Of a stretch of DNA of 64,000 nt, positions 1 to 64,000 are shown piece after piece (position 1 is the first letter of the stretch; each line of letters opens with the position of its first letter). Source of the stretch: Anaerolineales bacterium (GTDB lineage: Bacteria > Chloroflexota > Anaerolineae > Anaerolineales > Villigracilaceae). The position numbers and the translations under genes are program-made. The notes beneath the pieces were generated by a model. The model made no database searches, was not told the DNA's origin, and saw only the letters and a list, made by a program, of their open reading frames with translations. The stretch spans positions 1 to 64,000 of the forward strand of contig JANWWK010000056.1 of the NCBI GenBank assembly GCA_025056175.1. Direction: 5' to 3'.

Positions 1-98
1 CCCTGGGAGAGGGCCGGGGTGAGGGCGCACCCCCTCTCCCCCTGGGAGAGGGCCGGGGTGAGGGCGCACCCCCTCTCCCCCTGGGAGAGGGGAGGGGG
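1..98 (+). repeat. GC-rich 39-bp tandem repeat (about 2.5 units) inside glycerate kinase ORF
   Basis: Units begin at 1, 40 and 79 (CCCTGGGAGAGGGCCGGGG...), an exact 39-bp period, i.e. 13 codons, with no stop in the gene's frame. Each unit can fold because CCCCTCTCCCC faces GGGAGAGGG. The third unit is truncated and diverged (GGGAGAGGGGAGGGGGG). The repeat is probably a mobile or expanding palindromic element; its left limit is outside the window. Confidence 0.85.
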
Positions 99-1223
99 GT
101 GAGGGAACACCTCCACATCCAACCCGGTGGCCATCCCATCCCGGACCAGAACAGCCTGCTGGCCGGACAAAAAGCCCGTGCGTTCGTTTCTGGCCTGACC
201 GAATGCGACCTGCTCATCTGCCTGATTTCCGGCGGTGGTTCAGCTCTGATGAGCGCCCCCCGTCAGGGAATTTCTCTTGATGAACTGCAACAACTCACCC
301 GTTCTCTGCTGGCTTGCGGCGCACGCATTGACGAAATCAACATCCTGCGCCGCCACCTGGATGAGCTCAAAGGGGGCGGACTGGCACGTCTCGCTGCTCC
401 GGCGCGCGTTGTCAGCCTTATCCTCTCTGATGTTGTCGGCAACTCGCTCGAAACAATTGCCTCTGGCCCCACCGCTCCCGACCCTTCTACACGCGCTGAC
501 GCCCTGATGGTTCTGCAAAAATATGGCCTGACCAAAAGCATTTCCCCTGCCATTTTACAAACGCTCCAGAACGCGCCTGAAACCCCAAAACCCGGCGAAC
601 CGCTTTTTGCGCGGGTACAAAACGTGATTGCGGGCAGCAACCGCCTGGCCGCCGAAGCCGCGCTCGAACAAGCCATCTGCGAAGGCTTCCACGCCCATTT
701 CCTGGGTGATGACTGGCAAGGCGAAGCGCGCGAAATTGCCAGACGCCTGTGCGCTTTCCTGCATTTCATCCCTTTTGCACGTCAAAGCCGGGGTGAGGGC
801 GCACCCCCTCTCCCCCTCGGAGAAGGGACAGGGGTGAGAGCAAATTTCTGCCTGATCGCCGGCGGTGAAACCACCGTCACCCTGCGTGGCAACGGACGTG
901 GCGGGCGCAACCAGGAACTGGCGCTGGCCGCCGTCCGCGAATTGAGCCAATTCTCCGGCAGTTTACTCATCACCCTTGCTACTGATGGCGAAGACGGCCC
1001 AACCGATGCTGCCGGCGCCGTTGTCAGCCCGGAGACGTTTGCGCGCGGCCTGGAACTGGGTCTCGACCCCGACCTATTCCTGGAAAACAACGACTCTTAC
1101 ACTTATTTCTCTGCACTGGACGACTTGATAAAAATCGGCCCAACAGGGACAAACGTCAATGATTTGACTTTTTTGTTTTTCGCATCAAAGGATAGGCCCG
1201 GAGCGTCCTGTAACATAGCATGA
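3..1223 (+). CDS. Glycerate 2-kinase (DUF4147/MOFRL family), 5' end outside window
   Basis: Phosphorylates D-glycerate to 2-phosphoglycerate in the cytoplasm, in serine or glyoxylate-type carbon metabolism. The motif GGHPIPDQNSLLAGQKA, the glycine loop ISGGGSAL, IAGGETTVTLRG with GRGGRNQELAL, and the C-terminal GPTGTNVNDL are hallmarks of the family, which is usually about 430-450 aa; roughly the first 100 residues lie left of the window. The track's GTG start at 99 is unlikely, because the frame stays open to base 3 and conserved sequence should precede it. Unusually, two stretches of the protein are written by GC-rich repeats: a 13-residue unit (LGEGRGEGAPPLP) in tandem before the GGHP motif, and one more copy just before NFCLIAGGETT. 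Both fall where the family has variable loops. The C-terminus (FLFFASKDRPGASCNIA) runs past the usual end. Family assignment is confident; activity with the inserts is untested. Confidence 0.88.
   Translation: MGEGRGEGAPPLPLGEGRGEGAPPLPLGEGRGVREHLHIQPGGHPIPDQNSLLAGQKARAFVSGLTECDLLICLISGGGSALMSAPRQGISLDELQQLTRSLLACGARIDEINILRRHLDELKGGGLARLAAPARVVSLILSDVVGNSLETIASGPTAPDPSTRADALMVLQKYGLTKSISPAILQTLQNAPETPKPGEPLFARVQNVIAGSNRLAAEAALEQAICEGFHAHFLGDDWQGEAREIARRLCAFLHFIPFARQSRGEGAPPLPLGEGTGVRANFCLIAGGETTVTLRGNGRGGRNQELALAAVRELSQFSGSLLITLATDGEDGPTDAAGAVVSPETFARGLELGLDPDLFLENNDSYTYFSALDDLIKIGPTGTNVNDLTFLFFASKDRPGASCNIA
786..842 (+). repeat. In-frame copy of the GC-rich palindromic element within glycerate kinase
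   Basis: This stretch repeats GGGGTGAGGGCGCACCCC plus CTCTCCCCCTCGGAGA and encodes RGEGAPPLPLGEGTGVRA, the same peptide as the units at 1-98. The element sits between the ARRLCAF helix and the conserved NFCLIAGGETT strand and keeps the reading frame. Confidence 0.8.
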
Positions 1224-1307
1224 AGGCAGACAATTCCCTGTAAAGAATCCAATCGTACCGAATGTGAAATGGATGTTTTGCCCTGCTTCTAAAAAGGAGA
1301 TAACATT

Positions 1308-1721
1308 ATGAAACAGTCTTCGGACGGGTTGTTGTTTGAAGAACCTGAAAAAGGCACGGTGGAACTGGAAGACTTGCCCGCTATCGTATTCTGTCCCACT
1401 TATTACCACGGCAGCGATAGTGGATACTCGAAGGACTCCTGGTCCATCGAGGAAATTTACGACTGCAACGGTAACGTGGTGGAGCCGGTTTTCAAGAAAA
1501 AATGGACCGAAATCGCTCCAGGCATTGCCACCCGCAATCCATCCAGAAACAAGCGCTGGGGCAGCGACCAGGAACTCTGTGAAGAAGCCATCCGCATCGC
1601 CCCCGAAGCCTGTCCTGTGCGAGTTGTTTTTGAGTATGTCAGCACTTACCAGGATTACGATGATTACCGTGAATCTTCAGAAGGCCACACAATCGTTGAG
1701 ATGACTTTCCAGCGCAAATGA
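1308..1721 (+). CDS. Hypothetical protein, 137 aa
   Basis: I do not recognise this family. The start is well supported by AAAAAGGAG about 7 bases before the ATG at 1308. The protein is soluble and acidic in its first half, rich in Tyr, Glu and Asp (YHGSDSGYSKDSWSIEEIYD, YQDYDDYRESSEG), with no signal peptide or membrane segment. Its end (HTIVEMTFQRK) looks like a beta-strand. It is a single gene between the glycerate kinase and the convergent VanZ-like gene. The 260 bases after it (1722-1981) hold no convincing gene, only short open stretches that could be decayed coding sequence. Confidence 0.6.
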   Translation: MKQSSDGLLFEEPEKGTVELEDLPAIVFCPTYYHGSDSGYSKDSWSIEEIYDCNGNVVEPVFKKKWTEIAPGIATRNPSRNKRWGSDQELCEEAIRIAPEACPVRVVFEYVSTYQDYDDYRESSEGHTIVEMTFQRK

Positions 1722-1981
1722 ACGCGCTTTCTAATCTCCTGCTCCTGCTCACGCAATCCAGCTGCTCCAGGAGGTCTTGATAGACGAGCAAAATCTGACC
1801 GCCAGTGGAAAAGTTACGCTTCAGGTGATTGCTCGTGATTTCGATTCCACGGAGCGCCTGGAACTGTTCAATCAGCCCATGTAACGTTTGCCTGCGGATA
1901 AAGCGCAAGGGTTGCTGATTGGCTGCACCGGCGGCCTTCCGCCAGAAATAAGGCGTTTGGAAGGATTTGGCGGTATTTTTC

Positions 1982-2545
1982 TCATTTCTGAAACGGAGAG
2001 AAAAGAAAGTACCGAAAGTTTTGCCCCAGCGACAGCATTCCATAGCCCAAAAGCACCCCCAGGGCGTTGAAGAAGGTATCGTTGATGTCCACCGTGCGGT
2101 AGTTGGAGCGGATGAGCAGTATAACCAGGAATTGGGCAGTTTCCGTACCGAGACCGACCAGCAGCGCCAGGAGCGGAATCCGCCGGGCGGGGAGGGGGCA
2201 CAGGAGCGGGTAGAGAACGCCGAAGGGGACGGTCATCAGGATGTTTTCGAGGATTCCGATGCGGCAGAGATGGGGCAAGTCCCAGCAGTTGCCGAAGGAG
2301 AACGGTATCAGGTTCAGGCCGTGATAGTGAATCAGGTGGTCTATCTGCGCCCAGGTCGAATCGTAAGTAAACCCCACGCCCGGCTCTGGCAGATAAATCG
2401 GAAATAGGACGGCGTTGACCAGCGCCAGCAGATAGACCCAAAAGGCGGTCAGGACGAGCAGGAAGCGCCACCCGCGCCGCCGCAGGGTGTAGAGGACGAA
2501 GGGCAGGGGCGCGAGGAGCAAGGAGAGGGGCAGGTCGAGGGGCAT
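1982..2545 (-). CDS. VanZ-like family membrane protein
   Basis: A membrane protein of 187 aa with four to five hydrophobic segments and the VanZ-family arrangement: a first helix, a periplasmic loop leading to HGLNLIPFSFGNC, then ENILMTVPFGVLYPLL and a late GLGTETAQFLVILLIRSNYRTVDINDTFFNALGVLLGYG. VanZ of glycopeptide clusters gives low-level teicoplanin resistance, but most chromosomal VanZ-like proteins have no assigned job. I chose the ATG at 2545 (MPLDLPLS), which follows GGAGAAT, over the longer track start, because the longer version would overlap the upstream gene ending at 2550. It therefore lies 4 bases behind the propeller lipoprotein, possibly co-transcribed. Confidence 0.8.
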   Translation of the reverse strand: MPLDLPLSLLLAPLPFVLYTLRRRGWRFLLVLTAFWVYLLALVNAVLFPIYLPEPGVGFTYDSTWAQIDHLIHYHGLNLIPFSFGNCWDLPHLCRIGILENILMTVPFGVLYPLLCPLPARRIPLLALLVGLGTETAQFLVILLIRSNYRTVDINDTFFNALGVLLGYGMLSLGQNFRYFLFSPFQK

Positions 2546-2549
2546 CAAT

Positions 2550-4023
2550 CTATTCTCCGGCAGCCTGAATCCGCACCAAAAACCAGACACCATCACGTCG
2601 CGCATAAAACAGCGCGCCATCGGTCAGCGGTTGAAAATCGTACAGGCCGGTTTCACAGCATACGTCTCCATGCGCGATGTCATCATATGTGAAGGGAAGT
2701 TCTTGTCCGTCATAGACCAGCACGAAACGGTCGGCGCGGCGAGCGGCGAACAAGGGTTTTTCGTTCACCAGATGCCAATCGAATATTTCGTCATATCCCC
2801 ATGTTCGATTTTTGATTTCGCCATCCACAAACAATGTGGAGCGAATTTCCATCACCCAATGCTCCTCCCAGTTCCACAAGCCGCGCGCAGGGGAACCGGC
2901 AGGCCACATTTGCGGAATGGAAATGATTTGAATCAATTGCCCATCTCCGAAGATTTCGATATTCGCAGGCGCGCCAACAGGGAAGAGTCACTTCTTGCCA
3001 GGCAACAGGCATTGGCGATGCAAACGACGTCTGACTGGTCACAGAGGGTTCATAACGAAGAATTTCTCCCTTCCCACCAAACCAAATCCTGCCATCCGGC
3101 GCGGCATAGGCGGAGACAACCCACTCATCCGCATAAGAAACGCGCCAGGTTTGTCCATCGAAGCGCGCGATGCCATTGGGCGTTCCACACCACAAACTGC
3201 CATCGGAGGCTACCGTGAGCGTCAGGACCGAATCGGCAGGCAGGCCATCTTGAACGGTGAATTGCCTCCATGCGCCATCGGTCAAACGAAACAGGCCTGC
3301 CTTTTCGGTGGCGAACCAGAGCGCGCCATCGGGGGTTTGGGCAACATCGAAAATGTAAGACTCCTTCAACGGCGAGGGGAGTTCCAACGTGTCCCACCCA
3401 TCGCGCCCGAAGCGTTTGAGCAGGGGGCGCGAGTCCTCGCTGATGCTGAATAAAACAGAACCATCGGCCAGGGGAGAAATTTGACCCACGTAGCCACGCC
3501 CAAACGTTTGCCAGGTTTTGCCCTCCAAACGCGCCAGACCGGTTTCTGCAAACCCAACCCAGGGGTTGCCCTGAAAATCAACCGCAATGGCGCGCGCATC
3601 ATTCTCTGGCAAGTCATTCGGGGCTTTCCAGTACTGCCATCCACCCGTTTTATCCAGCCGCGCTGTGCCGCAACAGAATGTTGCCACCCACAGGCTTCCA
3701 TCGGGCGCGGCAGCCAGCGAGGAGATTTCATCGGCAGGCAGGCCGCTTTGGGTGGTGTAGCGCGTCCAGTTTGTCCCATCGAAACGGTACAACCCGGTTC
3801 CGCTGGCTGCCGGGCCGCCCGCCGTCCCGAACCAGAGTGCGCCATCGGTTGCAGCCGCAATAGCCGTGACACTGACGGCCTCGCCGTTTTGCGTCCACTC
3901 CGGCGCGGAGAAGACCGTCCATGCGCCGTCCGTTTGGGTGTTCATGGGGGCAACAGGAGCGCGGCTGTGTGGCGCGCAGGCGGAGAGAAGCAGGGCGAAG
4001 GAGAGGAGGATGTTTCTGGTCAT
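2550..4023 (-). CDS. Two-component-regulator propeller lipoprotein, split by a frameshift
   Basis: The first part (from 4023) is a lipoprotein: MTRNILLSFALLLSACAP has a lipobox (LLSAC). It is followed by repeated propeller blades such as TAIAAATDGALWFGT, SLAAAPDGSLWVAT, DVAQTPDGALWFAT and TLTVASDGSLWCGT, typical of the extracytoplasmic beta-propeller found in hybrid two-component systems, here without kinase modules. About residue 350 the frame changes. In the track ORF the protein runs on as unlikely WRACEYRNLRRW, whereas removing one base near 2979 joins VTLP to VGAPANIEIFGDGQLIQIIS and continues to the stop at 2550 through the 128-aa ORF. The restored protein would be about 490 aa with a C-terminal domain I do not recognise (FDWHLVNEKPLFAARRADRF). 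Mutation or sequencing error cannot be told apart here. Confidence 0.75.
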
Positions 4024-4074
4024 TACAGAGGAATTCCCAGGTTCGATTTAGGATTTCGGTTTAGCGGATGCCAA

Positions 4075-5880
4075 TTATCGGTCTGCGATAAACAACAACG
4101 TTCCCCAGGTAGTTGGATTTCCAGGTTCAAAAGGCAGAAACGTCAACTGCGGATGGTTTTGTTGGGGTTCTATTGCGCTTTCTCCGATAACTGCAAAACC
4201 TATCAGCGTACCCGCAGATGGGTAATATTCGGTAAAAACATTCCGTTCAAGATAAGGGGAATCGTATTCAGGGTGCAAACGGGGGCGTAACGCATATCCT
4301 GTTGTCGAGATGAGAGGCTGTTTCAGCCGCAGCCATTCGAGCGGAATGCGAAGTTCAACAATACAGACCGTATCCCATTCCGGCGAAGGCTGCGAGGCAA
4401 CTTCAATCGAAGCGAAACGCGGCCAGACAAGCGCCGTTTTGGTGAGCTGGCAAGAGGAGGCGTTTTCCTGATTCAATTCCACATGAAAAAGCAGGTCATC
4501 GTGGTTGAGCGTATCGCTCTCAAAATCACCCATCAAATCGGTATCCAACCCCAGCCAAATCCGGTTTTTTGGATTGGTTCGGAAAGCCAGATAAAGAAAT
4601 AAATCATCAAATGCAGCCTGAGTTTCGTACACACCCGGCAAACGTCCCCAGTTACCACGACCGTACCCACGCAATGAACGAATATATTCCACCTGATACC
4701 AATCATACAGACTGCCATCCAACACCAGGGAACGATTGACTCGCGCCGCATGAACGAAAAAATTTGCCGGGCGGATGCGTTGCAGATGTACACCATCGTA
4801 GAAGTGTGTAAGTTGATACTCTCGAGCAGGTTCATTCCAGGAAAAGACCAATTCACCAGGCAAAGAGACACTATAAAAAAGATAATTTCCGATATTTTCA
4901 GCATCATACCAACCGCTAAAATCGGCCCATTCGCTTGAGACACGCGAGAGCAAAAGGTCTCGTTCAGGCTGACCGGAAAGATGAAGAAACCGGATACGCT
5001 CGAACACCCCCCAGGAATTCGCCCAACCTACACGCCCACCGCCACTGTACTGCCAATTCCATATCGTTTTTAATTGCCCGTTCCGAAATTCATACATCCG
5101 CTGATAGATGCGCGGATAGATGCCAGAACCACTGGTCGTGGTTAGCAACTGGGTCAAGAGAAATGTTTTATCGTTAGAAACAGGAATTGCACGCACCTGG
5201 AAATACTCAGCATATTCCCCTTCTTCAAAATGAGAAGCCAGCGCAATAACCCGGTCAGCGCGGATAAGCGCAACGCCAAACTGCATAAAAGCAGGTTGGC
5301 CTAAAGAATAGAGCAAAGCCATTTCGGTCTGTCCATCACCGTCCCAATCAAATTCGAGCGCATCCCAGAAGCCGAAAACAGTATCCGTATCCACATAAAA
5401 TTGGTTTTGTTGGAACGAACTCAAAAGCGTTTCCTTAAGCATTTGCTGACGCTGGAGAGAAAAATCCATCACAGAATATCGCCTTCCCAGCCCAAAATCT
5501 GGAGGAAGGCTCTGGTTTCTGATAAGGTACGAATCCCGCAAGCGGGAAACCGGCGTTACGCTGGGTTCCACGCGCCACACGGTAGATGTAGGGCGTGGTG
5601 TAACCGTGGGGGTAACAGTGGGCGTAGCGAATAATGCAGAAGAGGGTGTTTCGCTGCGCGTCAGACGCGTGACCTGGGCTTCCGCTGTTGCAACCGCAGC
5701 CAACCACATGGCATCAAGCACGGCCTTTTCTGTTGGATTGGAAGAAGAAGGCAGCAAGCAATCGCAACAGGCGCGGGTAGGGGTAGCACAGAATGAGGGA
5801 GACGAAGACAGTTCATTGGGGCTACAGGCAACCAACGAAAACAGGAAAACCCCAGCGAATAACAGAACGATTGGTCTCAT
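4075..5880 (-). CDS. Large lipoprotein with DGDG repeat motif and CBM9/DOMON-like C-terminal domain
   Basis: A secreted lipoprotein of 601 aa from the ATG at 5880. The segment MRPIVLLFAGVFLFSLVACSP gives a signal and lipobox; the 54 extra track residues lack any such signal. A Thr-Pro linker (TPTVTPTVTPRPTST) near residue 90 leads to a domain holding DWDGDGQTEMALLYSL, the calcium-type loop of FG-GAP/VCBS-like repeats. The last 200 residues (LDGSLYDWYQVEY, FDDLFLYLAFRTNPKNRIWLGLDTD, VELRIPLEWLRL) resemble the sugar-binding CBM9/DOMON sandwich. Its start overlaps the stop of the upstream lipoprotein gene by ATGA, so the two are translationally coupled. Binding of a polysaccharide or surface partner is an inference; no enzyme motif is visible. 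Confidence 0.7.
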   Translation of the reverse strand: MRPIVLLFAGVFLFSLVACSPNELSSSPSFCATPTRACCDCLLPSSSNPTEKAVLDAMWLAAVATAEAQVTRLTRSETPSSALFATPTVTPTVTPRPTSTVWRVEPSVTPVSRLRDSYLIRNQSLPPDFGLGRRYSVMDFSLQRQQMLKETLLSSFQQNQFYVDTDTVFGFWDALEFDWDGDGQTEMALLYSLGQPAFMQFGVALIRADRVIALASHFEEGEYAEYFQVRAIPVSNDKTFLLTQLLTTTSGSGIYPRIYQRMYEFRNGQLKTIWNWQYSGGGRVGWANSWGVFERIRFLHLSGQPERDLLLSRVSSEWADFSGWYDAENIGNYLFYSVSLPGELVFSWNEPAREYQLTHFYDGVHLQRIRPANFFVHAARVNRSLVLDGSLYDWYQVEYIRSLRGYGRGNWGRLPGVYETQAAFDDLFLYLAFRTNPKNRIWLGLDTDLMGDFESDTLNHDDLLFHVELNQENASSCQLTKTALVWPRFASIEVASQPSPEWDTVCIVELRIPLEWLRLKQPLISTTGYALRPRLHPEYDSPYLERNVFTEYYPSAGTLIGFAVIGESAIEPQQNHPQLTFLPFEPGNPTTWGTLLFIADR

Positions 5881-7286
5881 GGGAGGGAACAAGGATAAAA
5901 GCGGCGTTCCTGGGAGTGCCATTCCTGGCAATCGAAGGCGGGTTCTAGAGAAGAGTAACAACTTAAAGACGTTCGGCACGCTTCGTGGTTCCAAAAGGGT
6001 CGGCCTGTATAGAACAGAAAGCGTTCCCCGCGTTCTTCCCATTCGACGCCGCGAAAGTTTGGCTCTCGAAGGAAACCGGAAATCTGGCCGAGTTCATGCA
6101 CTTCCGGTGTAATCTGGAAGAAGCGCAGCGTTTCTCGAAAGTCATCCGTCGAAGAGACCCATGCTTCCGGCGCACCATCCGCAGTCAAATCTCTCCAGGT
6201 CAGAAGGATGGTATTGGGATTACAGGGAAAATCAGACCACCCAAGAATTTCAATTTCATCAACCGAGCCGATGACACGCCAATCGGGCTGTTTCCAGACC
6301 TGTAAACGACAACCCTGCCCCGCGCGCACAACTTCAAGGCCGATGCCAGCCTGGCTTCCGCTTGCAAGAGAAATAGGAGCAGACTCCCCACAAGGGGCCG
6401 GGTGTGGTGTTTCCAGGCCAAAGAAACGAAGAAAATCCTGTTCGATGCGGTCGGGAACAATCACGCCGGAGTACCAGCGGTCATGAAGTACGTGGAGCAA
6501 TGCCCTGAACAACGAAAAGTTTTTCTCTGACAGGGGCGTGATTGCCGCTTGTGGTCGCGTTTCGCGCCGGGAAATCTGCGTGAAGGATTGTCCATTCCAG
6601 CGATACACCGTGAGAATTTCAGGCCCAACATGCGTATAGGGTTGGAGAGAACTTATGCCCCATTTCGTACCGGTTTGGTCATAGCATGTCTGACGGTTCA
6701 AAGCCACGCCAGTTTGATAATAAGATTGTTCAAGCGTGGCCATATCGTCTTTGAACGAGACATGGGTCACTGTAACGGTTGTGTTCGTTTCGGCTTCTGA
6801 AGGGCCAAAAGAAAAGGCCCAGGAATAGCGCTCATATGGCAACGAAGCACAGGCCTGATTCGCGCAACGAATGAATTCTTCATGCAGGCTGGTGACGCGC
6901 ACATTTGAGCCGCCGTTTCTCTCCAGCCAGCGCAATCGAAGGCCATTTTCGAATGGTTCAAAATCCATCTCCAACGCATAATGGGACGTTTTACGGGTAA
7001 AAAACCATTCAATCAGATGGCCCGCTTGCGCGGAAACAATCAAAAAATCTCCGCTATTCTGCGTATCGGAAGTGAGCATGAAGGCAATTTCATCGCGTCC
7101 ATCACCGTCCAAATCGAGTTCAGCGCGTTTCCAGTGGATAGACTCTCGAAAGGTCGAAAACGAAAGCCCCTGCCAGGCATGGTTTTGCCACGCAAAACGG
7201 AGTAATTCTTCATCGCTTACGCGATGCAGTGGAACGCAAGAAACCAGGATGAAAAACGCCAAAGCAACAAAGAAACCTTTTTTCAT
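5877..7286 (-). CDS. Lipoprotein with DLDGDGRDE calcium-type motif
   Basis: A lipoprotein of 469 aa. The ATG at 7286 gives MKKGFFVALAFFILVSCVP with a cleavable signal and lipid-attachment Cys; the track start 33 bases upstream adds residues that would spoil the signal. DLDGDGRDEIAFMLTSD near residue 60 matches the VCBS/FG-GAP-like loop and parallels DWDGDGQTEMALLYSL in the next gene, suggesting a diverged duplicate pair. The C-terminal half repeats the idea with LTWRDLTADGAPEAWVSS. Several Cys pairs may form disulfides. Coupled by ATGA to the downstream lipoprotein. Between it and the upstream 974-aa gene lies a 29-bp hairpin, so it may or may not belong to the sigma-factor operon. Function unknown. 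Confidence 0.68.
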   Translation of the reverse strand: MKKGFFVALAFFILVSCVPLHRVSDEELLRFAWQNHAWQGLSFSTFRESIHWKRAELDLDGDGRDEIAFMLTSDTQNSGDFLIVSAQAGHLIEWFFTRKTSHYALEMDFEPFENGLRLRWLERNGGSNVRVTSLHEEFIRCANQACASLPYERYSWAFSFGPSEAETNTTVTVTHVSFKDDMATLEQSYYQTGVALNRQTCYDQTGTKWGISSLQPYTHVGPEILTVYRWNGQSFTQISRRETRPQAAITPLSEKNFSLFRALLHVLHDRWYSGVIVPDRIEQDFLRFFGLETPHPAPCGESAPISLASGSQAGIGLEVVRAGQGCRLQVWKQPDWRVIGSVDEIEILGWSDFPCNPNTILLTWRDLTADGAPEAWVSSTDDFRETLRFFQITPEVHELGQISGFLREPNFRGVEWEERGERFLFYTGRPFWNHEACRTSLSCYSSLEPAFDCQEWHSQERRFYPCSLP

Positions 7287-7319
7287 GGGCGCTCCACATC
7301 CGATGAGATTGACTGCCAC

Positions 7320-7350
7320 CTGTGGCGCAAATCAGAGCTTTGCGCCACAG
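7320..7350. repeat. 29-bp palindromic REP-like element, copy 1
   Basis: TGTGGCGCAA and TTGCGCCACA are perfect 10-bp inverted arms around a 9-base loop, ATCAGAGCT, extended by one C-G pair. It lies in the gap between two minus-strand genes and could act as a transcript-stabilising hairpin or a weak terminator, having no U-tract. Copies of the same length occur at 11007 and 49184. Confidence 0.75.
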
Positions 7351-7353
7351 ATT

Positions 7354-10278
7354 TCAGGGCTGCCAGACGCGCGCTTGGCCCGTAAACGGCAGGGGGTAGA
7401 GCGGACAGCCGCCCGGCCATTCCGCAAGGGGGACAAGCGCGAGGGTGACGGGCGCATCCGACAGGTCGGTATTCATGATGCTGAAGGCCAGCCAGCGCGA
7501 ATCGGGGCTGAAAAGGGGGTTGAAGATGGCCCAGTGTTCCAACTGCGCCAGCAGACGCGGCTCGCCAGAAGGCAGGGATTTCAGGTACAGGCCGGGCATC
7601 ATCTTGCCGGGGACTGTTTCTAGGTAAGCCAGGGTTTTGCCATCCGGCGAAATGGCCGCTGTGGGAGAGCCGTAGGGTTGATAGCGCGTTTGGAGCAACA
7701 GACGGCGCGAACCATCGGCCACGTTCAGCAGTTCGATATTGGTGGCCTCCTGAAGGAGCAGGGTCTGGTTATCAGCCCAGCCGGAGAGGGCGGGATGGTT
7801 CGCCTGGTCGGTGAGCGGGCGCGAGGCGTTTTCTGCCAGGTTGAAGATGAAGACGTTTGACCCTTTGGCGGTCGTCCGCAAAAAGGCGATACGCGCGCCG
7901 TCCGGCGACCAGAGCGGGACGGAATCGGGCTGCGCGCCGTCGGTCAGGGCGGTTTCGGCGCCGGTGGCGAGGTCGCGCAGGATGAGGCGGTTTTGCTGGT
8001 CGGCATAGACGAGCGTGGAGCCATCAGGCGAGAGCGAACCATCTCCAAAGACGAGCGGAGTCTCTTTCCCGCTTGCCAGGTCGCGCAGGAAGAGGGAAGG
8101 CTCTGGGTAGAGCGCCCCGCGCATGAGCAGGATGCGGCCCATCAGCGGGGAGAGGGGCAGCGGGTTGGCAAACGCCGCTTTGACGGTATCCAGCGTCAGA
8201 CAGGTGTGCGGGGCGTAGAAGGGCGTGGCGCCCGCCGGGGGCGCGGGAGGAGTCCAACTGAGTGACCAGTCGCCTTTCAGCCGCAATTCGGTGGCCGTCA
8301 GGCGGAAGGGCATGAGCGGAGCCGGGTCGGTGGCGGCCTGCACGAGCAAATCGCCGCTTTGGGGGTCTCGGTAGGAGTTGCTCATCGCGCTGCCGCCATA
8401 GTCCATCTCGAAGACAATCCCATCCAGGCGTGGGTCGGCTTGAAACGCCAGTTCGAAGCCACGCAGTTCACCTTGCTGAAAGACCGTTGCCTTGTAAAGT
8501 TGCGCGCTCAGGGCGGGGAAATCGAGCGGAATCAGCCCGGTTTTGAAGGGCGTGCCAACCCGCGCAGTCTCGAAGGAAAAGCCAGCCGGACGCAGGTCGA
8601 GGATGAGCGGTACGGGCTGGGTCAGGCGGACGTTGATGGTATCCAACCGCAGGGTAATGCTGCCCTGGAAAGCCTGCCCATAGAGTTTGTATACCCAGGT
8701 GGATTCGTCCAGTTTTTCCGTCAGTTGCAGCACTTCGCCAAACGTGACCGTCTCCAGCGCCAGGCTGCGGCCGCTTTCATCAGTGGCGGTCGGCCAACCG
8801 GCAGGGACGGCTTTGGTAATGCGTCCATCACTCGCTTCAGTGTGACCAATCAAGTAGTAGCCATCCTTCAGCGGAATGAATTTATCCAGCACCAGGCGAA
8901 TGCCATAGAGCGGCCCGGCTTGTGGGGCGTTTTCGGGCTGCCATTGCAAAGACCAGGTTTCAAGCGGCCCTGCTACCGCAAGTTGGGACAAAACCACTCG
9001 CAGTTTGCCTTTGGGAAGCGTCTCGAACGTGAGCGCAACGGAAAACTCGCCATCCGCGCCGCCGCCCCCGCCGCCAATCGGCGTATAGCCTGGCAGTTCG
9101 ACCTGCAGGCCGGTAACATCCGACCCGGCGCGGAAATGGAATTGATAGCCGTTACGCGAATCGGCGGAGACCGACACCAGCATCACCGTCCGCCCGGAGA
9201 TTTCAATCTCCTGGTTGAGCGGCCATTCCTGCCCAGGCTGGGGGTTCTCTCCCGCGTCGAAGATGATTTCGGCGCTTCCGGGCAGGGTCGAAACCCGCGC
9301 GCCCTGCCAGGTGAGAGTCAGCGGGTAGGCTTGCGCGCTCTGGAATTCCACGCCCCAATCGAAAGGTGGTAGATTTGGCACGGTCGGCCAGATGGTGAAG
9401 ACTTCCTGCCCGTTGGCGTTCGTCACCCGTAAGGGAGCGCGCTGTTCTATCCAGGTTCCATCGCCGGGCTGAACGAACAAACCGAGCAGGATAGTTTTCT
9501 CGCCAATCTGCATGGCCTGGGTAATGACAAACGGAACTGGCTCGCTGGCAGCAGGCGGTTCCGCTCTCTGCGGCGCGGGCGTGGGGGTAGGAATCTCAAC
9601 CACCGGCACAATCGTCAGGTCAGGCGGGGCGGGGATGAAGCGCAGGGTCAGCCGCCAGTTTTCGGGAGCTTTGCCGGGCAGCGTCTCGCGGATGCAATCG
9701 AGCAGGAATTCGGCCTCGTTGAACTGGGGCGGGATGGCCGAATACTCCATGCGCGTTTCCCACTTACCATCCGCGCTCATGCCGCCTCCGCCGCTTTGCG
9801 GCGTGAGCAGAGAGCCGTTCGGCAGGCGGATTTGCCCTTCGGCATAACAGCCCGGCACATCCTCCTGGTGCGAGAGCGCCTCCCAGGGGACGTTTTCGAT
9901 GGTGTAGGTGAGGATGGTTTTATCGGGCGCGAGGGTGGCGCTGGTGACGGTGAGGGTAATCCCCTCGCGGGTGAGCGAGACCGGCTCGGCCAGCACACGC
10001 AGGGATGCGCCTTGTTCCACAATCCCCACGCCGGGGATGTAGCCCAGCGAGCGAGTGATGGCATAGGCAACGCCCGAAAGCAGGGCCAGGGCGAGCAGGA
10101 CGAGCAGGAAGGCAAGCGCAGGGCGGGCGCGCAGAGTTTGCATGAGGGTTCTCCGGTTATTGTTGGGCGAATGGTCAATTCGCCCTACGGCTTGCAAGAT
10201 GCGCGGGTACAGGTTCACATCAGCGGGGATACGCGTCCCGGCGGCAGTATCCAAGAGTTCACGCGGATTTTTTCTCAT
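7354..10278 (-). CDS. Anti-sigma-factor-like membrane protein with WD40/PD40 propeller domain
   Basis: A protein of 974 aa translated from MRKNPREL at 10278, whose ATG overlaps the sigma factor stop (ATGA). Residues 1-45 are cytoplasmic (DTAAGTRIPADVNLYPRILQAVGRID), then one membrane segment (ALAFLLVLLALALLSGVAYAITRSL), then a very large outside region. The first extracytoplasmic part (VSLTREGITLTVTSATLAPDKTILTYTIENV) resembles the DUF4179-type domain of sigma-operon proteins. The last 270 residues form a TolB-like PD40 propeller: GDGSLSPDGSTLVYAD, PLWSPDGARIAFLRT, AAISPDGKTLAYLE, PLFSPDSRWLAFSI. Position and topology suggest that it restrains the ECF sigma factor and senses an outside signal. 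That is an inference: the cytoplasmic part is short and shows no HxxxCxxC zinc motif. Confidence 0.75.
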   Translation of the reverse strand: MRKNPRELLDTAAGTRIPADVNLYPRILQAVGRIDHSPNNNRRTLMQTLRARPALAFLLVLLALALLSGVAYAITRSLGYIPGVGIVEQGASLRVLAEPVSLTREGITLTVTSATLAPDKTILTYTIENVPWEALSHQEDVPGCYAEGQIRLPNGSLLTPQSGGGGMSADGKWETRMEYSAIPPQFNEAEFLLDCIRETLPGKAPENWRLTLRFIPAPPDLTIVPVVEIPTPTPAPQRAEPPAASEPVPFVITQAMQIGEKTILLGLFVQPGDGTWIEQRAPLRVTNANGQEVFTIWPTVPNLPPFDWGVEFQSAQAYPLTLTWQGARVSTLPGSAEIIFDAGENPQPGQEWPLNQEIEISGRTVMLVSVSADSRNGYQFHFRAGSDVTGLQVELPGYTPIGGGGGGADGEFSVALTFETLPKGKLRVVLSQLAVAGPLETWSLQWQPENAPQAGPLYGIRLVLDKFIPLKDGYYLIGHTEASDGRITKAVPAGWPTATDESGRSLALETVTFGEVLQLTEKLDESTWVYKLYGQAFQGSITLRLDTINVRLTQPVPLILDLRPAGFSFETARVGTPFKTGLIPLDFPALSAQLYKATVFQQGELRGFELAFQADPRLDGIVFEMDYGGSAMSNSYRDPQSGDLLVQAATDPAPLMPFRLTATELRLKGDWSLSWTPPAPPAGATPFYAPHTCLTLDTVKAAFANPLPLSPLMGRILLMRGALYPEPSLFLRDLASGKETPLVFGDGSLSPDGSTLVYADQQNRLILRDLATGAETALTDGAQPDSVPLWSPDGARIAFLRTTAKGSNVFIFNLAENASRPLTDQANHPALSGWADNQTLLLQEATNIELLNVADGSRRLLLQTRYQPYGSPTAAISPDGKTLAYLETVPGKMMPGLYLKSLPSGEPRLLAQLEHWAIFNPLFSPDSRWLAFSIMNTDLSDAPVTLALVPLAEWPGGCPLYPLPFTGQARVWQP

Positions 10279-10829
10279 TGGCTGCTCCTTTCCGGGTTCA
10301 AGATGTTGCGCAGGCGGGCGCGGGCGGCATTGAGCAGCCATTTGACCGTTCCCGGCGCTACGTCCAGACGTTCGGACATTTCTTTTTCGCCCATTTCGAG
10401 GTAGTAGCGCTGAACGATGGTTGCGCGCTGGCGGGGGGAGAGTTGCGCCAGCGCGGATAGAATTTCATCGGCGCGGGCGCGGGCTTCGGCCAGGCTTTCG
10501 GGGCTGGCATCGCCGGTCAGCAGTTGCTCGGCCAGGGCGGGGTTGCCTTCCAGCGAGGTCAGTTTTCGGTCGCGGCGGGCAAGATTCAGCGCGGCATGTA
10601 CCACGCTCTTGAGCAGGTATGGCTCAAAGGGCCGGGCTTCGTCGAAATGGCGGATGTTCCGGTAAAGTTTCAAAAAGACATCCTGAACCACATCCTGGGC
10701 CGCGGCTTCATCTTGCAAGATGAGAAAAGCCGTCCGCACTGCCCGAACTTGATGTTGCTCGACCAGCGTTTGTAACCCGCCAAGGTCACCCGCTTTCAGA
10801 CGGCGGATAGCGGTTTTGGTTTCATCCAT
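10275..10829 (-). CDS. RNA polymerase ECF-type sigma factor
   Basis: Directs RNA polymerase to a specific set of promoters. The 184 aa comprise region 2 (AFLILQDEAAAQDVVQDVFLKLYRNIRHFDEARPFEPYLLKSVVHAALN) and region 4 (LSALAQLSPRQRATIVQRYYLEMGEKEMSERLDVAPGTVKWLLNAARARLRNIL). I start it at 10829 (MDETKTAIRRLKAGD), preceded by TTGGAGAAACGC; the track ORF runs 139 residues further upstream into unrelated sequence. The gene is coupled by ATGA to the 974-aa membrane protein, the usual place for an anti-sigma factor. It may be autoregulated, but I cannot define its promoter. Confidence 0.9.
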   Translation of the reverse strand: MDETKTAIRRLKAGDLGGLQTLVEQHQVRAVRTAFLILQDEAAAQDVVQDVFLKLYRNIRHFDEARPFEPYLLKSVVHAALNLARRDRKLTSLEGNPALAEQLLTGDASPESLAEARARADEILSALAQLSPRQRATIVQRYYLEMGEKEMSERLDVAPGTVKWLLNAARARLRNILNPERSSQ

Positions 10830-10937
10830 GCGTTTCTCCAATGTTTGCGCGCGCTCATGTAAAATATACACAATCATACGCGAAAAGGTTGGGTGGCAGG
10901 AAGGAAAGGGGTTGCGCCCAGGTCTCACGAAAGCAGA

Positions 10938-10964
10938 CGGCGACCGCCAGATAGGTGGTCGCCG
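10938..10964. repeat. Hairpin repeat family B, copy 1
   Basis: CGGCGACCGCC pairs with GGTGGTCGCCG (one G-U) around a 5-base loop and is preceded by CACGAAAGCAGA. The same context and stem occur at 14611-14638. It lies behind the aspartase gene and ahead of the sigma gene, both on the minus strand, and may be a terminator or REP sequence. Confidence 0.6.
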
Positions 10965-11004
10965 CTTTGGATTGCATTCAGAGGTGCTGGTGTTGCAATA
11001 GTCA

Positions 11005-11037
11005 CCTGTGGCGCAAAGCTCTGATTTGCGCCACAGG
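11005..11037. repeat. 29-bp palindromic REP-like element, copy 2 (inverted)
   Basis: Same arms as copy 1 (TGTGGCGCAA / TTGCGCCACA), with the loop AGCTCTGAT being the reverse complement of copy 1's loop, so the element is inserted in the opposite orientation. It sits 10 bases behind the aspartase stop codon. Confidence 0.75.
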
Positions 11038-11046
11038 GTACATCGT

Positions 11047-12456
11047 TTACAACGGCCTGGGGCGGGTGAGCAGTTCGGGGCGCAGAATTTCGTCCAGCCG
11101 TTCGGCGGTGAGCAGGCCGCGCGCCAGCACAATTTCGCGCACGCTTTTGCCGGTTTCGTGCGCTTCTTTGGCGACGGCGGTGGCGTTTTCGTAGCCGATA
11201 TACGGGTTGAGCGCCGTGACGATGCCAATGGAATGCTCCACCACATCGCGCAGCCGTTCGCGGTTGGCGGTGATGCCGCGCACGCAGCGTTCAGCCAGGG
11301 TCAGGCAGCCCTGCCGCAGGTAGAGCAGGCTGTTGAGCAGGTTGTGGGCGATAATTGGCTCGAAGGCGTTGAGTTGCAGTTGCCCGCCTTCCGCCGCAAA
11401 CGAAACGGTCACATCGTTGCCGATGACCTCGAAGGCAATCTGGTTCACCACTTCGGGAATGACCGGGTTAACTTTGCCCGGCATGATGGAGGAACCGGCC
11501 TGCACGGCAGGCAGGTTGATTTCCGCAAAGCCGGCGCGCGGCCCGGAGGACAGCAGGCGCAGGTCGTTGCTGGTTTTGGAGAGTTTGACGGCAATGCGCT
11601 TGAGGACGCCCGAAAGTTGTACGAACGCTCCGGCATCTTGCGTGGCTTCGACCAGGTTGCTGGCCGTGATGAAGGGGATGCCGGTCAGTTCGGTCAGGTT
11701 CTGACGCGCCAGGTCGGCGTAACCGGGCGGGGCATTGATGCCAGTGCCGATGGCTGTGGCCCCCAGGTTGATTTCCTGAATGAGCAGGGCGGCCTCGCGC
11801 AAACGCTGCTGGTCTTCCTCCAGCATCACAGCGTAGGTGCTGAATTCCTGCCCCAGCGTCATCGGCACGGCTTCTTGCAATTGGGTGCGCCCCATCTTGA
11901 GAATATCTGCGAACTCAGCGGCTTTGGCTTCGAAATCGGTGCGTAAAATGCCCATTGCCTCCAGCAGATGCTCAATTTCAAAGCGCAAGGCCAGCTTGAC
12001 AGCGGTTGGGTACACGTCGTTGGTACTCTGACTCATGTTGACGTGTTCCAGCGGGTGAAGCTCGCCGTATTGACCGCGCGACAGGCCAAGAATCTCCAAT
12101 GCGCGGTTGGCAATTACCTCGTTGGCGTTCATGTTGGTGGAGGTGCCGGCCCCGCCCTGGATGACATCTACGACGAACTGGTCGTGCCACTGCCCGGCGC
12201 GAATTTCTTCGCATGCCTGAACGATGGCGCGTGTTTTGCGCTCGTCTAACAGCCCGAGCTGGTGGTTCGAGAGGGCGCACGCCTGTTTGACACAGGCCAG
12301 GGCGCGAATCAGGCTGGGGTGGCTGGAGATGGGCGTGCCGCTGATGGGGAAATTTTCCAGCGCGCGCAGGGTGTGGATGCCGTAATAGGCTTCGGCGGGG
12401 ACAGGCCGCTCGCCGAGTAAATCATGTTCAAGGCGGAAAGGAGTGAAGGAGGTCAT
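11047..12456 (-). CDS. aspA: Aspartate ammonia-lyase (aspartase)
   Basis: Reversibly deaminates L-aspartate to fumarate and ammonia in the cytoplasm; the active enzyme of the family is a homotetramer. The 469 aa match the usual length. Visible family sites are GAGTSTNMNANEVIANRA near residue 105, HVNMSQSTNDVYPTA near 140, TAIGTGINAPPGY near 235, and the signature GSSIMPGKVNP near 320 with its catalytic serine loop. HDLLGERPVPAEAYYGIHTLRA at the N-terminus is typical of aspartase rather than class II fumarase, though related lyases cannot be wholly excluded. The gene is single, divergent from the small membrane protein at 12574; between them an 8-bp inverted repeat (CAATTGTA...TACAATTG) could be an operator. 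Palindromic hairpins follow its stop. Confidence 0.92.
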   Translation of the reverse strand: MTSFTPFRLEHDLLGERPVPAEAYYGIHTLRALENFPISGTPISSHPSLIRALACVKQACALSNHQLGLLDERKTRAIVQACEEIRAGQWHDQFVVDVIQGGAGTSTNMNANEVIANRALEILGLSRGQYGELHPLEHVNMSQSTNDVYPTAVKLALRFEIEHLLEAMGILRTDFEAKAAEFADILKMGRTQLQEAVPMTLGQEFSTYAVMLEEDQQRLREAALLIQEINLGATAIGTGINAPPGYADLARQNLTELTGIPFITASNLVEATQDAGAFVQLSGVLKRIAVKLSKTSNDLRLLSSGPRAGFAEINLPAVQAGSSIMPGKVNPVIPEVVNQIAFEVIGNDVTVSFAAEGGQLQLNAFEPIIAHNLLNSLLYLRQGCLTLAERCVRGITANRERLRDVVEHSIGIVTALNPYIGYENATAVAKEAHETGKSVREIVLARGLLTAERLDEILRPELLTRPRPL

Positions 12457-12573
12457 GCGTCAATTGTACTTCGCTGCACAAAAAAATAGGGGCATCGGTT
12501 TACAATTGTGTTGAGATTCAGACGGGGAAAAAGAGCGTATAATCGTTTTAATCAAACAAACGGAGGGAATACG

Positions 12574-12990
12574 ATGATGACAGGGCTGGCATACGAAATC
12601 GCACGCATTATAGTGGGCTTCTACCTTTTCTTTTGCTATCCGTTTTTTCTGTTCCCCTACCTGGCATACATACGCGAGCCACACCCGGCTTCAGACAAGA
12701 TGAAACGCACGGTTGTGTTCCTGTTGACGCCCATGTTTTTACCCTTCCTCTTGATATGGGGCATCTTGAGCGTGTTCGGCAGTGTTCTCCTGGTGTTCCT
12801 GTTCACATGGGTTTCGCTGCTGGCGTGGGTCTATACCCGCTTTCCATTTGGAAAGGTATTCAAAGCCTGGATGCGTTTTGGCAACAGGGTGTTCGATAGA
12901 ATCCAGAGCCTGCTGCCGTTTTTCGGGCTATCAAGTCCTGTTTCAGGCGAAAAGCGAGGGGTGGAATTTCGCCCTCTGCGGCAAATGTGA
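12574..12990 (+). CDS. Small membrane protein of unknown function, 138 aa
   Basis: Three hydrophobic stretches (IIVGFYLFFCYPFFLFPYLAYI, VVFLLTPMFLPFLLIWGIL, VFGSVLLVFLFTWVSLLAWVYTRF) mark an integral membrane protein; the last 45 residues are basic and probably cytoplasmic. I do not recognise the family. The start at 12574 (MMTGLAYE) has CGGAGGGA 6 bases upstream and is preferred to the track start at 12508. A TATAAT at 12538-12543 is a good -10 box for it, without a clear -35. It converges on the next minus-strand gene with a 3-base gap. Confidence 0.62.
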   Translation: MMTGLAYEIARIIVGFYLFFCYPFFLFPYLAYIREPHPASDKMKRTVVFLLTPMFLPFLLIWGILSVFGSVLLVFLFTWVSLLAWVYTRFPFGKVFKAWMRFGNRVFDRIQSLLPFFGLSSPVSGEKRGVEFRPLRQM

Positions 12991-12993
12991 GAG

Positions 12994-13464
12994 TCAGGAG
13001 GTTCGTTCTTCTTTTTCTCTCCCTGGCGGAACGACCAGAATCATACCAAGCGCAATCAGCGCCATGCCAATTTGCACGCCAATGGCCTGCCAGGGACCGA
13101 AATAAGGCACTTTGGGGGTATCAGCAATCGTTGCACCGAAAATATCGGCCATGCCGGTAAAGACGGCGATGACATAGCCGGTGCTGATGAGCCGCAGACC
13201 AATATCGGCGGCAATGGTTTTTTCGCGCCCATTCCACAGCGCCGCCAGACTGATGTATCCGCCCAGGCAGAGAAAAGCCAAACCAATCAGAAACACAGTA
13301 ATTTGCACAAAACCAACCACCGGGCTGCGGTCTTGTCCAAACCATTCGGGTTTGGCGCCGAAAATGAACACAAGAAAGCCAAAAGCAGCCACCATCAGGC
13401 CAAAATAAACGCGGTCACGCTGGATACGCCCATTTGGCTCAGAAGAAACAGGGGAAGTAGTCAT
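12994..13464 (-). CDS. Four-helix membrane protein of unknown function
   Basis: The 156 aa hold four membrane segments (VYFGLMVAAFGFLVFIFGA, FVQITVFLIGLAFLCLGGYISLAAL, IGLRLISTGYVIAVFTGMADIFGA, AIGVQIGMALIALGMILVV) and a short charged C-terminus (PPGREKEERTS). No motif points to a transport or enzyme role. The start overlaps the dipeptidase stop by ATGA, so the two are co-translated; the pairing may mean a membrane partner for the dipeptidase, but this rests on position alone. Confidence 0.62.
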   Translation of the reverse strand: MTTSPVSSEPNGRIQRDRVYFGLMVAAFGFLVFIFGAKPEWFGQDRSPVVGFVQITVFLIGLAFLCLGGYISLAALWNGREKTIAADIGLRLISTGYVIAVFTGMADIFGATIADTPKVPYFGPWQAIGVQIGMALIALGMILVVPPGREKEERTS

Positions 13465-14561
13465 GCAGGCAGGGTTCTCCGTAGATGTTCCAGCCAGTTA
13501 CCGCCCAAGATGGCAGCGATGTCTGTCTCTGAATAACCGCGTGTGGCCAGTAAGGGAGCCAGTTTTTGCAGGTCAGCAATGGTCTCCAGTTCGGGGGGGA
13601 TATGTTGCAAGCCGAACCCGCCGTCGAAATCAGTGCCAAGCCCAACGTGACGGGCATCGCCGGCGCGCTGGCAAATATAGTCAATATGAGCAACGACCAT
13701 GTCCAGCGGGCAGGCTTCGCGCGGGTCAGAATTCTTCCAACTCTGAATGAGAAAGCGGTTGAAGGGGACAATGCCGATGATTCCGCCGCGTTCGATGATG
13801 CCATCCACAATATCATCCGGCAGGAAACGGTTGCTTTCGCCGTGTTTGACCATTTTGAGCGGGTTGGAATGTGTGGCAACCAGCGCACCTTCGTAACGGT
13901 CCAGGGCTTCGCGGGCGGCTTCCCACGCCATGTGGCTCAAATCGAGGCTAAAGCCAAAGTCAGTCATGGCATCCAGCAGCTGGCGGCCTTCACGGGTGAG
14001 TGGGCCGGGTTCGCGCGTGCCGCCGCAAAAGCGCGTTCCCATCCAGGCCGGGCCGAGGATGCGGACGCCACGCTCCCACCACTCGGCCAGCTCATCCATC
14101 GTCCGAATGCCTTCTGCGCCTTCCATCAAGATGACAAGACCGGTTGGACGACCTGCCGGGTGGGCATCGTCTGGTTCCTTCCACAGGCGCAGGAGCGCAT
14201 CAAGTTGCACCTGGCGGTGAATGGGGCGAAACTTATCGGGATAATGGTCGAAGAGGCGGTCGTAGGCCTCCATTTGCCGCAGGTAGCATTTGCGTGCCTG
14301 TTCGGGAGTGGCATACACTTCGGTATCCCACGTTCCGGCCTGGGCGCGGATGGGAGCGGCGAACAGGGTGGCAAAGATGAGTGCCACGCGCCCGCGCTGA
14401 TACTCCGGCCAGCCCAAAACGGTATCGCCGTTGTTCTCACGGATATACGGTTGGGTGGCCTCGCGGCGGCGGGTTTCTTCTACCGATAGGGTGTAATCGC
14501 GCCCAAAGGTGAGCATGTTCCAGGCCAAATCCTGGTGCGCATCTACAATCAGATAGGACAT
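13461..14561 (-). CDS. Membrane dipeptidase (renal dipeptidase-type, M19 family)
   Basis: A zinc dipeptidase of the M19 amidohydrolase family, cleaving dipeptides, often with a D-residue at the second position. The N-terminus VDAHQDLAWNMLTFGRDY carries the His-x-Asp metal pair; LVATHSNP, the conserved GLGTDFDGGFGL and a central EGAEGIRTMDEL (metal-bridging Glu region) follow in family order. 366 aa is a normal length. The start at 14561 (MSYLIVDAHQD) replaces the track start, which adds 63 residues of unlikely sequence reaching back across a hairpin repeat. No signal peptide is seen, so it is probably cytoplasmic. It overlaps a small membrane protein gene by ATGA. Confidence 0.88.
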   Translation of the reverse strand: MSYLIVDAHQDLAWNMLTFGRDYTLSVEETRRREATQPYIRENNGDTVLGWPEYQRGRVALIFATLFAAPIRAQAGTWDTEVYATPEQARKCYLRQMEAYDRLFDHYPDKFRPIHRQVQLDALLRLWKEPDDAHPAGRPTGLVILMEGAEGIRTMDELAEWWERGVRILGPAWMGTRFCGGTREPGPLTREGRQLLDAMTDFGFSLDLSHMAWEAAREALDRYEGALVATHSNPLKMVKHGESNRFLPDDIVDGIIERGGIIGIVPFNRFLIQSWKNSDPREACPLDMVVAHIDYICQRAGDARHVGLGTDFDGGFGLQHIPPELETIADLQKLAPLLATRGYSETDIAAILGGNWLEHLRRTLPA

Positions 14562-14610
14562 GATTTGTTTTACCACAAAATTTCGAGAACAGCCTCTGCA
14601 CGAAAGCGAG

Positions 14611-14638
14611 CGGCGACCGCCAGATTTGGTGGTCGCCG
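14611..14638. repeat. Hairpin repeat family B, copy 2
   Basis: CGGCGACCGCC...GGTGGTCGCCG with a 6-base loop, preceded by CACGAAAGCGAG. This is the same element as at 10938. It lies between the S1 stop (14713) and the dipeptidase start and may terminate S1 transcription. Confidence 0.6.
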
Positions 14639-14712
14639 CCTTCTTTCTCCCTAGATATGCTGGCGAAAGGGCATTTCGCCCAATGATTTGGACAGCACTT
14701 TGAGAGGCGGGA

Positions 14713-15930
14713 TTACTCTTCTTCGTCGTCTTTGTTGAGTTCCGCTGCAAGTTCTTTCATGTCCAGGTCGGCATACGCGCCTGAATCCACTTTGCGCAGG
14801 CTCAGGCCGATGCGGCGCTGGTCAGCATCAATGCGAATGACACGCAGGGTCAGCACATCGCCTTCTTTGACGGCTTCTTTGGGGTGATTGATGCGATTTT
14901 CGCTCAATTCGGAGATGTGAATGAGGCCTTCGATGTCGCCTTCCAGACGGGCAAAGGCACCGAATTTGGTCAGGCGGGTGATGGTGCCCTCAACCAGCTG
15001 CCCCACTTTGAAGTGTTCAACTTTCTGGTGCCAGGGGTCACCCTGTAAGGCGCGGATAGACAGGCCAATGCGCTTCTTTTCCTTGTCAACGCTGATGACC
15101 TTGACTTTGACTTCCTGACCGACCGAAAGCACCTCGCTGGGATGTTGAATGCGTTCCCAGGAGATTTCGGAAAGGTGAACCAGGCCATCGGCGCCGTTGA
15201 CATTGACGAAGGCGCCAAAATCGGCGACCGAAGTCACGCGTCCGGTGTAAACCTGGCCTTCCTGCAGTTCTTCGATGACACGCTCTTTCAGCGATTGGCG
15301 CGTTTCCGGATTGGCAGCGCGCTCGGAGAGAATCAGACGGCGGCGGGCGCGGTCTACTTCGATGACACGCACGCTAATCGGCTCACCAATCATTTTCGCC
15401 CAGCGGTCGGGGGTATCACCCTGCGCCAGGCTGCGGCGGCTCATGGCAATTTGCGAAGCCGGGATGAAGCCGCGTAGTCCATGCACCAGCACAATCAGAC
15501 CGCCTTTGTTGTAGCCTTCGATTTTGCCTTCGTAGGTCTCGCCACTGGCCTGCATTGCTTCGACCAGTTCCCAGCCCATTGCTTCGCGTGCGCGAACATA
15601 AGAAAGAACAATGTTGCCGTTCTTGTCTTCCGGGTCCAGGACATAAACCGGAATTTCCTGCCCCACCGCGAGGCTCTCGCGTTCGGAAGCAGGAATTTGT
15701 TCGAGTTCGCGCCCGGTAATCACACCTTCGGATTTGGACCCGACGCTGACAAGAATTTGAGTGGGAGAAATGCTGGCGATTACGCCCTTGCGGATTTCGC
15801 CCTGGCTGGGGAACTCCAACCCGGCGTCTTCGGACCGCATGAGGCTTTCCATCGTTTCGTGATTGTTCTCAACCTGGAATTGGTCCTCGCGGCCCCCTTG
15901 CCCGTTCAGGGCGTCCTGTTCATGAATCAT
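14713..15930 (-). CDS. rpsA: 30S ribosomal protein S1 (four S1 domains)
   Basis: An RNA-binding protein that helps the 30S subunit load mRNA. The 405 aa contain four S1 folds: GEIRKGVIASISPTQILVSVG near residue 45, GETYEGKIEGYNKGGLIVLV near 130, GQVYTGRVTSVADFGAFVNV near 220, and GQLVEGTITRLTKFGAFARL near 305. The last two carry the best FGAF signatures and DGLVHLSEISWERI/EGLIHISELSENRI. Four domains fit the shorter S1 of non-proteobacterial lineages. I prefer the ATG at 15930 (MIHEQDALNG), with TTGGAG 10 bases upstream, to the one at 15951. The acidic tail (LNKDDEEE) is typical. It is a single gene with its own strong promoter. Confidence 0.9.
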   Translation of the reverse strand: MIHEQDALNGQGGREDQFQVENNHETMESLMRSEDAGLEFPSQGEIRKGVIASISPTQILVSVGSKSEGVITGRELEQIPASERESLAVGQEIPVYVLDPEDKNGNIVLSYVRAREAMGWELVEAMQASGETYEGKIEGYNKGGLIVLVHGLRGFIPASQIAMSRRSLAQGDTPDRWAKMIGEPISVRVIEVDRARRRLILSERAANPETRQSLKERVIEELQEGQVYTGRVTSVADFGAFVNVNGADGLVHLSEISWERIQHPSEVLSVGQEVKVKVISVDKEKKRIGLSIRALQGDPWHQKVEHFKVGQLVEGTITRLTKFGAFARLEGDIEGLIHISELSENRINHPKEAVKEGDVLTLRVIRIDADQRRIGLSLRKVDSGAYADLDMKELAAELNKDDEEE

Positions 15931-15965
15931 AACCGAATTGCTCCAATGCAAAGAGATTAGCGGGC

Positions 15966-15994
15966 ATTATACAGGCGAATGCCCGGCTTGACAA
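15966..15994 (-). promoter_or_regulatory. Sigma-70-type promoter of the S1 gene
   Basis: On the minus strand TTGTCA is separated by exactly 17 bases from TATAAT, 36 bases before the chosen S1 start. It is among the best consensus promoters in the window. Confidence 0.75.
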
Positions 15995-16002
15995 TACCTT
16001 TT

Positions 16003-17214
16003 TTACGGAGGCGGCAGGTAAGACCAGGGGTTGACTTTTCCGTATTGGGTGTGCATCATCTCGAAGTGCAAATGCGGCCCGGAGGAACGTCCGGTGCTGC
16101 CGATTAGCCCCAGCATCGCCCCCTGCCCCACGCTCATACCGCACACGACGTTGATGGTGCTGAGATGGGCATAGAGGGTTTGCCAGCCGTTGCCGTGGTC
16201 TACCACAACCATGTTGCCGTATCCCCAATCATTCCAGCCAGCATACACGATGACGCCGGCATCGGCAGCATAGGCGCCTTCGGTGGGGCTGCCGGCAATG
16301 TCAATGCCGCGGTGGTTGGTTTCGGGAGAGTAATCGAAGCCGGAAAGATAATGTCGGGTGGTAGGCCAGATGAACGAACCAAACCCAACAGCGCCATCTT
16401 TGACCACACCGCAGGCGCCCGGCCCCATCTGGCGGGCAACGCCGGGGTTATCGCGCGTGACGCCAATCGGCGCCGACCAGCTGATGAACGGACGCGAGCC
16501 ACCCGGCACCACCAGCCAGGTGCCAGGTTTGATGTTGGGGTTGGCGTAATCGCCAATTGTGGCCGGGTCCAGTCCATTGAGAGGGTAGTTGATGATGTCT
16601 TCGGGTTTAACCCCAAAGAAGCGCGCCACGGTGTTTAAGCCATCACCAGGCTGCCACTCGTAATACGCGCCATCTACCGGCAAGATGTTCAGTTTTTGGT
16701 CCGGTTGAAGGTTGTGGGGGTCGTCGCGCAGGGTGTAGTAATTTGCCCACAAAATGGTTTGGGGTTTCAGACCCCATTTTTCAGCAATGCCGAAAACCGT
16801 ATCTCCCGCCTGGACGGTGTATTTGACCACTTCCTGACGTGGACGGGAGGGGATGGTGGTGTGAATCAGCGCCTTGCGTTCAATCCCTTCTGGTAAGACG
16901 GGAATTTCCGGCAAATCGGATAAGCGAAACGGCGGCGTGGCGGTCGGTTGAGCAAGCGATGCCTGATTGGCTTCCGAGGCGGCCAGGGCTTCGGTATCAT
17001 AAAACAAACGCAACAGCCAAACCACCAGCAAAACCAGCACGAACGTCAGCACGCTTGACCCCAGACGGGCAACCGTTTCGCCCAGACCCAGCTGGGCAAG
17101 GAAATCGAACCAGGTGGGGGTGTTCTCTTGCCGTTTTTGGGTTTGGGTTGTTTCCACCGGCGTTTGGCTGGCTGGTTCAGACGCCGGCAAAGATTCATCA
17201 TAAGGGTCACTCAT
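16003..17214 (-). CDS. LysM-domain M23 family metallopeptidase, membrane anchored
   Basis: A cell-wall endopeptidase or regulator of wall turnover. In order: a cytoplasmic tail, one membrane helix near residues 52-72 (LGSSVLTFVLVLLVVWLLRLFY), LysM repeats that bind glycan (KYTVQAGDTVFGIAEKWGLKPQTILWAN near 130; YEWQPGDGLNTVARFFGVKPEDII near 185), and a C-terminal M23 domain with its zinc ligands in NHRGIDIAG, TLYAHLS and GPHLHFE. All zinc ligands are present, so it is probably an active peptidase outside the cell. The start at 17214 (MSDPYDESL) is followed by an acidic, Pro-rich stretch. It has its own promoter. Confidence 0.88.
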   Translation of the reverse strand: MSDPYDESLPASEPASQTPVETTQTQKRQENTPTWFDFLAQLGLGETVARLGSSVLTFVLVLLVVWLLRLFYDTEALAASEANQASLAQPTATPPFRLSDLPEIPVLPEGIERKALIHTTIPSRPRQEVVKYTVQAGDTVFGIAEKWGLKPQTILWANYYTLRDDPHNLQPDQKLNILPVDGAYYEWQPGDGLNTVARFFGVKPEDIINYPLNGLDPATIGDYANPNIKPGTWLVVPGGSRPFISWSAPIGVTRDNPGVARQMGPGACGVVKDGAVGFGSFIWPTTRHYLSGFDYSPETNHRGIDIAGSPTEGAYAADAGVIVYAGWNDWGYGNMVVVDHGNGWQTLYAHLSTINVVCGMSVGQGAMLGLIGSTGRSSGPHLHFEMMHTQYGKVNPWSYLPPP

Positions 17215-17222
17215 AGAAAATC

Positions 17223-17251
17223 ATCATAACACGCGCAAAAAGGAGCGTCAA
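17223..17251 (-). promoter_or_regulatory. Sigma-70-type promoter of the LysM/M23 gene
   Basis: Minus strand TTGACG, a 17-base spacer and TATGAT lie just ahead of the ATG at 17214; only about 8 bases separate the -10 box from the start codon, so the leader would be nearly absent. Confidence 0.65.
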
Positions 17252-17279
17252 GCAAGGGATTAAGCGCGCATGAGAACGG

Positions 17280-18542
17280 TCAGGCCACCCGCTGGCGAAT
17301 TTCCGGGTGACGGGCATGCACTGAGCCGATGAACGCCACGCAGGCCAGGCCACATAGCAAGAGCGCCGTGGGCAAGCCCCAATGTTGCGACATCCAGCCA
17401 ATCGCCAGGCTTCCGAGCGGAGCAACCCCCTGCAAGCCCCACAAGTAGGTGCTGAAGACCCTGCCGCGCAGTTCGTTCGGGACATCGAGCTGGATGAGGG
17501 TGTTGGTGGTTGCCAGCATGGTGACGGTTCCCCAGCCAACGAAGAGAATCAAGACCGCGGCCAGCGGAACGAGCCGATTGAACGAAAGCGCAATCAGGCT
17601 CAGGCTGAATGCCATTTGTCCGGCGGTCAACAGCCAGCCTTTACGTCGCGGGTTGAAGGCCGCCAGGGTCAGCGCTGCCGAGAGCGCCCCAACCCCTTGA
17701 AAGAAGAAGAGCAAACTGTTGCGCGCACCTTGCGCGGCTTGTGTATCGCCAGCCTGTCCCAACACATCGCGCGCAATGACGGGAATCTGCTGAACGAGAG
17801 GAAAGCCGATAAGACCGATAATGCTCGACATCAGAATCAACATGCCAACCACCGGTTTGGAGCGAATGTAGCGCTGTCCTTCGATAAACTCCTGCAACGC
17901 ACTCGCCTGACGCGCGGATGGGCGCGGCTCTTTGAACGGGGTCTGGACGAACAACAGACCAATCACCACAAACAGGTAACTGAGGCCATTTGCCAGAAAA
18001 GCCCAGCCTTCCCCGTTGCGTTCCACAAAGACCAGAAACGGTGCGGCGACCATTGGCCCCAAGACGCGCGCTGCGTTGAAGATAGTGGCCTGGAGTGCAA
18101 TTGCATTTGGGAGTCGTTCTTTGCCAACCAGTTCGATGAGCATGGACTGGCGGGCAGTGATTTCGATGGTGTTGGCAACCCCCAGCAAAAATGAAAGCAC
18201 AATCAGATGCCAGATTTGCACCTGTCCCGAAAGCGTCAGTGCCGCCAACGCCAGCGCCTGAAACATCATGATGGTCTGCAAGACGATGACCGTTTTGCGC
18301 TTATCAAGCCGCTCGACCAAAACGCCGCCCGGAAGTGCCAGTAAAAACGTGGGCAGGGTTGTGGCAAACCCAATCAGCCCTAAATCGAAGGGTTGGCCCG
18401 AAATGCGGTAGGCCAGGTAAGGCTGTGTGGTGCTTTGCATCCAGGAGCCAATCAGCGAAATGAATTGCCCAACCCAAAAGATGGCAAAATCGCGCGAGCC
18501 GAGAGCGGGGAAACGCCGAATGATGGATTCTTGAAGCGGCAT
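17280..18542 (-). CDS. MFS transporter (MFS_3/EntS-like exporter)
   Basis: An integral membrane transporter of 420 aa with about 12 hydrophobic segments. The N-terminal SRDFAIFWVGQFISLIGSWMQSTTQPYLAYRISG, the loop LPGGVLVERLDKRKTVI between helices 2 and 3, and VLSFLLGVANTIEITARQSMLIELVGKERLPNAIALQATIFNAARVLGP match the MFS_3 family, which includes the enterobactin exporter EntS and macrolide-type efflux proteins. The substrate cannot be told. It follows the SRAP gene by 7 bases on the same strand and is probably co-transcribed with it, although the two functions have no obvious link. Confidence 0.85.
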   Translation of the reverse strand: MPLQESIIRRFPALGSRDFAIFWVGQFISLIGSWMQSTTQPYLAYRISGQPFDLGLIGFATTLPTFLLALPGGVLVERLDKRKTVIVLQTIMMFQALALAALTLSGQVQIWHLIVLSFLLGVANTIEITARQSMLIELVGKERLPNAIALQATIFNAARVLGPMVAAPFLVFVERNGEGWAFLANGLSYLFVVIGLLFVQTPFKEPRPSARQASALQEFIEGQRYIRSKPVVGMLILMSSIIGLIGFPLVQQIPVIARDVLGQAGDTQAAQGARNSLLFFFQGVGALSAALTLAAFNPRRKGWLLTAGQMAFSLSLIALSFNRLVPLAAVLILFVGWGTVTMLATTNTLIQLDVPNELRGRVFSTYLWGLQGVAPLGSLAIGWMSQHWGLPTALLLCGLACVAFIGSVHARHPEIRQRVA

Positions 18543-18549
18543 AGGTGGA

Positions 18550-19218
18550 TTACTGGGGCAGAATGAGTTCGGGACGGTCGTTTTCGGGGCGGTTAACCAG
18601 GGTAGAGACGGGGTAAGCGGTCATTTCTTCGGCAGGGTATGGGGCAAGAAGCGCTTGCAGGGTTTCCGGTTTATGCGGTGCCGGGTCCAGCCACTTTTCG
18701 CGCGCGGCTGAAGGTAGAATGACCGGCATCCGTTCGTGCAGAGTGCTCATCAACGCATTCGGGGTAGTGGTGATGATGACGCAAGACCGAATCAGCGAAC
18801 CATCGGCAGCGTGCCATTCGTCCCATAAGCCAGCAAAGGCAAAAGGCTCTCTGGTCTTGAGACGGATGAAGTAGGGCGTTTTGGCTTTCGTCCCTGGGGT
18901 GGTTTTCCACTCGTAGAAGCCATCCGCAAAAATGAGACAGCGCTTGTAGCGATAAGCGCTCCGAAAAGAGGGTTTTTCGGACAGCGTCTCGGCGCGGGCG
19001 TTAATGAGTCGTGCGCCCATGGCAGGGTCTTTAGCCCACGAGGGAATCAAGCCCCACAGGAAATACTCTGCCTTCAAGGCGGGCGTATTCGGAACAGCCA
19101 AAACCGGCTGACCCGGTGCAATGTTGAAGCGTGACTTTGCTTCCGCTGGAAAGGTGTATTGCGGAAAGGCTTGCTGTAAATCGGTGGGTTGAACGGTCAG
19201 GGTGAAACGTCCACACAT
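18550..19218 (-). CDS. SOS response-associated peptidase (SRAP/HMCES family)
   Basis: Shields abasic sites in single-stranded DNA by forming a covalent link through its N-terminal cysteine. After removal of Met1 the protein starts with CGRFTLT, the catalytic Cys2. DGFYEWK (catalytic Glu) lies near residue 100 and STLHERMPVIL (catalytic His) near 155. NARAETLSEKPSFRSAYRYKRCLIFADGFYEWK is the conserved core. 222 aa is the family length. The residues needed for crosslinking are all present, so activity is likely. It leads a two-gene run with the MFS exporter. Confidence 0.92.
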   Translation of the reverse strand: MCGRFTLTVQPTDLQQAFPQYTFPAEAKSRFNIAPGQPVLAVPNTPALKAEYFLWGLIPSWAKDPAMGARLINARAETLSEKPSFRSAYRYKRCLIFADGFYEWKTTPGTKAKTPYFIRLKTREPFAFAGLWDEWHAADGSLIRSCVIITTTPNALMSTLHERMPVILPSAAREKWLDPAPHKPETLQALLAPYPAEEMTAYPVSTLVNRPENDRPELILPQ

Positions 19219-19247
19219 TACGGTCTCCTTATAGCTGGCTGACCAGA

Positions 19248-20588
19248 CTACCGCCTTTTCGGCGTGGGGCTGGGCTGAAAGCCAAACGGTGTAGGGGTTA
19301 GCGTAACCACACGCGGGGGGATAAAGAAAAAGAATTCCACCGTCTCACCGTTCTGACGATAGGCGCTCTCTGGATTAATGACCTGATAGAAGGTGACACC
19401 CGGTTGAAGCGGGATGGGGTTACGGTCTTTATCCACCAGTTGAATCGGCTGGTCGAGCCGGTCTCTCAGCCAGGCACCCAAAATCATACGCCCCTCGCGG
19501 AAGATATACGCCGTTCCTGCACCCACCAAACGGATGTTGAACACCTGGTCGGCACGGTCGAATTCGTTGTTGAATACGTGCGGCACAACCAGAACGACCA
19601 CATTTTGCGCTGAAATCTGCTGACCGTTCCACTGGTCAATATGCGGCTGATACACTTCGTTCACAGCAACGGCTTCGGCATCCTGTGCATCGGAAAACCG
19701 CCAGTATGTATAGTTGGTCGGGTCATACTCCCAATAGTTGTAACTGAATTCTGAATAGTGGGTGAAAATTTTGGTGATGACCGGATACGCGCCGGGCGAG
19801 AGCAGCGGCCCAAACGTCGTCTGTCGCAACTCTTGCCGGGAATTATCAGTGATTTTTGCACCCACGCCCGAAGTATCCACAAAGACGTTGTTGTACCCAC
19901 GGATGGCAGTATCGCGGCAAAGGGGTGGACAATTTTCGGGACGCGGAAGAAACAACAACGGTCTCAAGTCGGGCTGGTCTATCAGATAGGTTTCGACGCG
20001 CTCATCGGCATTGACAAACACCAGCACGGCATGATACATGCGCATAATATGCTCATCGAAGTACCGCCCGGAACGTACCGGGCCAGCACGCAGGGCATTC
20101 TGTCCGTAGAACACAGCGGCGAAGCGCGTCAGACCATCTTCAATGTAGTACTCATACACCACATCGGCCAGGCTCAGACCCGATTGATAAGCGCGCACGC
20201 CACGCGGGAATGTGCTGATTTTGACCGCCACTGGACGACGCTCCAGCAAATTTGGGTCGGCTAGCAGACCGGTGAGCGGGTTGGCGTTGGCAGCCGCATA
20301 AAACTGAGCAATCGAAAGGGTGGGAAACGGTGTGGCAGTGGGGGTAATGGGAGTAGGCGAAACCGACCTGGCGGTGGCCGAGGGAAGGTAAATCACCTGA
20401 CGAAACGGGGTGGGCGTGCGCGAGGGCGTAACGGTATAGAGCGCCCTGTGCGGAGTCTGGGCTGCGGACTGGCCCCACGTCGTAAAAATTCGGTCTTGTA
20501 ACATGAAGACAGCGGCCAACATCATCCCACATAACAGCACCCCTGTCCAGATGACCGCCGCAAGCAATCGGAGGCGTGACGTGTTCAT
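19248..20588 (-). CDS. DUF3048 domain-containing secreted protein (YerB-like)
   Basis: 446 aa: an N-terminal membrane anchor (LLAAVIWTGVLLCGMMLAAVFML), a Thr/Ser-Pro linker (SPTPITPTATPFPT), then the DUF3048 core with NPLTGLLADPNLLERRPVAVKIS, GLSLADVVYEYYIEDGLTRFAAVFYG, AGPVRSGRYFDEHI and, near the end, GVTFYQVINPES. DUF3048 proteins such as Bacillus YerB are envelope proteins of unknown activity. The ATG at 20588 (MNTSRLRLL) is chosen because it starts the hydrophobic anchor directly and has TATAAT (minus strand, 20596-20601) just upstream. The gene diverges from the antiporter-like cluster with 54 bases between starts, so their -10 boxes nearly overlap. Confidence 0.82.
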   Translation of the reverse strand: MNTSRLRLLAAVIWTGVLLCGMMLAAVFMLQDRIFTTWGQSAAQTPHRALYTVTPSRTPTPFRQVIYLPSATARSVSPTPITPTATPFPTLSIAQFYAAANANPLTGLLADPNLLERRPVAVKISTFPRGVRAYQSGLSLADVVYEYYIEDGLTRFAAVFYGQNALRAGPVRSGRYFDEHIMRMYHAVLVFVNADERVETYLIDQPDLRPLLFLPRPENCPPLCRDTAIRGYNNVFVDTSGVGAKITDNSRQELRQTTFGPLLSPGAYPVITKIFTHYSEFSYNYWEYDPTNYTYWRFSDAQDAEAVAVNEVYQPHIDQWNGQQISAQNVVVLVVPHVFNNEFDRADQVFNIRLVGAGTAYIFREGRMILGAWLRDRLDQPIQLVDKDRNPIPLQPGVTFYQVINPESAYRQNGETVEFFFFIPPRVVTLTPTPFGFQPSPTPKRR

Positions 20589-20642
20589 CGCCAGGATTAT
20601 AAACCGTTTCGTAGCAAGCAAACCTGATAAAATAACTCCTGC

Positions 20643-22208
20643 ATGTTCATTCTGATTTCTTTAAGTATTTTGCTGGTTGCCTCGCTGGGAATGGGAAGTC
20701 TGCGCCTGACGCGCCGTCCAACAGCGCTTGCCTGGATAGCAGCAGCCACAGGCGCGCTGCTGACCTGGGTCAGCCTGCCACTCTGGCAGATAGAACTCCC
20801 CGCAAGTTTACCGCTGGAGCCGTGGATGCCGCTCACACTGTTCCGCCATACGCCGGTTTTCGAGGCCGATGCGTATGCCTGGCTGTATGCCTTCAGCCTG
20901 AGCGCCCTGGCAGCGGCTGTCATCCTGACTTCACCGGCGCGCGTGGCCGTGCTGAGCCCAATCTCATGGTTTGGGGCCATTGCGCTGGCGCTGGTGGCCT
21001 TGCTCGCCGTCATGGCCGATAACGTCCTGACGCTGGCGCTGGTCTGGACGGCGATTGACCTGCTGGAATACCTGAATACGTTACGAATAGCGCGCACGCC
21101 CTCCGTCAATGAACGGGCAGTAGTTTCGCTCTCGTTTCGCGCCGCTGGCACCGGTTTTGCGCTGTGGGCTGCAGTGGTTGGTGCGGCAGAAGGAGGCCTT
21201 GCCTCGCTTCAGGAAACCTCGTCCCAGGCGTGGCTGTTCCTGCTCCTGGCGGCAGGCTTGCGGTTGGGCGTCATCCCCCTGCATTTACCCTATCGGGAAG
21301 ACCCTGCCTTGCGGCGCGGCATCGGCTCTTCGCTCCGGCTGACGGCGGCGGCCACCAGCCTGGTGGTGCTGGCGCGCTTGCCAGCAGGCACGTTAGAAGG
21401 ACCGCTGCTGTTATTTTTGCTCTTTCTGGTTGCGTTAGCCGCTTTATATGCCGGCTGGAAGTGGCTCTCTCTGCCCGATGAACTCAACGCACGCCCATAT
21501 TGGATTATCGGCATGAGCGCTCTGGCACTGGCCGCAGCATTGCGCGGCAACCCACAAGGAAGCGCCGCCTGGGGCGCGGCGCTCGTCCTGTTTGGCGGGC
21601 TTTCGTTCCTGTACTCTTCGCGTCAGGTCTGGTTCACACGACTGCTGGTCGGCATGTCTCTGTTTCTGCTCTCGCTGCCCTTCACGCTGACTGCCTCCGG
21701 CTGGACAGGAAGTTTTCCATGGCCGGGCTTGTTCTGGCCGCTCTTCGTGAGCGCACATGCCATGCTGGTCGCTGGTTACGTTCGGCATCTGTTGCGGCGC
21801 GGCGATACGTCCTTCGAGGAACTACCACGTTGGGCGCAAGCGGCTTACCCCATCGGACTGGGGGTGTTGATTTTGACCATCCTGTTGACAGGACTATGGG
21901 GCTGGCCGGGCAGTTTACAAATCGGCGCATGGGGTCTCTCTCTTTTATTGACGGCGCTGGCCACTCTGGTTGGGCTGGCATTTTGGCGGCTCGGCCGCTT
22001 TGTGACCGTTCCCCAAGAAGTACCCTCTCCAGCGACCATTTCGCGCTTCGACCAATTCCAGGAATTTATGGCTGCCTGGTTATGGGGCCTCTACCGCCTG
22101 TTCGGTCGGCTCAATGGCTATCTGCTCGCGCTGCTGGAGGGCGATGGCGGCCTGCTGTGGACAATCCTTTTGCTTCTCATCTTTCTGACCGCTTTGCGAG
22201 GTCTGTGA
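20643..22208 (+). CDS. Proton-antiporter-like membrane subunit (NuoM/NuoN/MrpD superfamily), divergent
   Basis: A membrane protein of 521 aa with some 13-14 hydrophobic helices, related to the antiporter-like subunits of complex I and hydrogenase 4. The family core is recognisable as LTLALVWTAIDLLEYL in place of the usual helix-5 phe-Trp-Glu, and LAAGLRLGVIPLHLPYREDP in place of the helix-7 lysine-Pro-His motif. Thus the channel lysine appears to be Arg and the helix-5 Glu is displaced, so ion pumping of the classic kind is uncertain. A TAAAAT box at 20628-20633 suggests a very short leader. The stop TGA overlaps the next start (TGATG): first of three coupled genes without any hydrophilic Nuo or hydrogenase subunit. 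Confidence 0.7.
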   Translation: MFILISLSILLVASLGMGSLRLTRRPTALAWIAAATGALLTWVSLPLWQIELPASLPLEPWMPLTLFRHTPVFEADAYAWLYAFSLSALAAAVILTSPARVAVLSPISWFGAIALALVALLAVMADNVLTLALVWTAIDLLEYLNTLRIARTPSVNERAVVSLSFRAAGTGFALWAAVVGAAEGGLASLQETSSQAWLFLLLAAGLRLGVIPLHLPYREDPALRRGIGSSLRLTAAATSLVVLARLPAGTLEGPLLLFLLFLVALAALYAGWKWLSLPDELNARPYWIIGMSALALAAALRGNPQGSAAWGAALVLFGGLSFLYSSRQVWFTRLLVGMSLFLLSLPFTLTASGWTGSFPWPGLFWPLFVSAHAMLVAGYVRHLLRRGDTSFEELPRWAQAAYPIGLGVLILTILLTGLWGWPGSLQIGAWGLSLLLTALATLVGLAFWRLGRFVTVPQEVPSPATISRFDQFQEFMAAWLWGLYRLFGRLNGYLLALLEGDGGLLWTILLLLIFLTALRGL

Positions 22209-22798
22209 TGCCTGGCGCGTTCTTGTGGTTCATCGTCTTCCTGCTCATCGTGACTTCCACCGGCCTGCTGGTCAGCCGGGAATGGCGTTGGAGCATTGCC
22301 CTGCTGGCGGGTCAATATGCGGCTGCCTTCTGGCTGGTAGAACAGCACTGGCCGCTGACGATGGCTGCAGCAAAACTCGTCACTGGCTGGATGGCCGCTG
22401 CCGTGCTGGGTATGACCCAAATCAACGTCAAGTCGTACCCGGCGGTTGAAACCTCCTGGCCACAAGGACGCACCTTTCGTCTGTTCTCCGCCGGGCTGGT
22501 TTTACTGGCAGTTTTCACGGTCTCTCCACAGATGACCGGCTGGCTGCCTGGGCTGGAACTTCCCAACGCTGCCGGAGCGCTGGTTCTCATCAGTCTGGGG
22601 CTGCTCCATCTGGGGATGACAGCCAACGCCCTGCGTGTAACGCTGGGATTACTGACCCTTCTCCTGGGCTTTGAGACACTTTACGCAACGGTCGAAAACT
22701 CGGTGCTGGTGGCGGGCTTGCTTTCTGCGGTGACATTAGGGTTAGCCTTGACCGGTTCGTACCTGGTGACTCTGACGACGGCGGAGGACGGTGCATGA
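22208..22798 (+). CDS. Small membrane subunit of the antiporter-like cluster (HyfE/NuoK-like)
   Basis: 196 aa, beginning at the ATG at 22208 that overlaps the previous stop (TGATG). The long track ORF from 21500 is a shadow before this point. Six hydrophobic segments (FLWFIVFLLIVTSTGLLVS, WSIALLAGQYAAAFWLVEQ, LTMAAAKLVTGWMAAAVLGM, LFSAGLVLLAVFTVSP, AALVLISLGLLHLGM, VTLGLLTLLLGFETLYATVENSVLVAGLLSAVTLGLALTG) resemble the HyfE-like subunit, whose C-terminal part is NuoK-like; GFETLYATVENS corresponds to the NuoK-type Glu-bearing helix. The gene order large-small-large fits a reduced antiporter module. Confidence 0.6.
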   Translation: MPGAFLWFIVFLLIVTSTGLLVSREWRWSIALLAGQYAAAFWLVEQHWPLTMAAAKLVTGWMAAAVLGMTQINVKSYPAVETSWPQGRTFRLFSAGLVLLAVFTVSPQMTGWLPGLELPNAAGALVLISLGLLHLGMTANALRVTLGLLTLLLGFETLYATVENSVLVAGLLSAVTLGLALTGSYLVTLTTAEDGA

Positions 22799-24207
22799 AC
22801 GCCCCCCTGCTCTGGATTGGCTTGCCCCTGGTGCTCTCGGCACTTTTCTTCCTGCTCCCGCGCGAACGGTGGATTACCTGGCTCAGCACGCTGACTGCCC
22901 TGACACTGGCGGCATTGGCGTATTGGCTTCCTCCTGGCACAGCCCAACGCATCGGTACTCTCTCCCTGCGCATCGAACCGTCCTTCAGCCTGCTTGGCCG
23001 CCAACTCACACTGGATGCCGGCGACCAGACCTTGCTCCTGCTGGTTTATGGCATGGCAGCCTTCTGGTTCTTCGGCACGCTAGCCGCAGGAGGTGCACGC
23101 CAGGTAGCCGGGCTGGGACTGGCAGTCATTGCTTTGCTGATGGCTTCACTGGCTGTACGGCCTTTTCTGTACGCCGCTCTTTTCATTGAAGTTGCCGTGC
23201 TGGTCGCCATTCCTCTGTTAGCGCCGCCCACCCCCAAGCAACGGGCAGGCCCAATGCGCGGTTTGCTCCGATTCCTGATTTCTCAAACCTTTGCCATGCC
23301 GTTCATCCTCCTGGCCGGGTTTTTGCTTTCCGGAGTTGAGGCCGGTCCCGCCGATGTAGCGCAGGTAGTGCAAGCCGGCATTTTGCTGCTCATCGGGTTT
23401 GCCTTTTTGCTGGCAGTCTTCCCACTCAACACCTGGATTCCGCTTCTGGCCGAAGAAGCCTCCCCCTATGCGCTGGGATTCCTGCTGACAATGTTGAATA
23501 CTTTCGGGCTGATTCTGGCATTGAACTTTATTGACCGCTTCTCCTGGCTGCGCAATTCGTCCCAGTTGCCCACCGTCCTGCAACTGGTCGGCATTGTGAC
23601 GTGCGTCACCGCGGGGGTGTGGGCAGCTTTTCAACGTCACCTTGGCCGTATCGCCGCTTATGCCCTGATTGCTGAGACCGGTGTTTCTCTGCTTGCCATC
23701 AGCCTGCCCGACCGCCAGACCGGCCTGCAAATTCTGTTCTATCTGTTCTTACCACGCGCCCTGGCGCTGGGAGTGTGGACGATGTCTATCAACATTCTGC
23801 AAGCAACAACAGGCGACCTGCGCTTTTCCGCCGTGCAGGGACTGGTGCGCCAGTATCCGGCGGCTACGGCAGGGGTGGTGTTTGCCAACCTGACACTGGC
23901 CGGAACGCCCTTGCTGGCCTCCTTCCCCGTGCGGCAAGCCTTGTGGGAACATCTCGCCGCGCAATCCCTGCCGCTGGCCTTCTGGTTCGGAATCGCCAGC
24001 CTGGGCCTGTGGCTGATGGCCTTTCGTTCATTGGCTGTTCTCACTCTGGATTCCTCTCAAACAGAGTGGAATTCGCGTGAAAGCTGGCCTGAGCGCATTT
24101 TGATAGGGCTTGGGTTGCTGGCCTTGTTCGTGTTGGGGCTTTTCCCACAGCTGGCTCAACCCTTACTTCACGGTTTTCCGGCGATGTTCGATTTTCTGGG
24201 CAAGTGA
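22795..24207 (+). CDS. Proton-antiporter-like membrane subunit (NuoL/HyfB-type), divergent
   Basis: 470 aa with about 14 membrane helices; coupled by ATGA to the preceding small subunit. Family traits are FLYAALFIEVAVLVAIPLL (helix 5 with the conserved Glu), FLLAVFPLNTWIPLLAEEASPYALGFLLTMLNTFGLILAL (the Pro-x-x-x-Trp-Ile-Pro loop after helix 7), and AAFQRHLGRIAAYALIAETGVSLLAISL (helix 10 region). The lysine usually found before the Pro-x-x-x-Trp motif is replaced by hydrophobic residues (FAFLLAVFP). With the two preceding genes it forms an orphan module; an energy source or partner is not visible in the window. Downstream, after 56 bases, lies the coiled-coil gene. Confidence 0.72.
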   Translation: MNAPLLWIGLPLVLSALFFLLPRERWITWLSTLTALTLAALAYWLPPGTAQRIGTLSLRIEPSFSLLGRQLTLDAGDQTLLLLVYGMAAFWFFGTLAAGGARQVAGLGLAVIALLMASLAVRPFLYAALFIEVAVLVAIPLLAPPTPKQRAGPMRGLLRFLISQTFAMPFILLAGFLLSGVEAGPADVAQVVQAGILLLIGFAFLLAVFPLNTWIPLLAEEASPYALGFLLTMLNTFGLILALNFIDRFSWLRNSSQLPTVLQLVGIVTCVTAGVWAAFQRHLGRIAAYALIAETGVSLLAISLPDRQTGLQILFYLFLPRALALGVWTMSINILQATTGDLRFSAVQGLVRQYPAATAGVVFANLTLAGTPLLASFPVRQALWEHLAAQSLPLAFWFGIASLGLWLMAFRSLAVLTLDSSQTEWNSRESWPERILIGLGLLALFVLGLFPQLAQPLLHGFPAMFDFLGK

Positions 24208-24263
24208 ACACCGGAGAACGCCTTTGAGTATAATCACCAAAAGATTTCGTATCTGGAGCGTGC

Positions 24264-25454
24264 ATGATGGAACTCGATGACCTTGCGAAGCGGCTGGATT
24301 GGCTCGAACGCGAACACCGCAAAGACCATGCGTTAATTGCAGATTTGCAGAGCAAACTGACTGCCTACGAAGGAGAAGTGGAACGCCTGAAAGCACAAAT
24401 CAAAGAAACCGGCAGCGAAATTGCTCGCCTGACCCCGCTTTCGGCCCGTCTCGACCAGTTCGATGGCCTGGTGACGCAATACCGCAGTGAATTCAACAAA
24501 GCCATTGACGAAGTCGAAAAACGCCGGCTCAAACATGACCGAGAGGTAGAAGACCGCCGCCGCGCCGAAGTGGAAGCGCTCAACAAGTCCATTTACGAAA
24601 TTCGCACCAGCCTGGAGGCTTTCAATGAAATTCGGCGTGCGCTTCAAGCACGCGCCGAAGAAGATAGCCGTCTGGCGCGCCTGATTAGTGACCTGGAGAA
24701 GAAAATCAAAGACTTCAACCTGGTGGATGACGAACTGCGACGCGGAATTCGCATGGCAGAAGACGCGCGCAAACAAGACGCCAAACGCATTACCGACTTG
24801 CAGGGAGAACTGGCCGCCATCCGCAAGCGCGCCGATGAAGCCCGCGAACGCGCCGACCTGGTTGCCGATACCATTCGACAGCTCGACGCCCGCATCAACG
24901 AACTGATGGCTTCCGAAACCGACCGCCGCCTGGCCCAGATGCAGTTCATCGAACAACAAAACCTTGCTCAGGTAGACCGCGAACGCGGCTGGAAAGAAAT
25001 GCAGCTACGCTTCGAGGCCTTTGCCCGTCAGACTGCCACCCTCGACCAGCAATTGCTCGTCCTCGAAGAAACCCAACGCTCCGTCAAACGCTCTCAAGAA
25101 GCCTTTGATGAGATGAACACCCGCCTGGAACGGCGCATCAACGAAATTACCGAAATGCAGCGCCTGGCCGAAGAACGCTTCCGACAGGAGTGGGTCACCT
25201 TCAAGGCAGATGACCAGAAGCGCTGGACGAACTATACTCTGACCCAGGACGAACTCAACAAAGACCTGCATGAGGAACTGGAAAAACTCAGCCAGCACCT
25301 GGCCGCACTGGATGACGCCAACCAGACCATGCAAGACTTGTTGCAGCAAACCACGGAAGCCACCGAAACTCAATTACAAGAACTGATGAACTGGGCGCAC
25401 GCCTTTTTGACGAATTACGAACGTATCATGGGACGCACCCGACCCACCCGCTAA
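24264..25454 (+). CDS. Long coiled-coil protein of unknown function, 396 aa
   Basis: Nearly the whole protein is heptad-rich alpha-helix: LAKRLDWLEREHRKDHALIADLQSKLTAYEGEVERLKAQIK at the start, DARKQDAKRITDLQGELAAIRKRADEARERADLVADTIRQLDARINEL in the middle, and LNKDLHEELEKLSQHLAALDDANQTMQDLLQQTTEATETQLQELMNW at the end. No signal peptide, membrane segment or catalytic motif is present. It is likely a cytoplasmic rod-like or structural protein, of a kind loosely resembling SMC-like arms. A TATAAT sits at 24228-24233 upstream. It stands between the antiporter module and SelB and is not clearly tied to either. Confidence 0.65.
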   Translation: MMELDDLAKRLDWLEREHRKDHALIADLQSKLTAYEGEVERLKAQIKETGSEIARLTPLSARLDQFDGLVTQYRSEFNKAIDEVEKRRLKHDREVEDRRRAEVEALNKSIYEIRTSLEAFNEIRRALQARAEEDSRLARLISDLEKKIKDFNLVDDELRRGIRMAEDARKQDAKRITDLQGELAAIRKRADEARERADLVADTIRQLDARINELMASETDRRLAQMQFIEQQNLAQVDRERGWKEMQLRFEAFARQTATLDQQLLVLEETQRSVKRSQEAFDEMNTRLERRINEITEMQRLAEERFRQEWVTFKADDQKRWTNYTLTQDELNKDLHEELEKLSQHLAALDDANQTMQDLLQQTTEATETQLQELMNWAHAFLTNYERIMGRTRPTR

Positions 25455-25524
25455 CGCAGTTACGACGCCTGTCTGGCTGTTCCAGCCCTCAGCCACCCCT
25501 CCAAAACAACTCTGCAGGAGAACC

Positions 25525-27405
25525 ATGCGCGTTATCGGCACTGCCGGACATGTTGACCACGGCAAATCTACCCTCATCGCTGCCCTGACCGGTGTTCACC
25601 CCGACCGCCTTAAGGAAGAACAGGCGCGCGAGATGACCATCGAACTCGGTTTCGGCTGGCTGACCCTGCCTGGCGGTGAGGAAGTGGGCATGATTGACGT
25701 TCCCGGCCACCGTGATTTCATCGGCAACATGCTGGCGGGGGTGGGCGGCATTGACGCTGCGTTGCTGGTGATTGCCGCCGATGAAGGCGTGATGCCCCAA
25801 ACACGCGAACACCTCGCCATCCTGGACTTACTGCAAATCTCCAAAGGCGTTATCGTCCTCTCCAAAACAGACATGGTGGATGATGATGGATGGCTTGCGC
25901 TGGTCGAGGAAGACATCCGGCGCACGCTCACAGGCACCTGTCTGGAAGGCGCGCCGATGGTGCGCGTTTCGGCGCGCACCCGCACCGGGTTAGACAATCT
26001 GTTGCGGGTGCTGGAGCAGGTTCTGGGTGAAACCGCACCACGCCCCGACTGGGGGCGTCCGCGCCTGCCGATTGACCGCGTCTTTACCATGCCCGGCTTC
26101 GGTACCGTGGTCACCGGCACACTCAGCGATGGGCGTCTCTCCCTGGGCGACGAGGTGGAAATTCTCCCCTCCGGCAAGCGAGGGCGGATTCGCGGCCTGC
26201 AAACGCACAAGAAAAAAGAAAATGTTGCCATTCCAGGCAGCCGCACAGCGGTTAACATCAGTGGAATCGCGGTTGAAGAAATTGCGCGCGGCGATGTGCT
26301 GGTCATCCCGGGCCACTATCAACCCACCCGCCGCCTGGATGCACGTTTTCGCCTGTTGAAAGACGTTTCGGCTGCACTCACACATGGTACGGAAGTCAAA
26401 GTCTTTCTGGGCGCGGCAGAAGTGATCGCCACGTTGCGGTTACTGGGGGTGGAAGCACTTCATCCTGGGGAAGAAGGATGGATTCAGCTGGAACTGCGCG
26501 ACCCCCTGGTCGCCACGCGCGGCGACCGCTATATCCTGCGGCGTCCGTCTCCTTCCGAAACGCTGGGAGGCGGCCAGGTTGTGGACGCGCACCCCAAACA
26601 GCGGCACAAACGCTTCGACGCGAACGTTCTGCAGGGGTTAGAAATGCTTGCCCAAGGCACCCCGGCTGAAGTTTTGCTTGCAGCAGCCAACCGATTAGGG
26701 GCGGCTACCGCCCGCGAGATAGCCGCCAAAGCACAGCTGACGAGTGAGGCCGCTGCCAGCGCGCTGCGAGAGTGTCTGGAAAACGGCTTCTTGATTGCTC
26801 TTGAAGACGGCGAAATCTCCCCATCTGCTGATGTCTTGCTCATTTCCCACCCTTTGTGGATGGCGCTGAAGGATTCGGTGCTGGCGACGCTCTCCAACTA
26901 CCATAAAGCCTATCCGCTGCGACGTGGCATTCCGCGCGAGGAACTCAAAAGCCGCCTGAAACTGCCTCCCCGCCTGTTTCAGGCGGCGCTCAAGCGGCTA
27001 AACCTGGCCGAAGGCGGCAACTGGTCGGCCCTGCCGGACCATGAAATCCGTTTTTCGGCAGAACAAGAGGCAAAAGTCAGAGCCTTGCTCAAAAAATTTG
27101 CCGCTCAGCCGTATGCCCCGCCCTCGGTCAAAGAATGCCAGGCCGAAGCAGGCGAGGACGTGTATGCTGCACTGGTGGAATTGGGCGAACTGATACCGGT
27201 CTCTGCCGAGGTGGTCTTCCGCAAAAGCGATTACGACCAGATGGTCAACGCCGTGCGCGGCCTGCTCATGCAACAAGGACAGGCAACCGCTGCCGAAGTG
27301 CGTGACCTCTTCCAAACCAGCCGCAAATATGCCCTTGCCCTGCTCGAACATCTGGATTCGATGGGCATCACCCGCCGCGAGGGAGATGTTCGGCGGCTGA
27401 GGTAG
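25525..27405 (+). CDS. selB: Selenocysteine-specific translation elongation factor SelB
   Basis: A GTPase that brings Sec-tRNA to UGA codons marked by a SECIS hairpin. GTAGHVDHGKSTLIAAL (G1) opens the protein, followed by MTIELGFGWLTLPGG (switch I), DVPGHRDFIGNMLAG (G3), SKTDMVDDDGW (G4) and VSARTRTGLD (G5). IDRVFTMPGFGTVVTGTLSDG is the EF-Tu-like domain 2, and the last 230 residues are winged-helix repeats (HPLWMALKDSVLATLSNYHKAYPLRRGIPREELKSRL; GQATAAEVRDLFQTSRKYALALLEHLDSMGITRREGD) that bind the SECIS. 626 aa is the usual size. An AGGAG-like site (GCAGGAGAACC) precedes the ATG. No selA, selC or selD and no obvious selenoprotein is in the window. Confidence 0.93.
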   Translation: MRVIGTAGHVDHGKSTLIAALTGVHPDRLKEEQAREMTIELGFGWLTLPGGEEVGMIDVPGHRDFIGNMLAGVGGIDAALLVIAADEGVMPQTREHLAILDLLQISKGVIVLSKTDMVDDDGWLALVEEDIRRTLTGTCLEGAPMVRVSARTRTGLDNLLRVLEQVLGETAPRPDWGRPRLPIDRVFTMPGFGTVVTGTLSDGRLSLGDEVEILPSGKRGRIRGLQTHKKKENVAIPGSRTAVNISGIAVEEIARGDVLVIPGHYQPTRRLDARFRLLKDVSAALTHGTEVKVFLGAAEVIATLRLLGVEALHPGEEGWIQLELRDPLVATRGDRYILRRPSPSETLGGGQVVDAHPKQRHKRFDANVLQGLEMLAQGTPAEVLLAAANRLGAATAREIAAKAQLTSEAAASALRECLENGFLIALEDGEISPSADVLLISHPLWMALKDSVLATLSNYHKAYPLRRGIPREELKSRLKLPPRLFQAALKRLNLAEGGNWSALPDHEIRFSAEQEAKVRALLKKFAAQPYAPPSVKECQAEAGEDVYAALVELGELIPVSAEVVFRKSDYDQMVNAVRGLLMQQGQATAAEVRDLFQTSRKYALALLEHLDSMGITRREGDVRRLR

Positions 27406-27438
27406 AATGTTCTACAGGAATTGTGCTAAACTACCCAC

Positions 27439-27900
27439 ATGCCTCTAGACCCTACTTTGTTCAACAGCATTCTGCTTATCGCCACGGCCTTTGGCGGCGC
27501 ATTTTTGGCTGCGCTGTGGCTGGCGCTGGTTATCTGGACGTGGCGCGACATCCGTTCTCGCGCACGCGACCCGCTGGCGCACGTGTTGGCCGTGCTGGTA
27601 GTGGCGGCGCTCAATTTGCCGGGCATTCTGGTTTATTTGATTTTGCGTCCACCACGCACGTTGGAAGAAGATTATCAGCGCACGCTGGAAGAGGAAGCTC
27701 TGCTGGCTTCCATCGAAGACCAGGCACTCTGTCCAGGCTGTGAGCGCAGAATCCGCGAGGATTGGCAGGTTTGCCCGAATTGTCATACCCGTTTGAAAAA
27801 GACCTGTCCACACTGTGGAAAGTTGATGGAATTGCCCTGGAACATTTGCCCCTACTGCGGCACGCCCGCGCCAGGGCTGAAACGAGAAGCGGAAGTGTAG
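27439..27900 (+). CDS. Membrane protein with C-terminal double zinc ribbon
   Basis: 153 aa: two N-terminal helices (ILLIATAFGGAFLAALWLALVIWTW, LAHVLAVLVVAALNLPGILVYLIL), a short charged helix, then two zinc ribbons of the DZANK type, with Cys pairs CPGCERRIREDWQVCPNC and CPHCGKLMELPWNICPYC. The ribbons are probably cytoplasmic and may bind RNA, DNA or protein; the membrane role is unknown. It starts 33 bases behind selB and ends 8 bases before the RluB gene, so the three may share a transcript. Confidence 0.75.
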   Translation: MPLDPTLFNSILLIATAFGGAFLAALWLALVIWTWRDIRSRARDPLAHVLAVLVVAALNLPGILVYLILRPPRTLEEDYQRTLEEEALLASIEDQALCPGCERRIREDWQVCPNCHTRLKKTCPHCGKLMELPWNICPYCGTPAPGLKREAEV

Positions 27901-27908
27901 CAAACCCT

Positions 27909-28772
27909 ATGGAAGAAAGACTGCAAAAGATACTGGCACAGGCCGGGCTGGGTTCCCGGCGCGATTGCGAAGAACTGATTCGCGCCGGACGGGTGCGCGT
28001 GGATGGCGCTGTGGCTGTGCTTGGACAAAAAGCCAATCCGGTAAGCGCCAAAATCACAGTGGATGGGCGACCGATTCAGCCGCCAGAACAAAAAGTGTAT
28101 ATCGCGCTGCATAAGCCACGCTTTGTGTTAACCACCGTTGAACCAGAGCCAGGTGATATGCGCCGCACGGTGCGCGACCTGATTCCGGTTTCGGAACGTT
28201 TATTTCCGGTCGGTCGGCTGGATTTCGACAGTGAAGGGTTGGTGCTGATGACCAACGATGGCGCGCTGGCTCAAAAACTCACCCATCCCTCGCACGGACA
28301 CGAGAAGGAGTACCGTGTTCTGGTCGCGCGGCACCCCGACCAGGAGCAATTGGAAATCTGGCGACGTGGGGTGGTGTTGGAGGATGGCTATAAAACCCAA
28401 CCGGCGGAGGTGCGCGTCGAATCGCAGGCCGGGAAGGGTATGTGGCTGCGGGTTATCATGAAGGAGGGTCGTAAGCGCCAAATCCGCGAGATTGGGGCAA
28501 AGCTGGGGTTGCCGGTCGTCCGCATTTTGCGGGTACGGATTGGGTCGCTGCGGCTTGGAACGTTGAAACCCGGAGAATGGCGCTACCTGACGCAACAGGA
28601 AGTTGCGGCGTTGAAGGGGGAACCGCCCGAGGGGCGAACCCGCGCAACACCGGCAAAACCACCCGTGACCAGACCCGTGTCCCCCAACGAAACGGTCACC
28701 CTGCGCAGGCCACGCCGCACGCCTGGGCGCGGCGAAACGCCCGGGCGCAAGACATCCGAAAAGAAGAGATAA
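27909..28772 (+). CDS. rluB: Pseudouridine synthase, RluB/RsuA family
   Basis: Converts a uridine in 23S rRNA (RluB type) or 16S rRNA (RsuA type) to pseudouridine. Residues 1-65 are an S4 RNA-binding domain (ERLQKILAQAGLGSRRDCEELIRAGRVRVDG); the catalytic motif is VGRLDFDSEGLVLMTNDG with the essential Asp, and KEGRKRQIREIGAKLGLPVVRILRVRIGSLRL is the conserved C-terminal block. A basic, Pro-rich tail of about 50 residues (RRPRRTPGRGETPGRKTSEKKR) is added and may increase RNA affinity. The start is the ATG at 27909 (MEERLQKIL), not the upstream track start, which falls inside the zinc-ribbon gene. RluB versus a related 23S/16S enzyme is not certain. Confidence 0.88.
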   Translation: MEERLQKILAQAGLGSRRDCEELIRAGRVRVDGAVAVLGQKANPVSAKITVDGRPIQPPEQKVYIALHKPRFVLTTVEPEPGDMRRTVRDLIPVSERLFPVGRLDFDSEGLVLMTNDGALAQKLTHPSHGHEKEYRVLVARHPDQEQLEIWRRGVVLEDGYKTQPAEVRVESQAGKGMWLRVIMKEGRKRQIREIGAKLGLPVVRILRVRIGSLRLGTLKPGEWRYLTQQEVAALKGEPPEGRTRATPAKPPVTRPVSPNETVTLRRPRRTPGRGETPGRKTSEKKR

Positions 28773-28807
28773 AAAAACGCTCCCGAAGGTTGGTTCCTTT
28801 CGGGAGC
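28771..28807 (-). terminator. Rho-independent terminator of the CBS/ACT gene
   Basis: GCTCCCGAAGG pairs with CCTTTCGGGAGC; on the minus strand the stem is followed by seven Ts (A-run at 28771-28777). It stands between convergent genes, and the U-tract serves the minus-strand gene. Confidence 0.8.
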
Positions 28808-28816
28808 ATTCACACT

Positions 28817-29455
28817 TCAGGCGCGGATGTCTATGATTTGTTTGACGAGCGGTTGGAGGGTTTCGCGCACTTGCTCAGGCGTCAGTCCTTGAATTTTGCA
28901 GGTGAGCAATTTGTCGGCGGGCGTTTCGCCGGCAATCACGCCAAAGGCCACGAAGTTGCCACGTTTTTCGGCCACTGCTTCGGTGAAGCGCGCCAGTTGA
29001 CCGGGTTTGTCTTCGATAAGCGCAGTGACGCGTACACCGGTTTCGCGCGCGCCAAGCAGTTCCAGGAAGATTTTGAACAGGTCGGTTTCAGTGATGATGC
29101 CAACAACGTAGCCATCACGCATGACGGGCAGGCCGCCGATTTTGTTGTCGGCCATGATACGCGCCGCCTGTTCAATGGGGGTATCTTCGGTCACGGTCAG
29201 GACGTTTTTGGTCATCACTTCGGCAACTGTGATTTTGCTCAACAGGTAATTCATTTCCCAGATGCTCAGGGTGGTGACGGGCGAGGGCGAAGCGTTGAGC
29301 AGGTCGTCATCACACACAATGCCAACCAGTTTGCCGTCTTTGACGACCGGCGCACGGCGGATGCGCTCTTTTTTGAGCAGGTTAATGGCTTCGGGGATGG
29401 GTAAATCGGGAGAGATGGTGATGACGGGTTTGGACATTCGTTCGCCGACGAGCAT
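28817..29455 (-). CDS. CBS-domain pair with C-terminal ACT domain (AcuB-like)
   Basis: A cytoplasmic sensor of 212 aa. Two CBS motifs bind adenosyl ligands: MSKPVITISPDLPIPEAINLLKKERIRRAPVVKDGKLVGIVCDDDLL near the start and VMTKNVLTVTEDTPIEQAARIMADNKIGGLPVMRDGYVVGIITETDLFKIF near residue 80. The last 70 residues (GVRVTALIEDKPGQLARFTEAVAEKRGNFVAFGVIAG) are ACT-like, a fold that usually binds amino acids. The same architecture is found in AcuB, linked in Bacillus to acetoin or acetyl-CoA metabolism; the target here is unknown. A GGAGGCT site lies upstream of the start and a strong terminator follows the gene. Confidence 0.82.
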   Translation of the reverse strand: MLVGERMSKPVITISPDLPIPEAINLLKKERIRRAPVVKDGKLVGIVCDDDLLNASPSPVTTLSIWEMNYLLSKITVAEVMTKNVLTVTEDTPIEQAARIMADNKIGGLPVMRDGYVVGIITETDLFKIFLELLGARETGVRVTALIEDKPGQLARFTEAVAEKRGNFVAFGVIAGETPADKLLTCKIQGLTPEQVRETLQPLVKQIIDIRA

Positions 29456-29495
29456 GGGAGCCTCCTTAATGGAATTTTGCGTTGAGTCAATTATA

Positions 29496-30113
29496 CTATC
29501 CAGTCAACCAGTTCAGGGAAAAGGAACCGGCAAAAGCGATGAAAGTCATTTTGAGAACCTGTGCAGCCCATACGGCCAGGAAGAATTTCCAGAAGGGCAT
29601 TTTCAGGGCCCCTGCCGCAATGCCAGCCAGGTCGAAGACGGGGTTTGGAATGGCACCCAGCACGAAGATGGCAAACGGTCCATACTTGACGATTTGGGGT
29701 TTGACGCGCCGGTAGAGGTCCATTCGTTCGATGACGGCACGCCCGCTGATGCCAGCCAGGTAGGCCGAGATTTCTCCCACTGCTGCGCCACTGCCAGCAG
29801 CCAGTGCCACGCCCAGCGGATGCAAAATTCCGCCCATTGTAAAGACGATTGCCAGACCCGGTCCAGGCACCAGGACGGTGGCGCTGGAAATCATGGCTGT
29901 TACAAAAATGCCCGGGTAGCCCACCCCGGCCAGTTGCTGAATTTGGGCGCGCTGTTGCAACAAGAAAAGGCTGACGATGACAACCAGCACCAGGACGAGC
30001 AGGCGCAACAGGTTGATTTTCCATCCGGCAGGCTGTTCGGACGGGGGAGTGACCCGGACGATGGCGGTGATTGGGGCAGGCGGGGTGGAGTCACCGGTGG
30101 AGGGTTCGTTCAT
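29496..30113 (-). CDS. VTT-domain (DedA/TVP38-like) membrane protein, paralogue 1
   Basis: 205 aa from MNEPSTGDS at 30113; the track start adds ten residues without a ribosome site. After a cytoplasmic Pro-rich tail come a first helix (LLRLLVLVLVVIVSLFLLQQ) and the VTT core: ISSATVLVPGPGLAIVFTMGGILHPLGVALAAGSGAAVGEISAYLAGISGRAVIERMD, then IFVLGAIPNPVFDLAGIAAGALKMPFWKFFLAVWAAQVLKM. The re-entrant loops with conserved Gly/Pro/Glu are typical of DedA and scramblase-like proteins, implicated in lipid handling. A closely similar protein is encoded at 31574-32122, on the other side of an M20 peptidase gene. Confidence 0.82.
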   Translation of the reverse strand: MNEPSTGDSTPPAPITAIVRVTPPSEQPAGWKINLLRLLVLVLVVIVSLFLLQQRAQIQQLAGVGYPGIFVTAMISSATVLVPGPGLAIVFTMGGILHPLGVALAAGSGAAVGEISAYLAGISGRAVIERMDLYRRVKPQIVKYGPFAIFVLGAIPNPVFDLAGIAAGALKMPFWKFFLAVWAAQVLKMTFIAFAGSFSLNWLTG

Positions 30114-30160
30114 AAGATGGTTTACCTGTAAATATCTGCGCAAATCTCCAATTTACACCG

Positions 30161-31519
30161 CTATTTTGCAAATTCTTTCAGCACTCGCGCCATGTGGCGG
30201 GCATGTTTCAGATATAAATCCAGGCGGATGTTTTCATTGGGCGCATGGGCGCGGGTATCGGGGTAGCCCAGCCCGGCGGTGGCAACCGGCAGGTTGAGTT
30301 CATGAACGAAAGGATAGTTCGGCCCACTTCCACCGACCATCGGAATCAGTTCCATCGGATGTTCATAGACTTCTTCGGCAGTGGAGACGACCAGTTGAAT
30401 GAACGGGTCATCAGGGTTGGTGCGCGCCGCCGGGCCGCCGCCCAAAAATTCGATGTGAACATCTGAGAAACCTTCCTGGTCGAGGTGCTGGCGCAGGAGG
30501 GACAGGCAGCGTTCAATCGTCTGTCCTGGAACCAGGCGAAAATCTACTTTTGCCGAGGCCCTGGCGGGCAAAACCGTCTTGGAGCCAGGACCCTGATAGC
30601 CGCTCGTCAGACCGCAGATGGTGCAGGTTGGTTCAAAGACTTCCTGCATTGCCAGTTCCACACCACCATGAACGCCTTTGAGAAATTCACGCACGCCGTA
30701 GCGGTGCCTGTATTCTTCAGCCAGGTCTGGCTGACGGGCAAAGAGTTCGCGGTCGCGTTCGGTGGGAGGCAGGATACCCTCGTACCAGCCAGGAATGCGG
30801 ATGCGCTCATCGGGGCCTTTGAGGGAGTTGAGCGCCCAAACCAGTCGCCAGGCGGCGTTGGGAAAGATGCTCCCGCCCAGGCCACTGTGAACATCGGTTG
30901 CGGCGGTTTCGACCGAGAGTTCTACATAGCAAATCCCCCGCAGGCCAAGATACTGCATCGGAACTTCGCGGTGGTCCACCCCGCCGAATTCCCAAATGCA
31001 GGCATCGGCGGCCAGTTTTTCCTTGTTAGCGGTGATGAAGGCGGGCAGGTGAACGGAACCGGTCTCTTCTTCGCCTTCGATGAGGAATTTGACGTTACAG
31101 GGCAATTCGCCTTCGGTCTCCAGCAGAGCATCGAGCGCAAACAAGCGGGCGGTGATGTGGGCTTTGTCATCGCTGACACCACGTCCATACAGTTTGCCCT
31201 CACGGAGAGAGGGCTCAAACGGCGGCGTTTCCCACAATTCCAGGGGTTCGGGGGGTTGCACGTCGTAGTGGTTATAAAAGAGCAGGGTTTTTGCGGTGTT
31301 GCGGCCTTTCCGCTCACCCAAGACGACCGGCGCGCCGCCAGTGGGGAGAATTTGCGTCTCGAAACCGCGTTTTTGGAGCAGTTCGGCCACCAGGGCGGCG
31401 CATTCATCCAGCCCCCAGTTTTGTGCTCCAACCGAGGGCTGTGCCACCAGGCGGGAGAGTTCGGCGATGGAATGGTCGAGATGGGAGGTGAGATAAGAAT
31501 CGATTTCTGCGTAAGACAT
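30161..31519 (-). CDS. M20 family dipeptidase/metallopeptidase
   Basis: A two-zinc exopeptidase with a lid domain; the best match is the cytosolic nonspecific dipeptidase/carnosinase branch. Metal and catalytic sites in order: LLFYNHYDVQP (His ligand and Asp), LYGRGVSDDKAHI (bridging Asp), FLIEGEEETGSVHL (catalytic Glu and Glu ligand), and VGGSGPNYPFVHELN with a late His. 452 aa is standard. The protein is cytoplasmic, with no signal. TTCTCC-complement GGAGAACC precedes its start. It lies between two VTT-family membrane genes on the same strand, an arrangement that looks like a duplication around it; functional linkage is unknown. Confidence 0.88.
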   Translation of the reverse strand: MSYAEIDSYLTSHLDHSIAELSRLVAQPSVGAQNWGLDECAALVAELLQKRGFETQILPTGGAPVVLGERKGRNTAKTLLFYNHYDVQPPEPLELWETPPFEPSLREGKLYGRGVSDDKAHITARLFALDALLETEGELPCNVKFLIEGEEETGSVHLPAFITANKEKLAADACIWEFGGVDHREVPMQYLGLRGICYVELSVETAATDVHSGLGGSIFPNAAWRLVWALNSLKGPDERIRIPGWYEGILPPTERDRELFARQPDLAEEYRHRYGVREFLKGVHGGVELAMQEVFEPTCTICGLTSGYQGPGSKTVLPARASAKVDFRLVPGQTIERCLSLLRQHLDQEGFSDVHIEFLGGGPAARTNPDDPFIQLVVSTAEEVYEHPMELIPMVGGSGPNYPFVHELNLPVATAGLGYPDTRAHAPNENIRLDLYLKHARHMARVLKEFAK

Positions 31520-31573
31520 TGGTTCTCCTTGTCTTCGGCTGCCTGGTTATCAGAACTGGATAGCCAGAGAAGG

Positions 31574-32122
31574 TTACTTCATCAACCAATCGAAAGAGAG
31601 CGCTCCGGCATAGGCAAACAGCATCATCTTCAAAATTTTTCCAATCGCGCAGGGGAGCAGGAACTGCCAGAGCGGAAGTTTGAGCGTGCCGGCGGCAAAT
31701 CCGGCAACATCAAAGAGGGGGTTGGGAATGAAGGCCAGCACCAGAATAGCAAGCATGTTCAGGCGCGGGTGGGTTTGCATCCAGGCGGTCAGTTTTTCGT
31801 AGAACGCGGTTTTTGCCACGATGCCCTGTCCGCTGAACCCCGCCAGATAGCCGGAGAGTTCGCCCAAAGCGGCGCCCAGCCCGGCTGCCACCGCCACACC
31901 CAACGGATGAAAGATGGCTCCCATTGCTGTTGTAATTGCAACTCCTGGCAGAGGGATAATAATGGTGGCATTGGCAGCAATAGAGAGCAGAAAAATGCCA
32001 AAATAGCCATATTGCTGGAGGGATTGTAACTCTTTGCGGTAAATGAATAACAAAACAATCAGCGCCGCAACACCAAACAGCGCCAGCAAGCGCAACAAGG
32101 TGTCGCGGCGCTCAGGGGTCAT
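31574..32122 (-). CDS. VTT-domain (DedA/TVP38-like) membrane protein, paralogue 2
   Basis: 182 aa with the same layout as the paralogue at 29496: a helix (LLALFGVAALIVLLFIYRKE), then GYFGIFLLSIAANATIIIPLPGVAITTAMGAIFHPLGVAVAAGLGAALGELSGYLAGFSGQGIV and ILVLAFIPNPLFDVAGFAAGTLKLPLWQFLLPCAIGKILKMMLFAYAG. The two share the LGVAxAAGxGAAxGExSxYLAGxSG block and the IPNPxFDxAGxAAGxLKxP block, so they probably arose by duplication. It is the first gene after the cyclophilin gene (6-base gap) and likely shares its transcript. Confidence 0.82.
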   Translation of the reverse strand: MTPERRDTLLRLLALFGVAALIVLLFIYRKELQSLQQYGYFGIFLLSIAANATIIIPLPGVAITTAMGAIFHPLGVAVAAGLGAALGELSGYLAGFSGQGIVAKTAFYEKLTAWMQTHPRLNMLAILVLAFIPNPLFDVAGFAAGTLKLPLWQFLLPCAIGKILKMMLFAYAGALSFDWLMK

Positions 32123-32128
32123 GCCGGC

Positions 32129-32638
32129 TTACTCACTTTCGGTGATGGTGATGGTTTTGATTTTGACACCGGGAGATTCGGGGCGCATTGGGTCACGCGG
32201 GGGGATGGAGAGCAAAACATCCATACCGGAGATAAGTTGCCCAAAGACGCTGTGTTTGTTATCAAGCCAGGGGGTAGGGACATGGGTAATGAAGAACTGC
32301 GAGCCGTTGGTGTTGGGGCCGGCATTTGCCATCGAGAGAATGCCGGGTTTGTTGTGCCGTAAAGAGGGATGAAATTCATCCTGAAAGCGGTAACCGGGGC
32401 CGCCGCGCCCCGTGCCAGTGGGGTCACCGCCCTGTGCCATGAAATCGGCAATCACACGGTGGAAAATCGTGCCGTCATAAAAGCCCTCGCGCGCCAAAAA
32501 GACGAAGTTGTTGACCGTGATGGGGGTTTTATCGGCAAACAGTTCCAGCACCATGTCACCCTTTTCCGTAGAGATGGTGGCGGTGTATTTCTTTTTGGGG
32601 TCAATTTGCATGGCGGGCGGGGTGTTCCATCGTTTCAT
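32129..32638 (-). CDS. Cyclophilin-type peptidyl-prolyl cis-trans isomerase
   Basis: Speeds isomerisation of peptide bonds before proline. The cyclophilin signature is complete: [47 protein letters not shown] includes the catalytic Arg (FHRV) and the Phe/Met/Gln residues of the active site; [42 protein letters not shown] follows. No signal peptide, so a cytoplasmic folding helper. At 169 aa it is of ordinary single-domain length. The start at 32638 ([14 protein letters not shown]) is preceded by AGGAGTGAGAT. It lies between the uridine kinase gene and a VTT gene. Confidence 0.92.
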
Positions 32639-32664
32639 ATCTCACTCCTGTGGATGAAAAGGGC

Positions 32665-32704
32665 GCGCCCGAAGCAGGGAACAGGTTCGTTTCGCATCGG
32701 GCGC
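32665..32704 (-). terminator. Hairpin between uridine kinase and cyclophilin genes
   Basis: GCGCCCGA and TCGGGCGC are perfect inverted arms 24 bases apart, starting 14 bases behind the uridine kinase stop. There is no U-tract, so it may stabilise mRNA rather than terminate it. Confidence 0.4.
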
Positions 32705-32718
32705 GGTGGAGACGGAGT

Positions 32719-33345
32719 TCATCGCAGCATCTCTTCGATACGCGCTACAACCATATCGAGCGCAGGCAGATTGAAGCCGCCTTCGGGGATGATGATGTCG
32801 GCGTAGCGTTTGGATGGTTCGACGAACTCCAGGTGCATGGGTCGCACCGTCTTCAGGTACTGGTGAATGACCGACTCGGTGGTACGTCCGCGTTCGGTCA
32901 GGTCGCGCTGAAGCCGGCGAATGAAGCGCAAATCAGAATCGGTATCTACGAAGATACGGATATCGAACAGTTTGCGCAGTTCCGGTTCGGCGAAGATGAG
33001 AATGCCTTCGACCATGATGACGCGCTGGGGTTTGATGAGGATGGTTTGGGTCGTGCGGGTGTGAACGGAAAAGTCGTAAACCGGCAGTTCGATGGGTTGA
33101 TACTGTTTGAGTTGCAGGACGTGTTGAATGAGCAATTCCGTTTCGAGCGCGTTAGGATGGTCGAAGTTGACTTCAGCACGTTGAGCCGGCGGCAATCCGC
33201 TCAGGTCACGGTAATAGGCATCGTGCGGCAGGTAGGCGATGCGCGCCGGGCCCACACGGTTCAGAATTTCCTGGGCTACCGTAGTTTTGCCGGAACCGGA
33301 GCCGCCCGCAATCCCAATGACGATGGGCGTAGGCTGAAGAGTCAT
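32719..33345 (-). CDS. udk: Uridine kinase
   Basis: Phosphorylates uridine and cytidine in pyrimidine salvage. GIAGGSGSGKTTVAQEIL is the Walker A loop, PHDAYYRDLSGLPPAQRAEVNFDHPNALETELL the nucleoside-binding region, VIMVEGILIFAEPELRKLFDIRIFVDTDSDLRFIRRLQRDLTERGRT contains the Walker B-like strand and lid, and KRYADIIIPEGG is the conserved C-terminal block. 208 aa is the family length. Next to the DegV gene with 14 bases between them on the same strand. Confidence 0.92.
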   Translation of the reverse strand: MTLQPTPIVIGIAGGSGSGKTTVAQEILNRVGPARIAYLPHDAYYRDLSGLPPAQRAEVNFDHPNALETELLIQHVLQLKQYQPIELPVYDFSVHTRTTQTILIKPQRVIMVEGILIFAEPELRKLFDIRIFVDTDSDLRFIRRLQRDLTERGRTTESVIHQYLKTVRPMHLEFVEPSKRYADIIIPEGGFNLPALDMVVARIEEMLR

Positions 33346-33359
33346 GCGGAGTATACCTG

Positions 33360-34214
33360 CTACGCGCCGGTCTGATAGGCCAGGCCAATTGTGCCGGGGC
33401 CGACGTGCGTACCGATGACCGGGCTGAGTTCGCTGGTGAAAGTCTCAGCAGGCCGCAGCTGCGCAGCGGCTTTTTGCAGCACCGCCTGGGCTTCGGCAGG
33501 AGAATTGGCGTGCAAGACGGCCAGGCGCTTCAGGGGACGGGCGTTTATTTGTTCGGTGACAATTGCAACCAGCCGTTCTAAGGCTTTGCTTTTGGCGCGC
33601 ACGCGTTCAACCGCTTCGACTTTTCCGTTTGCAATGGTGAGTATCGGTTTAAGATTCAACGCTGTGCCAAGAAAACGCTGCGCCCCACCAATTCGACCGC
33701 CGCGATGCAGGAATTCGAGCGTATCGAGAACAAAATACACGCCGCTTGTCTGGCGCGCCTGTTCCGCAGCCTGAATACACTCCTGCACCGAGGCACCCTG
33801 CACGGCGGTTTGGGCAGCGGCCAGCACCTGAAAACCCATTGCCATCGCGGTTGTCTGACTGTCGAAGATTTCAACGCGCCGGGTATCCTGCCCCAGCATA
33901 TCGCGCCCCTGAATGGCCGATTGCACAGTACCAGAGAGTTTGGATGAGATGAAAATCCCCAGTACGAATTCGGCCTGTTCGAGCAGGCGGCTAAAGGCTT
34001 CTTTCATCGCTCCAGCAGAAGGTTGAGACGTGCTGGGCATCACTTTGGCGCTCTGCAATTTCTGGTAGAACTCCGATGGCTGAATGGTCACACCATCAAG
34101 AAAAGTCTCTTCCCCCCAAATCACTTGCAACGGGATGGTGGCAATTTCGTACCGGGCCAGCACTTCGGCAGAAAGATAGGCCGTGCTGTCGGTCAGAATA
34201 GCAACGCGTTTCAT
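33360..34214 (-). CDS. DegV family fatty-acid-binding protein
   Basis: DegV/FakB-type proteins bind a fatty acid and present it to a kinase for phosphorylation. AILTDSTAYLSAEVLARYEIATIPLQVIWGEETFLDG opens the protein; MPSTSQPSAGAMKEAFSRLLEQAEFVLGIFISSKLSGTVQSA carries the conserved Thr-Ser-Gln-Pro motif, and GVYFVLDTLEFLHRGGRIGGAQRFLGTALNLKPILTIANGKVE is the hallmark middle block. 284 aa is typical. No FakA-like kinase is seen in the window. AGGAGATT precedes the start at 34214. Confidence 0.9.
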   Translation of the reverse strand: MKRVAILTDSTAYLSAEVLARYEIATIPLQVIWGEETFLDGVTIQPSEFYQKLQSAKVMPSTSQPSAGAMKEAFSRLLEQAEFVLGIFISSKLSGTVQSAIQGRDMLGQDTRRVEIFDSQTTAMAMGFQVLAAAQTAVQGASVQECIQAAEQARQTSGVYFVLDTLEFLHRGGRIGGAQRFLGTALNLKPILTIANGKVEAVERVRAKSKALERLVAIVTEQINARPLKRLAVLHANSPAEAQAVLQKAAAQLRPAETFTSELSPVIGTHVGPGTIGLAYQTGA

Positions 34215-34255
34215 CAGGAAATCTCCTCGCTCGACAGGATAGTTCTCAGATTATA

Positions 34256-35377
34256 TCAATACTGAATAACAACCGGCGTTCCAACTTCAGCCCAGTCGTA
34301 CAAGAGTTGGGATTCATACGTTCCTAATACCACACAACCATACGAAACCGGTGCGCCGAGATAACCCGCCCAAAGCTGTTGACCGTTGGGAAGAATGGGC
34401 AAAGCATGAATGCCATTTTGCAAATGCCCCGACCAGTAAATGCCCAACCAGTTGGGCATCCAGATGTCCCATGTGGAGCCATACGCGTTGGGGATTTTGT
34501 TCAGCACACTGAAGGTGCCAACGCGCGTGCCGCCGTTCATGCCAGTCGAGACGACGAAGGTGTATATCAGTGTTCCGTCTTCGTAAACGTACATGCGCTG
34601 TTCGGAAATATCTACGAGGATGAGTTTGCCGCTCTCGTAATTTGGGGTGGGTTGTTGCGGGTCGGGTGTATCGGTGGGCAGGGGGGTCGGCCACACAGCC
34701 GTCTCTTCCGATACAAACGTGCTAAAGCGGGTCGTCTCTTCCGGCACAGGAGACGAAGCATAGAACGGCGAGGCTGCAACGGGGGTGGATAATCCATCGG
34801 TTTGCAGCGTAGCGGCAGTTGCGTGCGGCGTCTCTTGCGGAGAGGCCAACCTGCTGCCTGCGTTGAGAAATCCACGCGCCGGGGTGACCCGGGTAAGGAA
34901 CAGGATACTCAGAAGCCCAAAAAGCATCAGAAAGGCCACGGACACGAATCGGTTGGAAAACCAGCGCTTCAACAGGCCAAAGCCATCGAACCGGCTTTGT
35001 TCGGCGCGCGAAGCGATGCGCGGGGCTTCAGGGGCAGGAGATGCGCCGCGCGAGGGGGGAAGATTCACGCTTTGACTGGGAGAATCGGGCGCAGATAGGG
35101 ACGTTCCCGGCGCGGTGGGTGCTTCATCCAACCGCCGACGCGCCCACTCCAGGCCGCGTCTGGCGCGCTCACTGTTGGGATTGACCTGCAGCGCGCGTTG
35201 CAAGAACGCGATGCTGGCGCGCGGTGTTGAGACGGCGGCCAATAACAGCCAGGCTTCTTCCAGGTCGGCATCCTGCGCTAAGGCGTACCCGGCCCAGCGG
35301 CGGACGGCGCGCTTGTCTCCCCGTTTCCAGGCCTGTTGTGCCTCTTGAATGGCTTCTTCTACCGATGATGCACGCAT
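34256..35377 (-). CDS. L,D-transpeptidase (YkuD) with N-terminal TPR-like region
   Basis: A protein of 373 aa starting at MRASSVEEAIQEA (35377); the much longer track ORF is a shadow upstream. Residues 1-75 look like TPR helices (AWKRGDKRAVRRWAGYALAQDADLEEAWLLLAAV), residues about 135-155 are a membrane anchor (FVSVAFLMLFGLLSILFLTRV), followed by a Pro/Thr linker (PLPTDTPDPQQPTP) and a C-terminal YkuD domain: LILVDISEQRMYVYEDGTLIYTFVVSTGMNG, the His of GIHALPILP, and the catalytic Cys in APVSYGCVVLG. The last gives 3-3 peptidoglycan crosslinks or protein anchoring. All catalytic residues are visible. It diverges from the solute-binding protein gene. Confidence 0.88.
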   Translation of the reverse strand: MRASSVEEAIQEAQQAWKRGDKRAVRRWAGYALAQDADLEEAWLLLAAVSTPRASIAFLQRALQVNPNSERARRGLEWARRRLDEAPTAPGTSLSAPDSPSQSVNLPPSRGASPAPEAPRIASRAEQSRFDGFGLLKRWFSNRFVSVAFLMLFGLLSILFLTRVTPARGFLNAGSRLASPQETPHATAATLQTDGLSTPVAASPFYASSPVPEETTRFSTFVSEETAVWPTPLPTDTPDPQQPTPNYESGKLILVDISEQRMYVYEDGTLIYTFVVSTGMNGGTRVGTFSVLNKIPNAYGSTWDIWMPNWLGIYWSGHLQNGIHALPILPNGQQLWAGYLGAPVSYGCVVLGTYESQLLYDWAEVGTPVVIQY

Positions 35378-35504
35378 ATCTGCGCGCAATTCTACGCCAG
35401 AATACGTGAAAGAAACAGAGTGGTTCGCTCCAAAAACGCTTTGGCGTGTAATATAATCTCCAGCGTCCGAACAGGCCGGTTTTTGTATCAGGCAGGAGGT
35501 AGAT

Positions 35505-36506
35505 ATGCAAACAACTGGCAAATTGGGGTTTGTGTTGGTCTGGCTGGCTGTGTGTCTCAGCGCCTGCGGGCTGCCCGGCACGAACCAGGAGAACGAGGCG
35601 CCCAACAGCCGCCCGCCGCTGGTGATTGCAGTCAACCCCTGGCCGGGTTTCATGCCGGCAGTGCTGGCAAAAGAAAAGGGGTTTTTCGAGGCCGAAGGAG
35701 TGAATGTCGAATACAGTCTGAACGAAAACAGCCGCCAACAGCGGTTGGAGTTCGAGGCCGGCGCGTATGACGGCATTACGCTTTCGCTTGGTTCGCTGAT
35801 TGCAGTCGGCGCCAAAGCACCCGATACACGTATCGTCATGCTGACCGATATTTCCACGACCGGAGACGCAGTAGTAGCACGCCCGGAAATCCAATCTGCT
35901 GCCGACCTGAAAGGCAAGCGCATTGTTTTGGGCGCGGCAGGATACGGCGAGGTGGTGGTGAGCGTAATGCTGCAAAAAGCAGGAGTGAGCGCCAGCGAGG
36001 TCATTTGGGTTCCAATGCAGACCGAAAAGGAAGCCCTGCAAATGCTGGCCGATGGGCGGGTAGATGCGTTCCAGACGTGGGAGCCGTTCGTTTCCCGCGC
36101 GGTTGCCAACGGGGCGCGAGTCATTTTCACAGGGGCCGATGTGCCAGGCCTGATTCCAGATGCCGTTGCCTTTCATGAACACGTCTTACAGAGTCGCCCT
36201 GAAGACGTGCGCGCCTTTTTGCGCGGCTGGTTCCGCGCGGTAGATTTCTGGCTCGCTCACCCACAAGAGGCTGAGCAAGTGATTTCGCAGGCCGTAAATC
36301 TGACCCCCGCCGAACTCTCTCTGGAAGGGCTGGAGTTGCTGACGCTGGAGCGCAACCGCCAGTTTTTCCGCAAAGGGAACGATTTTTCTTCGGTCTATTA
36401 TTCAGCGCAAGTGTATGTAGATTTTTTTCTCAAAAAGGGCGTGTTGAGCAAAGCGCTCAACCTCGATGAGTACATCGTTTCGTCCTTTCTTTATTCCTTA
36501 CCCTGA
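35505..36506 (+). CDS. NMT1/SsuA-like solute-binding lipoprotein
   Basis: 333 aa with a lipobox (VWLAVCLSACG). The mature part has the SsuA/NMT1-like fold of nitrate, sulfonate and pyrimidine-precursor binding proteins: VIAVNPWPGFMPAVLAKEKGFFEAEGVNVEYSL, LKGKRIVLGAAGYGEVVVSVMLQKAG and LADGRVDAFQTWEPFVSRAV. There is no permease or ATPase gene next to it. Instead it lies 6 bases ahead of a sensor histidine kinase on the same strand, so it probably delivers a ligand signal rather than nutrients. AGGAGGTAG precedes the start, and TATAAT at 35452-35457 is a likely -10 box. Confidence 0.85.
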   Translation: MQTTGKLGFVLVWLAVCLSACGLPGTNQENEAPNSRPPLVIAVNPWPGFMPAVLAKEKGFFEAEGVNVEYSLNENSRQQRLEFEAGAYDGITLSLGSLIAVGAKAPDTRIVMLTDISTTGDAVVARPEIQSAADLKGKRIVLGAAGYGEVVVSVMLQKAGVSASEVIWVPMQTEKEALQMLADGRVDAFQTWEPFVSRAVANGARVIFTGADVPGLIPDAVAFHEHVLQSRPEDVRAFLRGWFRAVDFWLAHPQEAEQVISQAVNLTPAELSLEGLELLTLERNRQFFRKGNDFSSVYYSAQVYVDFFLKKGVLSKALNLDEYIVSSFLYSLP

Positions 36507-36512
36507 AACTTC

Positions 36513-38363
36513 ATGCGGCAATCGCTTCGCTTCAAACTCATCCTGGTCTTTCAACTGATGGCGCTCATTCCTCTAACGGTAATGGGCCTGTTGTATTTCG
36601 ATACGCTCTACAAAACCCTGCTGACCTCGGCAGAGCGGGAATTACAGGTCGGCGCGCAGCAAACCGCCTTGTGGCTCGATACGTTCTTCAACGAAACGAT
36701 TGTGAATTTACGCTCGCAGGCGCAACTGCCCATTTTTTCGTCTTTCCTTACCCGCAGTAAGGAATATCGGCAGATAAGCGAACCCGCCTTGAGCATTTTG
36801 TTCAAAGCATTGGGACGAACGACCAACCAGGCTTACATTCAATCTTATATGCTGATTGACCGCCAGGGCGAGGTGGTCTATGACCAGACCCGTCTAAACA
36901 CCCATCAAAACGTTGCCAAAGAAGCGTTCTTTCGCCAAACCATCCAGAGCGGAGAAGCACGAATCATAGTTACCGAACCGGACGAATCCGAAGCGCGTTT
37001 CATCTACTTTGCCGTGCCGGTTTGGAGCGAGGGCGGAGAAGCCGTCGGCGTGCTGGCGCTGCGCTACAACCTGTCCGTGGTGCAATTACTGGCGTGGGAA
37101 TCGGTCAATCTAGCCGGGCAGGGTTCCTTCCCAATCGTAGCAGATGAAGCCGGACGGGTGCTTTCGTGGAAACGGGAGGTCATCCCCTCCTTGAAACAAA
37201 TTGACCTGCATCTGTTGCAGGATACTCCCACCATTCGCCGCACGCAACTGGCCGGTTGGACGTACGCCGTCGCGCACCAGCGGTTACAGGGTGCCCCCCT
37301 GCATGTGTTATACGTCCAACCAGAAGCCGACATCGAAACATACATTGTCTCTCACATTTCGATGGTGCTGTTAATTTCGGCAGGGATACTGGCAACAACG
37401 CTGCTGGTGGCGCTGTGGGTAGCAAACCGCTTCTTCCATCCCATCCAGCGACTGACCGAAGCCGCCCGGCAGTTGATGAACGGAGATTTATCGGCGCGCG
37501 TTCAGGTCACGTCAGACGATGATGAAATTGGCTTGCTGGCGCGCACCTTCAACCAGATGGCCGCAGGCTTGCAGGAGGAGTTACAGGAAGTGCGGGCTGC
37601 AGAAGAACGCTACCGCCAGTTGAGCCTTTCGTTGGAGCAAATGGTCGAACAACGCACCGAACAGCTTCAAAAAGCCAACCAGGAATTGGAGTCGTTTTCG
37701 TATTCGGTCTCGCACGATTTGCGCGCCCCTCTGCGCGCCATTAACGGCTTTTCAGCCATTCTGGAAGAATCTGCCACGCTGGACGAGGAAGCGCGCCGGC
37801 ACCTGGCATACATTCGCGCGGAAGCCAGCCGCATGGGACAGTTAATTGACGGTCTGCTGGCACTCTCGCGCGTGGGCCGTCACACCTTGCGCATCCAAAC
37901 GGTGACTTCGGAGCAGCTGACCGACCTGGTGAACGAAAGCATCGAAAATCTGCGTTCGAGCGAACCCCACCGCCTGGTAGAGTGGAAAATCGGCTCGCTG
38001 CCTGGCTGCGCTGCTGACCCCACCCTGTTGCGCCAGGTGTTCATCAATCTGCTGAACAACGCCTTTAAATACAGCCGCGAACGGTCTCCGGCGGTCATCG
38101 AAATCGGTTTTCAGGATGGGGCGTATTTCATCCGCGATAACGGCACCGGCTTCGATATGCGTTATGCCGACCGGCTGTTTGGCGTTTTTCAGCGCCTGCA
38201 CACCGGCGACCGCTACGAAGGAACGGGGATTGGCCTGGCAACGGTCCGGCGCATCATCGAGCGGCACGGCGGACGCATTTGGGCGCAGGCCGAGCCAGGA
38301 CAGGGCGCGCAGTTCTGGTTCACCCTTCCGCCCGATATTTCTACCTTCGAGCAGTTGTCCTGA
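36513..38363 (+). CDS. Membrane sensor histidine kinase (Cache-like, HAMP, HisKA, HATPase)
   Basis: 616 aa: helix 1 (LILVFQLMALIPLTVMGLLYF), an extracytoplasmic sensor of about 250 residues (Cache-like: SYMLIDRQGEVVYDQTRLNTHQNVAKEAFFRQ), helix 2 (MVLLISAGILATTLLVALWVANRFF), a HAMP linker (LTEAARQLMNGDLSARVQVTSDDDEIGLLARTFNQMAAGL), a coiled coil, then HisKA with phospho-acceptor His401 in SYSVSHDLRAPLRAI, and HATPase boxes FINLLNNAFKYS, DNGTGFD and GTGIGLATVRRIIERHGG. The kinase is complete; no response regulator gene is adjacent. It is 6 bases behind the binding lipoprotein, which may act as its ligand receptor. Confidence 0.9.
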   Translation: MRQSLRFKLILVFQLMALIPLTVMGLLYFDTLYKTLLTSAERELQVGAQQTALWLDTFFNETIVNLRSQAQLPIFSSFLTRSKEYRQISEPALSILFKALGRTTNQAYIQSYMLIDRQGEVVYDQTRLNTHQNVAKEAFFRQTIQSGEARIIVTEPDESEARFIYFAVPVWSEGGEAVGVLALRYNLSVVQLLAWESVNLAGQGSFPIVADEAGRVLSWKREVIPSLKQIDLHLLQDTPTIRRTQLAGWTYAVAHQRLQGAPLHVLYVQPEADIETYIVSHISMVLLISAGILATTLLVALWVANRFFHPIQRLTEAARQLMNGDLSARVQVTSDDDEIGLLARTFNQMAAGLQEELQEVRAAEERYRQLSLSLEQMVEQRTEQLQKANQELESFSYSVSHDLRAPLRAINGFSAILEESATLDEEARRHLAYIRAEASRMGQLIDGLLALSRVGRHTLRIQTVTSEQLTDLVNESIENLRSSEPHRLVEWKIGSLPGCAADPTLLRQVFINLLNNAFKYSRERSPAVIEIGFQDGAYFIRDNGTGFDMRYADRLFGVFQRLHTGDRYEGTGIGLATVRRIIERHGGRIWAQAEPGQGAQFWFTLPPDISTFEQLS

Positions 38364-38368
38364 ATGAT

Positions 38369-39394
38369 ATGAAAGCCTATCGCCTGGTTTCTCCTGCTCC
38401 CATCGAACACAAGCCCCTGCTCCCCGCTGACCTGCCCCTGCCTGAACCCGCGCCGGGGCAGGTGCGGATTCAGGTCAGCGTATGCGGAGTCTGTCACACC
38501 GATTTACACATTGCCGAGGGCGATATTCTCCCGCCGCGTTTGCCGGTTACGCCGGGGCATCAGGTGGTGGGGATAGTGGACGCCCTGCTGCCTTCGCCCA
38601 CTCCCGGCAGGAAAGGGGAAGCCCCTGGCTTGAGAGTTGGAGCCAGGGTCGGCGTCCCCTGGCTGCATTGGGCCTGCGGCGAATGCGATTTTTGCCGGCG
38701 CGGCATGGAAAACCTGTGTCCGCAGGCGCAATTCACCGGTTTCAGCGTGGATGGCGGCTTCGCCGAGTACCTGCTGGCCGATTCGCGCTACGTCCTGCCC
38801 ATCCCCGCCGAAATCCCCGCTGAACAGGCCGCGCCGCTTTTGTGCGCAGGCATCGTCGGCTACCGGGCGCTTAAGAAGGCGGAAATCCAGCCCGGCGAGC
38901 GGGTGGGATTGTTCGGATTTGGGGCCAGCGCGCATTTGTGCATTCAAGTTTTGCGTCATTGGGGTTGCGAGGTTCACGTCTTCACGCGCTCGGCTTCGCA
39001 TCAACGGCACGCGCTGGAGTTGGGTGCGGTTCGAGCAACGGAAGCAGGCTCCAGCGCGGCCATGCTCGATAAGGCGGTAGTCTTTGCCCCGTCGGGAGAA
39101 ATCATCGTGCGCGCGCTGGAGTCCATTCGCCCCGGTGGCATCGTCTCTATCAACGCCATTCACGCGAGCGATATTCCCTCCTTCCCCTACGCCACATTGT
39201 GGGGAGAACGTCAACTGCGCTCGGTAGCCAATGCGACGTACCGCGATGGCGTGGAATTCCTGGCGCTGGCCGTTAAGGCGGGCATCCACGCTACCGTGCA
39301 GGTCTATCCGCTGGAGCAGGTGAACCAGGCCCTGGATGACCTGAAGCATAGCCGTTTTGATGGCGAAGCGGTGTTGGAGATGACAGGTGGCTAG
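38369..39394 (+). CDS. Zinc-dependent alcohol dehydrogenase family protein
   Basis: 341 aa, MDR superfamily. VCGVCHTDLHIAEGD carries a catalytic-zinc Cys, TPGHQVVGIVD the conserved His, and CGECDFCRRGMENLC the four structural-zinc cysteines. VGLFGFGASAHLCIQVLRHWG is the NAD(P)-binding strand, near the GxGxxG pattern. The likely reaction is oxidation of a primary alcohol or reduction of an aldehyde. I start it at 38369 (MKAYRLVSP), 5 bases after the kinase stop. About 13-16 extra residues (LLPSPTPGRKGEAPGL) sit between VVGIVDA and RVGARVGVPW, where related enzymes have a short loop; the DNA there contains an 8-bp inverted repeat. Confidence 0.86.
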   Translation: MKAYRLVSPAPIEHKPLLPADLPLPEPAPGQVRIQVSVCGVCHTDLHIAEGDILPPRLPVTPGHQVVGIVDALLPSPTPGRKGEAPGLRVGARVGVPWLHWACGECDFCRRGMENLCPQAQFTGFSVDGGFAEYLLADSRYVLPIPAEIPAEQAAPLLCAGIVGYRALKKAEIQPGERVGLFGFGASAHLCIQVLRHWGCEVHVFTRSASHQRHALELGAVRATEAGSSAAMLDKAVVFAPSGEIIVRALESIRPGGIVSINAIHASDIPSFPYATLWGERQLRSVANATYRDGVEFLALAVKAGIHATVQVYPLEQVNQALDDLKHSRFDGEAVLEMTGG

Positions 39395-39585
39395 GTGTCA
39401 GGTTGCAGGAGGATGCATGTCAGGTGTCACTTTGCCCGACGATTTCAGCATTGTATAATCGGTTTATTCGTACCCCAGAGTACGTCGCGCCTGAAAAAAT
39501 GAAACCAGCCAAACGGGAGCCTGCTTTGCCTGAGAAAGCCCCGCTCCCTGGCGCGACGCACACTGTATTCAGAGAGGATACCACC

Positions 39586-40461
39586 ATGACCGCCCAACTG
39601 ATTGACGGCAAAGCAATTGCCCAGCAAGTGCGCGAGCAAGTGGCCGCCGAAGTTGCCCGACGCACTGCGGCAGGCAAATCCAGGCCCACCCTTGCCACCG
39701 TCCTGGTCGGCGACCGGGTGGATTCGGCCACCTACGTTCGCGCGAAGAGAAAAGCCTGCGAGGAGTTGGGGATGGGGTCGGTGCATCACCATCTGCCAGC
39801 GGATGTTTCGCAGGAGGAACTGGAAAAACTCATCAAGAGCCTGAACCGCAGCAAGAAGGTCAACGGTATCCTGGTGCAGTTACCGCTCCCAGCCCACCTG
39901 GACGAGGAACGGATTTTGAGCCTCATCAGCATCGAAAAAGATGTGGATGGCTTCTCACCGCTCAACATAGGCCGTCTGGCCCAAAAGGGACGCGAGCCGC
40001 TCTTTGTGCCTTGCACGCCCTTTGGCTGCATCTACCTGCTCGAACAGTCTGGCGTCAAAATCGAGGGCGCCAATGCGGTTGTTCTGGGCCGCTCGAACAT
40101 CGTCGGCATGCCCGCCGCCCTGCTCCTGATTGGCAAGAACGCCACTGTGACGGTCTGCCACTCGCGCACGCGCGATTTGCCCGGCGTGGTGAGGCAAGCC
40201 GACATCCTGATTGCCGCCATCGGCAAAGCCGAATTCGTGCGCGGGGAGTGGATTAAACCCGGCGCGGCAGTGATTGACGTGGGCATCAACTCCAAACCGG
40301 ATGAGACCAAAAAGAGCGGCTACCGGCTGGTAGGCGATGTCAACTTCGACGAAGCGAAGGAAGTGGCCGGTTGGATTACCCCCGTCCCCGGCGGCGTGGG
40401 GCCAATGACAATTGCCATGCTGATGAAAAACACCCTGCGCGCAGCGGAGATTCAGCAGTGA
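39586..40461 (+). CDS. folD: Bifunctional methylene-THF dehydrogenase / methenyl-THF cyclohydrolase
   Basis: Interconverts 5,10-methylene-, 5,10-methenyl- and 10-formyl-tetrahydrofolate. VDSATYVRAKRKACEELGMG holds the catalytic YxxxK motif, GILVQLPLPAHLDEERIL and KDVDGFSPLNIGRL the folate-binding blocks, VVLGRSNIVGMPAALLLI the nucleotide loop, and WITPVPGGVGPMTIAMLMKNT the C-terminal signature. 291 aa from the ATG at 39586 (MTAQLIDGKA); the track start 61 codons upstream is not supported. Its last codons (Gln-Gln-stop) run into a 7-bp tandem array that begins at 40456, so the array supplies the stop codon. Confidence 0.93.
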   Translation: MTAQLIDGKAIAQQVREQVAAEVARRTAAGKSRPTLATVLVGDRVDSATYVRAKRKACEELGMGSVHHHLPADVSQEELEKLIKSLNRSKKVNGILVQLPLPAHLDEERILSLISIEKDVDGFSPLNIGRLAQKGREPLFVPCTPFGCIYLLEQSGVKIEGANAVVLGRSNIVGMPAALLLIGKNATVTVCHSRTRDLPGVVRQADILIAAIGKAEFVRGEWIKPGAAVIDVGINSKPDETKKSGYRLVGDVNFDEAKEVAGWITPVPGGVGPMTIAMLMKNTLRAAEIQQ

Positions 40462-40623
40462 GCAGTAATCAGTAATCAGTAATCAGTGAACAGTGAACAG
40501 TGAGGAGTGAGGAGTCACTGTATGCTAATGACTGATAACTGATAACTGACAACTGATAACTGATAACTGATAACTGATAACTGATTACTGATTACTGATG
40601 ACTGACAACTGATTACTGATAAC
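40456..40623. repeat. Array of 24 degenerate 7-bp tandem repeats between convergent genes
   Basis: Units run in unbroken phase for 168 bases: left units CAGTGAG, CAGTAAT (three times) and CAGTGAA, then GAGTGAG, then right units TGATAAC, TGACAAC, TGATTAC. The right half is roughly the reverse complement of the left (CAGTTAT against CAGTAAT), so the array could fold back. It contains the stop codons of folD (TGA at 40459-40461) and of the S9 peptidase (TAA on the minus strand at 40613-40615). Confidence 0.9.
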
Positions 40624-42535
40624 TAACTTCCACCGGTTCAATCTCATCCGCCGGAGAGAAGCCGAAAATTTTCGCGTAAAAATAGAACTCCGCCTCGAAG
40701 GCGCGTCGGATGTTTTCGGCTTTGCGGAAGCCGTGCTGTTCACCCTCAAACAGGAGATAGGCGGTTGGCACGCCGCGCGCTTTGGCCGCCCGAAACATCG
40801 CTTCAGATTGGTTGGGCGGTACCACCGGGTCAGAGTCGCCCTGTAACAAGATGATGGGCGTGGAAAGACGGTCGGCATGGTGAATAGGGGAACGCGCGAG
40901 ATACAGGTCTCTGCGCTCCGGGTAGGGGCCAACCAGGCTGTCGAGATAGCGGCTCTCAAATTTATGCGTATCTCTGGCGAGGGCTTCCAGGTCACTGACG
41001 CCGTAATGACTGGCGCCAGCAGCAAAGACATCCTTGAAAACCAGCGCCGCCAGCGTAGTGAACCCGCCCGCGCTGCCGCCGGAAATCGCCATGCGCTTGC
41101 CGTCCACCAGCCCCTGCGCGGCCAGCCAGCGCGCGCCGTTACAGCAATCGTCCACATCCACAATGCCCCAGTTGCCGTTCAGGCGTTCGCGGTAAGCGCG
41201 CCCATAGCCGGTTGAGCCGCCATAATTGACATCCAGCACGGCAAAACCGCGGCTGGTCCAGTATTGAATGCGATAATTCAGGACGGCGTTGGTGGCAGCA
41301 GTTGGCCCGCCGTGACTGATGACGCGCAGAGGCGGCAGTTCGCCTTCGGGCGCGCGAAAATCGGGGTTGGTGGGTGGATAGAACAAAGCGTGCGCCGTCT
41401 GACCGTTTTCAGTAGGAAATTCCACCGGGCGAGGCGTGGAAAAGTAGCCGCGCGGAATCTCCGGCGCAAAGGAGAGTTTCAACGCCTCCAGCGCGCCGCT
41501 GCGCGGATGAAAGCGCCAAACGCCAAACGGCTGTTCGGGCGAACCGGCCAGGAAAACCACCGCTCCCTCTCCCACACAGACATCCGAAAAGGCAGTGAAA
41601 GGCAGGTCGAACGGCATGAGCGCTTTGCGGTCGGCCTCCAGGCGCGCCAGCGTCCATAGGCCGTTGCGGGTGAAGGCGCACGCCAGCTCGCGCGCGCCAA
41701 GAAAAGCATACGTCCGCATTCCAAAGACCCACTGGGGCATACCGAACTCAGCCTCGGCGGGATAGAGCGCTTCAGCCTCGTCCCCGTTCAGGCGGTAGAG
41801 ATTCCACCAACCGGTTCGGTCGCTGACGAAGTGCAGCACGCCTTCGGGAGACCATTCCGGCTGAAAGATGGATTCGGCCTTGCCCCCTGCCACCGGTTTC
41901 GACTGCCCCAGCGCGCCGTCTTCCCCTATCCGGGCCACCCACAGCGTGGTGCCATCCCAGGGCATGTTGGGATGATTCCAGGTCAGATAACACAATTGCG
42001 TTCCATCGGGGCTGAGACGCGGGTTGGAGAAAAAGTCGAAGCCGGAAACCAACACTTCGCCGCTGCTCCCCCCTGAGAGCGGAACGGCAACCAGCGTATT
42101 GACCGGTTCCCCACCGCCGGTATGGTCTTCACAGACGCAAATCAGGCGATTGCGGGCGCGGTCGAGCGCGAAATCAGCGTAGCGATAGCCTTCGGCGGGG
42201 GTCAGGGCTTCGGGCGCGCCGCCTGGCGTCAGCCGGTAGAGCCGCTGGTCTTTGAAATTGACGAAGAAAATCACGCCATCGAACACCGCATAGGCCCCAC
42301 CGCCATATTCATGGACTCGCGTGCGGACGTTGAACTCCGGCGGCAGGCATTCCACCGGTTCCGCACCCGGCACAGCCTTGACCAGCGCATTGCGCCCGCC
42401 TTCGAGCGGACGGCTTTCCAGCCAGTACACGTCGTTTCCATCGAGGCTCGCCTGCATCAGTCCGATGGTTTTGGCGGTCATCACTTCGGTGGTGATGGGA
42501 GATTTCCAACTTCCGTAAGGAGCAATTTGGGGCAT
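40613..42535 (-). CDS. S9 family peptidase (prolyl oligopeptidase / acylaminoacyl-peptidase type)
   Basis: A serine peptidase of 640 aa with an N-terminal propeller (FDFFSNPRLSPDGTQLCYLTWNHPNMPWDGTTLWVAR, EPEWSPEG-type blades) and a C-terminal alpha/beta-hydrolase. The triad is visible: Ser in MAISGGSAGGFTTLAAL, Asp in LLQGDSDPVVPPNQ, His in FEGEQHGFRK. VISHGGPTAATNAVLNYRIQYWTSRGFAVLDVNYGGSTGYG is the typical oxyanion region. No signal peptide, so probably cytoplasmic. I start at 42535 (MPQIAPYGSWK), preceded by CGGAGGAAAC. Its last residues (SYQ) and the stop codon are written by the 7-bp array. Confidence 0.9.
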   Translation of the reverse strand: MPQIAPYGSWKSPITTEVMTAKTIGLMQASLDGNDVYWLESRPLEGGRNALVKAVPGAEPVECLPPEFNVRTRVHEYGGGAYAVFDGVIFFVNFKDQRLYRLTPGGAPEALTPAEGYRYADFALDRARNRLICVCEDHTGGGEPVNTLVAVPLSGGSSGEVLVSGFDFFSNPRLSPDGTQLCYLTWNHPNMPWDGTTLWVARIGEDGALGQSKPVAGGKAESIFQPEWSPEGVLHFVSDRTGWWNLYRLNGDEAEALYPAEAEFGMPQWVFGMRTYAFLGARELACAFTRNGLWTLARLEADRKALMPFDLPFTAFSDVCVGEGAVVFLAGSPEQPFGVWRFHPRSGALEALKLSFAPEIPRGYFSTPRPVEFPTENGQTAHALFYPPTNPDFRAPEGELPPLRVISHGGPTAATNAVLNYRIQYWTSRGFAVLDVNYGGSTGYGRAYRERLNGNWGIVDVDDCCNGARWLAAQGLVDGKRMAISGGSAGGFTTLAALVFKDVFAAGASHYGVSDLEALARDTHKFESRYLDSLVGPYPERRDLYLARSPIHHADRLSTPIILLQGDSDPVVPPNQSEAMFRAAKARGVPTAYLLFEGEQHGFRKAENIRRAFEAEFYFYAKIFGFSPADEIEPVEVSYQ

Positions 42536-42574
42536 GTTTCCTCCGTTTTCCGACTTTCGCAATCACTATCTGGC

Positions 42575-42735
42575 GTCCATCACCCCCAGCCATTCTCCCT
42601 GGGAAAGCGGGGAGAAATTGGCCGGATTTGTGCTATTTTCGGTCACAAAATTGCTGCCTGGCAGCCGTTCTCCTCTCCTGCTTGCACTCGCAGGGGGCTG
42701 CGAGAGGGTTAGGGCGAGGGGGGAGAGTTACCTTT
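42575..42735. repeat. GC-rich palindromic element(s) in the intergenic region, related to the 1-98 repeat
   Basis: The stretch includes the inverted pair TTCTCCC / GGGGAGAA and, further on, CTGCGAGAGGGTTAGGGCGAGG, which parallels CTGGGAGAGGGCCGGGGTGAGG of the repeat at the window start. It lies in the 300-base gap upstream of the leader ORF, where I see no gene. Confidence 0.5.
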
Positions 42736-42799
42736 CGCACACAAAATGACTCAAAGAGAGTAAATCTACCTGGCTAATTATAGTCGGGAAGGATGGCCT

Positions 42800-42826
42800 G
42801 CACACAAGCAGACTGTGTGCTAAAAT
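42800..42826 (+). promoter_or_regulatory. Inverted repeat and -10 box upstream of the leader ORF
   Basis: GCACACA and TGTGTGC are perfect 7-bp arms with a 7-base spacer (42800-42820), immediately followed by TAAAAT (42821-42826), a good -10 box. A transcript starting about 7 bases later would begin at or next to the ATG at 42834. No strong -35 box is present, which fits control by an activator or repressor at the inverted repeat. Confidence 0.45.
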
Positions 42827-42833
42827 TAGAGTT

Positions 42834-42908
42834 ATGGAGTCCGTTTTTCTCTCCGCCCTCTTGCGGCTGCACGCCGTTCCCGAAGTCCTGATTGACCGCG
42901 AAGCCTGA
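42834..42908 (+). CDS. Candidate 24-aa leaderless leader peptide
   Basis: The ORF reads MESVFLSALLRLHAVPEVLI followed by DREA and a TGA stop. It is Leu- and Val-rich. No ribosome site precedes it, but the probable transcription start lies at its first base, so it could be translated from a leaderless mRNA. It is followed by two hairpins and, 149 bases on, by the Rieske oxygenase gene. Whether it is a regulatory leader peptide or chance is unproven. Confidence 0.35.
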   Translation: MESVFLSALLRLHAVPEVLIDREA

Positions 42909-42912
42909 CCCA

Positions 42913-42979
42913 CCCGGCGCCACTCTGGCCTGCCGGGTAACGTGACCGTAGGAATCTCTCTTGAGGCTCCTGCGGTCAT
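42913..42979 (+). promoter_or_regulatory. Two consecutive leader hairpins before the Rieske oxygenase gene
   Basis: The first hairpin is CCCGGC...GCCGGG (42913-42937), 4 bases behind the leader ORF stop. The second pairs GTGACCGTAGGA with TCCTGCGGTCAT (42942-42979), 12 bp including two G-U pairs, then TTGTTT. The order ORF-hairpin-hairpin is that of an attenuator, though the T-rich tract is weak. It does not match any riboswitch consensus I can recall. Confidence 0.4.
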
Positions 42980-43056
42980 TTGTTTAGGTTGGTTCTCAGG
43001 TTGTTCAGTCATTCGTTTCTTTCGTTCCCCATTCGTTTCCCAGAAAGGAGCCACCC

Positions 43057-44175
43057 ATGTCCACTTTCTTCAAAACCGCTGAAACCTTCATTCCCGGCGA
43101 AATGACCCTGCCCCAAAAATACTACACCTCGCCCGAAGTCTTCGCCCGTGAAAAAGAGCGCATCTTTGACCGCTACTGGTTCTGCGTTGGGCATCACAGC
43201 CGCATTGCCAACCCGGGCGAATACTTCCTGCAAGACATTTTGGGCGAAAACCTCATCATTTTACGTGACCGGCAGGGAGAAATTCGCGCCTTCTTCAACG
43301 TTTGTCGGCATCGCGGCACGCGCGTCTGCGAACAGCCGGAAGGCCGCTTCAAGAACAGCATCCAATGCGATTATCATGCCTGGACCTACGCTCTGGATGG
43401 CAAACTCATCGGCGCGCCGTTCATGAAAGACGTGCCGGGCTTTCGTTTCGAGGACTTCCCCCTGCGTGCAGCACATGTGCGTTTGTGGGCAGGCTTCATC
43501 TTCGTCAACACCAACCTGCAAAGCGAACCGCTGCCTTTCGATGAACTCTTTGCCCCCTTGCAGGGAAAACTCGACCGCTGGAACGCCCCCACCCTCAAGG
43601 TCATGCACCGTGAGCGTTACGAACTGGCCTCCAACTGGAAATACATCTTCCAGAACTTCAATGAGTGCTACCACTGCCCCACCATTCACCCGATGCTCAA
43701 TCAGTTCACCGACTATACCAGCGGAGCGAACGACCTTATCGAAGGACCCTTTCTCGGCGGCTACCTGGAATTGACCCAGCAGAGCATGACCGTCACCGGG
43801 CGGATTTGCGCCCTGCCGCTCGGTGACCTGACCGGCGGTGATGACAAACGCGCCTACTACTACTCTCTGCTCCCCAACCTGCTGCTCAACATCCATCCCG
43901 ATTACATCATGTATCACCTGATATTCCCCCACGACCCCGGCCATAGCACCATCATCAGCGAGTGGATGTTCCACCCCGAAGCCGCCTCCCGCCCCGGGTT
44001 CAACCCACAAGACGCCATCGATTTCTGGCACCAGACCAACCTGCAAGACTGGCACGTCTGCGAACTCAGCCAGCGTGGCGTGGAATCATCGGCCTACACT
44101 CCCGGCTGGTACACCCCGCGCGAAACGCTCCTCGCCGCCTTCGACCGCGACTATCTGAAGACGATGGGCGGGTAG
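43057..44175 (+). CDS. Rieske non-heme iron oxygenase, large (alpha) subunit
   Basis: A ring-hydroxylating or carnitine/betaine-type mono-oxygenase of 372 aa. The Rieske [2Fe-2S] ligands are Cys83-x-His85 (NVCRHRGTRV) and Cys104-x2-His107 (QCDYHAWTY). The mononuclear iron site has its two histidines in NFNECYHCPTIHP near residue 210, followed late by an acidic ligand in the C-terminal part. Enzymes of this shape need a reductase to deliver electrons; none is seen in the window. AAAGGAGCCACCC precedes the ATG at 43057. It is transcribed from the long leader upstream and ends before the TetR promoter, so it is not clearly in the downstream operon. The substrate is unknown. Confidence 0.85.
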   Translation: MSTFFKTAETFIPGEMTLPQKYYTSPEVFAREKERIFDRYWFCVGHHSRIANPGEYFLQDILGENLIILRDRQGEIRAFFNVCRHRGTRVCEQPEGRFKNSIQCDYHAWTYALDGKLIGAPFMKDVPGFRFEDFPLRAAHVRLWAGFIFVNTNLQSEPLPFDELFAPLQGKLDRWNAPTLKVMHRERYELASNWKYIFQNFNECYHCPTIHPMLNQFTDYTSGANDLIEGPFLGGYLELTQQSMTVTGRICALPLGDLTGGDDKRAYYYSLLPNLLLNIHPDYIMYHLIFPHDPGHSTIISEWMFHPEAASRPGFNPQDAIDFWHQTNLQDWHVCELSQRGVESSAYTPGWYTPRETLLAAFDRDYLKTMGG

Positions 44176-44210
44176 CATCGCATTCTCTGTCGGTTCTCTC
44201 AAACTGCCTC

Positions 44211-44266
44211 TTGACTTTTCTCACAAACGTCCTAAAATAGAATTAGAATTCTAATTCTGTTTTAGG
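44211..44266 (+). promoter_or_regulatory. Promoter inside a 36-bp palindromic operator of the TetR gene
   Basis: TTGACT (44211-44216), a 16-base spacer and TAAAAT (44233-44238) form the promoter. The palindrome at 44231-44266 has half-sites CCTAAAATAGAATTAGAA and, on the other strand, CCTAAAACAGAATTAGAA, matching at 17 of 18 positions; the inner 20 bp are perfect. The operator starts at the -10 box and covers the start of the transcript, so a bound TetR dimer pair would block it. It ends 7 bases before the ATG. Confidence 0.85.
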
Positions 44267-44273
44267 GCGTATT

Positions 44274-44921
44274 ATGTCTTCCTCCCCCTACCTTGTTCAA
44301 CAACCCCAACAGGCCCGCAGCCGCGAGACCATGACCCAAATCCTGGACGCGGCAGCGCGCATCCTTGAGACCAAAACCTTCGAGGAGTTGACCATCTCCG
44401 AAGTCGTCCAGCACGCTGGCACTTCGGTCGGGGCATTCTATGGCCGCTTCAAGGACAAGGAGGGCCTGCTGCACGCCCTCGACGAGCGCTTCTTCGAGGA
44501 GTTCGAGCGCGGGGTGCGCGAGGTTCTCTCCCGGCCGGGCTTCCGGCAAGCGCCGCTTCCGCAAGTCGTGCGCGAAGTGACCTTCTTTCTGGCAAAGACC
44601 TACCAGCGTCAGCGCGGTCTTTTGCGTTCGCTTCACTTGAAGGCGCGGCTCTATGGCGATTCGCGCTTCAAAGAACGCGAGCGGCGTGCCTGGGACGAGT
44701 GGTTTCCCCAATTGCAAGACATCCTCTTACAACGTCAGGCCGAAATCCACCATCCCAACCCCGCTCTGGCGACTCATCTCGGCTTCCAGCAGTTGTTCTT
44801 CGCCCTGCGCGAGTTCCTGCTCTGGGAGCCGCTGCGCGCCGGGCAGACCTACCCGCTGGACGTGCTGGTGGACGAACTGACCCGCGCCTACCTGGCCTAC
44901 CTTGGCATTCAGGAGGAATGA
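44274..44921 (+). CDS. TetR/AcrR family transcriptional regulator
   Basis: 215 aa. Residues 12-60 form the helix-turn-helix: QARSRETMTQILDAAARILETKTFEELTISEVVQHAGTSVGAFYGRFKDKEGLLHAL, with recognition helix TSVGAFYGRF. The rest is the all-helical ligand-binding domain (PLPQVVREVTFFLAKTYQRQRGLLRSLHLKARLY). Its promoter lies in a near-perfect 36-bp palindrome, so it probably represses itself and the downstream MFS, epimerase and peptidase genes. The next gene starts 2 bases later after an AGGAGG that is inside this gene's end. The ligand is unknown. Confidence 0.92.
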   Translation: MSSSPYLVQQPQQARSRETMTQILDAAARILETKTFEELTISEVVQHAGTSVGAFYGRFKDKEGLLHALDERFFEEFERGVREVLSRPGFRQAPLPQVVREVTFFLAKTYQRQRGLLRSLHLKARLYGDSRFKERERRAWDEWFPQLQDILLQRQAEIHHPNPALATHLGFQQLFFALREFLLWEPLRAGQTYPLDVLVDELTRAYLAYLGIQEE

Positions 44922-44922
44922 C

Positions 44923-46794
44923 ATGCCGCCTTCCCGTCCGATTTTGCGCCTGGGCGCGTTGGGCGCAACGCTTGCGGCCCTGCTCTTGCTTGCGATGGCC
45001 TTCGTCAGCCTGCCTGCCGGAATGTTCTACCCCGGCCTGGAAGCCCTGACCGGAGGCCTTTTGCTTTCCCCCGCCGAACAATCCGCTTACCTGACCGGAA
45101 TGCGCCTCTTGTTCGTGCTGGATGGCCTGTTCCTGGCCGGCTGGGTGCTGGCCTGGGTGGGAATTGGCGAACTCGTCCGCGCCCGCCAGCCGCTGCTGGG
45201 CTGGCTGACGCTCATCTTCGGTCTGGCCGGGGCGCTGTTCGATTTCAGCGAAAACAGCCTCATTTTGGGCGCGCTGCAAACCTTTCAGGCCGGGCAATTC
45301 ATGAGCGCGAACTGGGTCATCGCCTGGAAAGCCGTCCAGCATATCAGCTATTGGCTGCCCTTCTTGGCGGCGGCGCTGGCCGCCCCTGCCCTGTGGCAGG
45401 GCCGCTGGCCCGAAAAAGCTGCCGCGCTCACCGGTTCGCTCCTGCTCGTCCCGGCGGCCTTTGGCCTGTACTTCCCCGACCTGATTCTGCTCTCCGTCCT
45501 GTGGTTCCTGGTCTGGTTTGCCTTCAGCGCCCTGTCGCTCTGGCAGAACGCTGGACAACATGTTCCCCGCCCGATAGAAAGGAAGGTTTCTATGCCTGCA
45601 TCAAGCGTTCGTCCGTTACGGTTGTCCCTGTTTGCCGCCGTGTACTTCGTCGAGGGCGCAGTTCTCACCTACTTTTCGGCCTTCAACGTGTTGTATCTGC
45701 GCTCGTTTGAGTTGTCGTTTTCGCTCATCGGCATCGTGGGGGGCATCACGCTCCTGCCCTTCATTCTGAAAATCTTCGTCGGCCTGCTGAGCGACCGCGT
45801 CAATCTGTTCAAGCAGGGACACCGCAAGCCGTACATCGTGCTGGGGCTGGTTTTGCAAACCCTGGCCTTTGCGCTCATTCCACAGTTCAACCCCAGTCTG
45901 CAATTCGGCGCCTACCTGACCCTGATGGTGCTGGCGGCTGTGGGCATGTCCACCTACGACACCACCACCGACGGCCTTTCGATTGACACCACGCCCGAAG
46001 CCGACCGGGGACTGGTGCAGGGCCTGATGGTCGGCGGGCGCGCCGTGAGCGCCGTCCTGACCGCCGCGTTGATGGGAGTGTTCTCTCAAAATGGTCAATG
46101 GCCGTTGATTTTCTACATGATTGCCGCCCTTGGCCTGATGACGCTGATCCTGGCCTTCCTGGTGGAGGAGAAAAAAGAGCGCGCCCCCGAAATGCAGTTC
46201 TCCAAAGCCGCCTTCCGCGCTTTCAAGGATAAGGCTTTCCTGCTCTTCCTGGCGGTTGGAGTCATCTACCCGCTGGCGCTCTACAGCGCGCAGGGCATGG
46301 TCGGCGCGTACCTGAACGAGGGGTTGAACATCTCGCTCGGCATGGTCGGCCTGTACACGTCGGTCTTTGGCATCGGCACGGCGCTGGGCGGGCTGGTCGG
46401 CGGCCCGCTCATGCGAAAGTTCGGACAACGGACCAGCATCCTGGCGGCCTTGCTCATCACCTCAGCGGCGACCTTCATCCTGGCGCTCACCAGCTCCGCC
46501 GGGCTGATGTGGGCCATCGTCTTCCTGTTTGGTTTTGCCTTTGGCTACTACGAGACGGTGTACTTCGCCCTCGGCATGGCTTTCTCTGACCCGCGCATTG
46601 CCGCCTTCATGTTCTCGGTCATCATGGCGGTTGGCAACTTCGGTATCGCCGGCGGTCAACCCCTGGCGGGCGCGCTGGTCGATTCGCTCGGCTTCCAGCC
46701 CATGTTCATGATTTTCGCCGCCATTCATCTGCTGGCTCTGCCGCTGGTCTTCGTCATCTTCCGCGTCCGCAAACCGGCTCCAGTCGTGGCCTGA
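44923..46794 (+). CDS. MFS transporter (AmpG/PAT-like) with N-terminal extra membrane domain
   Basis: 623 aa as one frame from the ATG at 44923, which follows AGGAGGAATGAC. Residues 1-223 form a separate domain with about six helices (FDFSENSLILGALQTFQAG is its best landmark); the rest is a 12-helix MFS protein beginning LRLSLFAAVYFVEGAVLTYFSAFNVLYLRSFELSFSLIGIVGGITLLPFILKIFVGLLSDRVNLF. The short loop with GHRKPYIVLGL and YDTTTDGLSIDTTPEADRGLVQG is reminiscent of AmpG, which imports muropeptides. An internal ATG at 45592 (MPASSVRPLRLSL), preceded by GAAAGGAAGG, could also make the MFS part alone. The fusion may thus be natural or two proteins read in one frame. It belongs to the TetR-controlled run. 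Confidence 0.75.
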   Translation: MPPSRPILRLGALGATLAALLLLAMAFVSLPAGMFYPGLEALTGGLLLSPAEQSAYLTGMRLLFVLDGLFLAGWVLAWVGIGELVRARQPLLGWLTLIFGLAGALFDFSENSLILGALQTFQAGQFMSANWVIAWKAVQHISYWLPFLAAALAAPALWQGRWPEKAAALTGSLLLVPAAFGLYFPDLILLSVLWFLVWFAFSALSLWQNAGQHVPRPIERKVSMPASSVRPLRLSLFAAVYFVEGAVLTYFSAFNVLYLRSFELSFSLIGIVGGITLLPFILKIFVGLLSDRVNLFKQGHRKPYIVLGLVLQTLAFALIPQFNPSLQFGAYLTLMVLAAVGMSTYDTTTDGLSIDTTPEADRGLVQGLMVGGRAVSAVLTAALMGVFSQNGQWPLIFYMIAALGLMTLILAFLVEEKKERAPEMQFSKAAFRAFKDKAFLLFLAVGVIYPLALYSAQGMVGAYLNEGLNISLGMVGLYTSVFGIGTALGGLVGGPLMRKFGQRTSILAALLITSAATFILALTSSAGLMWAIVFLFGFAFGYYETVYFALGMAFSDPRIAAFMFSVIMAVGNFGIAGGQPLAGALVDSLGFQPMFMIFAAIHLLALPLVFVIFRVRKPAPVVA

Positions 46795-46795
46795 T

Positions 46796-47866
46796 ATGCG
46801 CATCACCAACCTGGAAATTTCCCCCCTCGATCTGACGCTGGAAACTGCCCTGACAGTAGCCTACGGCAGTTACCCTGTCCTGAACTACGCCCTGCTCAAA
46901 ATCGTCACCGACGAGGGACTCATCGGGCTGGGCGAAGCCTCCCCCGACCCCGAAGTGACCGGCGAGACGCAAGAGACGGTGCTGGACGCCCTGGAGCGGG
47001 CGCGCCCGCTGCTGGTGGATGCCGACCCGCTCCAGGTGGAGCCACTCCTGCGCCGGTGCCGCGCCGCCATTCCAGCCTTCCCCGCCGCGCTGGCCGCGAT
47101 AGATATGGCGCTCTACGACCTGCTCGGTCAGGCGCTCGGCGCGCCGGTCCATCAATTGCTCGGCGGACTGGCGCGTCCTGCCATCGGCCTCTATCCGGTC
47201 ATCCCACTGGATGAACCGCCGGTGATGGCCGTCATGAGCGCCAGATTCGTGGAGATGGGCGCGCAAATCCTGAAGGTGAAACTCGGCTCATCCCCCGACC
47301 TCGACCTGCTGCGGCTCAACGAGATTCGCGCGGCTGTGGGCGATTCCGTCCTGCTGCGCCTCGACATCAACCAGGGCTGGCGCGATGCCGAAACCACCCT
47401 CTCGGTGCTTCGCCGCCTGGACGGATTCAACATCGAGTGGATTGAACAGCCCGTCCTCGCGGCCGACCTGACGGGGCTGGCCGCCGTCGCCGCCGCCACC
47501 GACATCCCCATCATGGCCGATGAGAGTTGCCACACCGCCGCCGACGCGCTGAAAATTGCCTGTCTGGGCGCGGCGGATATGCTCAACATCAAACTGATGA
47601 AGTGCGGCGGCCTGAGCGAAGCCCGCAAACTGCTGGCGGTGGCCGAATCTGCCGGTCTCCCCTGTATTCTCGGCTCGATGGGCGAGAGTTCCATCGGCAG
47701 CGCGGCGGGGCTGCACTTCGCCGCCGCGCACCCCTCCATCGTGGCCTGCGAGGTGATTGGGCCGCTTTTCATCACCAACGACCCGGCCGCCGGATACCAG
47801 GTCGAAATGTCCACGTTCCAGGCGCAGGTCTCGACTGCGCCGGGGTTGGGAGTGACGCTGAAATGA
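46796..47866 (+). CDS. Dipeptide epimerase (L-Ala-D/L-Glu epimerase-like, enolase superfamily)
   Basis: 356 aa, muconate-lactonizing subgroup. LKVKLGSSPD carries the Lys-x-Lys base pair; metal ligands are Asp in RLDINQGW, Glu in IEWIEQPV, and Asp in PIMADESCH; NIKLMKCGGLSEARKLLAVAESAGLPCILGSMGESSIG has the second catalytic Lys and the C-terminal substrate-binding region. These are the residues of Ala-Glu epimerases of murein peptide breakdown, though related enzymes act on other dipeptides. It starts 1 base after the MFS stop and overlaps the M20 peptidase gene by ATGA. Confidence 0.85.
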   Translation: MRITNLEISPLDLTLETALTVAYGSYPVLNYALLKIVTDEGLIGLGEASPDPEVTGETQETVLDALERARPLLVDADPLQVEPLLRRCRAAIPAFPAALAAIDMALYDLLGQALGAPVHQLLGGLARPAIGLYPVIPLDEPPVMAVMSARFVEMGAQILKVKLGSSPDLDLLRLNEIRAAVGDSVLLRLDINQGWRDAETTLSVLRRLDGFNIEWIEQPVLAADLTGLAAVAAATDIPIMADESCHTAADALKIACLGAADMLNIKLMKCGGLSEARKLLAVAESAGLPCILGSMGESSIGSAAGLHFAAAHPSIVACEVIGPLFITNDPAAGYQVEMSTFQAQVSTAPGLGVTLK

Positions 47867-49188
47867 TTGACTGGGATGCCCTGACCACCGAAGCCGCCCA
47901 ACTGCTGAGCGGCTACCTGCAAATCCAATCGCTCAACCCGCCGGGCGATGAGCGCGCTGCCGCCGCGTTCCTGGCCGAACACTTGCGCTGGCGCGGCTTC
48001 GCGCCCAAAATCTACGAATCGGCCCCCCACCGCGCCAACCTGGTGGCGCGCCTGCCCGGAGACGGGACGAAAAAGCCCATTCTGCTCTACAACCACATGG
48101 ACGTGGTCGAAGCCGACCCCACCCGCTGGTCGCACGGCCCGTTCAGCGGTGACATCCGCGACGGGTACGTGTACGGGCGCGGCGCAATTGACATGAAGGG
48201 CATGGGCATCCTGCAACTCCTGGCGCTCGACCTGCTCCGCCAGACTCATCCCCAAAGAAGCCGCGACATCATCTTCTTCGCCGCCGCCGACGAGGAAAAG
48301 GGCGGCAAATTCGGCGCGCAGTGGATGATTGAACATCACTGGCCCGAACTCGAAGCCGAATACGTTTGGGACGAGGGCGGATTTGGCCTGCGCGATTTCT
48401 TTGGCCCGCAGCCGGTTTTTACGGTCTCGATAGCCGAGAAAAAAGACCTGTGGCTGAAGATGATTGCTCACGGCGACCCCGGTCACAGCGGTATGCCGCA
48501 CGAGAACAACGCCATCAACATTCTCTTGCGCGCACTCGACCGTCTTCGCAGCCTGGAAGCGGCTTATGAACTTCATCCCATCCCGCGCCGCATGTTCCGT
48601 GACCTGTCTGAGCGCATGCCTTTCCCCAAATCCTTCCTGCTCAAAAACCTGGACAACCCGCGCTTCTTCCGCCTGGCCCTGCCTGCGCTTACGGCCAATC
48701 ACACCATTGCCGCCATGCTCAAAGATACGATGAGCATCACCGTTTTGCAGGCCGGCGGCAAAGAGAACATCATCCCGGAACGCGCCGAAGCGACCCTTGA
48801 CCTGCGCCTGCTCCCCGACCGCGTCCCCGCCGAGGTGGTGGAAAAACTGAAGCGGCTGGTGGACGACCGGCGCATCGAGTTTCAAATCCTGCAAGCGCCC
48901 GAACCCGCCGCATCGTCGGACCCCGATTCGGAGTTCTTCCGCGTCCTCTCCGAGGTCTTGTTTGAACTCGTGCCAGATGGCCTCACCACTCCCATGCTCA
49001 GCCCCGGCACGACCGATTCGGCCTTCTTCCGGCAGAAGGGAGCGCAAAGTTACGGCCTGTTCCCCATCATCATCACTCCCGGCGAACTGGCGCGCTTCCA
49101 TGGGATAGACGAGCGCATCTCGCTCGACAATCTGCGGCTTGGACTGCAAATCACCTACCGCGTGCTGGAGACGATGACGCGGATGTAG
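47863..49188 (+). CDS. M20 family metallopeptidase
   Basis: 441 aa from the ATG at 47863, coupled by ATGA to the epimerase gene. Zinc and catalytic sites: LLYNHMDVVEAD, VYGRGAIDMKGMG, FFAAADEEKGGKFGA; the C-terminal LSPGTTDSAFFRQKG and TPGELARFHGIDERIS complete the fold. Similar to amidohydrolases and dipeptidases that release amino acids from short peptides. Last gene of the TetR-MFS-epimerase-peptidase run, so it probably cleaves the epimerised dipeptide. The stop codon TAG lies within a palindromic element. The long track ORFs on both strands here are shadows. Confidence 0.87.
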   Translation: MIDWDALTTEAAQLLSGYLQIQSLNPPGDERAAAAFLAEHLRWRGFAPKIYESAPHRANLVARLPGDGTKKPILLYNHMDVVEADPTRWSHGPFSGDIRDGYVYGRGAIDMKGMGILQLLALDLLRQTHPQRSRDIIFFAAADEEKGGKFGAQWMIEHHWPELEAEYVWDEGGFGLRDFFGPQPVFTVSIAEKKDLWLKMIAHGDPGHSGMPHENNAINILLRALDRLRSLEAAYELHPIPRRMFRDLSERMPFPKSFLLKNLDNPRFFRLALPALTANHTIAAMLKDTMSITVLQAGGKENIIPERAEATLDLRLLPDRVPAEVVEKLKRLVDDRRIEFQILQAPEPAASSDPDSEFFRVLSEVLFELVPDGLTTPMLSPGTTDSAFFRQKGAQSYGLFPIIITPGELARFHGIDERISLDNLRLGLQITYRVLETMTRM

Positions 49189-49212
49189 CGCAAATCGGAG
49201 ACTTGCGCTACA
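49184..49212. repeat. 29-bp palindromic REP-like element, copy 3, overlapping a stop codon
   Basis: TGTAGCGCAA...TTGCGCTACA around a 9-base loop (ATCGGAGAC). It has the same length and plan as the copies at 7321 and 11007, with a compensated change at one stem pair (A-T for G-C). The TAG stop of the M20 gene is formed inside the left arm. Confidence 0.75.
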
Positions 49213-49237
49213 AATTTTCAAGAAAATGAGGCAACTT

Positions 49238-49801
49238 ATGCTGGAACGACTCTCCAAAACCCTGCATTCCTTTGCCAGAGGCTGGCTGGTGCTAGTCTTG
49301 CTCGCGCTGACGCTCTCGTTCGAGGGCTTCATCTTCCCCGCTCTCGACCAGGCGATAACCGCCGGGGGCGCCGGCCCGCTCGATTTGCTGTTCTTCTACA
49401 CCCCGCAGCAGGCGTATGAAAGGATAGCCGCCTACGGCCCGGCCGGCCGCGCCGCCTACCGCCTGACCGAACTGACCGCCGATGTTCTCTACCCTACCGT
49501 GTACAGCCTGTTTTTGGGCCTGCTGCTCTCCTGGCTGTTTCAGCGCGGCTTCCCGGCGCAGACCCGCATTCAGCGCTGGAACGTGATTCCGCTGGGCGCG
49601 TGGCTGTTCGATTTGCTCGAAAACCTCGGTATCGTCACCCTGCTCACCATCTATCCCGCTGCGCCCATCGGGCTGGCCTGGGTCACGGCGGTCTTTACGA
49701 TGATGAAGTGGTGTTTTGTGGGTATCAGTTTTGGCCTGGCTCTCGTTGGGGCGGCAGCGGCGATTTGGAAGGCTGTCACGCGTTCGTTTACAGTGGTCTA
49801 G
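49238..49801 (+). CDS. Membrane protein of unknown function, 187 aa
   Basis: Four hydrophobic stretches (WLVLVLLALTLSFEGFIFPAL, LYPTVYSLFLGLLLSWLFQRGF, VIPLGAWLFDLLENLGIVTLLTIY, WVTAVFTMMKWCFVGISFGLALVGAAAAIW) mark an integral membrane protein. I prefer the ATG at 49238 (MLERLSKTLH), with GAGG 8 bases upstream, to the track ATG at 49226. Helix 3 (LFDLLENLGIVTLL) recalls FDFSENSLILGAL in the extra domain of the MFS gene four genes upstream, which hints at a shared family. Its function is unknown. Confidence 0.6.
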   Translation: MLERLSKTLHSFARGWLVLVLLALTLSFEGFIFPALDQAITAGGAGPLDLLFFYTPQQAYERIAAYGPAGRAAYRLTELTADVLYPTVYSLFLGLLLSWLFQRGFPAQTRIQRWNVIPLGAWLFDLLENLGIVTLLTIYPAAPIGLAWVTAVFTMMKWCFVGISFGLALVGAAAAIWKAVTRSFTVV

Positions 49802-49867
49802 ATTCTAACCCTTCCTGGATGACTTGGACAACCATGGCTGGTAGTAAATTCTCTCCTGAAGGTCATC

Positions 49868-50422
49868 TCACCTGCGGGACGGTTTCATCCAGGGCGGGTC
49901 GAGCCGCGCCACCTCGGCATAGACCGGGCAATCGGGCGAGTGCGCCCCCGGCAGGTAGCCGGTGCTCATCAGGAACTCGTTCACAATCTCGCCGCCGGTA
50001 AAGACGAAAGTTTTTTTGAACAATTTCGTCCACGCCTCCTTCGTCAGCGGGTGGTGCGCGTCCAGCCAGCCCCGGAACGAGCCATAGTGCGGGTACAGCG
50101 CCAAAATCCGGCGCGCGTTTTCGATGGCCGCATTCACCTTCAGCCGGTTGCGGATGATACCGGGGTCGGCCAACAGCCGGGCGCGCTCGGCCTCGCCGTA
50201 ACCGGCCACCGTTGGCAGGTCGAAATTATCGTAGGCGCGCCGGAAATTCTCCGCTTTTTTGAGAATCGTAATCCACGACAACCCGGCCTGATTGATTTCC
50301 AGCACCAGCCGCTCGAACAGCAGGTTGTCATCGGTCAGCGGGAAGCCGTACTGCGTGGCGTGGTAAGCGTGGTTGAAGGTATCTTCGGGGTGCGCGTTGC
50401 AGTAATCGCAGTAAGTGGTCAT
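49868..50422 (-). CDS. tag: DNA-3-methyladenine glycosylase I
   Basis: Excises 3-methyladenine from alkylated DNA. YCDYCNAHPEDTFNHAYHATQYGFPLTDDNLLFERLVLEINQAGLSWITILKKAENFRRAYDNFD contains the typical Tag residues, and NAAIENARRILALYPHYGSFRGWLDAHHPLTKEAWTKLFKKTFVFTGGEIVNEFLMSTGYLPGAHSPDCPVYAEV the conserved second half with the His/Cys zinc-binding residues. 184 aa is normal. Its start overlaps the stop of the nucleotidyltransferase gene (ATGA), so the two are translationally coupled. Confidence 0.93.
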   Translation of the reverse strand: MTTYCDYCNAHPEDTFNHAYHATQYGFPLTDDNLLFERLVLEINQAGLSWITILKKAENFRRAYDNFDLPTVAGYGEAERARLLADPGIIRNRLKVNAAIENARRILALYPHYGSFRGWLDAHHPLTKEAWTKLFKKTFVFTGGEIVNEFLMSTGYLPGAHSPDCPVYAEVARLDPPWMKPSRR

Positions 50423-51204
50423 TCCAGCAAATCTTCCAGTCTTTGATAAATGGGGATGGATTTTTCACCCGCCCAGGCCTCGATTCCCTCCCAGAACCGG
50501 TCGGCGGCCCGGGCAATTTGCGCGGGACTCTCCAGCCTGCCGCTGGTTACCAGTTCACAGAATTGGTCATAGCCTGAAGGTTTATCCGCTAAAACCCGGC
50601 TCTCGCTGAACATCGTCGCGGACGAAGTGTACAACGTCCGGTTCGCCAGCCCAATCAGGTACGCGCCGTATTGCGCCATCTCTACCGCCAGCGCGGACAG
50701 GTTTTCCGTTTCCCCGCTCGCCGCCGCATTGCGGATTTTGCCCAGGAACTCGTACAACTCCCCAACGATGACCCCGCGAATCAAGTCGTCGTACTCCTCG
50801 TCGGCGTGGTCGAAAACGTAGCCCTTGAGCGACTCGAAAAAACGAGTCGGGTCATACAGCGGAAGGATGTTCACGCAAGACCCGTGCGTGAGCGGCCAGA
50901 ACTCATCCAACTCGGCGGCCCAGGCAGTTAAAACCTCCGGGCTTTGGACGTTGACCTCGGCCTTCCAGTCGCCTTCCGACCATTCGTAATCCTCGTCAAT
51001 GCCCTCGCCGCGCACCACGCAGTACATCTCGATGTCGCTGAATGGCCCATCGGTGCCGCGCGCCAGCGAGCCGTACAGACCAATCGCCAACACGTCGAAA
51101 TGCGCCCGGAATGTTTCGGCAATTGCGCGGGCGCGGGACATTCTTTCAGCATGGGAGCAGGGTTGGGGGCCGGGCATAGGGTTTTTCGTGGCGTGATTTG
51201 CCAA
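50419..51204 (-). CDS. Kanamycin nucleotidyltransferase (ANT(4')-like) family protein
   Basis: 261 aa (or 253 from Met at 51180). VLAIGLYGSLARGTDGPFSDIEMYCVV is the nucleotidyltransferase core with GS and DxE metal residues. SEGDWKAEVNV, DEFWPLTHGSCVNILPLYD, IVGELYEFLGKIRNA and KPSGYDQFCELVTSGRL parallel the ANT(4')-Ia enzyme of staphylococci along nearly all of its length, including the C-terminal helical domain. ANT(4') transfers AMP to an aminoglycoside hydroxyl. In a non-producer environment the natural substrate may differ, so resistance is not established. It overlaps the tag gene by 4 bases and follows an aminotransferase by 6. Confidence 0.85.
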   Translation of the reverse strand: MANHATKNPMPGPQPCSHAERMSRARAIAETFRAHFDVLAIGLYGSLARGTDGPFSDIEMYCVVRGEGIDEDYEWSEGDWKAEVNVQSPEVLTAWAAELDEFWPLTHGSCVNILPLYDPTRFFESLKGYVFDHADEEYDDLIRGVIVGELYEFLGKIRNAAASGETENLSALAVEMAQYGAYLIGLANRTLYTSSATMFSESRVLADKPSGYDQFCELVTSGRLESPAQIARAADRFWEGIEAWAGEKSIPIYQRLEDLLE

Positions 51205-51210
51205 ATCGCG

Positions 51211-52344
51211 TTACTGACCCAAAAATTCATCCAACCGCGCCAGCGCTTCGGGCATATTTTTGCGCGCAAAGCCCAGGCGAAAATGGTGGTTGAGCGCAGT
51301 CGAGACAGGGTTGCCGGGGTGGTCGTACAGCGTTCCGGGCAGCAGCAACACGCCGCTTTCGTGGACGAGTTCATCGCAGAAGGTTTCCACCTTGCCGGAG
51401 AGCAGTTTGGGGAAACCGATTGGCCCGGCGTGGGGGCGCACCCACAAAAAACGGTCGCTGTGGCGGGCGAAAAAGTCATCGAGCAGGGCCAGGTTGCGGT
51501 GAATTATCCCCAAATTGCGGGCTGTCAGTTCTTTCCGATGGCGCAGGGCCAGTTCGGCCAGGAATTCGCTCGGCGCGCTGTTGCAGATGGTGGTGTAATC
51601 TTTGAGCGCGGCCATTTTTTGATAGATGCTTTCGTTGCGCGTGGCAACCCAGCCGATGCGCAGCCCGGCCAACCCGTAGGTTTTGGACATCACCCCCAGC
51701 GAGACGAAGTTTGGGTGCAGGTCACAGGCGGCGGGCAGGCGGTCTTGCGGGTCGTATTCCAGTTCGCGGTAGACTTCGTCAGAGAAGAGCAAAATGCCCC
51801 TCTCGCGGCAGACAAGCTCCAGCCGGGTCTGTTCCGCGCGGGACATTAACCAGCCGGTGGGATTGTGCGGGGTGTTGACCACAATCAGGCGGGTATCAGG
51901 CCGAATTATTCTTTCCAATTCATCGAAATCGAGCGCCCAATTGTTTTCCGCGCGCGCTTCCCAATACGAGATTTCCGCGCCCAGGCTCCTGGCAATCTCG
52001 AACAGCGATTGGTAGCACGGCCAGTGGACGATGACGTGGTCGCCGGGCTGGAGCGCGGCCTGCATGAACAGGGTGATGGCTTCCTGCGCGCCCGCGTGGA
52101 CGAGAACGTGTTCGGGGGCGATGGTTTCGTAGATGTTGGCAATTTCCCGCCGCAGAGAGGGCGCGCCGAGCGATTCGGTGTAGCCCAGCCAGTGGTTTTT
52201 GAAGGCCGTCTCCGCACCGGGTTCGAGGGCCAGCAACTCGGCAATCGTCAGCGATTCGCAGTCGGAACTGCACAACAGGTAGCGGGCGCTGAATTCGTAG
52301 CGGGCAAAGTAGCGCTCAAGGAGGAAGGGGGATGGGAGGAGCAT
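51211..52344 (-). CDS. PLP-dependent aminotransferase, class I/II
   Basis: 377 aa from MLLPSPFLLERYFARYEF (52344); the track start lies 43 codons upstream in AT-rich island DNA and is not supported. HAGAQEAITLFMQAALQPGDHVIVHWPCYQSLFEIA, VNTPHNPTGWLMS and ILLFSDEVYRELEY give the fold type I features, and MSKTYGLAGLRIGW holds the PLP lysine. The substrate is not evident. It stands at the left border of the accessory island; with the nucleotidyltransferase and tag genes it forms a three-gene run in one direction. Confidence 0.87.
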   Translation of the reverse strand: MLLPSPFLLERYFARYEFSARYLLCSSDCESLTIAELLALEPGAETAFKNHWLGYTESLGAPSLRREIANIYETIAPEHVLVHAGAQEAITLFMQAALQPGDHVIVHWPCYQSLFEIARSLGAEISYWEARAENNWALDFDELERIIRPDTRLIVVNTPHNPTGWLMSRAEQTRLELVCRERGILLFSDEVYRELEYDPQDRLPAACDLHPNFVSLGVMSKTYGLAGLRIGWVATRNESIYQKMAALKDYTTICNSAPSEFLAELALRHRKELTARNLGIIHRNLALLDDFFARHSDRFLWVRPHAGPIGFPKLLSGKVETFCDELVHESGVLLLPGTLYDHPGNPVSTALNHHFRLGFARKNMPEALARLDEFLGQ

Positions 52345-52387
52345 GGTAATTGGTGAGTGGTAGTTGGCTTGCTTTTTAGGCGCAACG

Positions 52388-52848
52388 TTACCTGAAAGTA
52401 GCCGCGCTGACGATAGAAAAAATATCTGCTCCATCGCGGATTTTTTGAAACAAATCAAGGTTGATTGTTCCACTTGGGTAGTTGGTTTTTTCTTGAATCA
52501 TAATCAGTTCAGTCAGTACCAGCAAAACTCTACGGAATATTCGCCATACTGGCTGAGCTTCTGAAATCGGGTTACATCAGAAGGCTTAAAAATCTGCAAA
52601 GACGGCGGGAATGTATCGGCTGGGGCAACTTTCAGGATAATATTTTGAATAATATGGTCAACCAGCGTATTTGTAAGCGTCAGATTGCCTGTTCGTTTTG
52701 CAAATAAGTCCACAACCAGATGAATATGCTTGGGTGTTCTTAATCTTTTGTTTGGTTCACGATATTTGACAATAAAATCATAAGGAGACTTGCTGCCACG
52801 TTCAACATGGATTTCAACCTGGTTGGAAGTAGTATAGACGATTGGCAT
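52388..52848 (-). CDS. Unknown protein of the XRE/Dam island, split by a frameshift
   Basis: The track shows a 111-aa ORF (52513-52848, ending SVEFCWY). Adding one T to the run in GAGTTTTGCTGG (plus strand A-run at 52524-52527) continues it as SVEFLLVLTELIMIQEKTN, then DLFQKIRDGADIFSIVSAATFR and a stop at 52388, giving about 155 aa. The continuation is well-formed helix and AT-rich like the rest of the island. I do not recognise the family: it has a beta-rich start (VYTTSNQVEIHVERG) and KYREPNKRLRTPKHIHLVVDLFAKR. No PD-(D/E)xK or other nuclease motif is certain. It follows the XRE gene by 6 bases, so the two share a transcript. It may be the third component of a methylase-linked system. Confidence 0.55.
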
Positions 52849-52854
52849 TTTTAC

Positions 52855-53073
52855 TCAGTTCTGGTTGGATGACAGGAAATGTGAAATGGGCTTGCCGTAA
52901 AGTTTCGCAAATGCTTCAAGTTCAAAAATATCCAGGCGGCGCTTACCTGTTTCACAGCGCGAAACATAAGATTGAGTCTTATGCAGTTTTTCGGCAACTT
53001 CGCCTTGACTCAATCCTAGCGTCTCACGTAGTTCACGAAGTTTGGCGGCAATTTGATTATTCGTGTCGCTCAT
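52855..53073 (-). CDS. XRE-type helix-turn-helix regulator (controller-like)
   Basis: 72 aa, almost all a lambda-repressor-like domain: KLRELRETLGLSQGEVAEKLHKTQSYVSRCETGKRRLDIFELEAFAKLYGK, with recognition helix TQSYVSRCETG. Small proteins of this size next to a methylase gene are typical C (controller) proteins of restriction-modification systems. Its promoter region contains the same 7-5-7 inverted repeat found at the methylase promoter, 10 bases before the ATG, so autoregulation and control of the methylase are likely. It is co-transcribed with the frameshifted downstream gene. Confidence 0.85.
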   Translation of the reverse strand: MSDTNNQIAAKLRELRETLGLSQGEVAEKLHKTQSYVSRCETGKRRLDIFELEAFAKLYGKPISHFLSSNQN

Positions 53074-53082
53074 GGCAAGACC

Positions 53083-53101
53083 TTATGCAAAAACTGCATA
53101 A
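53083..53101 (-). promoter_or_regulatory. Controller operator upstream of the XRE gene
   Basis: TTATGCA-N5-TGCATAA, a perfect 7-bp inverted repeat, lies 10 bases before the XRE start. The same geometry occurs at 54057-54075. Confidence 0.65.
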
Positions 53102-53104
53102 ATA

Positions 53105-53134
53105 AAAAATCGCCCCTTATAAGGAGCGATTTTT
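53105..53134. terminator. Terminator behind the Dam methylase gene
   Basis: AAAAATCGCCCCTTA and TAAGGAGCGATTTTT form a 15-bp stem with one mismatch; the A and T tracts at both ends would let it work in either direction. It is 25 bases behind the methylase stop. Confidence 0.7.
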
Positions 53135-53158
53135 GAGAACGGTGATAAGTCAGGTATT

Positions 53159-54043
53159 TTACGGCGCATAATTGATAACCACCAATTCGCTAATTTTTCC
53201 GCGCTTTTCTGGATTTGAATTAATGGCGCGAGAGGCCTTTACTTCGATACAAGTGAAGTCTTTGTACAAGTCTAGAACAGGTTTTACCCAAGAATTACTC
53301 AACATCACTTTACAGCCGCGACTATCTAATTGACGAAAAAGCGCAGCAAGTTCTATCTGTTCTCGCTCACCAAACGATTTTTCGGTGTAACTTGTAAAAC
53401 TAGATGTTTTCGATACGGGCGCATAGGGCGGGTCGAAATAAATAAAATCACCCGCTTGCGCCCAATTTAATGTGTCTTTAAAGTCACATGCAGCCAGTTC
53501 AACATCTTGCAAAGCCTGGCTTGCTGTTACCAACTCGTCAACGTCAAAAATCGCAGGGTCTTTGTAACTTCCCATTGGCACGTTAAATTGACCAGAACGA
53601 TTAACGCGATATAAACCATTAAAACAAGTTTTGTTGAGATAAATAAAACGCGCCGCTCTTTCAATATCTGTAAGTCTGCCGGGGCGTAGAGAACGGATTT
53701 GATAGTAATACTCTTTATTGTGACTTTTACGATGCGCTGCAAGGAGCTCTATCAATGCTCTTACATCGTCACGGACAATGCGATAAGTATTAATCAATTC
53801 TGCATTGCTATCTGTAATTCTGGCAGAGGTAAAACTAAGTTTTCCTTTTTCTCGCAGGCTAAAAATATGCCAATATACGGCAGCGCTTCCTGCAAATGGC
53901 TCGCAATATCGAGAAAAATCTTTAGGAAAAAAGTCAGTCAGTTGATCTATTAACTGGCTTTTCCCGCCCGCCCATTTTAGGAATGGTTTAGGAAAAATTC
54001 GTTTGGTCTGAATTTCAAATAATAAAGGCTGGTTGATTAACAT
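53159..54043 (-). CDS. Dam-family DNA adenine N6-methyltransferase
   Basis: 294 aa from MLINQPLLFEIQ at 54043. FLKWAGGKSQLIDQLTDFFP is AdoMet motif I of the D12/Dam class, CEPFAGSAAVYWHIFS follows, the region between (NAELINTYRIVRDDVRALIELL...YYYQIRS...RAARFIYLNKTCFNGLYRVNRSGQFNVPMG) is the conserved target-recognition part, and GDFIYFDPPYAPVSKTSSFTSY contains the DPPY catalytic motif. It methylates adenine, probably in GATC or a related short site. DNA is AT-rich compared with the flanking genes. The gene has its own promoter with a controller-type operator; no cognate restriction enzyme is recognised. Confidence 0.92.
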   Translation of the reverse strand: MLINQPLLFEIQTKRIFPKPFLKWAGGKSQLIDQLTDFFPKDFSRYCEPFAGSAAVYWHIFSLREKGKLSFTSARITDSNAELINTYRIVRDDVRALIELLAAHRKSHNKEYYYQIRSLRPGRLTDIERAARFIYLNKTCFNGLYRVNRSGQFNVPMGSYKDPAIFDVDELVTASQALQDVELAACDFKDTLNWAQAGDFIYFDPPYAPVSKTSSFTSYTEKSFGEREQIELAALFRQLDSRGCKVMLSNSWVKPVLDLYKDFTCIEVKASRAINSNPEKRGKISELVVINYAP

Positions 54044-54056
54044 ATCACTGCCTGTT

Positions 54057-54092
54057 TTATGCAATTATCGCATAAAGCCTGTTTTCTTACAA
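54057..54092 (-). promoter_or_regulatory. Promoter with controller operator upstream of the methylase gene
   Basis: On the minus strand TTGTAA, 17 bases and GATAAT form a promoter. The -10 box lies within TTATGCA-N5-CGCATAA (54057-54075), the same 7-5-7 site as at the XRE gene with one changed base. It ends 13 bases before the start codon. A regulator bound here would block transcription. Confidence 0.65.
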
Positions 54093-54276
54093 ACGCTAAA
54101 TTGTCGAAGAGGGCAAGTCAACGGTTGGCTTCATCGGCGGGCGGGGGACTTGGCGGGAAAAAGCCAAAGGGCGAACCCGCCAAAGGCGCCGAATCCCCTC
54201 GAGCGGGGCGAACGCCCCCGCCCGTCTGGGTGCAAGCGGTGTTGGACGCGTTTTGAGGTACCAGAACCTATGCCCT

Positions 54277-54588
54277 TTACTGTTGTGCTTGCTGACCAGA
54301 CGATTTTTGATGCCTTACATGTGCTTCCATATATGCTCGAAGTAAGGAATTTATGCGCGTTTGATAGCCGCGCCCTTGCGACTTGAACCACGTCAAGACA
54401 TCCTGGTCAACCCGAATTGTTAACTGGGCTTTATTCTTTTTCACTTTCAAACCGCGCTTGACTACGGCTTTTGCAAACATTTCTGGAGTTAATTCGGGAA
54501 TATCGGACAAATCAATATTCTCATCATCCATTGCTTCAAGCCGTTCCCAATCAGTTTGAGATTTGTTGGAAATAGTAGATTTGCTCAT
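54277..54588 (-). CDS. brnA: BrnA family antitoxin
   Basis: 103 aa. The N-terminal part is acidic (MDDENIDLSDIPELTPEMFAKAVVKRG), and the C-terminal half is a ribbon-helix-helix: QLTIRVDQDVLTWFKSQGRGYQTRINSLLRAYMEAHVRHQK, the usual DNA-binding and dimer part of BrnA. Its start lies 38 bases inside the toxin gene, the usual overlap of BrnT-BrnA pairs. BrnA neutralises the toxin and represses the shared promoter. Low GC, as in the surrounding island. Confidence 0.88.
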   Translation of the reverse strand: MSKSTISNKSQTDWERLEAMDDENIDLSDIPELTPEMFAKAVVKRGLKVKKNKAQLTIRVDQDVLTWFKSQGRGYQTRINSLLRAYMEAHVRHQKSSGQQAQQ

Positions 54589-54826
54589 TTTTTGTCGCTT
54601 TTCTTGCCGAGATGATACGGATATTTTCGCCGCGTTCCGTATAGACTACGACAACAACCGTGCTTCTCAAGATGCCGATAACAATAAAACGGTTTTCGCC
54701 ATCGTCGAAACGCTCATCTGGGATGGTCACTATATCGCCGTCAAAGATTTCTTCGACATCGAGAAAATCAATACCATGCTTTTTGATATTGATTTGGCGT
54801 TTTTGCTCATCCCATTCGTAACTCAT
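54551..54826 (-). CDS. brnT: BrnT family ribonuclease toxin
   Basis: 91 aa; BrnT is a RelE-like ribonuclease that blocks translation when free. SYEWDEQKRQINIKKHGIDFLDVEEIFDGDIVTIPDERFDDGENRFIVIGILRSTVVVVVYTERGENIRIISARKATKNE is a complete match to the family, with the conserved WDexKrxxNxxKHGidF start and the RiISARkAt end. It is the first gene of the pair, under a TTGACG-17-TACAAT promoter. Confidence 0.9.
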   Translation of the reverse strand: MSYEWDEQKRQINIKKHGIDFLDVEEIFDGDIVTIPDERFDDGENRFIVIGILRSTVVVVVYTERGENIRIISARKATKNEQIYYFQQISN

Positions 54827-54832
54827 ATTTAT

Positions 54833-54861
54833 ATTGTAAGTATTATGTGTAGTTACGTCAA
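54833..54861 (-). promoter_or_regulatory. Promoter of the brnT-brnA operon
   Basis: Minus strand TTGACG, a 17-base spacer and TACAAT end 6 bases before the brnT start, so the leader is extremely short. AT-rich flanks fit an operator for the BrnA ribbon-helix-helix protein, but no clear palindrome is seen. Confidence 0.6.
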
Positions 54862-54904
54862 CTAATTGCGCCGAAAAATCGCCCCAATGGTTTGTAAAGG
54901 TTCG

Positions 54905-55174
54905 CTATGTTTTACTGCGCCAGCGCCCAACATTAATTTCGATGGCGTAGGGTTTGTGGCGGCCATGCCAGCCGAAGGATTGCCAGGTCCAGCGGACGAG
55001 CGGCAGGAAACTGGCGGTGAGCAGGTAGTTGTGGTCGAGGATTTCGCCGATGCTCCACGCTTTGGGGGCCGGGCGCTGCCAGATTTGGGACTCGCTCAAT
55101 CCGTTGAGCGTGGCGAAGGCAGCCTTGCGCTGGCGGTCGAGCAGGTCGAGGTAGGCGGGAACGACAGTTTGCAT
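54905..55174 (-). pseudogene. Truncated DinB-family protein gene
   Basis: The start at 55174 (MQTVVPAYLDLLDRQ) follows AGGAGAACGTG. The first 80 residues match the DinB/YfiT-like four-helix fold: LLDRQRKAAFATLNGLSESQIWQRPAPKAWSIGEILDHNYLLTASFLPLVRWTWQ, with a DHN metal-type motif. Family members run to 150-170 aa, but here the frame changes character after YAIEIN and ends at 54905 (VGRWRSKT). The break lies at the edge of the AT-rich island, so the 3' half was probably lost or displaced when the island entered. No second half is found on the other side. Confidence 0.65.
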
Positions 55175-55192
55175 CACGTTCTCCTGATGAAT

Positions 55193-55244
55193 GACAATGG
55201 ACGATAGACCATTGACCACCGTCCATCGTCTATCGTCCATTGTC
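55193..55244. repeat. Short 7-bp-period inverted repeat between M24 peptidase and DinB genes
   Basis: Left arm GACAATGGACGATAGAC (55193-55209) and right arm GTCTATCGTCCATTGTC (55228-55244) are perfect 17-bp inverted copies. Between and beyond them units such as CCATCGT, CTATCGT, CCATTGT, CTGTAGT and CTGTGGT follow each other every 7 bases, as in the array at 40456 but with a different unit. Confidence 0.75.
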
Positions 55245-55262
55245 TGTAGTCTGTGGTCGGTT

Positions 55263-56375
55263 CTACCCCACCACGCGGATTTCGCGCGGCAGGTCGCTGA
55301 GCGATTCGGAACCAGTTTCGGTGATGACCAGGTTATCTTCGATGCGCACGCCGCCTTCGCCAGGCAGGTAGACGCCCGGTTCGACGGTGTAACACATGCC
55401 CGGTTCGAGCAGTTTTGGGTTATCGCCACGCATGTAAGGTTCTTCGTGGCCTTCCATCCCGATTCCATGCCCGGTGCGGTGCGTGAAGTACGCGCCGTAA
55501 CCGGATTTTTCGATGACTTCGCGAGCGGCTTTGTCCACGACGGCACAGGGTAGGCCAGGTTTGCCAGCGGCGCGCCCGGCGGCGTTGGCTTCCTGCACAA
55601 TTGCGTGAATCTGCTTCAGTTTGGGGTCTATCTCACCGACGGCGAAGGTGCGCGTCAGGTCAGAGATGTAGCCTTCGTATGCTGCGCCCCAGTCAAACAG
55701 GAGCAAATCCCCGGCCTGGATAGCGCGTTCCGAAGGCGAAGCGTGCGGATTGGCGCTGTTCGGCCCGGCGCATACGATGGGTGAGAAGGGCATTTCGGGC
55801 TGGGAACCGTGCCGCAGGAGTTGAATGACCAGTTCGTTGGCCAGTTCCTGCTCGGTCATCCCGATTTTGACGAGAGGGAGAGTGGCTTCGAGCGCGTCTT
55901 GAGCGATTTTGACGGCCCGGCGCATTTTTGCGATTTCGTCCGCATCTTTGCGGATTCGCAAGTCGGTCAACGCGGCTTCTGCCGAAACGATGTGCGCGCC
56001 GGGCGCGCCGTATTCCAGCAGACGCAATTCCAGCACACGCAGGGCGCGTGGTTCGACCCCAATGGTGCGTCCGAACAAATCCAGGCTGTGCAGGGCTTTA
56101 CGGAAGACCTGCGGCCAGGTTTCGGGGGTTTCGCCATACGGAAAGACGTGAACGGGGTAGGGCAGCGCGTTCACTTTCGGCAGTTCCAGTTCTGGCAGAA
56201 TGAAGGCCGGTTCTTTGCCGGGCGCCACGACCAGAACCACCGGACGCTCCATCAAATGAAAATGGAGGCCGGTCAGGTAGGTGAGGGTTGGGCTGGGGTT
56301 GAGGGCCGCGGCGTCCAGGTCATTGGCGGACAGCAGGTCGGCCAGGCGGGCAAGGCGTTGTGGATGGAGGCTCAT
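55263..56375 (-). CDS. M24 family metallopeptidase (Xaa-Pro peptidase type)
   Basis: 370 aa. An N-terminal creatinase-like domain (LARLADLLSANDLDAAALNPSPTLTYLTGL) precedes the pita-bread catalytic domain. Two-metal ligands are visible in order: Asp pair in LLLFDWGAAYEGYISDLTRTFAVG, His in HRTGHGIGMEGHEEPYM, Glu in YTVEPGVYLPGEGG and Glu in RIEDNLV. It probably removes an N-terminal residue before proline, or cleaves prolyl dipeptides. Its stop is followed by the 7-bp-period inverted repeat; it lies 22 bases behind the SDR gene. Confidence 0.9.
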   Translation of the reverse strand: MSLHPQRLARLADLLSANDLDAAALNPSPTLTYLTGLHFHLMERPVVLVVAPGKEPAFILPELELPKVNALPYPVHVFPYGETPETWPQVFRKALHSLDLFGRTIGVEPRALRVLELRLLEYGAPGAHIVSAEAALTDLRIRKDADEIAKMRRAVKIAQDALEATLPLVKIGMTEQELANELVIQLLRHGSQPEMPFSPIVCAGPNSANPHASPSERAIQAGDLLLFDWGAAYEGYISDLTRTFAVGEIDPKLKQIHAIVQEANAAGRAAGKPGLPCAVVDKAAREVIEKSGYGAYFTHRTGHGIGMEGHEEPYMRGDNPKLLEPGMCYTVEPGVYLPGEGGVRIEDNLVITETGSESLSDLPREIRVVG

Positions 56376-56397
56376 GGTAAGTCCGGTGTTTCAGGGG

Positions 56398-57204
56398 TTA
56401 GCGATGGTACTTCTGGGTAAAGCCGATTTTCATTATCCAATCAACCAGCCAGGGCAGACGGTCATCGGCCCACAGGACGGGGCGAATCCACCAGGGGAGG
56501 ATGAGACGGCGGCGCGGGCGTTTGGCGACTTCGACCACTTGCCTGGCAACGTATTCGGAAGACATCGTCACCCAGGAGGGTTTTTGAAACAGGGCGTTCT
56601 CTTTCTGTCCGGTGTGCAGGCCAAATTCGGTGGCTGCCGGGCCGGGGTAAATGCCGCTGACGTGGATTCCGTACACGGAGACTTCGCGCCGCAACGAATC
56701 GGTAAACCCCCGCACGCCAAATTTGGTTGCTGAATAGATGGAATACATTGGTATTCCAATCCAGCCTGCGACGGAAGACATGTTGATAATGTGGCCGGAG
56801 CGTTGGGCAATCATGAAGGGCAACACGGCGCGGGTGACTTCAATGAGGCCGGTCAGGTTAACGGCAATTTGGGTTTCGATGTCACGTTCGGGGGTCAGGT
56901 TTTCGAGCCAGTCGAGCCGTCCGAACCCGGCATTGTTGAAGAGGATGTCCACGCGCCCATAGTTTTCCAGCACACTCTTGACCATGTTTTCGATGTCGGC
57001 GCGGTTGGTCACATCCACCGGTGTGGCCATCGCTTCGCCGCCCTGGGCATGGATGCGCGCGACTTCAGCCTGCATGCGCTCGATGCGGCGGGCGGCCAGC
57101 ACCACCGAAGCGCCTTCCATCGCAAACAACCTGGCAGCATCTTCTCCAAAGCCTGACGATGCGCCGGTAATGAGAACGACTTTTCCTTTGAGTTCAATTG
57201 CCAT
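56398..57204 (-). CDS. Short-chain dehydrogenase/reductase (SDR)
   Basis: 268 aa classical SDR. VLITGASSGFGEDAARLFAMEGASVVLAARR is the NAD(P) loop, ILFNNAGFGRLDWLE the NNAG motif, HIINMSSVAG the catalytic Ser strand, and YSIYSATKFGVRGFTDSLRREV the YxxxK catalytic motif. A basic residue after the glycine loop (AARR) favours NADP(H). The C-terminal hydrophobic patch (LPWWIRPVLWADDRLPWLVDWIMKIGF) is common in SDRs that act on lipid-like substrates. It is read with the M24 gene in one direction. Confidence 0.9.
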   Translation of the reverse strand: MAIELKGKVVLITGASSGFGEDAARLFAMEGASVVLAARRIERMQAEVARIHAQGGEAMATPVDVTNRADIENMVKSVLENYGRVDILFNNAGFGRLDWLENLTPERDIETQIAVNLTGLIEVTRAVLPFMIAQRSGHIINMSSVAGWIGIPMYSIYSATKFGVRGFTDSLRREVSVYGIHVSGIYPGPAATEFGLHTGQKENALFQKPSWVTMSSEYVARQVVEVAKRPRRRLILPWWIRPVLWADDRLPWLVDWIMKIGFTQKYHR

Positions 57205-57284
57205 AGTTGCTCCGGCAAGATGAGATGTTTCTAATTTTACATGATGTTTCGCATATTCCCTCAGATTCCGCCCAGAGATGTGGC

Positions 57285-57314
57285 AAAAAAAAGCCCGTGA
57301 AGCGCTTCACGGGC
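57285..57314 (-). terminator. Rho-independent terminator of the pilin gene
   Basis: GCCCGTGAAGCGCTTCACGGGC is a perfect 22-base palindrome followed on the minus strand by eight Ts. It lies 10 bases behind the pilin stop. Confidence 0.92.
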
Positions 57315-57324
57315 AAATCGTTTC

Positions 57325-57471
57325 TTACAAACTGGCGTTGACGGAACTGAACAGATTTCTCACGAGCGGGCCCATAGCGGTCAACGCAATAACAACGACA
57401 ACTGCAACCAAAACGAGAATCATGCCGTATTCCGCCATCCCCTGGCCTCGTTCTCTGAGAAAGAACAACAT
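57325..57471 (-). CDS. Flp/Fap family type IVb pilin, 48 aa
   Basis: Too short for the ORF track. It reads MLFFLRERGQGMAEYGMILV, then a hydrophobic helix (LVAVVVVIALTAMGPLVRNLF) and SSVNASL before TAA. The GQGMAEYGMILVLVA start with its Glu-Tyr pair is the hallmark of Flp pilins, which are cut before the conserved region by a TadV-type peptidase and build a bundle-forming fibre through the Tad machine. No tad or cpa gene is in the window. Support for expression is strong: TTTGCG-17-TATAAT promoter, a near-perfect AAAGGAGGTGA ribosome site and a strong terminator. Confidence 0.92.
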   Translation of the reverse strand: MLFFLRERGQGMAEYGMILVLVAVVVVIALTAMGPLVRNLFSSVNASL

Positions 57472-57524
57472 GGGTTTCACCTCCTTTCCGGGAAAATTGG
57501 ATGCCCCACAACTGGCCTCAATTC

Positions 57525-57553
57525 ATTATATAACACCGCCGAAGGAACGCAAA
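57525..57553 (-). promoter_or_regulatory. Promoter of the Flp pilin gene
   Basis: Minus strand TTTGCG, a 17-base spacer and TATAAT, followed about 50 bases on by AAAGGAGGTGA and the pilin ATG. Confidence 0.65.
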
Positions 57554-57636
57554 TCGTGTAATCTACCACGTGTGGATTTTCGCACGTTTGATGAGCGTTT
57601 CTTGCAAATTGATACTTGAAATTGCGCAAAAACTTG

Positions 57637-57906
57637 CTACAGTTGCGATTGATAACGATTGTTTTTGAGCGAATATCTCTCTGCAAATGCGCGCGCCGGG
57701 TGCGACAGGTTTTGCGTTGAGTGAAACCAGGGCCAATGTTTCTTTCCAATCAGCCCTTCTCGCCCTGCTGCACGGGGTTTTCTCCAGGCGTTTTTGGCAA
57801 TCAAGGCTTGCATCAAGGCCTGCTCAGGCGCACTTCCAAAGGCAGAACAATGTTCTAAATCAGGGATACCGGCAAGATAGCCGCCATCCTCGTCGCTATA
57901 AAACAT
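57637..57906 (-). CDS. HicB-like antitoxin-type protein (possibly degenerate)
   Basis: 89 aa. The first 35 residues (MFYSDEDGGYLAGIPDLEHCSAFGSAPEQALMQAL) match the HicB fold, a partial RNase-H-like domain that starts with a similar strand and DGGY-IPDL motif. After that the sequence becomes basic and atypical (WRKPRAAGREGLIGKKHWPWFHS) and lacks a DNA-binding helix; the first strand is also short. No hicA toxin gene is next to it. It may be an orphan, or a HicB-type gene in decay. The ATG at 57906 has no clear ribosome site. Confidence 0.5.
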   Translation of the reverse strand: MFYSDEDGGYLAGIPDLEHCSAFGSAPEQALMQALIAKNAWRKPRAAGREGLIGKKHWPWFHSTQNLSHPARAFAERYSLKNNRYQSQL

Positions 57907-57998
57907 ATTTTTGAACCGGAAAGAACTTTATCAAGAATTTTCTTGAACGTCGTCATCGAAGATATGATACAGCCAATCTTGACACCGGAGTTTTCGTT

Positions 57999-58943
57999 AT
58001 GACAACCCTCTCCATCGGAAAGCTACGCGGCTTGCAAACCTGTGCTTCCCCGCGCGGCACGTTCACCTTCCTCGCCCTCGACCATCGCCAGAACCTGCGC
58101 AAGGCCAATCCGCGCTTCCAGGACGATGCCGAACTCAGCCGCTTCAAACTGGAAGTGACCACCGAACTCGCGTCCCACGCCACCGCCGTCCTGCTCGACC
58201 CGGAAGTCTCCGCCGCGCAGGCCATCGCCGCCGGCGCGCTGCCCGGCGACCGGGGGCTGGTGGTCGCCCTCGAATCGACCGGCTACACCGGCGAGCCAAC
58301 CGCCCGCCGCGCCCAAATCATCTTCGGCTGGAGCGTAGAAAAGGCCAAACGCATGGGCGCGCAAATGGTGAAACTGCTCGTCTACTACCACCCCGATTCG
58401 CCCGCCGCCACCGAAATCGAAAACTTCACCGCCAGCGTAGCCGTCGAATGCCAGAAGCACGACCTGTCCCTGATGCTTGAACCGCTCTCCTACCCGCTCG
58501 AAGGCGACAAACTCTCCGCCGCGGAGAAACGCCGCGTGGTGGTCGAAACCGCCCGCCGCCTGACCGCGCTCCCCGGCGTGGATTTGCTGAAGGCCGAATT
58601 TCCCCTCGCCGCCGACTCGCCGGAATCCGAGTGGGCTGCCGCCTGCGCCGACCTGAACGCCGCCAGCCGCGTTCCGTGGATTGTCCTCTCCGCCGCCGTT
58701 TCTTTCGACCGGTATCTGAAACAGGTCATCGCTGCCTGCCAGTCCGGGGCGAGCGGCATTGCCGTTGGCCGCGCCGTATGGCAGGAAGCCGTTCCCCTGG
58801 AAGGCCAGGCGCGTCTCGACTTTCTGCGCAGCGCAGCCCGTGAGCGTCTCCAACGGCTGAATGCCCTCTGCGCAGCGCTGGCGCGCCCCTGGAGTGAATT
58901 CTTCACCGCCAAGGCACCGTTCGATTGGTACAAGACGTATTAA
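57999..58943 (+). CDS. Class I aldolase of the LacD/YihT (tagatose-bisphosphate/sulfofructose-phosphate) family
   Basis: 314 aa TIM barrel. FLALDHRQNLRK near residue 28, the ALESTGYTGEPTARRAQIIFGWSVEKAKRMGAQMVKLLVYYHP block, SLMLEPLSYPL, and DLLKAEFPLAAD with the likely Schiff-base lysine are features of LacD. LSAAVSFDRYLKQVIAACQSGASGIAVGRAVWQEA forms the C-terminal phosphate-binding loop. The family cleaves tagatose-1,6-bisphosphate or 6-deoxy-6-sulfofructose-1-phosphate into C3 units; which one cannot be told, because no kinase or isomerase for either path is nearby. GGAG in the leader (CACCGGAGTTTTC) precedes the ATG. Confidence 0.83.
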   Translation: MTTLSIGKLRGLQTCASPRGTFTFLALDHRQNLRKANPRFQDDAELSRFKLEVTTELASHATAVLLDPEVSAAQAIAAGALPGDRGLVVALESTGYTGEPTARRAQIIFGWSVEKAKRMGAQMVKLLVYYHPDSPAATEIENFTASVAVECQKHDLSLMLEPLSYPLEGDKLSAAEKRRVVVETARRLTALPGVDLLKAEFPLAADSPESEWAAACADLNAASRVPWIVLSAAVSFDRYLKQVIAACQSGASGIAVGRAVWQEAVPLEGQARLDFLRSAARERLQRLNALCAALARPWSEFFTAKAPFDWYKTY

Positions 58944-59053
58944 TGCTTTATGTTCTTACCTGCCCATGTTTTGAGCGATGCAACGCAAAAATTGTAACCA
59001 GCCTGTCTCACCCCACCAGGCAGAGAGTCAGGGTCAGGAAAATGAGCGGCGCA

Positions 59054-60628
59054 TCAATCCTTCAGGCCGAATTTTTTCGCAATCTCAAGCGTCTCTGGTG
59101 AAAATGCGCTTTCGGCACGTTTGAAAACAGCGGCAACCATATCACGCGAGAGTGTGTTACGGGCATACTCAGTCAGCGCATCGAGAATGCTCCCATAGAC
59201 GTTTGGTTCAGGTGAGCGTTTTACTTTGATTGTGCCGTGTTTGAAGGAAAGCAAAGCGTTTTCCTGGCTTGCAGACGCTTGAAACAGGCTCTCAAAAGCA
59301 CTCGCGACTGTGTTTCCACCCATTTCGGTCAACGCCACATACAGCGCATAGACTATGTGGCTGAAATAATCCAGCAGTATCTTGTGTTCCTGAGAGTCAA
59401 ACATCAGCGTGCCATGCGAAATCAGCAATCGCTCCCGTAAGCCCGCACTTGAAGCATTGGGCGACCGTGACTGTAACTCACAGACAATATCCGCTCCGGT
59501 ATATTCCCGCAAGTCATTGAAATTGGCCTGTCCGCGCAGCCAGCCTTCAATCTCTACACCATCCTCGCGGTATTCAGCAAGATACTTTTCGATACGCCCG
59601 CGTCGTGCGTTGTGCAGTTCGGTCAACAGCGCATGTTCGTCCTGACTGGAAAGCCCCAGCGTGTCTCCCAGGGACATCCCTGCCACGCTGGTTTTTGCTT
59701 CGCGCAATAGCCGCAAAAGATTTTGGTTCGCAAACACCACCTTATCAGCAGAGTCGATGAAAATCATCACCTTTTGCGCTTCCAACGGCACATTTTCTTC
59801 CTGAACAAACGATTGATTGGGACTGCCTTTACCGGAGAGCAACCGTTGATTGAGCAACATGCCATGAGCAATCAAAACATAAGCGAACAGATTGCTCATA
59901 TCCACCAGCGCGGTCAGCCAGGTCAGATGTCCATCAGGGGTATAGAGACCGTTGGCGTCAGAGTAAATAAATAAAATGTCGGAAAGAGAAAGCGTCGCCA
60001 GGCCAGCGGCAAGCACCTTCCAGGGGGTAGAAAATCGCCCTCCGGCCAACGAAAGCGCCAGCATCAGCGCGGCAAACAACACCATCAAATCAGCAATCGG
60101 ATAGAACAGATTCAACAACAACACCAGCAGGCTTTCGGCCCCCTGCAGCAGGACAGGCACAATAACCAGCACAAAAACGGCCAACAAAATCAACAAGAAC
60201 GCTGCCAGCAAAACACGGCTTCGTCTCGCATTCCACTCAATGCGGAATGCGCGATAACGCATGGCAGCAGAGGCAATGATCATCACGTAGCCCGGGACCC
60301 AAAACGCATCAGCAACCGAAGGATAGGGCGTTTCCCGCAAGGTGTAAGATAAAAACGCCCACAACAATTCGGCCATTGTCCATAATCCAATGCCAACACT
60401 GAAAAGCGTCCATTCTCTGCGTCCGGGGTCGTTTTCTGCAAGCAACATCCACCCTGAAATTGCCAGCCACGTTGCCAGGAGCGCAAACCCTGAAGTCAGC
60501 AGGTTCGTTTCAGTCTCAACCGGGTTGGGTTCGCCAATGTGCAGAAGATAGACGGTGGTCATGCCCCCCACCAGCAAAATGCTCACGGCCTCGAACAACG
60601 CCACCGGCCAGTTCTGCTTCCAGTTCAT
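59054..60628 (-). CDS. Multi-pass membrane protein with PAS-like domain, unknown function
   Basis: 524 aa. The first 270 residues hold about eight helices (FEAVSILLVGGMTTVYLLHIG, LLTSGFALLATWLAISGWMLLA, FSVGIGLWTMAELLWAFLSY, VMIIASAAMRY, VLLAAFLLILLAVFVLVIVPVLL, VLLLNLFYPIADLMVLFAALMLALSLA and others). Residues about 285-390 look like a PAS fold (VMIFIDSADKVVFANQNLLRLLREAKTSVAGMSLGDTLGLSSQDEHALLTEL), and the rest is a helical domain without kinase, cyclase or GGDEF motifs. The architecture suggests a membrane sensor whose output is not recognised. It follows the small thiamine-binding gene by 7 bases and may be co-transcribed with it. Confidence 0.68.
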   Translation of the reverse strand: MNWKQNWPVALFEAVSILLVGGMTTVYLLHIGEPNPVETETNLLTSGFALLATWLAISGWMLLAENDPGRREWTLFSVGIGLWTMAELLWAFLSYTLRETPYPSVADAFWVPGYVMIIASAAMRYRAFRIEWNARRSRVLLAAFLLILLAVFVLVIVPVLLQGAESLLVLLLNLFYPIADLMVLFAALMLALSLAGGRFSTPWKVLAAGLATLSLSDILFIYSDANGLYTPDGHLTWLTALVDMSNLFAYVLIAHGMLLNQRLLSGKGSPNQSFVQEENVPLEAQKVMIFIDSADKVVFANQNLLRLLREAKTSVAGMSLGDTLGLSSQDEHALLTELHNARRGRIEKYLAEYREDGVEIEGWLRGQANFNDLREYTGADIVCELQSRSPNASSAGLRERLLISHGTLMFDSQEHKILLDYFSHIVYALYVALTEMGGNTVASAFESLFQASASQENALLSFKHGTIKVKRSPEPNVYGSILDALTEYARNTLSRDMVAAVFKRAESAFSPETLEIAKKFGLKD

Positions 60629-60635
60629 TCTGGCC

Positions 60636-60953
60636 TCATTCGCTTTCTGAATGCCCTTTCAGCCTGGCTTTCACGCTGGCAACTTTATCGGCCATGCGTT
60701 GGGGCTTATCGGTGCGCGTGCCGAGCTTGATGACCGTGTACAGGCGCGGCGCACCTTTGGCATGCAGGGTTTCATGGCATTGACGGATGACGCCAAAAAC
60801 GGTCTCCCATTCCCCCTCCACGTTCGTCCCGTTGGCGTGAAGTTCGTAATTTAGCCCCGATTGTGCCAGGATGCGCTCGCACTCGGCCACGTATTCCGAA
60901 AGGGATACTCCAACCCCGATAGGAACAATCGAAAATTCAACGATGACATTCAT
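60636..60953 (-). CDS. MTH1187 family thiamine-binding protein (YqgV-like)
   Basis: 105 aa. VIVEFSIVPIGVGVSLSEYVAECERILAQSGLNYELHANGTNVEGEWETVFGVIRQCHETLHAKGAPRLYTVIKLGTRTDK is a near-complete match to the MTH1187/YkoF-like ferredoxin fold of proteins that bind thiamine. It is a cytoplasmic protein of unknown biological role, proposed to carry or sense thiamine. The two conserved sites SIVPIG and ELHANGTNVEG are intact. It lies upstream of the PAS-like membrane protein in the same direction. Confidence 0.86.
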   Translation of the reverse strand: MNVIVEFSIVPIGVGVSLSEYVAECERILAQSGLNYELHANGTNVEGEWETVFGVIRQCHETLHAKGAPRLYTVIKLGTRTDKPQRMADKVASVKARLKGHSESE

Positions 60954-60984
60954 AAGATTATTTTACGAAAAAGTAGCGGGTTGG

Positions 60985-62487
60985 TCAATTCGTATTTTGT
61001 TCTATGCGAAGTTGCCGCTCAAGTTCGGCGCGCACCACCTGGGGATTGGCGCGCCCGCCGGCTTTTCGCATCACCTGTCCAAACAGCCAGTTCGATACGG
61101 TCACCTTTCCGGCACGGTAACTTGCCACCTCGTTGGGGTGTTCGGCCAGAGTTTCGGCCACCAGGCTGGAAAGGAAATCAGCATCCGAAACCTGTGTCAG
61201 TCCTTTTTCCGCCACAATCGCCGCTGCCGATTTGCCGCTCTCGAACATTTCGCCCAACACAGTTTTGCCGGTTTGCTGGTTGATTTTGCCCGCGCGCATC
61301 AGTTCCAGCAGGGCAGCCAGTTCTATTGCCGAAACGGGACAGGTCTCGAACCCTTTGCCCGATGCGTTCAGAAGCGACAAGAGTTCGCCCATGACCCAGG
61401 CATAAACCGTCCGAACCCCGCTGGAGCCGGCCTTCAGCGCCGCTTCAAAGTACAGCGCGGCCATGCGCTCCTGCGCCAGTCCCCACGCTTCGGCGCGGCT
61501 CAAGCCGTATTCGTCCACAAACCGGCGATAAATTTGCCAGGGCAATTCAGGCAGGTTCTCCCGCACACGGTTCATCCAGGCCTGGCTGACCACCAGCGGT
61601 GGCAGGTCTGGTTCGGGAAAGTAGCGGTAATCGTGGGCATCTTCCTTGCTGCGCTGGCTGAAGGTTGCCTGGCGGGTTTCATCCCACCCCACCGTCTCCT
61701 GCGCCACCGTGCCGCCTGCTTCCAGAATGGCGATATGACGCTTGATTTCGTAAGCCACTCCGCGCTCGAGGGCGCGAAAACTGTTGAGATTTTTAATTTC
61801 GACCTTGGTTCCCAGCGCACTCTCTCCCATCCGCCGCACCGAGATATTCGGTTCGATACGCATCACACCTTTTTCCAGGTCGCCGCTGTTGACGCCAAGG
61901 TAGCGCACCAGGGCGCGCAACTGCTCGGCATACGCACGCACTTCCTCAGCAGAACGAAAATCCGGCTCGGTGACGATTTCAAGCAGTGGCACGCCCGCCC
62001 GGTTCAAATCTACCAGGCTGTACGCTGTTTGTGAGGATGCGGTTGCTTCGTTCCTCCGCTCCTCTGCTTCCCCATTTGCTTCCACGTGCGTCAATTTGCC
62101 CGTATCTTCTTCCAGGTGCACGCGTCGAATACGAATCACCTTCTCGCCCTGCGCGGTTTCGATGGTTATTTTGCCGTTCAGGGCCAGCGGTTGTTCGTAT
62201 TGAGAAATCTGATACCCTTTGGGAATATCGGGATAGAAATAGTTTTTACGTGCAAAGATACTGACCGGATTAATCGTACACCCCAGCGCAATTGCCACGC
62301 GCAAGGCATATTCAACAGCCTGTGCATTGACCACCGGCAAGGTGCCAGGGTGCCCGGCACAGATGGGGCAGACGGCGGTATTCGGTTCAGCAGAGACCGA
62401 ATCCACCACCGGACAGGCGCAAAACATTTTGGATTGCGTCTGCATTTCGATATGAACTTCCAGGCCGATGACGGGTTCGTAAGTCAT
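60985..62487 (-). CDS. gatB: Aspartyl/glutamyl-tRNA(Asn/Gln) amidotransferase subunit B
   Basis: Part of the GatCAB enzyme that makes Gln-tRNA(Gln) or Asn-tRNA(Asn) from the mischarged form. YEPVIGLEVHIEMQTQSKMFCACPVVDSV, CPICAGHPGTLPVVNAQAVEYALRVAIALGCTINPVSIFARKNYFYPDIPKGYQISQYEQPL and GVPLLEIVTEPDF are the kinase-like core, and KEDAHDYRYFPEPDLPPL is the conserved lid; the last 150 residues are the helical YqeY-like tail (MRKAGGRANPQVVRAELERQL). 500 aa is a little above the usual length. CxxC pairs for zinc are in place. gatA and gatC are not in the window. Confidence 0.95.
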   Translation of the reverse strand: MTYEPVIGLEVHIEMQTQSKMFCACPVVDSVSAEPNTAVCPICAGHPGTLPVVNAQAVEYALRVAIALGCTINPVSIFARKNYFYPDIPKGYQISQYEQPLALNGKITIETAQGEKVIRIRRVHLEEDTGKLTHVEANGEAEERRNEATASSQTAYSLVDLNRAGVPLLEIVTEPDFRSAEEVRAYAEQLRALVRYLGVNSGDLEKGVMRIEPNISVRRMGESALGTKVEIKNLNSFRALERGVAYEIKRHIAILEAGGTVAQETVGWDETRQATFSQRSKEDAHDYRYFPEPDLPPLVVSQAWMNRVRENLPELPWQIYRRFVDEYGLSRAEAWGLAQERMAALYFEAALKAGSSGVRTVYAWVMGELLSLLNASGKGFETCPVSAIELAALLELMRAGKINQQTGKTVLGEMFESGKSAAAIVAEKGLTQVSDADFLSSLVAETLAEHPNEVASYRAGKVTVSNWLFGQVMRKAGGRANPQVVRAELERQLRIEQNTN

Positions 62488-62544
62488 TGTTTGATTGAGA
62501 GATTGAAGGTTTGGAGCATTGAGAAGGCAAAGCGCAGAAGAAAA

Positions 62545-63312
62545 TTAAAACTTCGGCGACCTTTTTTCCAAAAAGGCCGCTATCCCTTCCCGGTGTTCGG
62601 GGCTTTTAGAGGCAATTTCCTGGATATGTGCTTCGTAATCGAGCATTTCTTCCAGGTTGGGCAGCACAGCGTGGTTGAACAGGCGTTTCGATAACCCAAA
62701 CACCCCAACCGCTCCGGCGGCCAGATGCACGGCGGTTTGGCGTGTTTCGGCCATCAAATTATCGAACGGAACGATGCGATTGACCAGTCCCCATTCGAGC
62801 GCTTTTTCGGCAGAAAGGGGTTGATTGCCGAACGTCAGCTCGGTTGCACGCCCCAAACCAACCAGCGCCGGAAGCAACAAAGAGACGCCCGAATCGGGCG
62901 CCAGGCCAATTCCGTTGAACCCGACCACAAATCTGGCCGAATCTGCCGCAAAGCGCAGGTCACAGGCCAGGGCAATGCCAAGCGAAGCGCCGGCGCAGGT
63001 GCCGTTAATGGCGGCAATCACCGGTCGGGGAAGGTTCCGGATTTGCAAAATGAGCGGGTTATAGGTTTCGAGCAAATGTCGGCGATAGGAAATGGTCTCG
63101 CCGCTGGCTTTCATCTCGGTGATGTCTTGTCCGGCACTGAAGACTTTCCCTGCTCCGGTCAGCACCACCACGCGCGTCTGCGAATCGCGCCCGGCCTGAC
63201 GAAAGGCAGAGAGCAGTTCTTCAATCAACGATAGGTTGAACGCATTCGCTGGCGGGCGTTCGATGGTCAGGGTGAGAATGCCTTCGCGCAGGTCGGTGTT
63301 TAGAAAAGGCAT
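62545..63312 (-). CDS. Enoyl-CoA hydratase/isomerase family protein
   Basis: 255 aa crotonase fold, from MPFLNTDLREGIL (63312) with GGAGGTAGCG before it; the track start adds eight unsupported residues. LTGAGKVFSAGQDITEMK and AAINGTCAGASLGIALACDLRFAA make the oxyanion hole. The active-site stretch reads GIGLAPDSGVSLLLPALVG, closer to the PDSG pattern of PaaG-type isomerases than to the Pro-Gly-Gly-Gly of plain hydratases, so the exact reaction is open. EALEWGLVNRIV follows as usual. It may serve beta-oxidation; the FixX-type gene 550 bases upstream points the same way. Confidence 0.86.
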   Translation of the reverse strand: MPFLNTDLREGILTLTIERPPANAFNLSLIEELLSAFRQAGRDSQTRVVVLTGAGKVFSAGQDITEMKASGETISYRRHLLETYNPLILQIRNLPRPVIAAINGTCAGASLGIALACDLRFAADSARFVVGFNGIGLAPDSGVSLLLPALVGLGRATELTFGNQPLSAEKALEWGLVNRIVPFDNLMAETRQTAVHLAAGAVGVFGLSKRLFNHAVLPNLEEMLDYEAHIQEIASKSPEHREGIAAFLEKRSPKF

Positions 63313-63344
63313 CGCTACCTCCGCAGGCACAATCAAGCCTGCAT

Positions 63345-63383
63345 ATAAAAAATGCGTAATCCGCCGTCAAAACGGATTACGCA
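63345..63383 (-). terminator. Rho-independent terminator of the 123-aa gene
   Basis: TGCGTAATCCG and CGGATTACGCA pair perfectly over 11 bp, followed on the minus strand by six Ts and AT. It lies 21 bases behind the stop at 63405. Confidence 0.82.
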
Positions 63384-63404
63384 CGGGCAATCATGTTCCC
63401 GGTT

Positions 63405-63776
63405 TCACTCCATCAAGTCCATGTCATCATCCGCCGCATCGTCATCGCGGGCATTGATTTCCAGTTCCATGTCGCTGCGTTCGATGTGCAGCCATAACAA
63501 CAAGACCTGCCCCTCATCGGTTTCGACCGAACGGGCAGCCAAAATGGGAGCTGTGGCCTCCAACCCCATTTCGTCGCGATAATGCAGTTTGATGGATTGA
63601 TTGTTGCGCCAGCGACGGTAACATCGCTCCACCAGGCCTGGCCCGTTGAAGGTCCGCAGGCGGGTGAGCGCAGTATGCGAAAAACGGCGGGTTTCGTTCA
63701 ACCCAAGCGCCCAGCCATCCTGCACGGGTTCGAGCAGGGGGGTGGGACCTTCGATGATGGTAATTCTATCTTCCAT
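63405..63776 (-). CDS. Hypothetical protein, 123 aa
   Basis: I do not recognise the family. The start at 63776 (MEDRITIIEGPTPLLEPVQDGWALGLNE) follows GGAAATGCCTTATGG. The middle is basic (LVERCYRRWRNNQSIKLHYRDEMG), then a beta-rich segment (APILAARSVETDEGQVLLLWLHIER), and the tail is strongly acidic (INARDDDAADDDMDLME). No signal peptide or membrane segment. It lies between the FixX-type gene and the enoyl-CoA hydratase gene in the same direction, but a strong terminator separates it from the latter. Confidence 0.65.
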   Translation of the reverse strand: MEDRITIIEGPTPLLEPVQDGWALGLNETRRFSHTALTRLRTFNGPGLVERCYRRWRNNQSIKLHYRDEMGLEATAPILAARSVETDEGQVLLLWLHIERSDMELEINARDDDAADDDMDLME

Positions 63777-63866
63777 AAGGCATTTCCTGAATGAATGCCC
63801 AAATCATACCATAACTGCTGCGCGCTTCCAGGTGAAAAAGGTGGGAAAAAGGTAGGAAAAAGATTT

Positions 63867-64000
63867 CTACCCGAACTTGTAAGAAACCCCATACCCACCG
63901 CGCGGCAGTTTCCAGAACACGTTCCTGGGCGGACACATCACCCGGCAAGTACCGCATTCCACACAGGCCTGATAGGCAATCTGCACAGTACCGCCTTCCT
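63867..64000 (-). CDS. fixX: FixX-type ferredoxin-like protein, 5' end outside window
   Basis: Not in the ORF track. Reading inward from the edge it gives GGTVQIAYQACVECGTCRVM, then CPPRNVFWKLPRGGYGVSYKFG and a TAG stop at 63867. The Cys-x2-Cys-x2-Cys-x3-Cys-like arrangement (ACVECGTCRVMCPP) and the GGYGVSYKFG end are the signature of FixX, the ferredoxin of electron-transfer flavoprotein:quinone oxidoreductases. The start, and any fixABC/etf genes, lie beyond the right edge. The adjacent track ORF in another frame (63766-63957) is a shadow. Confidence 0.85.
   Translation of the reverse strand, partial: EGGTVQIAYQACVECGTCRVMCPPRNVFWKLPRGGYGVSYKFG

Follow-up and report, generated by a model that had tools for sequence, protein, structure and literature searches.

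The palindromic GC-rich repeat that interrupts the glycerate 2-kinase gene at the start of the window, by which the whole analysed stretch of 64,000 nucleotides is meant, is, judged by its sequence, BoxC, known also as PIT or as triplex motif TM type B. It is very probable that BoxC has entered loops and linkers of many enzymes, that the insertions leaving genes readable were kept, and that the resulting 39-bp arrays change by slippage or recombination. Sequence comparison directly provides the identity of the repeat, its recurrence in many genes, its absence from homologues and the low-confidence regions predicted at the inserts. In the proposed course of events, many enzymes of an Anaerolineae lineage would receive elements of the PIT/TM type B kind in their surface loops and linkers, selection would retain only those inserts across which the host gene can still be read, and the enzymes would gain peptides of the PLPxGEGRGEG type. 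Once two direct copies are present, 39-bp arrays could lengthen or shorten by slippage or unequal recombination, changes that would be harmless in frame. We infer the translation of the inserts, the selection filter and the slippage, and the filter, being drawn from in-frame survivors, is deduced rather than measured.

The 3' part of the glycerate 2-kinase gene occupies a single open frame on the plus strand (3-1223), which matches the DUF4147 (3e-61) and MOFRL (8e-39) domains as well as the T. maritima glycerate kinase 2b8n (4e-73). Both domains and the conserved motifs are present, as in MOFRL-type glycerate 2-kinases, and the nearest glycerate kinase relatives of the protein belong to Anaerolineae (Chloroflexota). 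Position 1 of the window is base 1 of contig C23 of the source genome (G000; 3.57 Mb in 95 contigs), and the protein is without the enzyme's first ~100 residues. The missing N-terminal half was located on contig C64 (1-506, minus strand), with 73% identity to the homologue of genome G003 over 97 residues; there the sequence continues into another four 39-bp units that keep the phase (RGEGVPPLPLGEG), after which this contig ends as well. Both halves end in the array, so that a frame continuing across the gap between C64 and C23 is presumed rather than proven. Since the window lies at a contig end, the first array was truncated by the assembler, and with the units on C64 it has at least six full units. 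LutB/LutC-like genes were observed directly upstream of the glycerate kinase (L014, 521-2609).

The 39-bp unit CCCTCTCCCCCTGGGAGAGGGCCGGGGTGAGGGCGCACC was found by TRF in 2.3 copies at 1-91 with 100% matches, and a further copy at 787-838 shows 92% identity to a 52-nt reference. The pattern CCCTCTCCCNNNGGGAGAGGG, with up to three mismatches, matched the window four times, against 0.01 matches expected. The first insertion is an in-frame tandem array of type B units at 1-105, cut at the contig end and followed by at least four more units at C64:1-180, with palindromic cores (CCCTCTCCCCCTGGGAGAGGG) found by pattern match at 32-52 and, in the second unit, at 71-91. The unit is oriented by a third arm, or triplex arm, GGGGTGAGGG, at 55-64, of which other copies lie at 16-25, 96-105 and 790-799. 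The second insertion, also in frame, spans 787-840 and combines a partial arm with one full unit; it occupies the loop that precedes NFCLIAGGETT. The conserved motifs GGHPIPD (126-146) and GGETT (861-875) stand shortly 3' of the first and second insertions, respectively, and all of these features are on the plus strand. TRF, the pattern search and the domain matches thus confirmed the preliminary description, which had placed a 39-bp element at two sites within one open frame of glycerate kinase, and the peptide LGEGRGEGAPPLP and the positions of the inserts before GGHPIPD and NFCLIAGGETT are as it gave them; the tandem array that it set at 1-98 is real but incomplete, being truncated by the end of C23.

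Both inserts are true loop insertions that keep the frame, as had been proposed, since alignment with 26 homologues revealed the repeat at neither site in any of them and pLDDT is low at both sites. The closest homologue, that of G003, whose identity is 73% across the part of the window that aligns and 78% by the genome search, forms a short loop at each site; relative to it, the second site shows a net gain of 20 residues. All invariant alignment columns covered by the window are retained. The AlphaFold model has a mean pLDDT of 82.7, with values mostly above 85 outside the insert regions and below 50 at residues 6-33, 262-269 and 273-276, and it compares with 2b8n at a TM of 0.72; the model suggests that the insert regions are probably disordered. 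The unit can form a hairpin with a 9-bp stem and a 3-nt loop. Hairpin strength was rejected as evidence, as it is no stronger than in shuffles with the same dinucleotides (z -0.3 to -1.1).

Comparison with E. coli BoxC revealed 32 identical bases of 34, and 4,431 of 5,426 complete E. coli genomes contain a match to the unit. The unit has the composition of BoxC/PIT/TM type B, with CCCTCTCCC-N3-GGGAGAGGG followed by the CCG loop and the GGGTGAGGG arm. Earlier work on BoxC used the names PIT element and triplex motif TM_ECO, the latter with the loop CCG in type B and TTA in type A, and intrastrand triplex formation by the E. coli sequence has been demonstrated in vitro (PMC4666352). The core, the CCG loop and the GGGGTGAGGG third arm are shared with E. 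coli type B (Holder et al. 2015, PMC4666352), and copies with the TTA loop of type A are also found in the source genome. In E. coli K-12, BoxC copies were reported to be always intergenic and without a mobility gene nearby (PMC4666352), whereas here type B occurs in frame in many genes, forms 39-bp tandem arrays and brackets a DUF559 nuclease, both in MetH of the source genome and in other hosts of its relatives. The many in-frame type B sites depart from the intergenic location reported for E. coli, a location that lies outside the sequence definition, and the assignment to BoxC stands.

The preliminary description had likened the element to the RPE of Rickettsia (Ogata 2000), and the likeness in behaviour holds, as both are palindromic repeats tolerated in frame in conserved protein genes; the identity does not. 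RPEs, described from Rickettsia, are palindromes of 105-150 bp (reviewed in PMC2229807 and PMC10969869), and the 39-bp unit was excluded from them by its length and by its BoxC match, a separation made on the RPE description and not on RPE sequences. The BoxC family consists of much shorter elements and has a far broader phylogenetic range, with a unit of 34-39 bp across phyla and, here, tandem growth and a link to a nuclease gene.

A search of the genome for the unit, which the preliminary description had recommended, revealed that many other genes carry the repeat. By pattern searches and selected sequence stretches, about 110 palindromic BoxC cores were counted, spread over the source genome, against none in the reversed control. 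In-frame BoxC is spanned by the Pfam domains Ald_Xan_dh_C, FGE-sulfatase, apiosidase, GH13, GH31 and MutS_II, in a xanthine dehydrogenase-type subunit, an FGE-sulfatase-type protein, an apiosidase-type hydrolase, GH13 and GH31 glycosidases and MutS, and more in-frame inserts occur in an integrase, a glycyl-radical activase and MetH. These inserts, whose detection was conditional on an open frame, are read in several frames and in both orientations, giving peptides such as PLPxGEG, LSxRERxGVR, PSPxGRG and LSQGERE.

Tandem type B arrays of the source genome lie mostly in long open frames, and type A copies are found mainly in a composite of ~127 bp that appears to lie between genes. Stops occur in three of the six frames of type A and in one of the six of type B, a difference that fits the selection filter. 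The composite, with two BoxC-like cores 80 bp apart, was noted on contigs C12, C26, C35, C47, C49, C65 and C95, several times at a contig end, and looks intergenic and MITE-like. A period divisible by three had been offered as the reason why the repeat can expand without breaking genes. Type B is indeed open in five of six frames, but most random GC-rich 33-mers are equally open (at 74% GC, 77% of them in five or six frames), so that composition and selection suffice. The period of three and the open frames as a special adaptation are further weakened by BoxC copies of relatives spaced 56 bp (G026:C64) and 167 bp (G042:C117) apart, neither a multiple of three.

The linker of MetH in the source genome contains a complete DUF559 domain (Pfam, 9e-33) between BoxC units, all in the host frame. 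Among the 151 genomes of the order, this linker is without BoxC in many (for example G139, G124, G018 and G132), contains BoxC alone in G095, G087, G111 and G035, and contains BoxC together with DUF559 in nine; three genera (g5, g9 and g31) each hold genomes with and without the cassette. A similar pattern was found in ValS of genus g22, where DUF559 with BoxC is present in G031, G114, G151 and G158 and absent in G044 and G106, whose loop holds unrelated simple repeats instead. No second ValS of comparable score was found among the matches listed for the carriers, which are MAGs of 80-97% completeness, and this makes it probable that the functional copy is the interrupted one. Unrelated in-frame simple repeats (TDYTDYTDF, NYQLPTT and ACCGACG units) were also observed in the MetH linker (L278, L279, L214) and the ValS loop (L342, L343) of other genomes, and the loops of MetH and ValS that take up BoxC look like general sinks for repeats.

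Further evidence links BoxC to the nuclease itself. In 12 of 12 cassettes examined, hosted by MetH, ValS, an N6-methylase and a PIG-L deacetylase, CCCTCACCC was found near the start and GGGTGAGGG near the end (at most one mismatch; shuffles give 0.5 and 0.3). Across 51 loci found by DUF559 profile search, BoxC cores reach 2.03 per kb within 250 bp of DUF559, compared with 0.036 per kb beyond 500 bp, a 56-fold difference; these loci were partly picked for long open frames, and the share of embedded copies among them is therefore no estimate. BoxC-flanked embedded DUF559 domains from six host genes (MetH, ValS, N6-methylase, a PIG-L-like deacetylase, a PyrF-like protein and an APH-like kinase) form one clade apart from free-standing copies, with support of 97/95 in a tree of 16 rows and 93/82 in one of 17 rows, which was based on few columns, after 20 more loci were added; the host names at L183, L210 and L338 are tentative, having been read by eye from translations. 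The nuclease domain in these cassettes is intact, with the residues E, W, RRQ, D, E.D, H and D..R kept in 17 of 17 embedded copies. Two other DUF559 settings were noted: in UvrA of family f12 (L204-L209), a separate DUF559 clade is embedded in frame without BoxC cores, and in DUF1156/N6-methylase type proteins (L194, L197, L202, L203), DUF559 of other lineages lies amid BoxC-like or other repeat peptides.

These observations raise the possibility, which adds to the insertion-and-retention explanation and does not exclude it, that the complete element is BoxC-DUF559-BoxC and that inverted pairs of BoxC represent its non-autonomous form, with DUF559 cutting BoxC or making the break by which the cassette is copied into BoxC-bearing loops. 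This reading is somewhat less likely than not; the process would resemble homing but involve no intron or intein, and it would be tolerated because the cassette is free of stops in the host frame. The BoxC termini of every cassette examined, the concentration of cores near DUF559, the single clade with retained motif columns and the varying presence of cassettes within genera all favour it, as does the presence of DUF559 in 32 of 35 BoxC-positive genomes against 44 of 116 others (Fisher p=1e-8, ignoring phylogeny and genome size). However, E. coli holds BoxC, yet a DUF559 search of the E. coli control genome gave no match; the source genome has one DUF559 against about 110 BoxC cores; and the loci were selected in part for long open frames. 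DUF559 is accordingly a plausible but unproven mover, and the leading candidate. A little more doubtful still is the wider proposal of a mobile element with BoxC as its terminal repeat and with an autonomous DUF559-carrying form, which would home in frame into loops of housekeeping enzymes such as MetH and ValS, free of introns and inteins, and leave the protein working with a nuclease domain in its interior.

Vsr-like or EDxHD homing endonucleases offer the closest comparison of this kind, as PD-(D/E)xK-type nucleases that reside in inteins and introns of conserved genes and are present or absent among relatives. In the MetH and ValS cassettes, by contrast, the nuclease is read in the host frame and is enclosed by BoxC ends, and no intein or intron features were noticed; the cassette ends read as BoxC peptides, and Pfam gives no intein domain in MetH of the source genome. 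Open-licence papers yielded no report on the BoxC-DUF559 cassette, on DUF559 with palindromes, on such nuclease insertions or on in-frame repeats of Chloroflexi.

That BoxC owes its movement to a RAYT-type (Y1, IS200-like) transposase, as REP elements do, is improbable. BoxC is a short palindrome like REP, GTAG/CGTC REP elements also occur within ORFs, some of them in DNA repair and tRNA synthetase genes (PMC3733652), and one Y1_Tnp domain protein is encoded in the source genome (C76:4653). This domain, however, is placed in a frame of 611 residues, Y1 is weakly associated with BoxC across the 151 genomes (odds ratio 3, p=0.02), no further link to RAYT was seen, and the BoxC unit has no GTAG/CGTC tag at the palindrome end, the tag that defines the REP superfamilies (PMC3733652).

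It is very unlikely that the peptides are adaptive parts of the enzymes, serving as new linkers or binding segments. The same type of peptide recurs and the linkers of MetH and ValS are reused repeatedly, but the hosts are unrelated, the inserts are read in differing frames and both orientations, and in other genomes the loops concerned in MetH and ValS hold simple repeats of unrelated kinds. An artefact of assembling a metagenome-derived genome can be considered just as improbable: although the first glycerate kinase array sits at a contig end and other contigs (C24, C58, C64 and C75) end in the repeat, the second site is in the interior of a contig, as are most of the other in-frame inserts (MutS, GH31, GH13, MetH), and BoxC recurs at the same MetH site in independent genomes.

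Rickettsia and REP elements had already provided examples of in-frame palindromes (PMC2229807, PMC10969869, PMC3733652); new here are the recognition of the repeat within coding genes as BoxC, its in-frame tandem arrays and its cassette with DUF559. BoxC, familiar for decades, is present in several hundred genomes of bacteria, among them the majority of the complete E. coli genomes, and has no known mover or function; a lineage in which it enters housekeeping genes and flanks an intact nuclease belonging to one clade makes the question of its mover testable at the bench. Repeats can thus enlarge conserved enzymes in frame well beyond Rickettsia, and odd multi-domain MetH or ValS proteins in annotation pipelines may be insertions. 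Besides BoxC, the strongest tandem repeat of the window is an array of 7-bp units (AGCAGTG and ACTGATA types) at 40454-40624.
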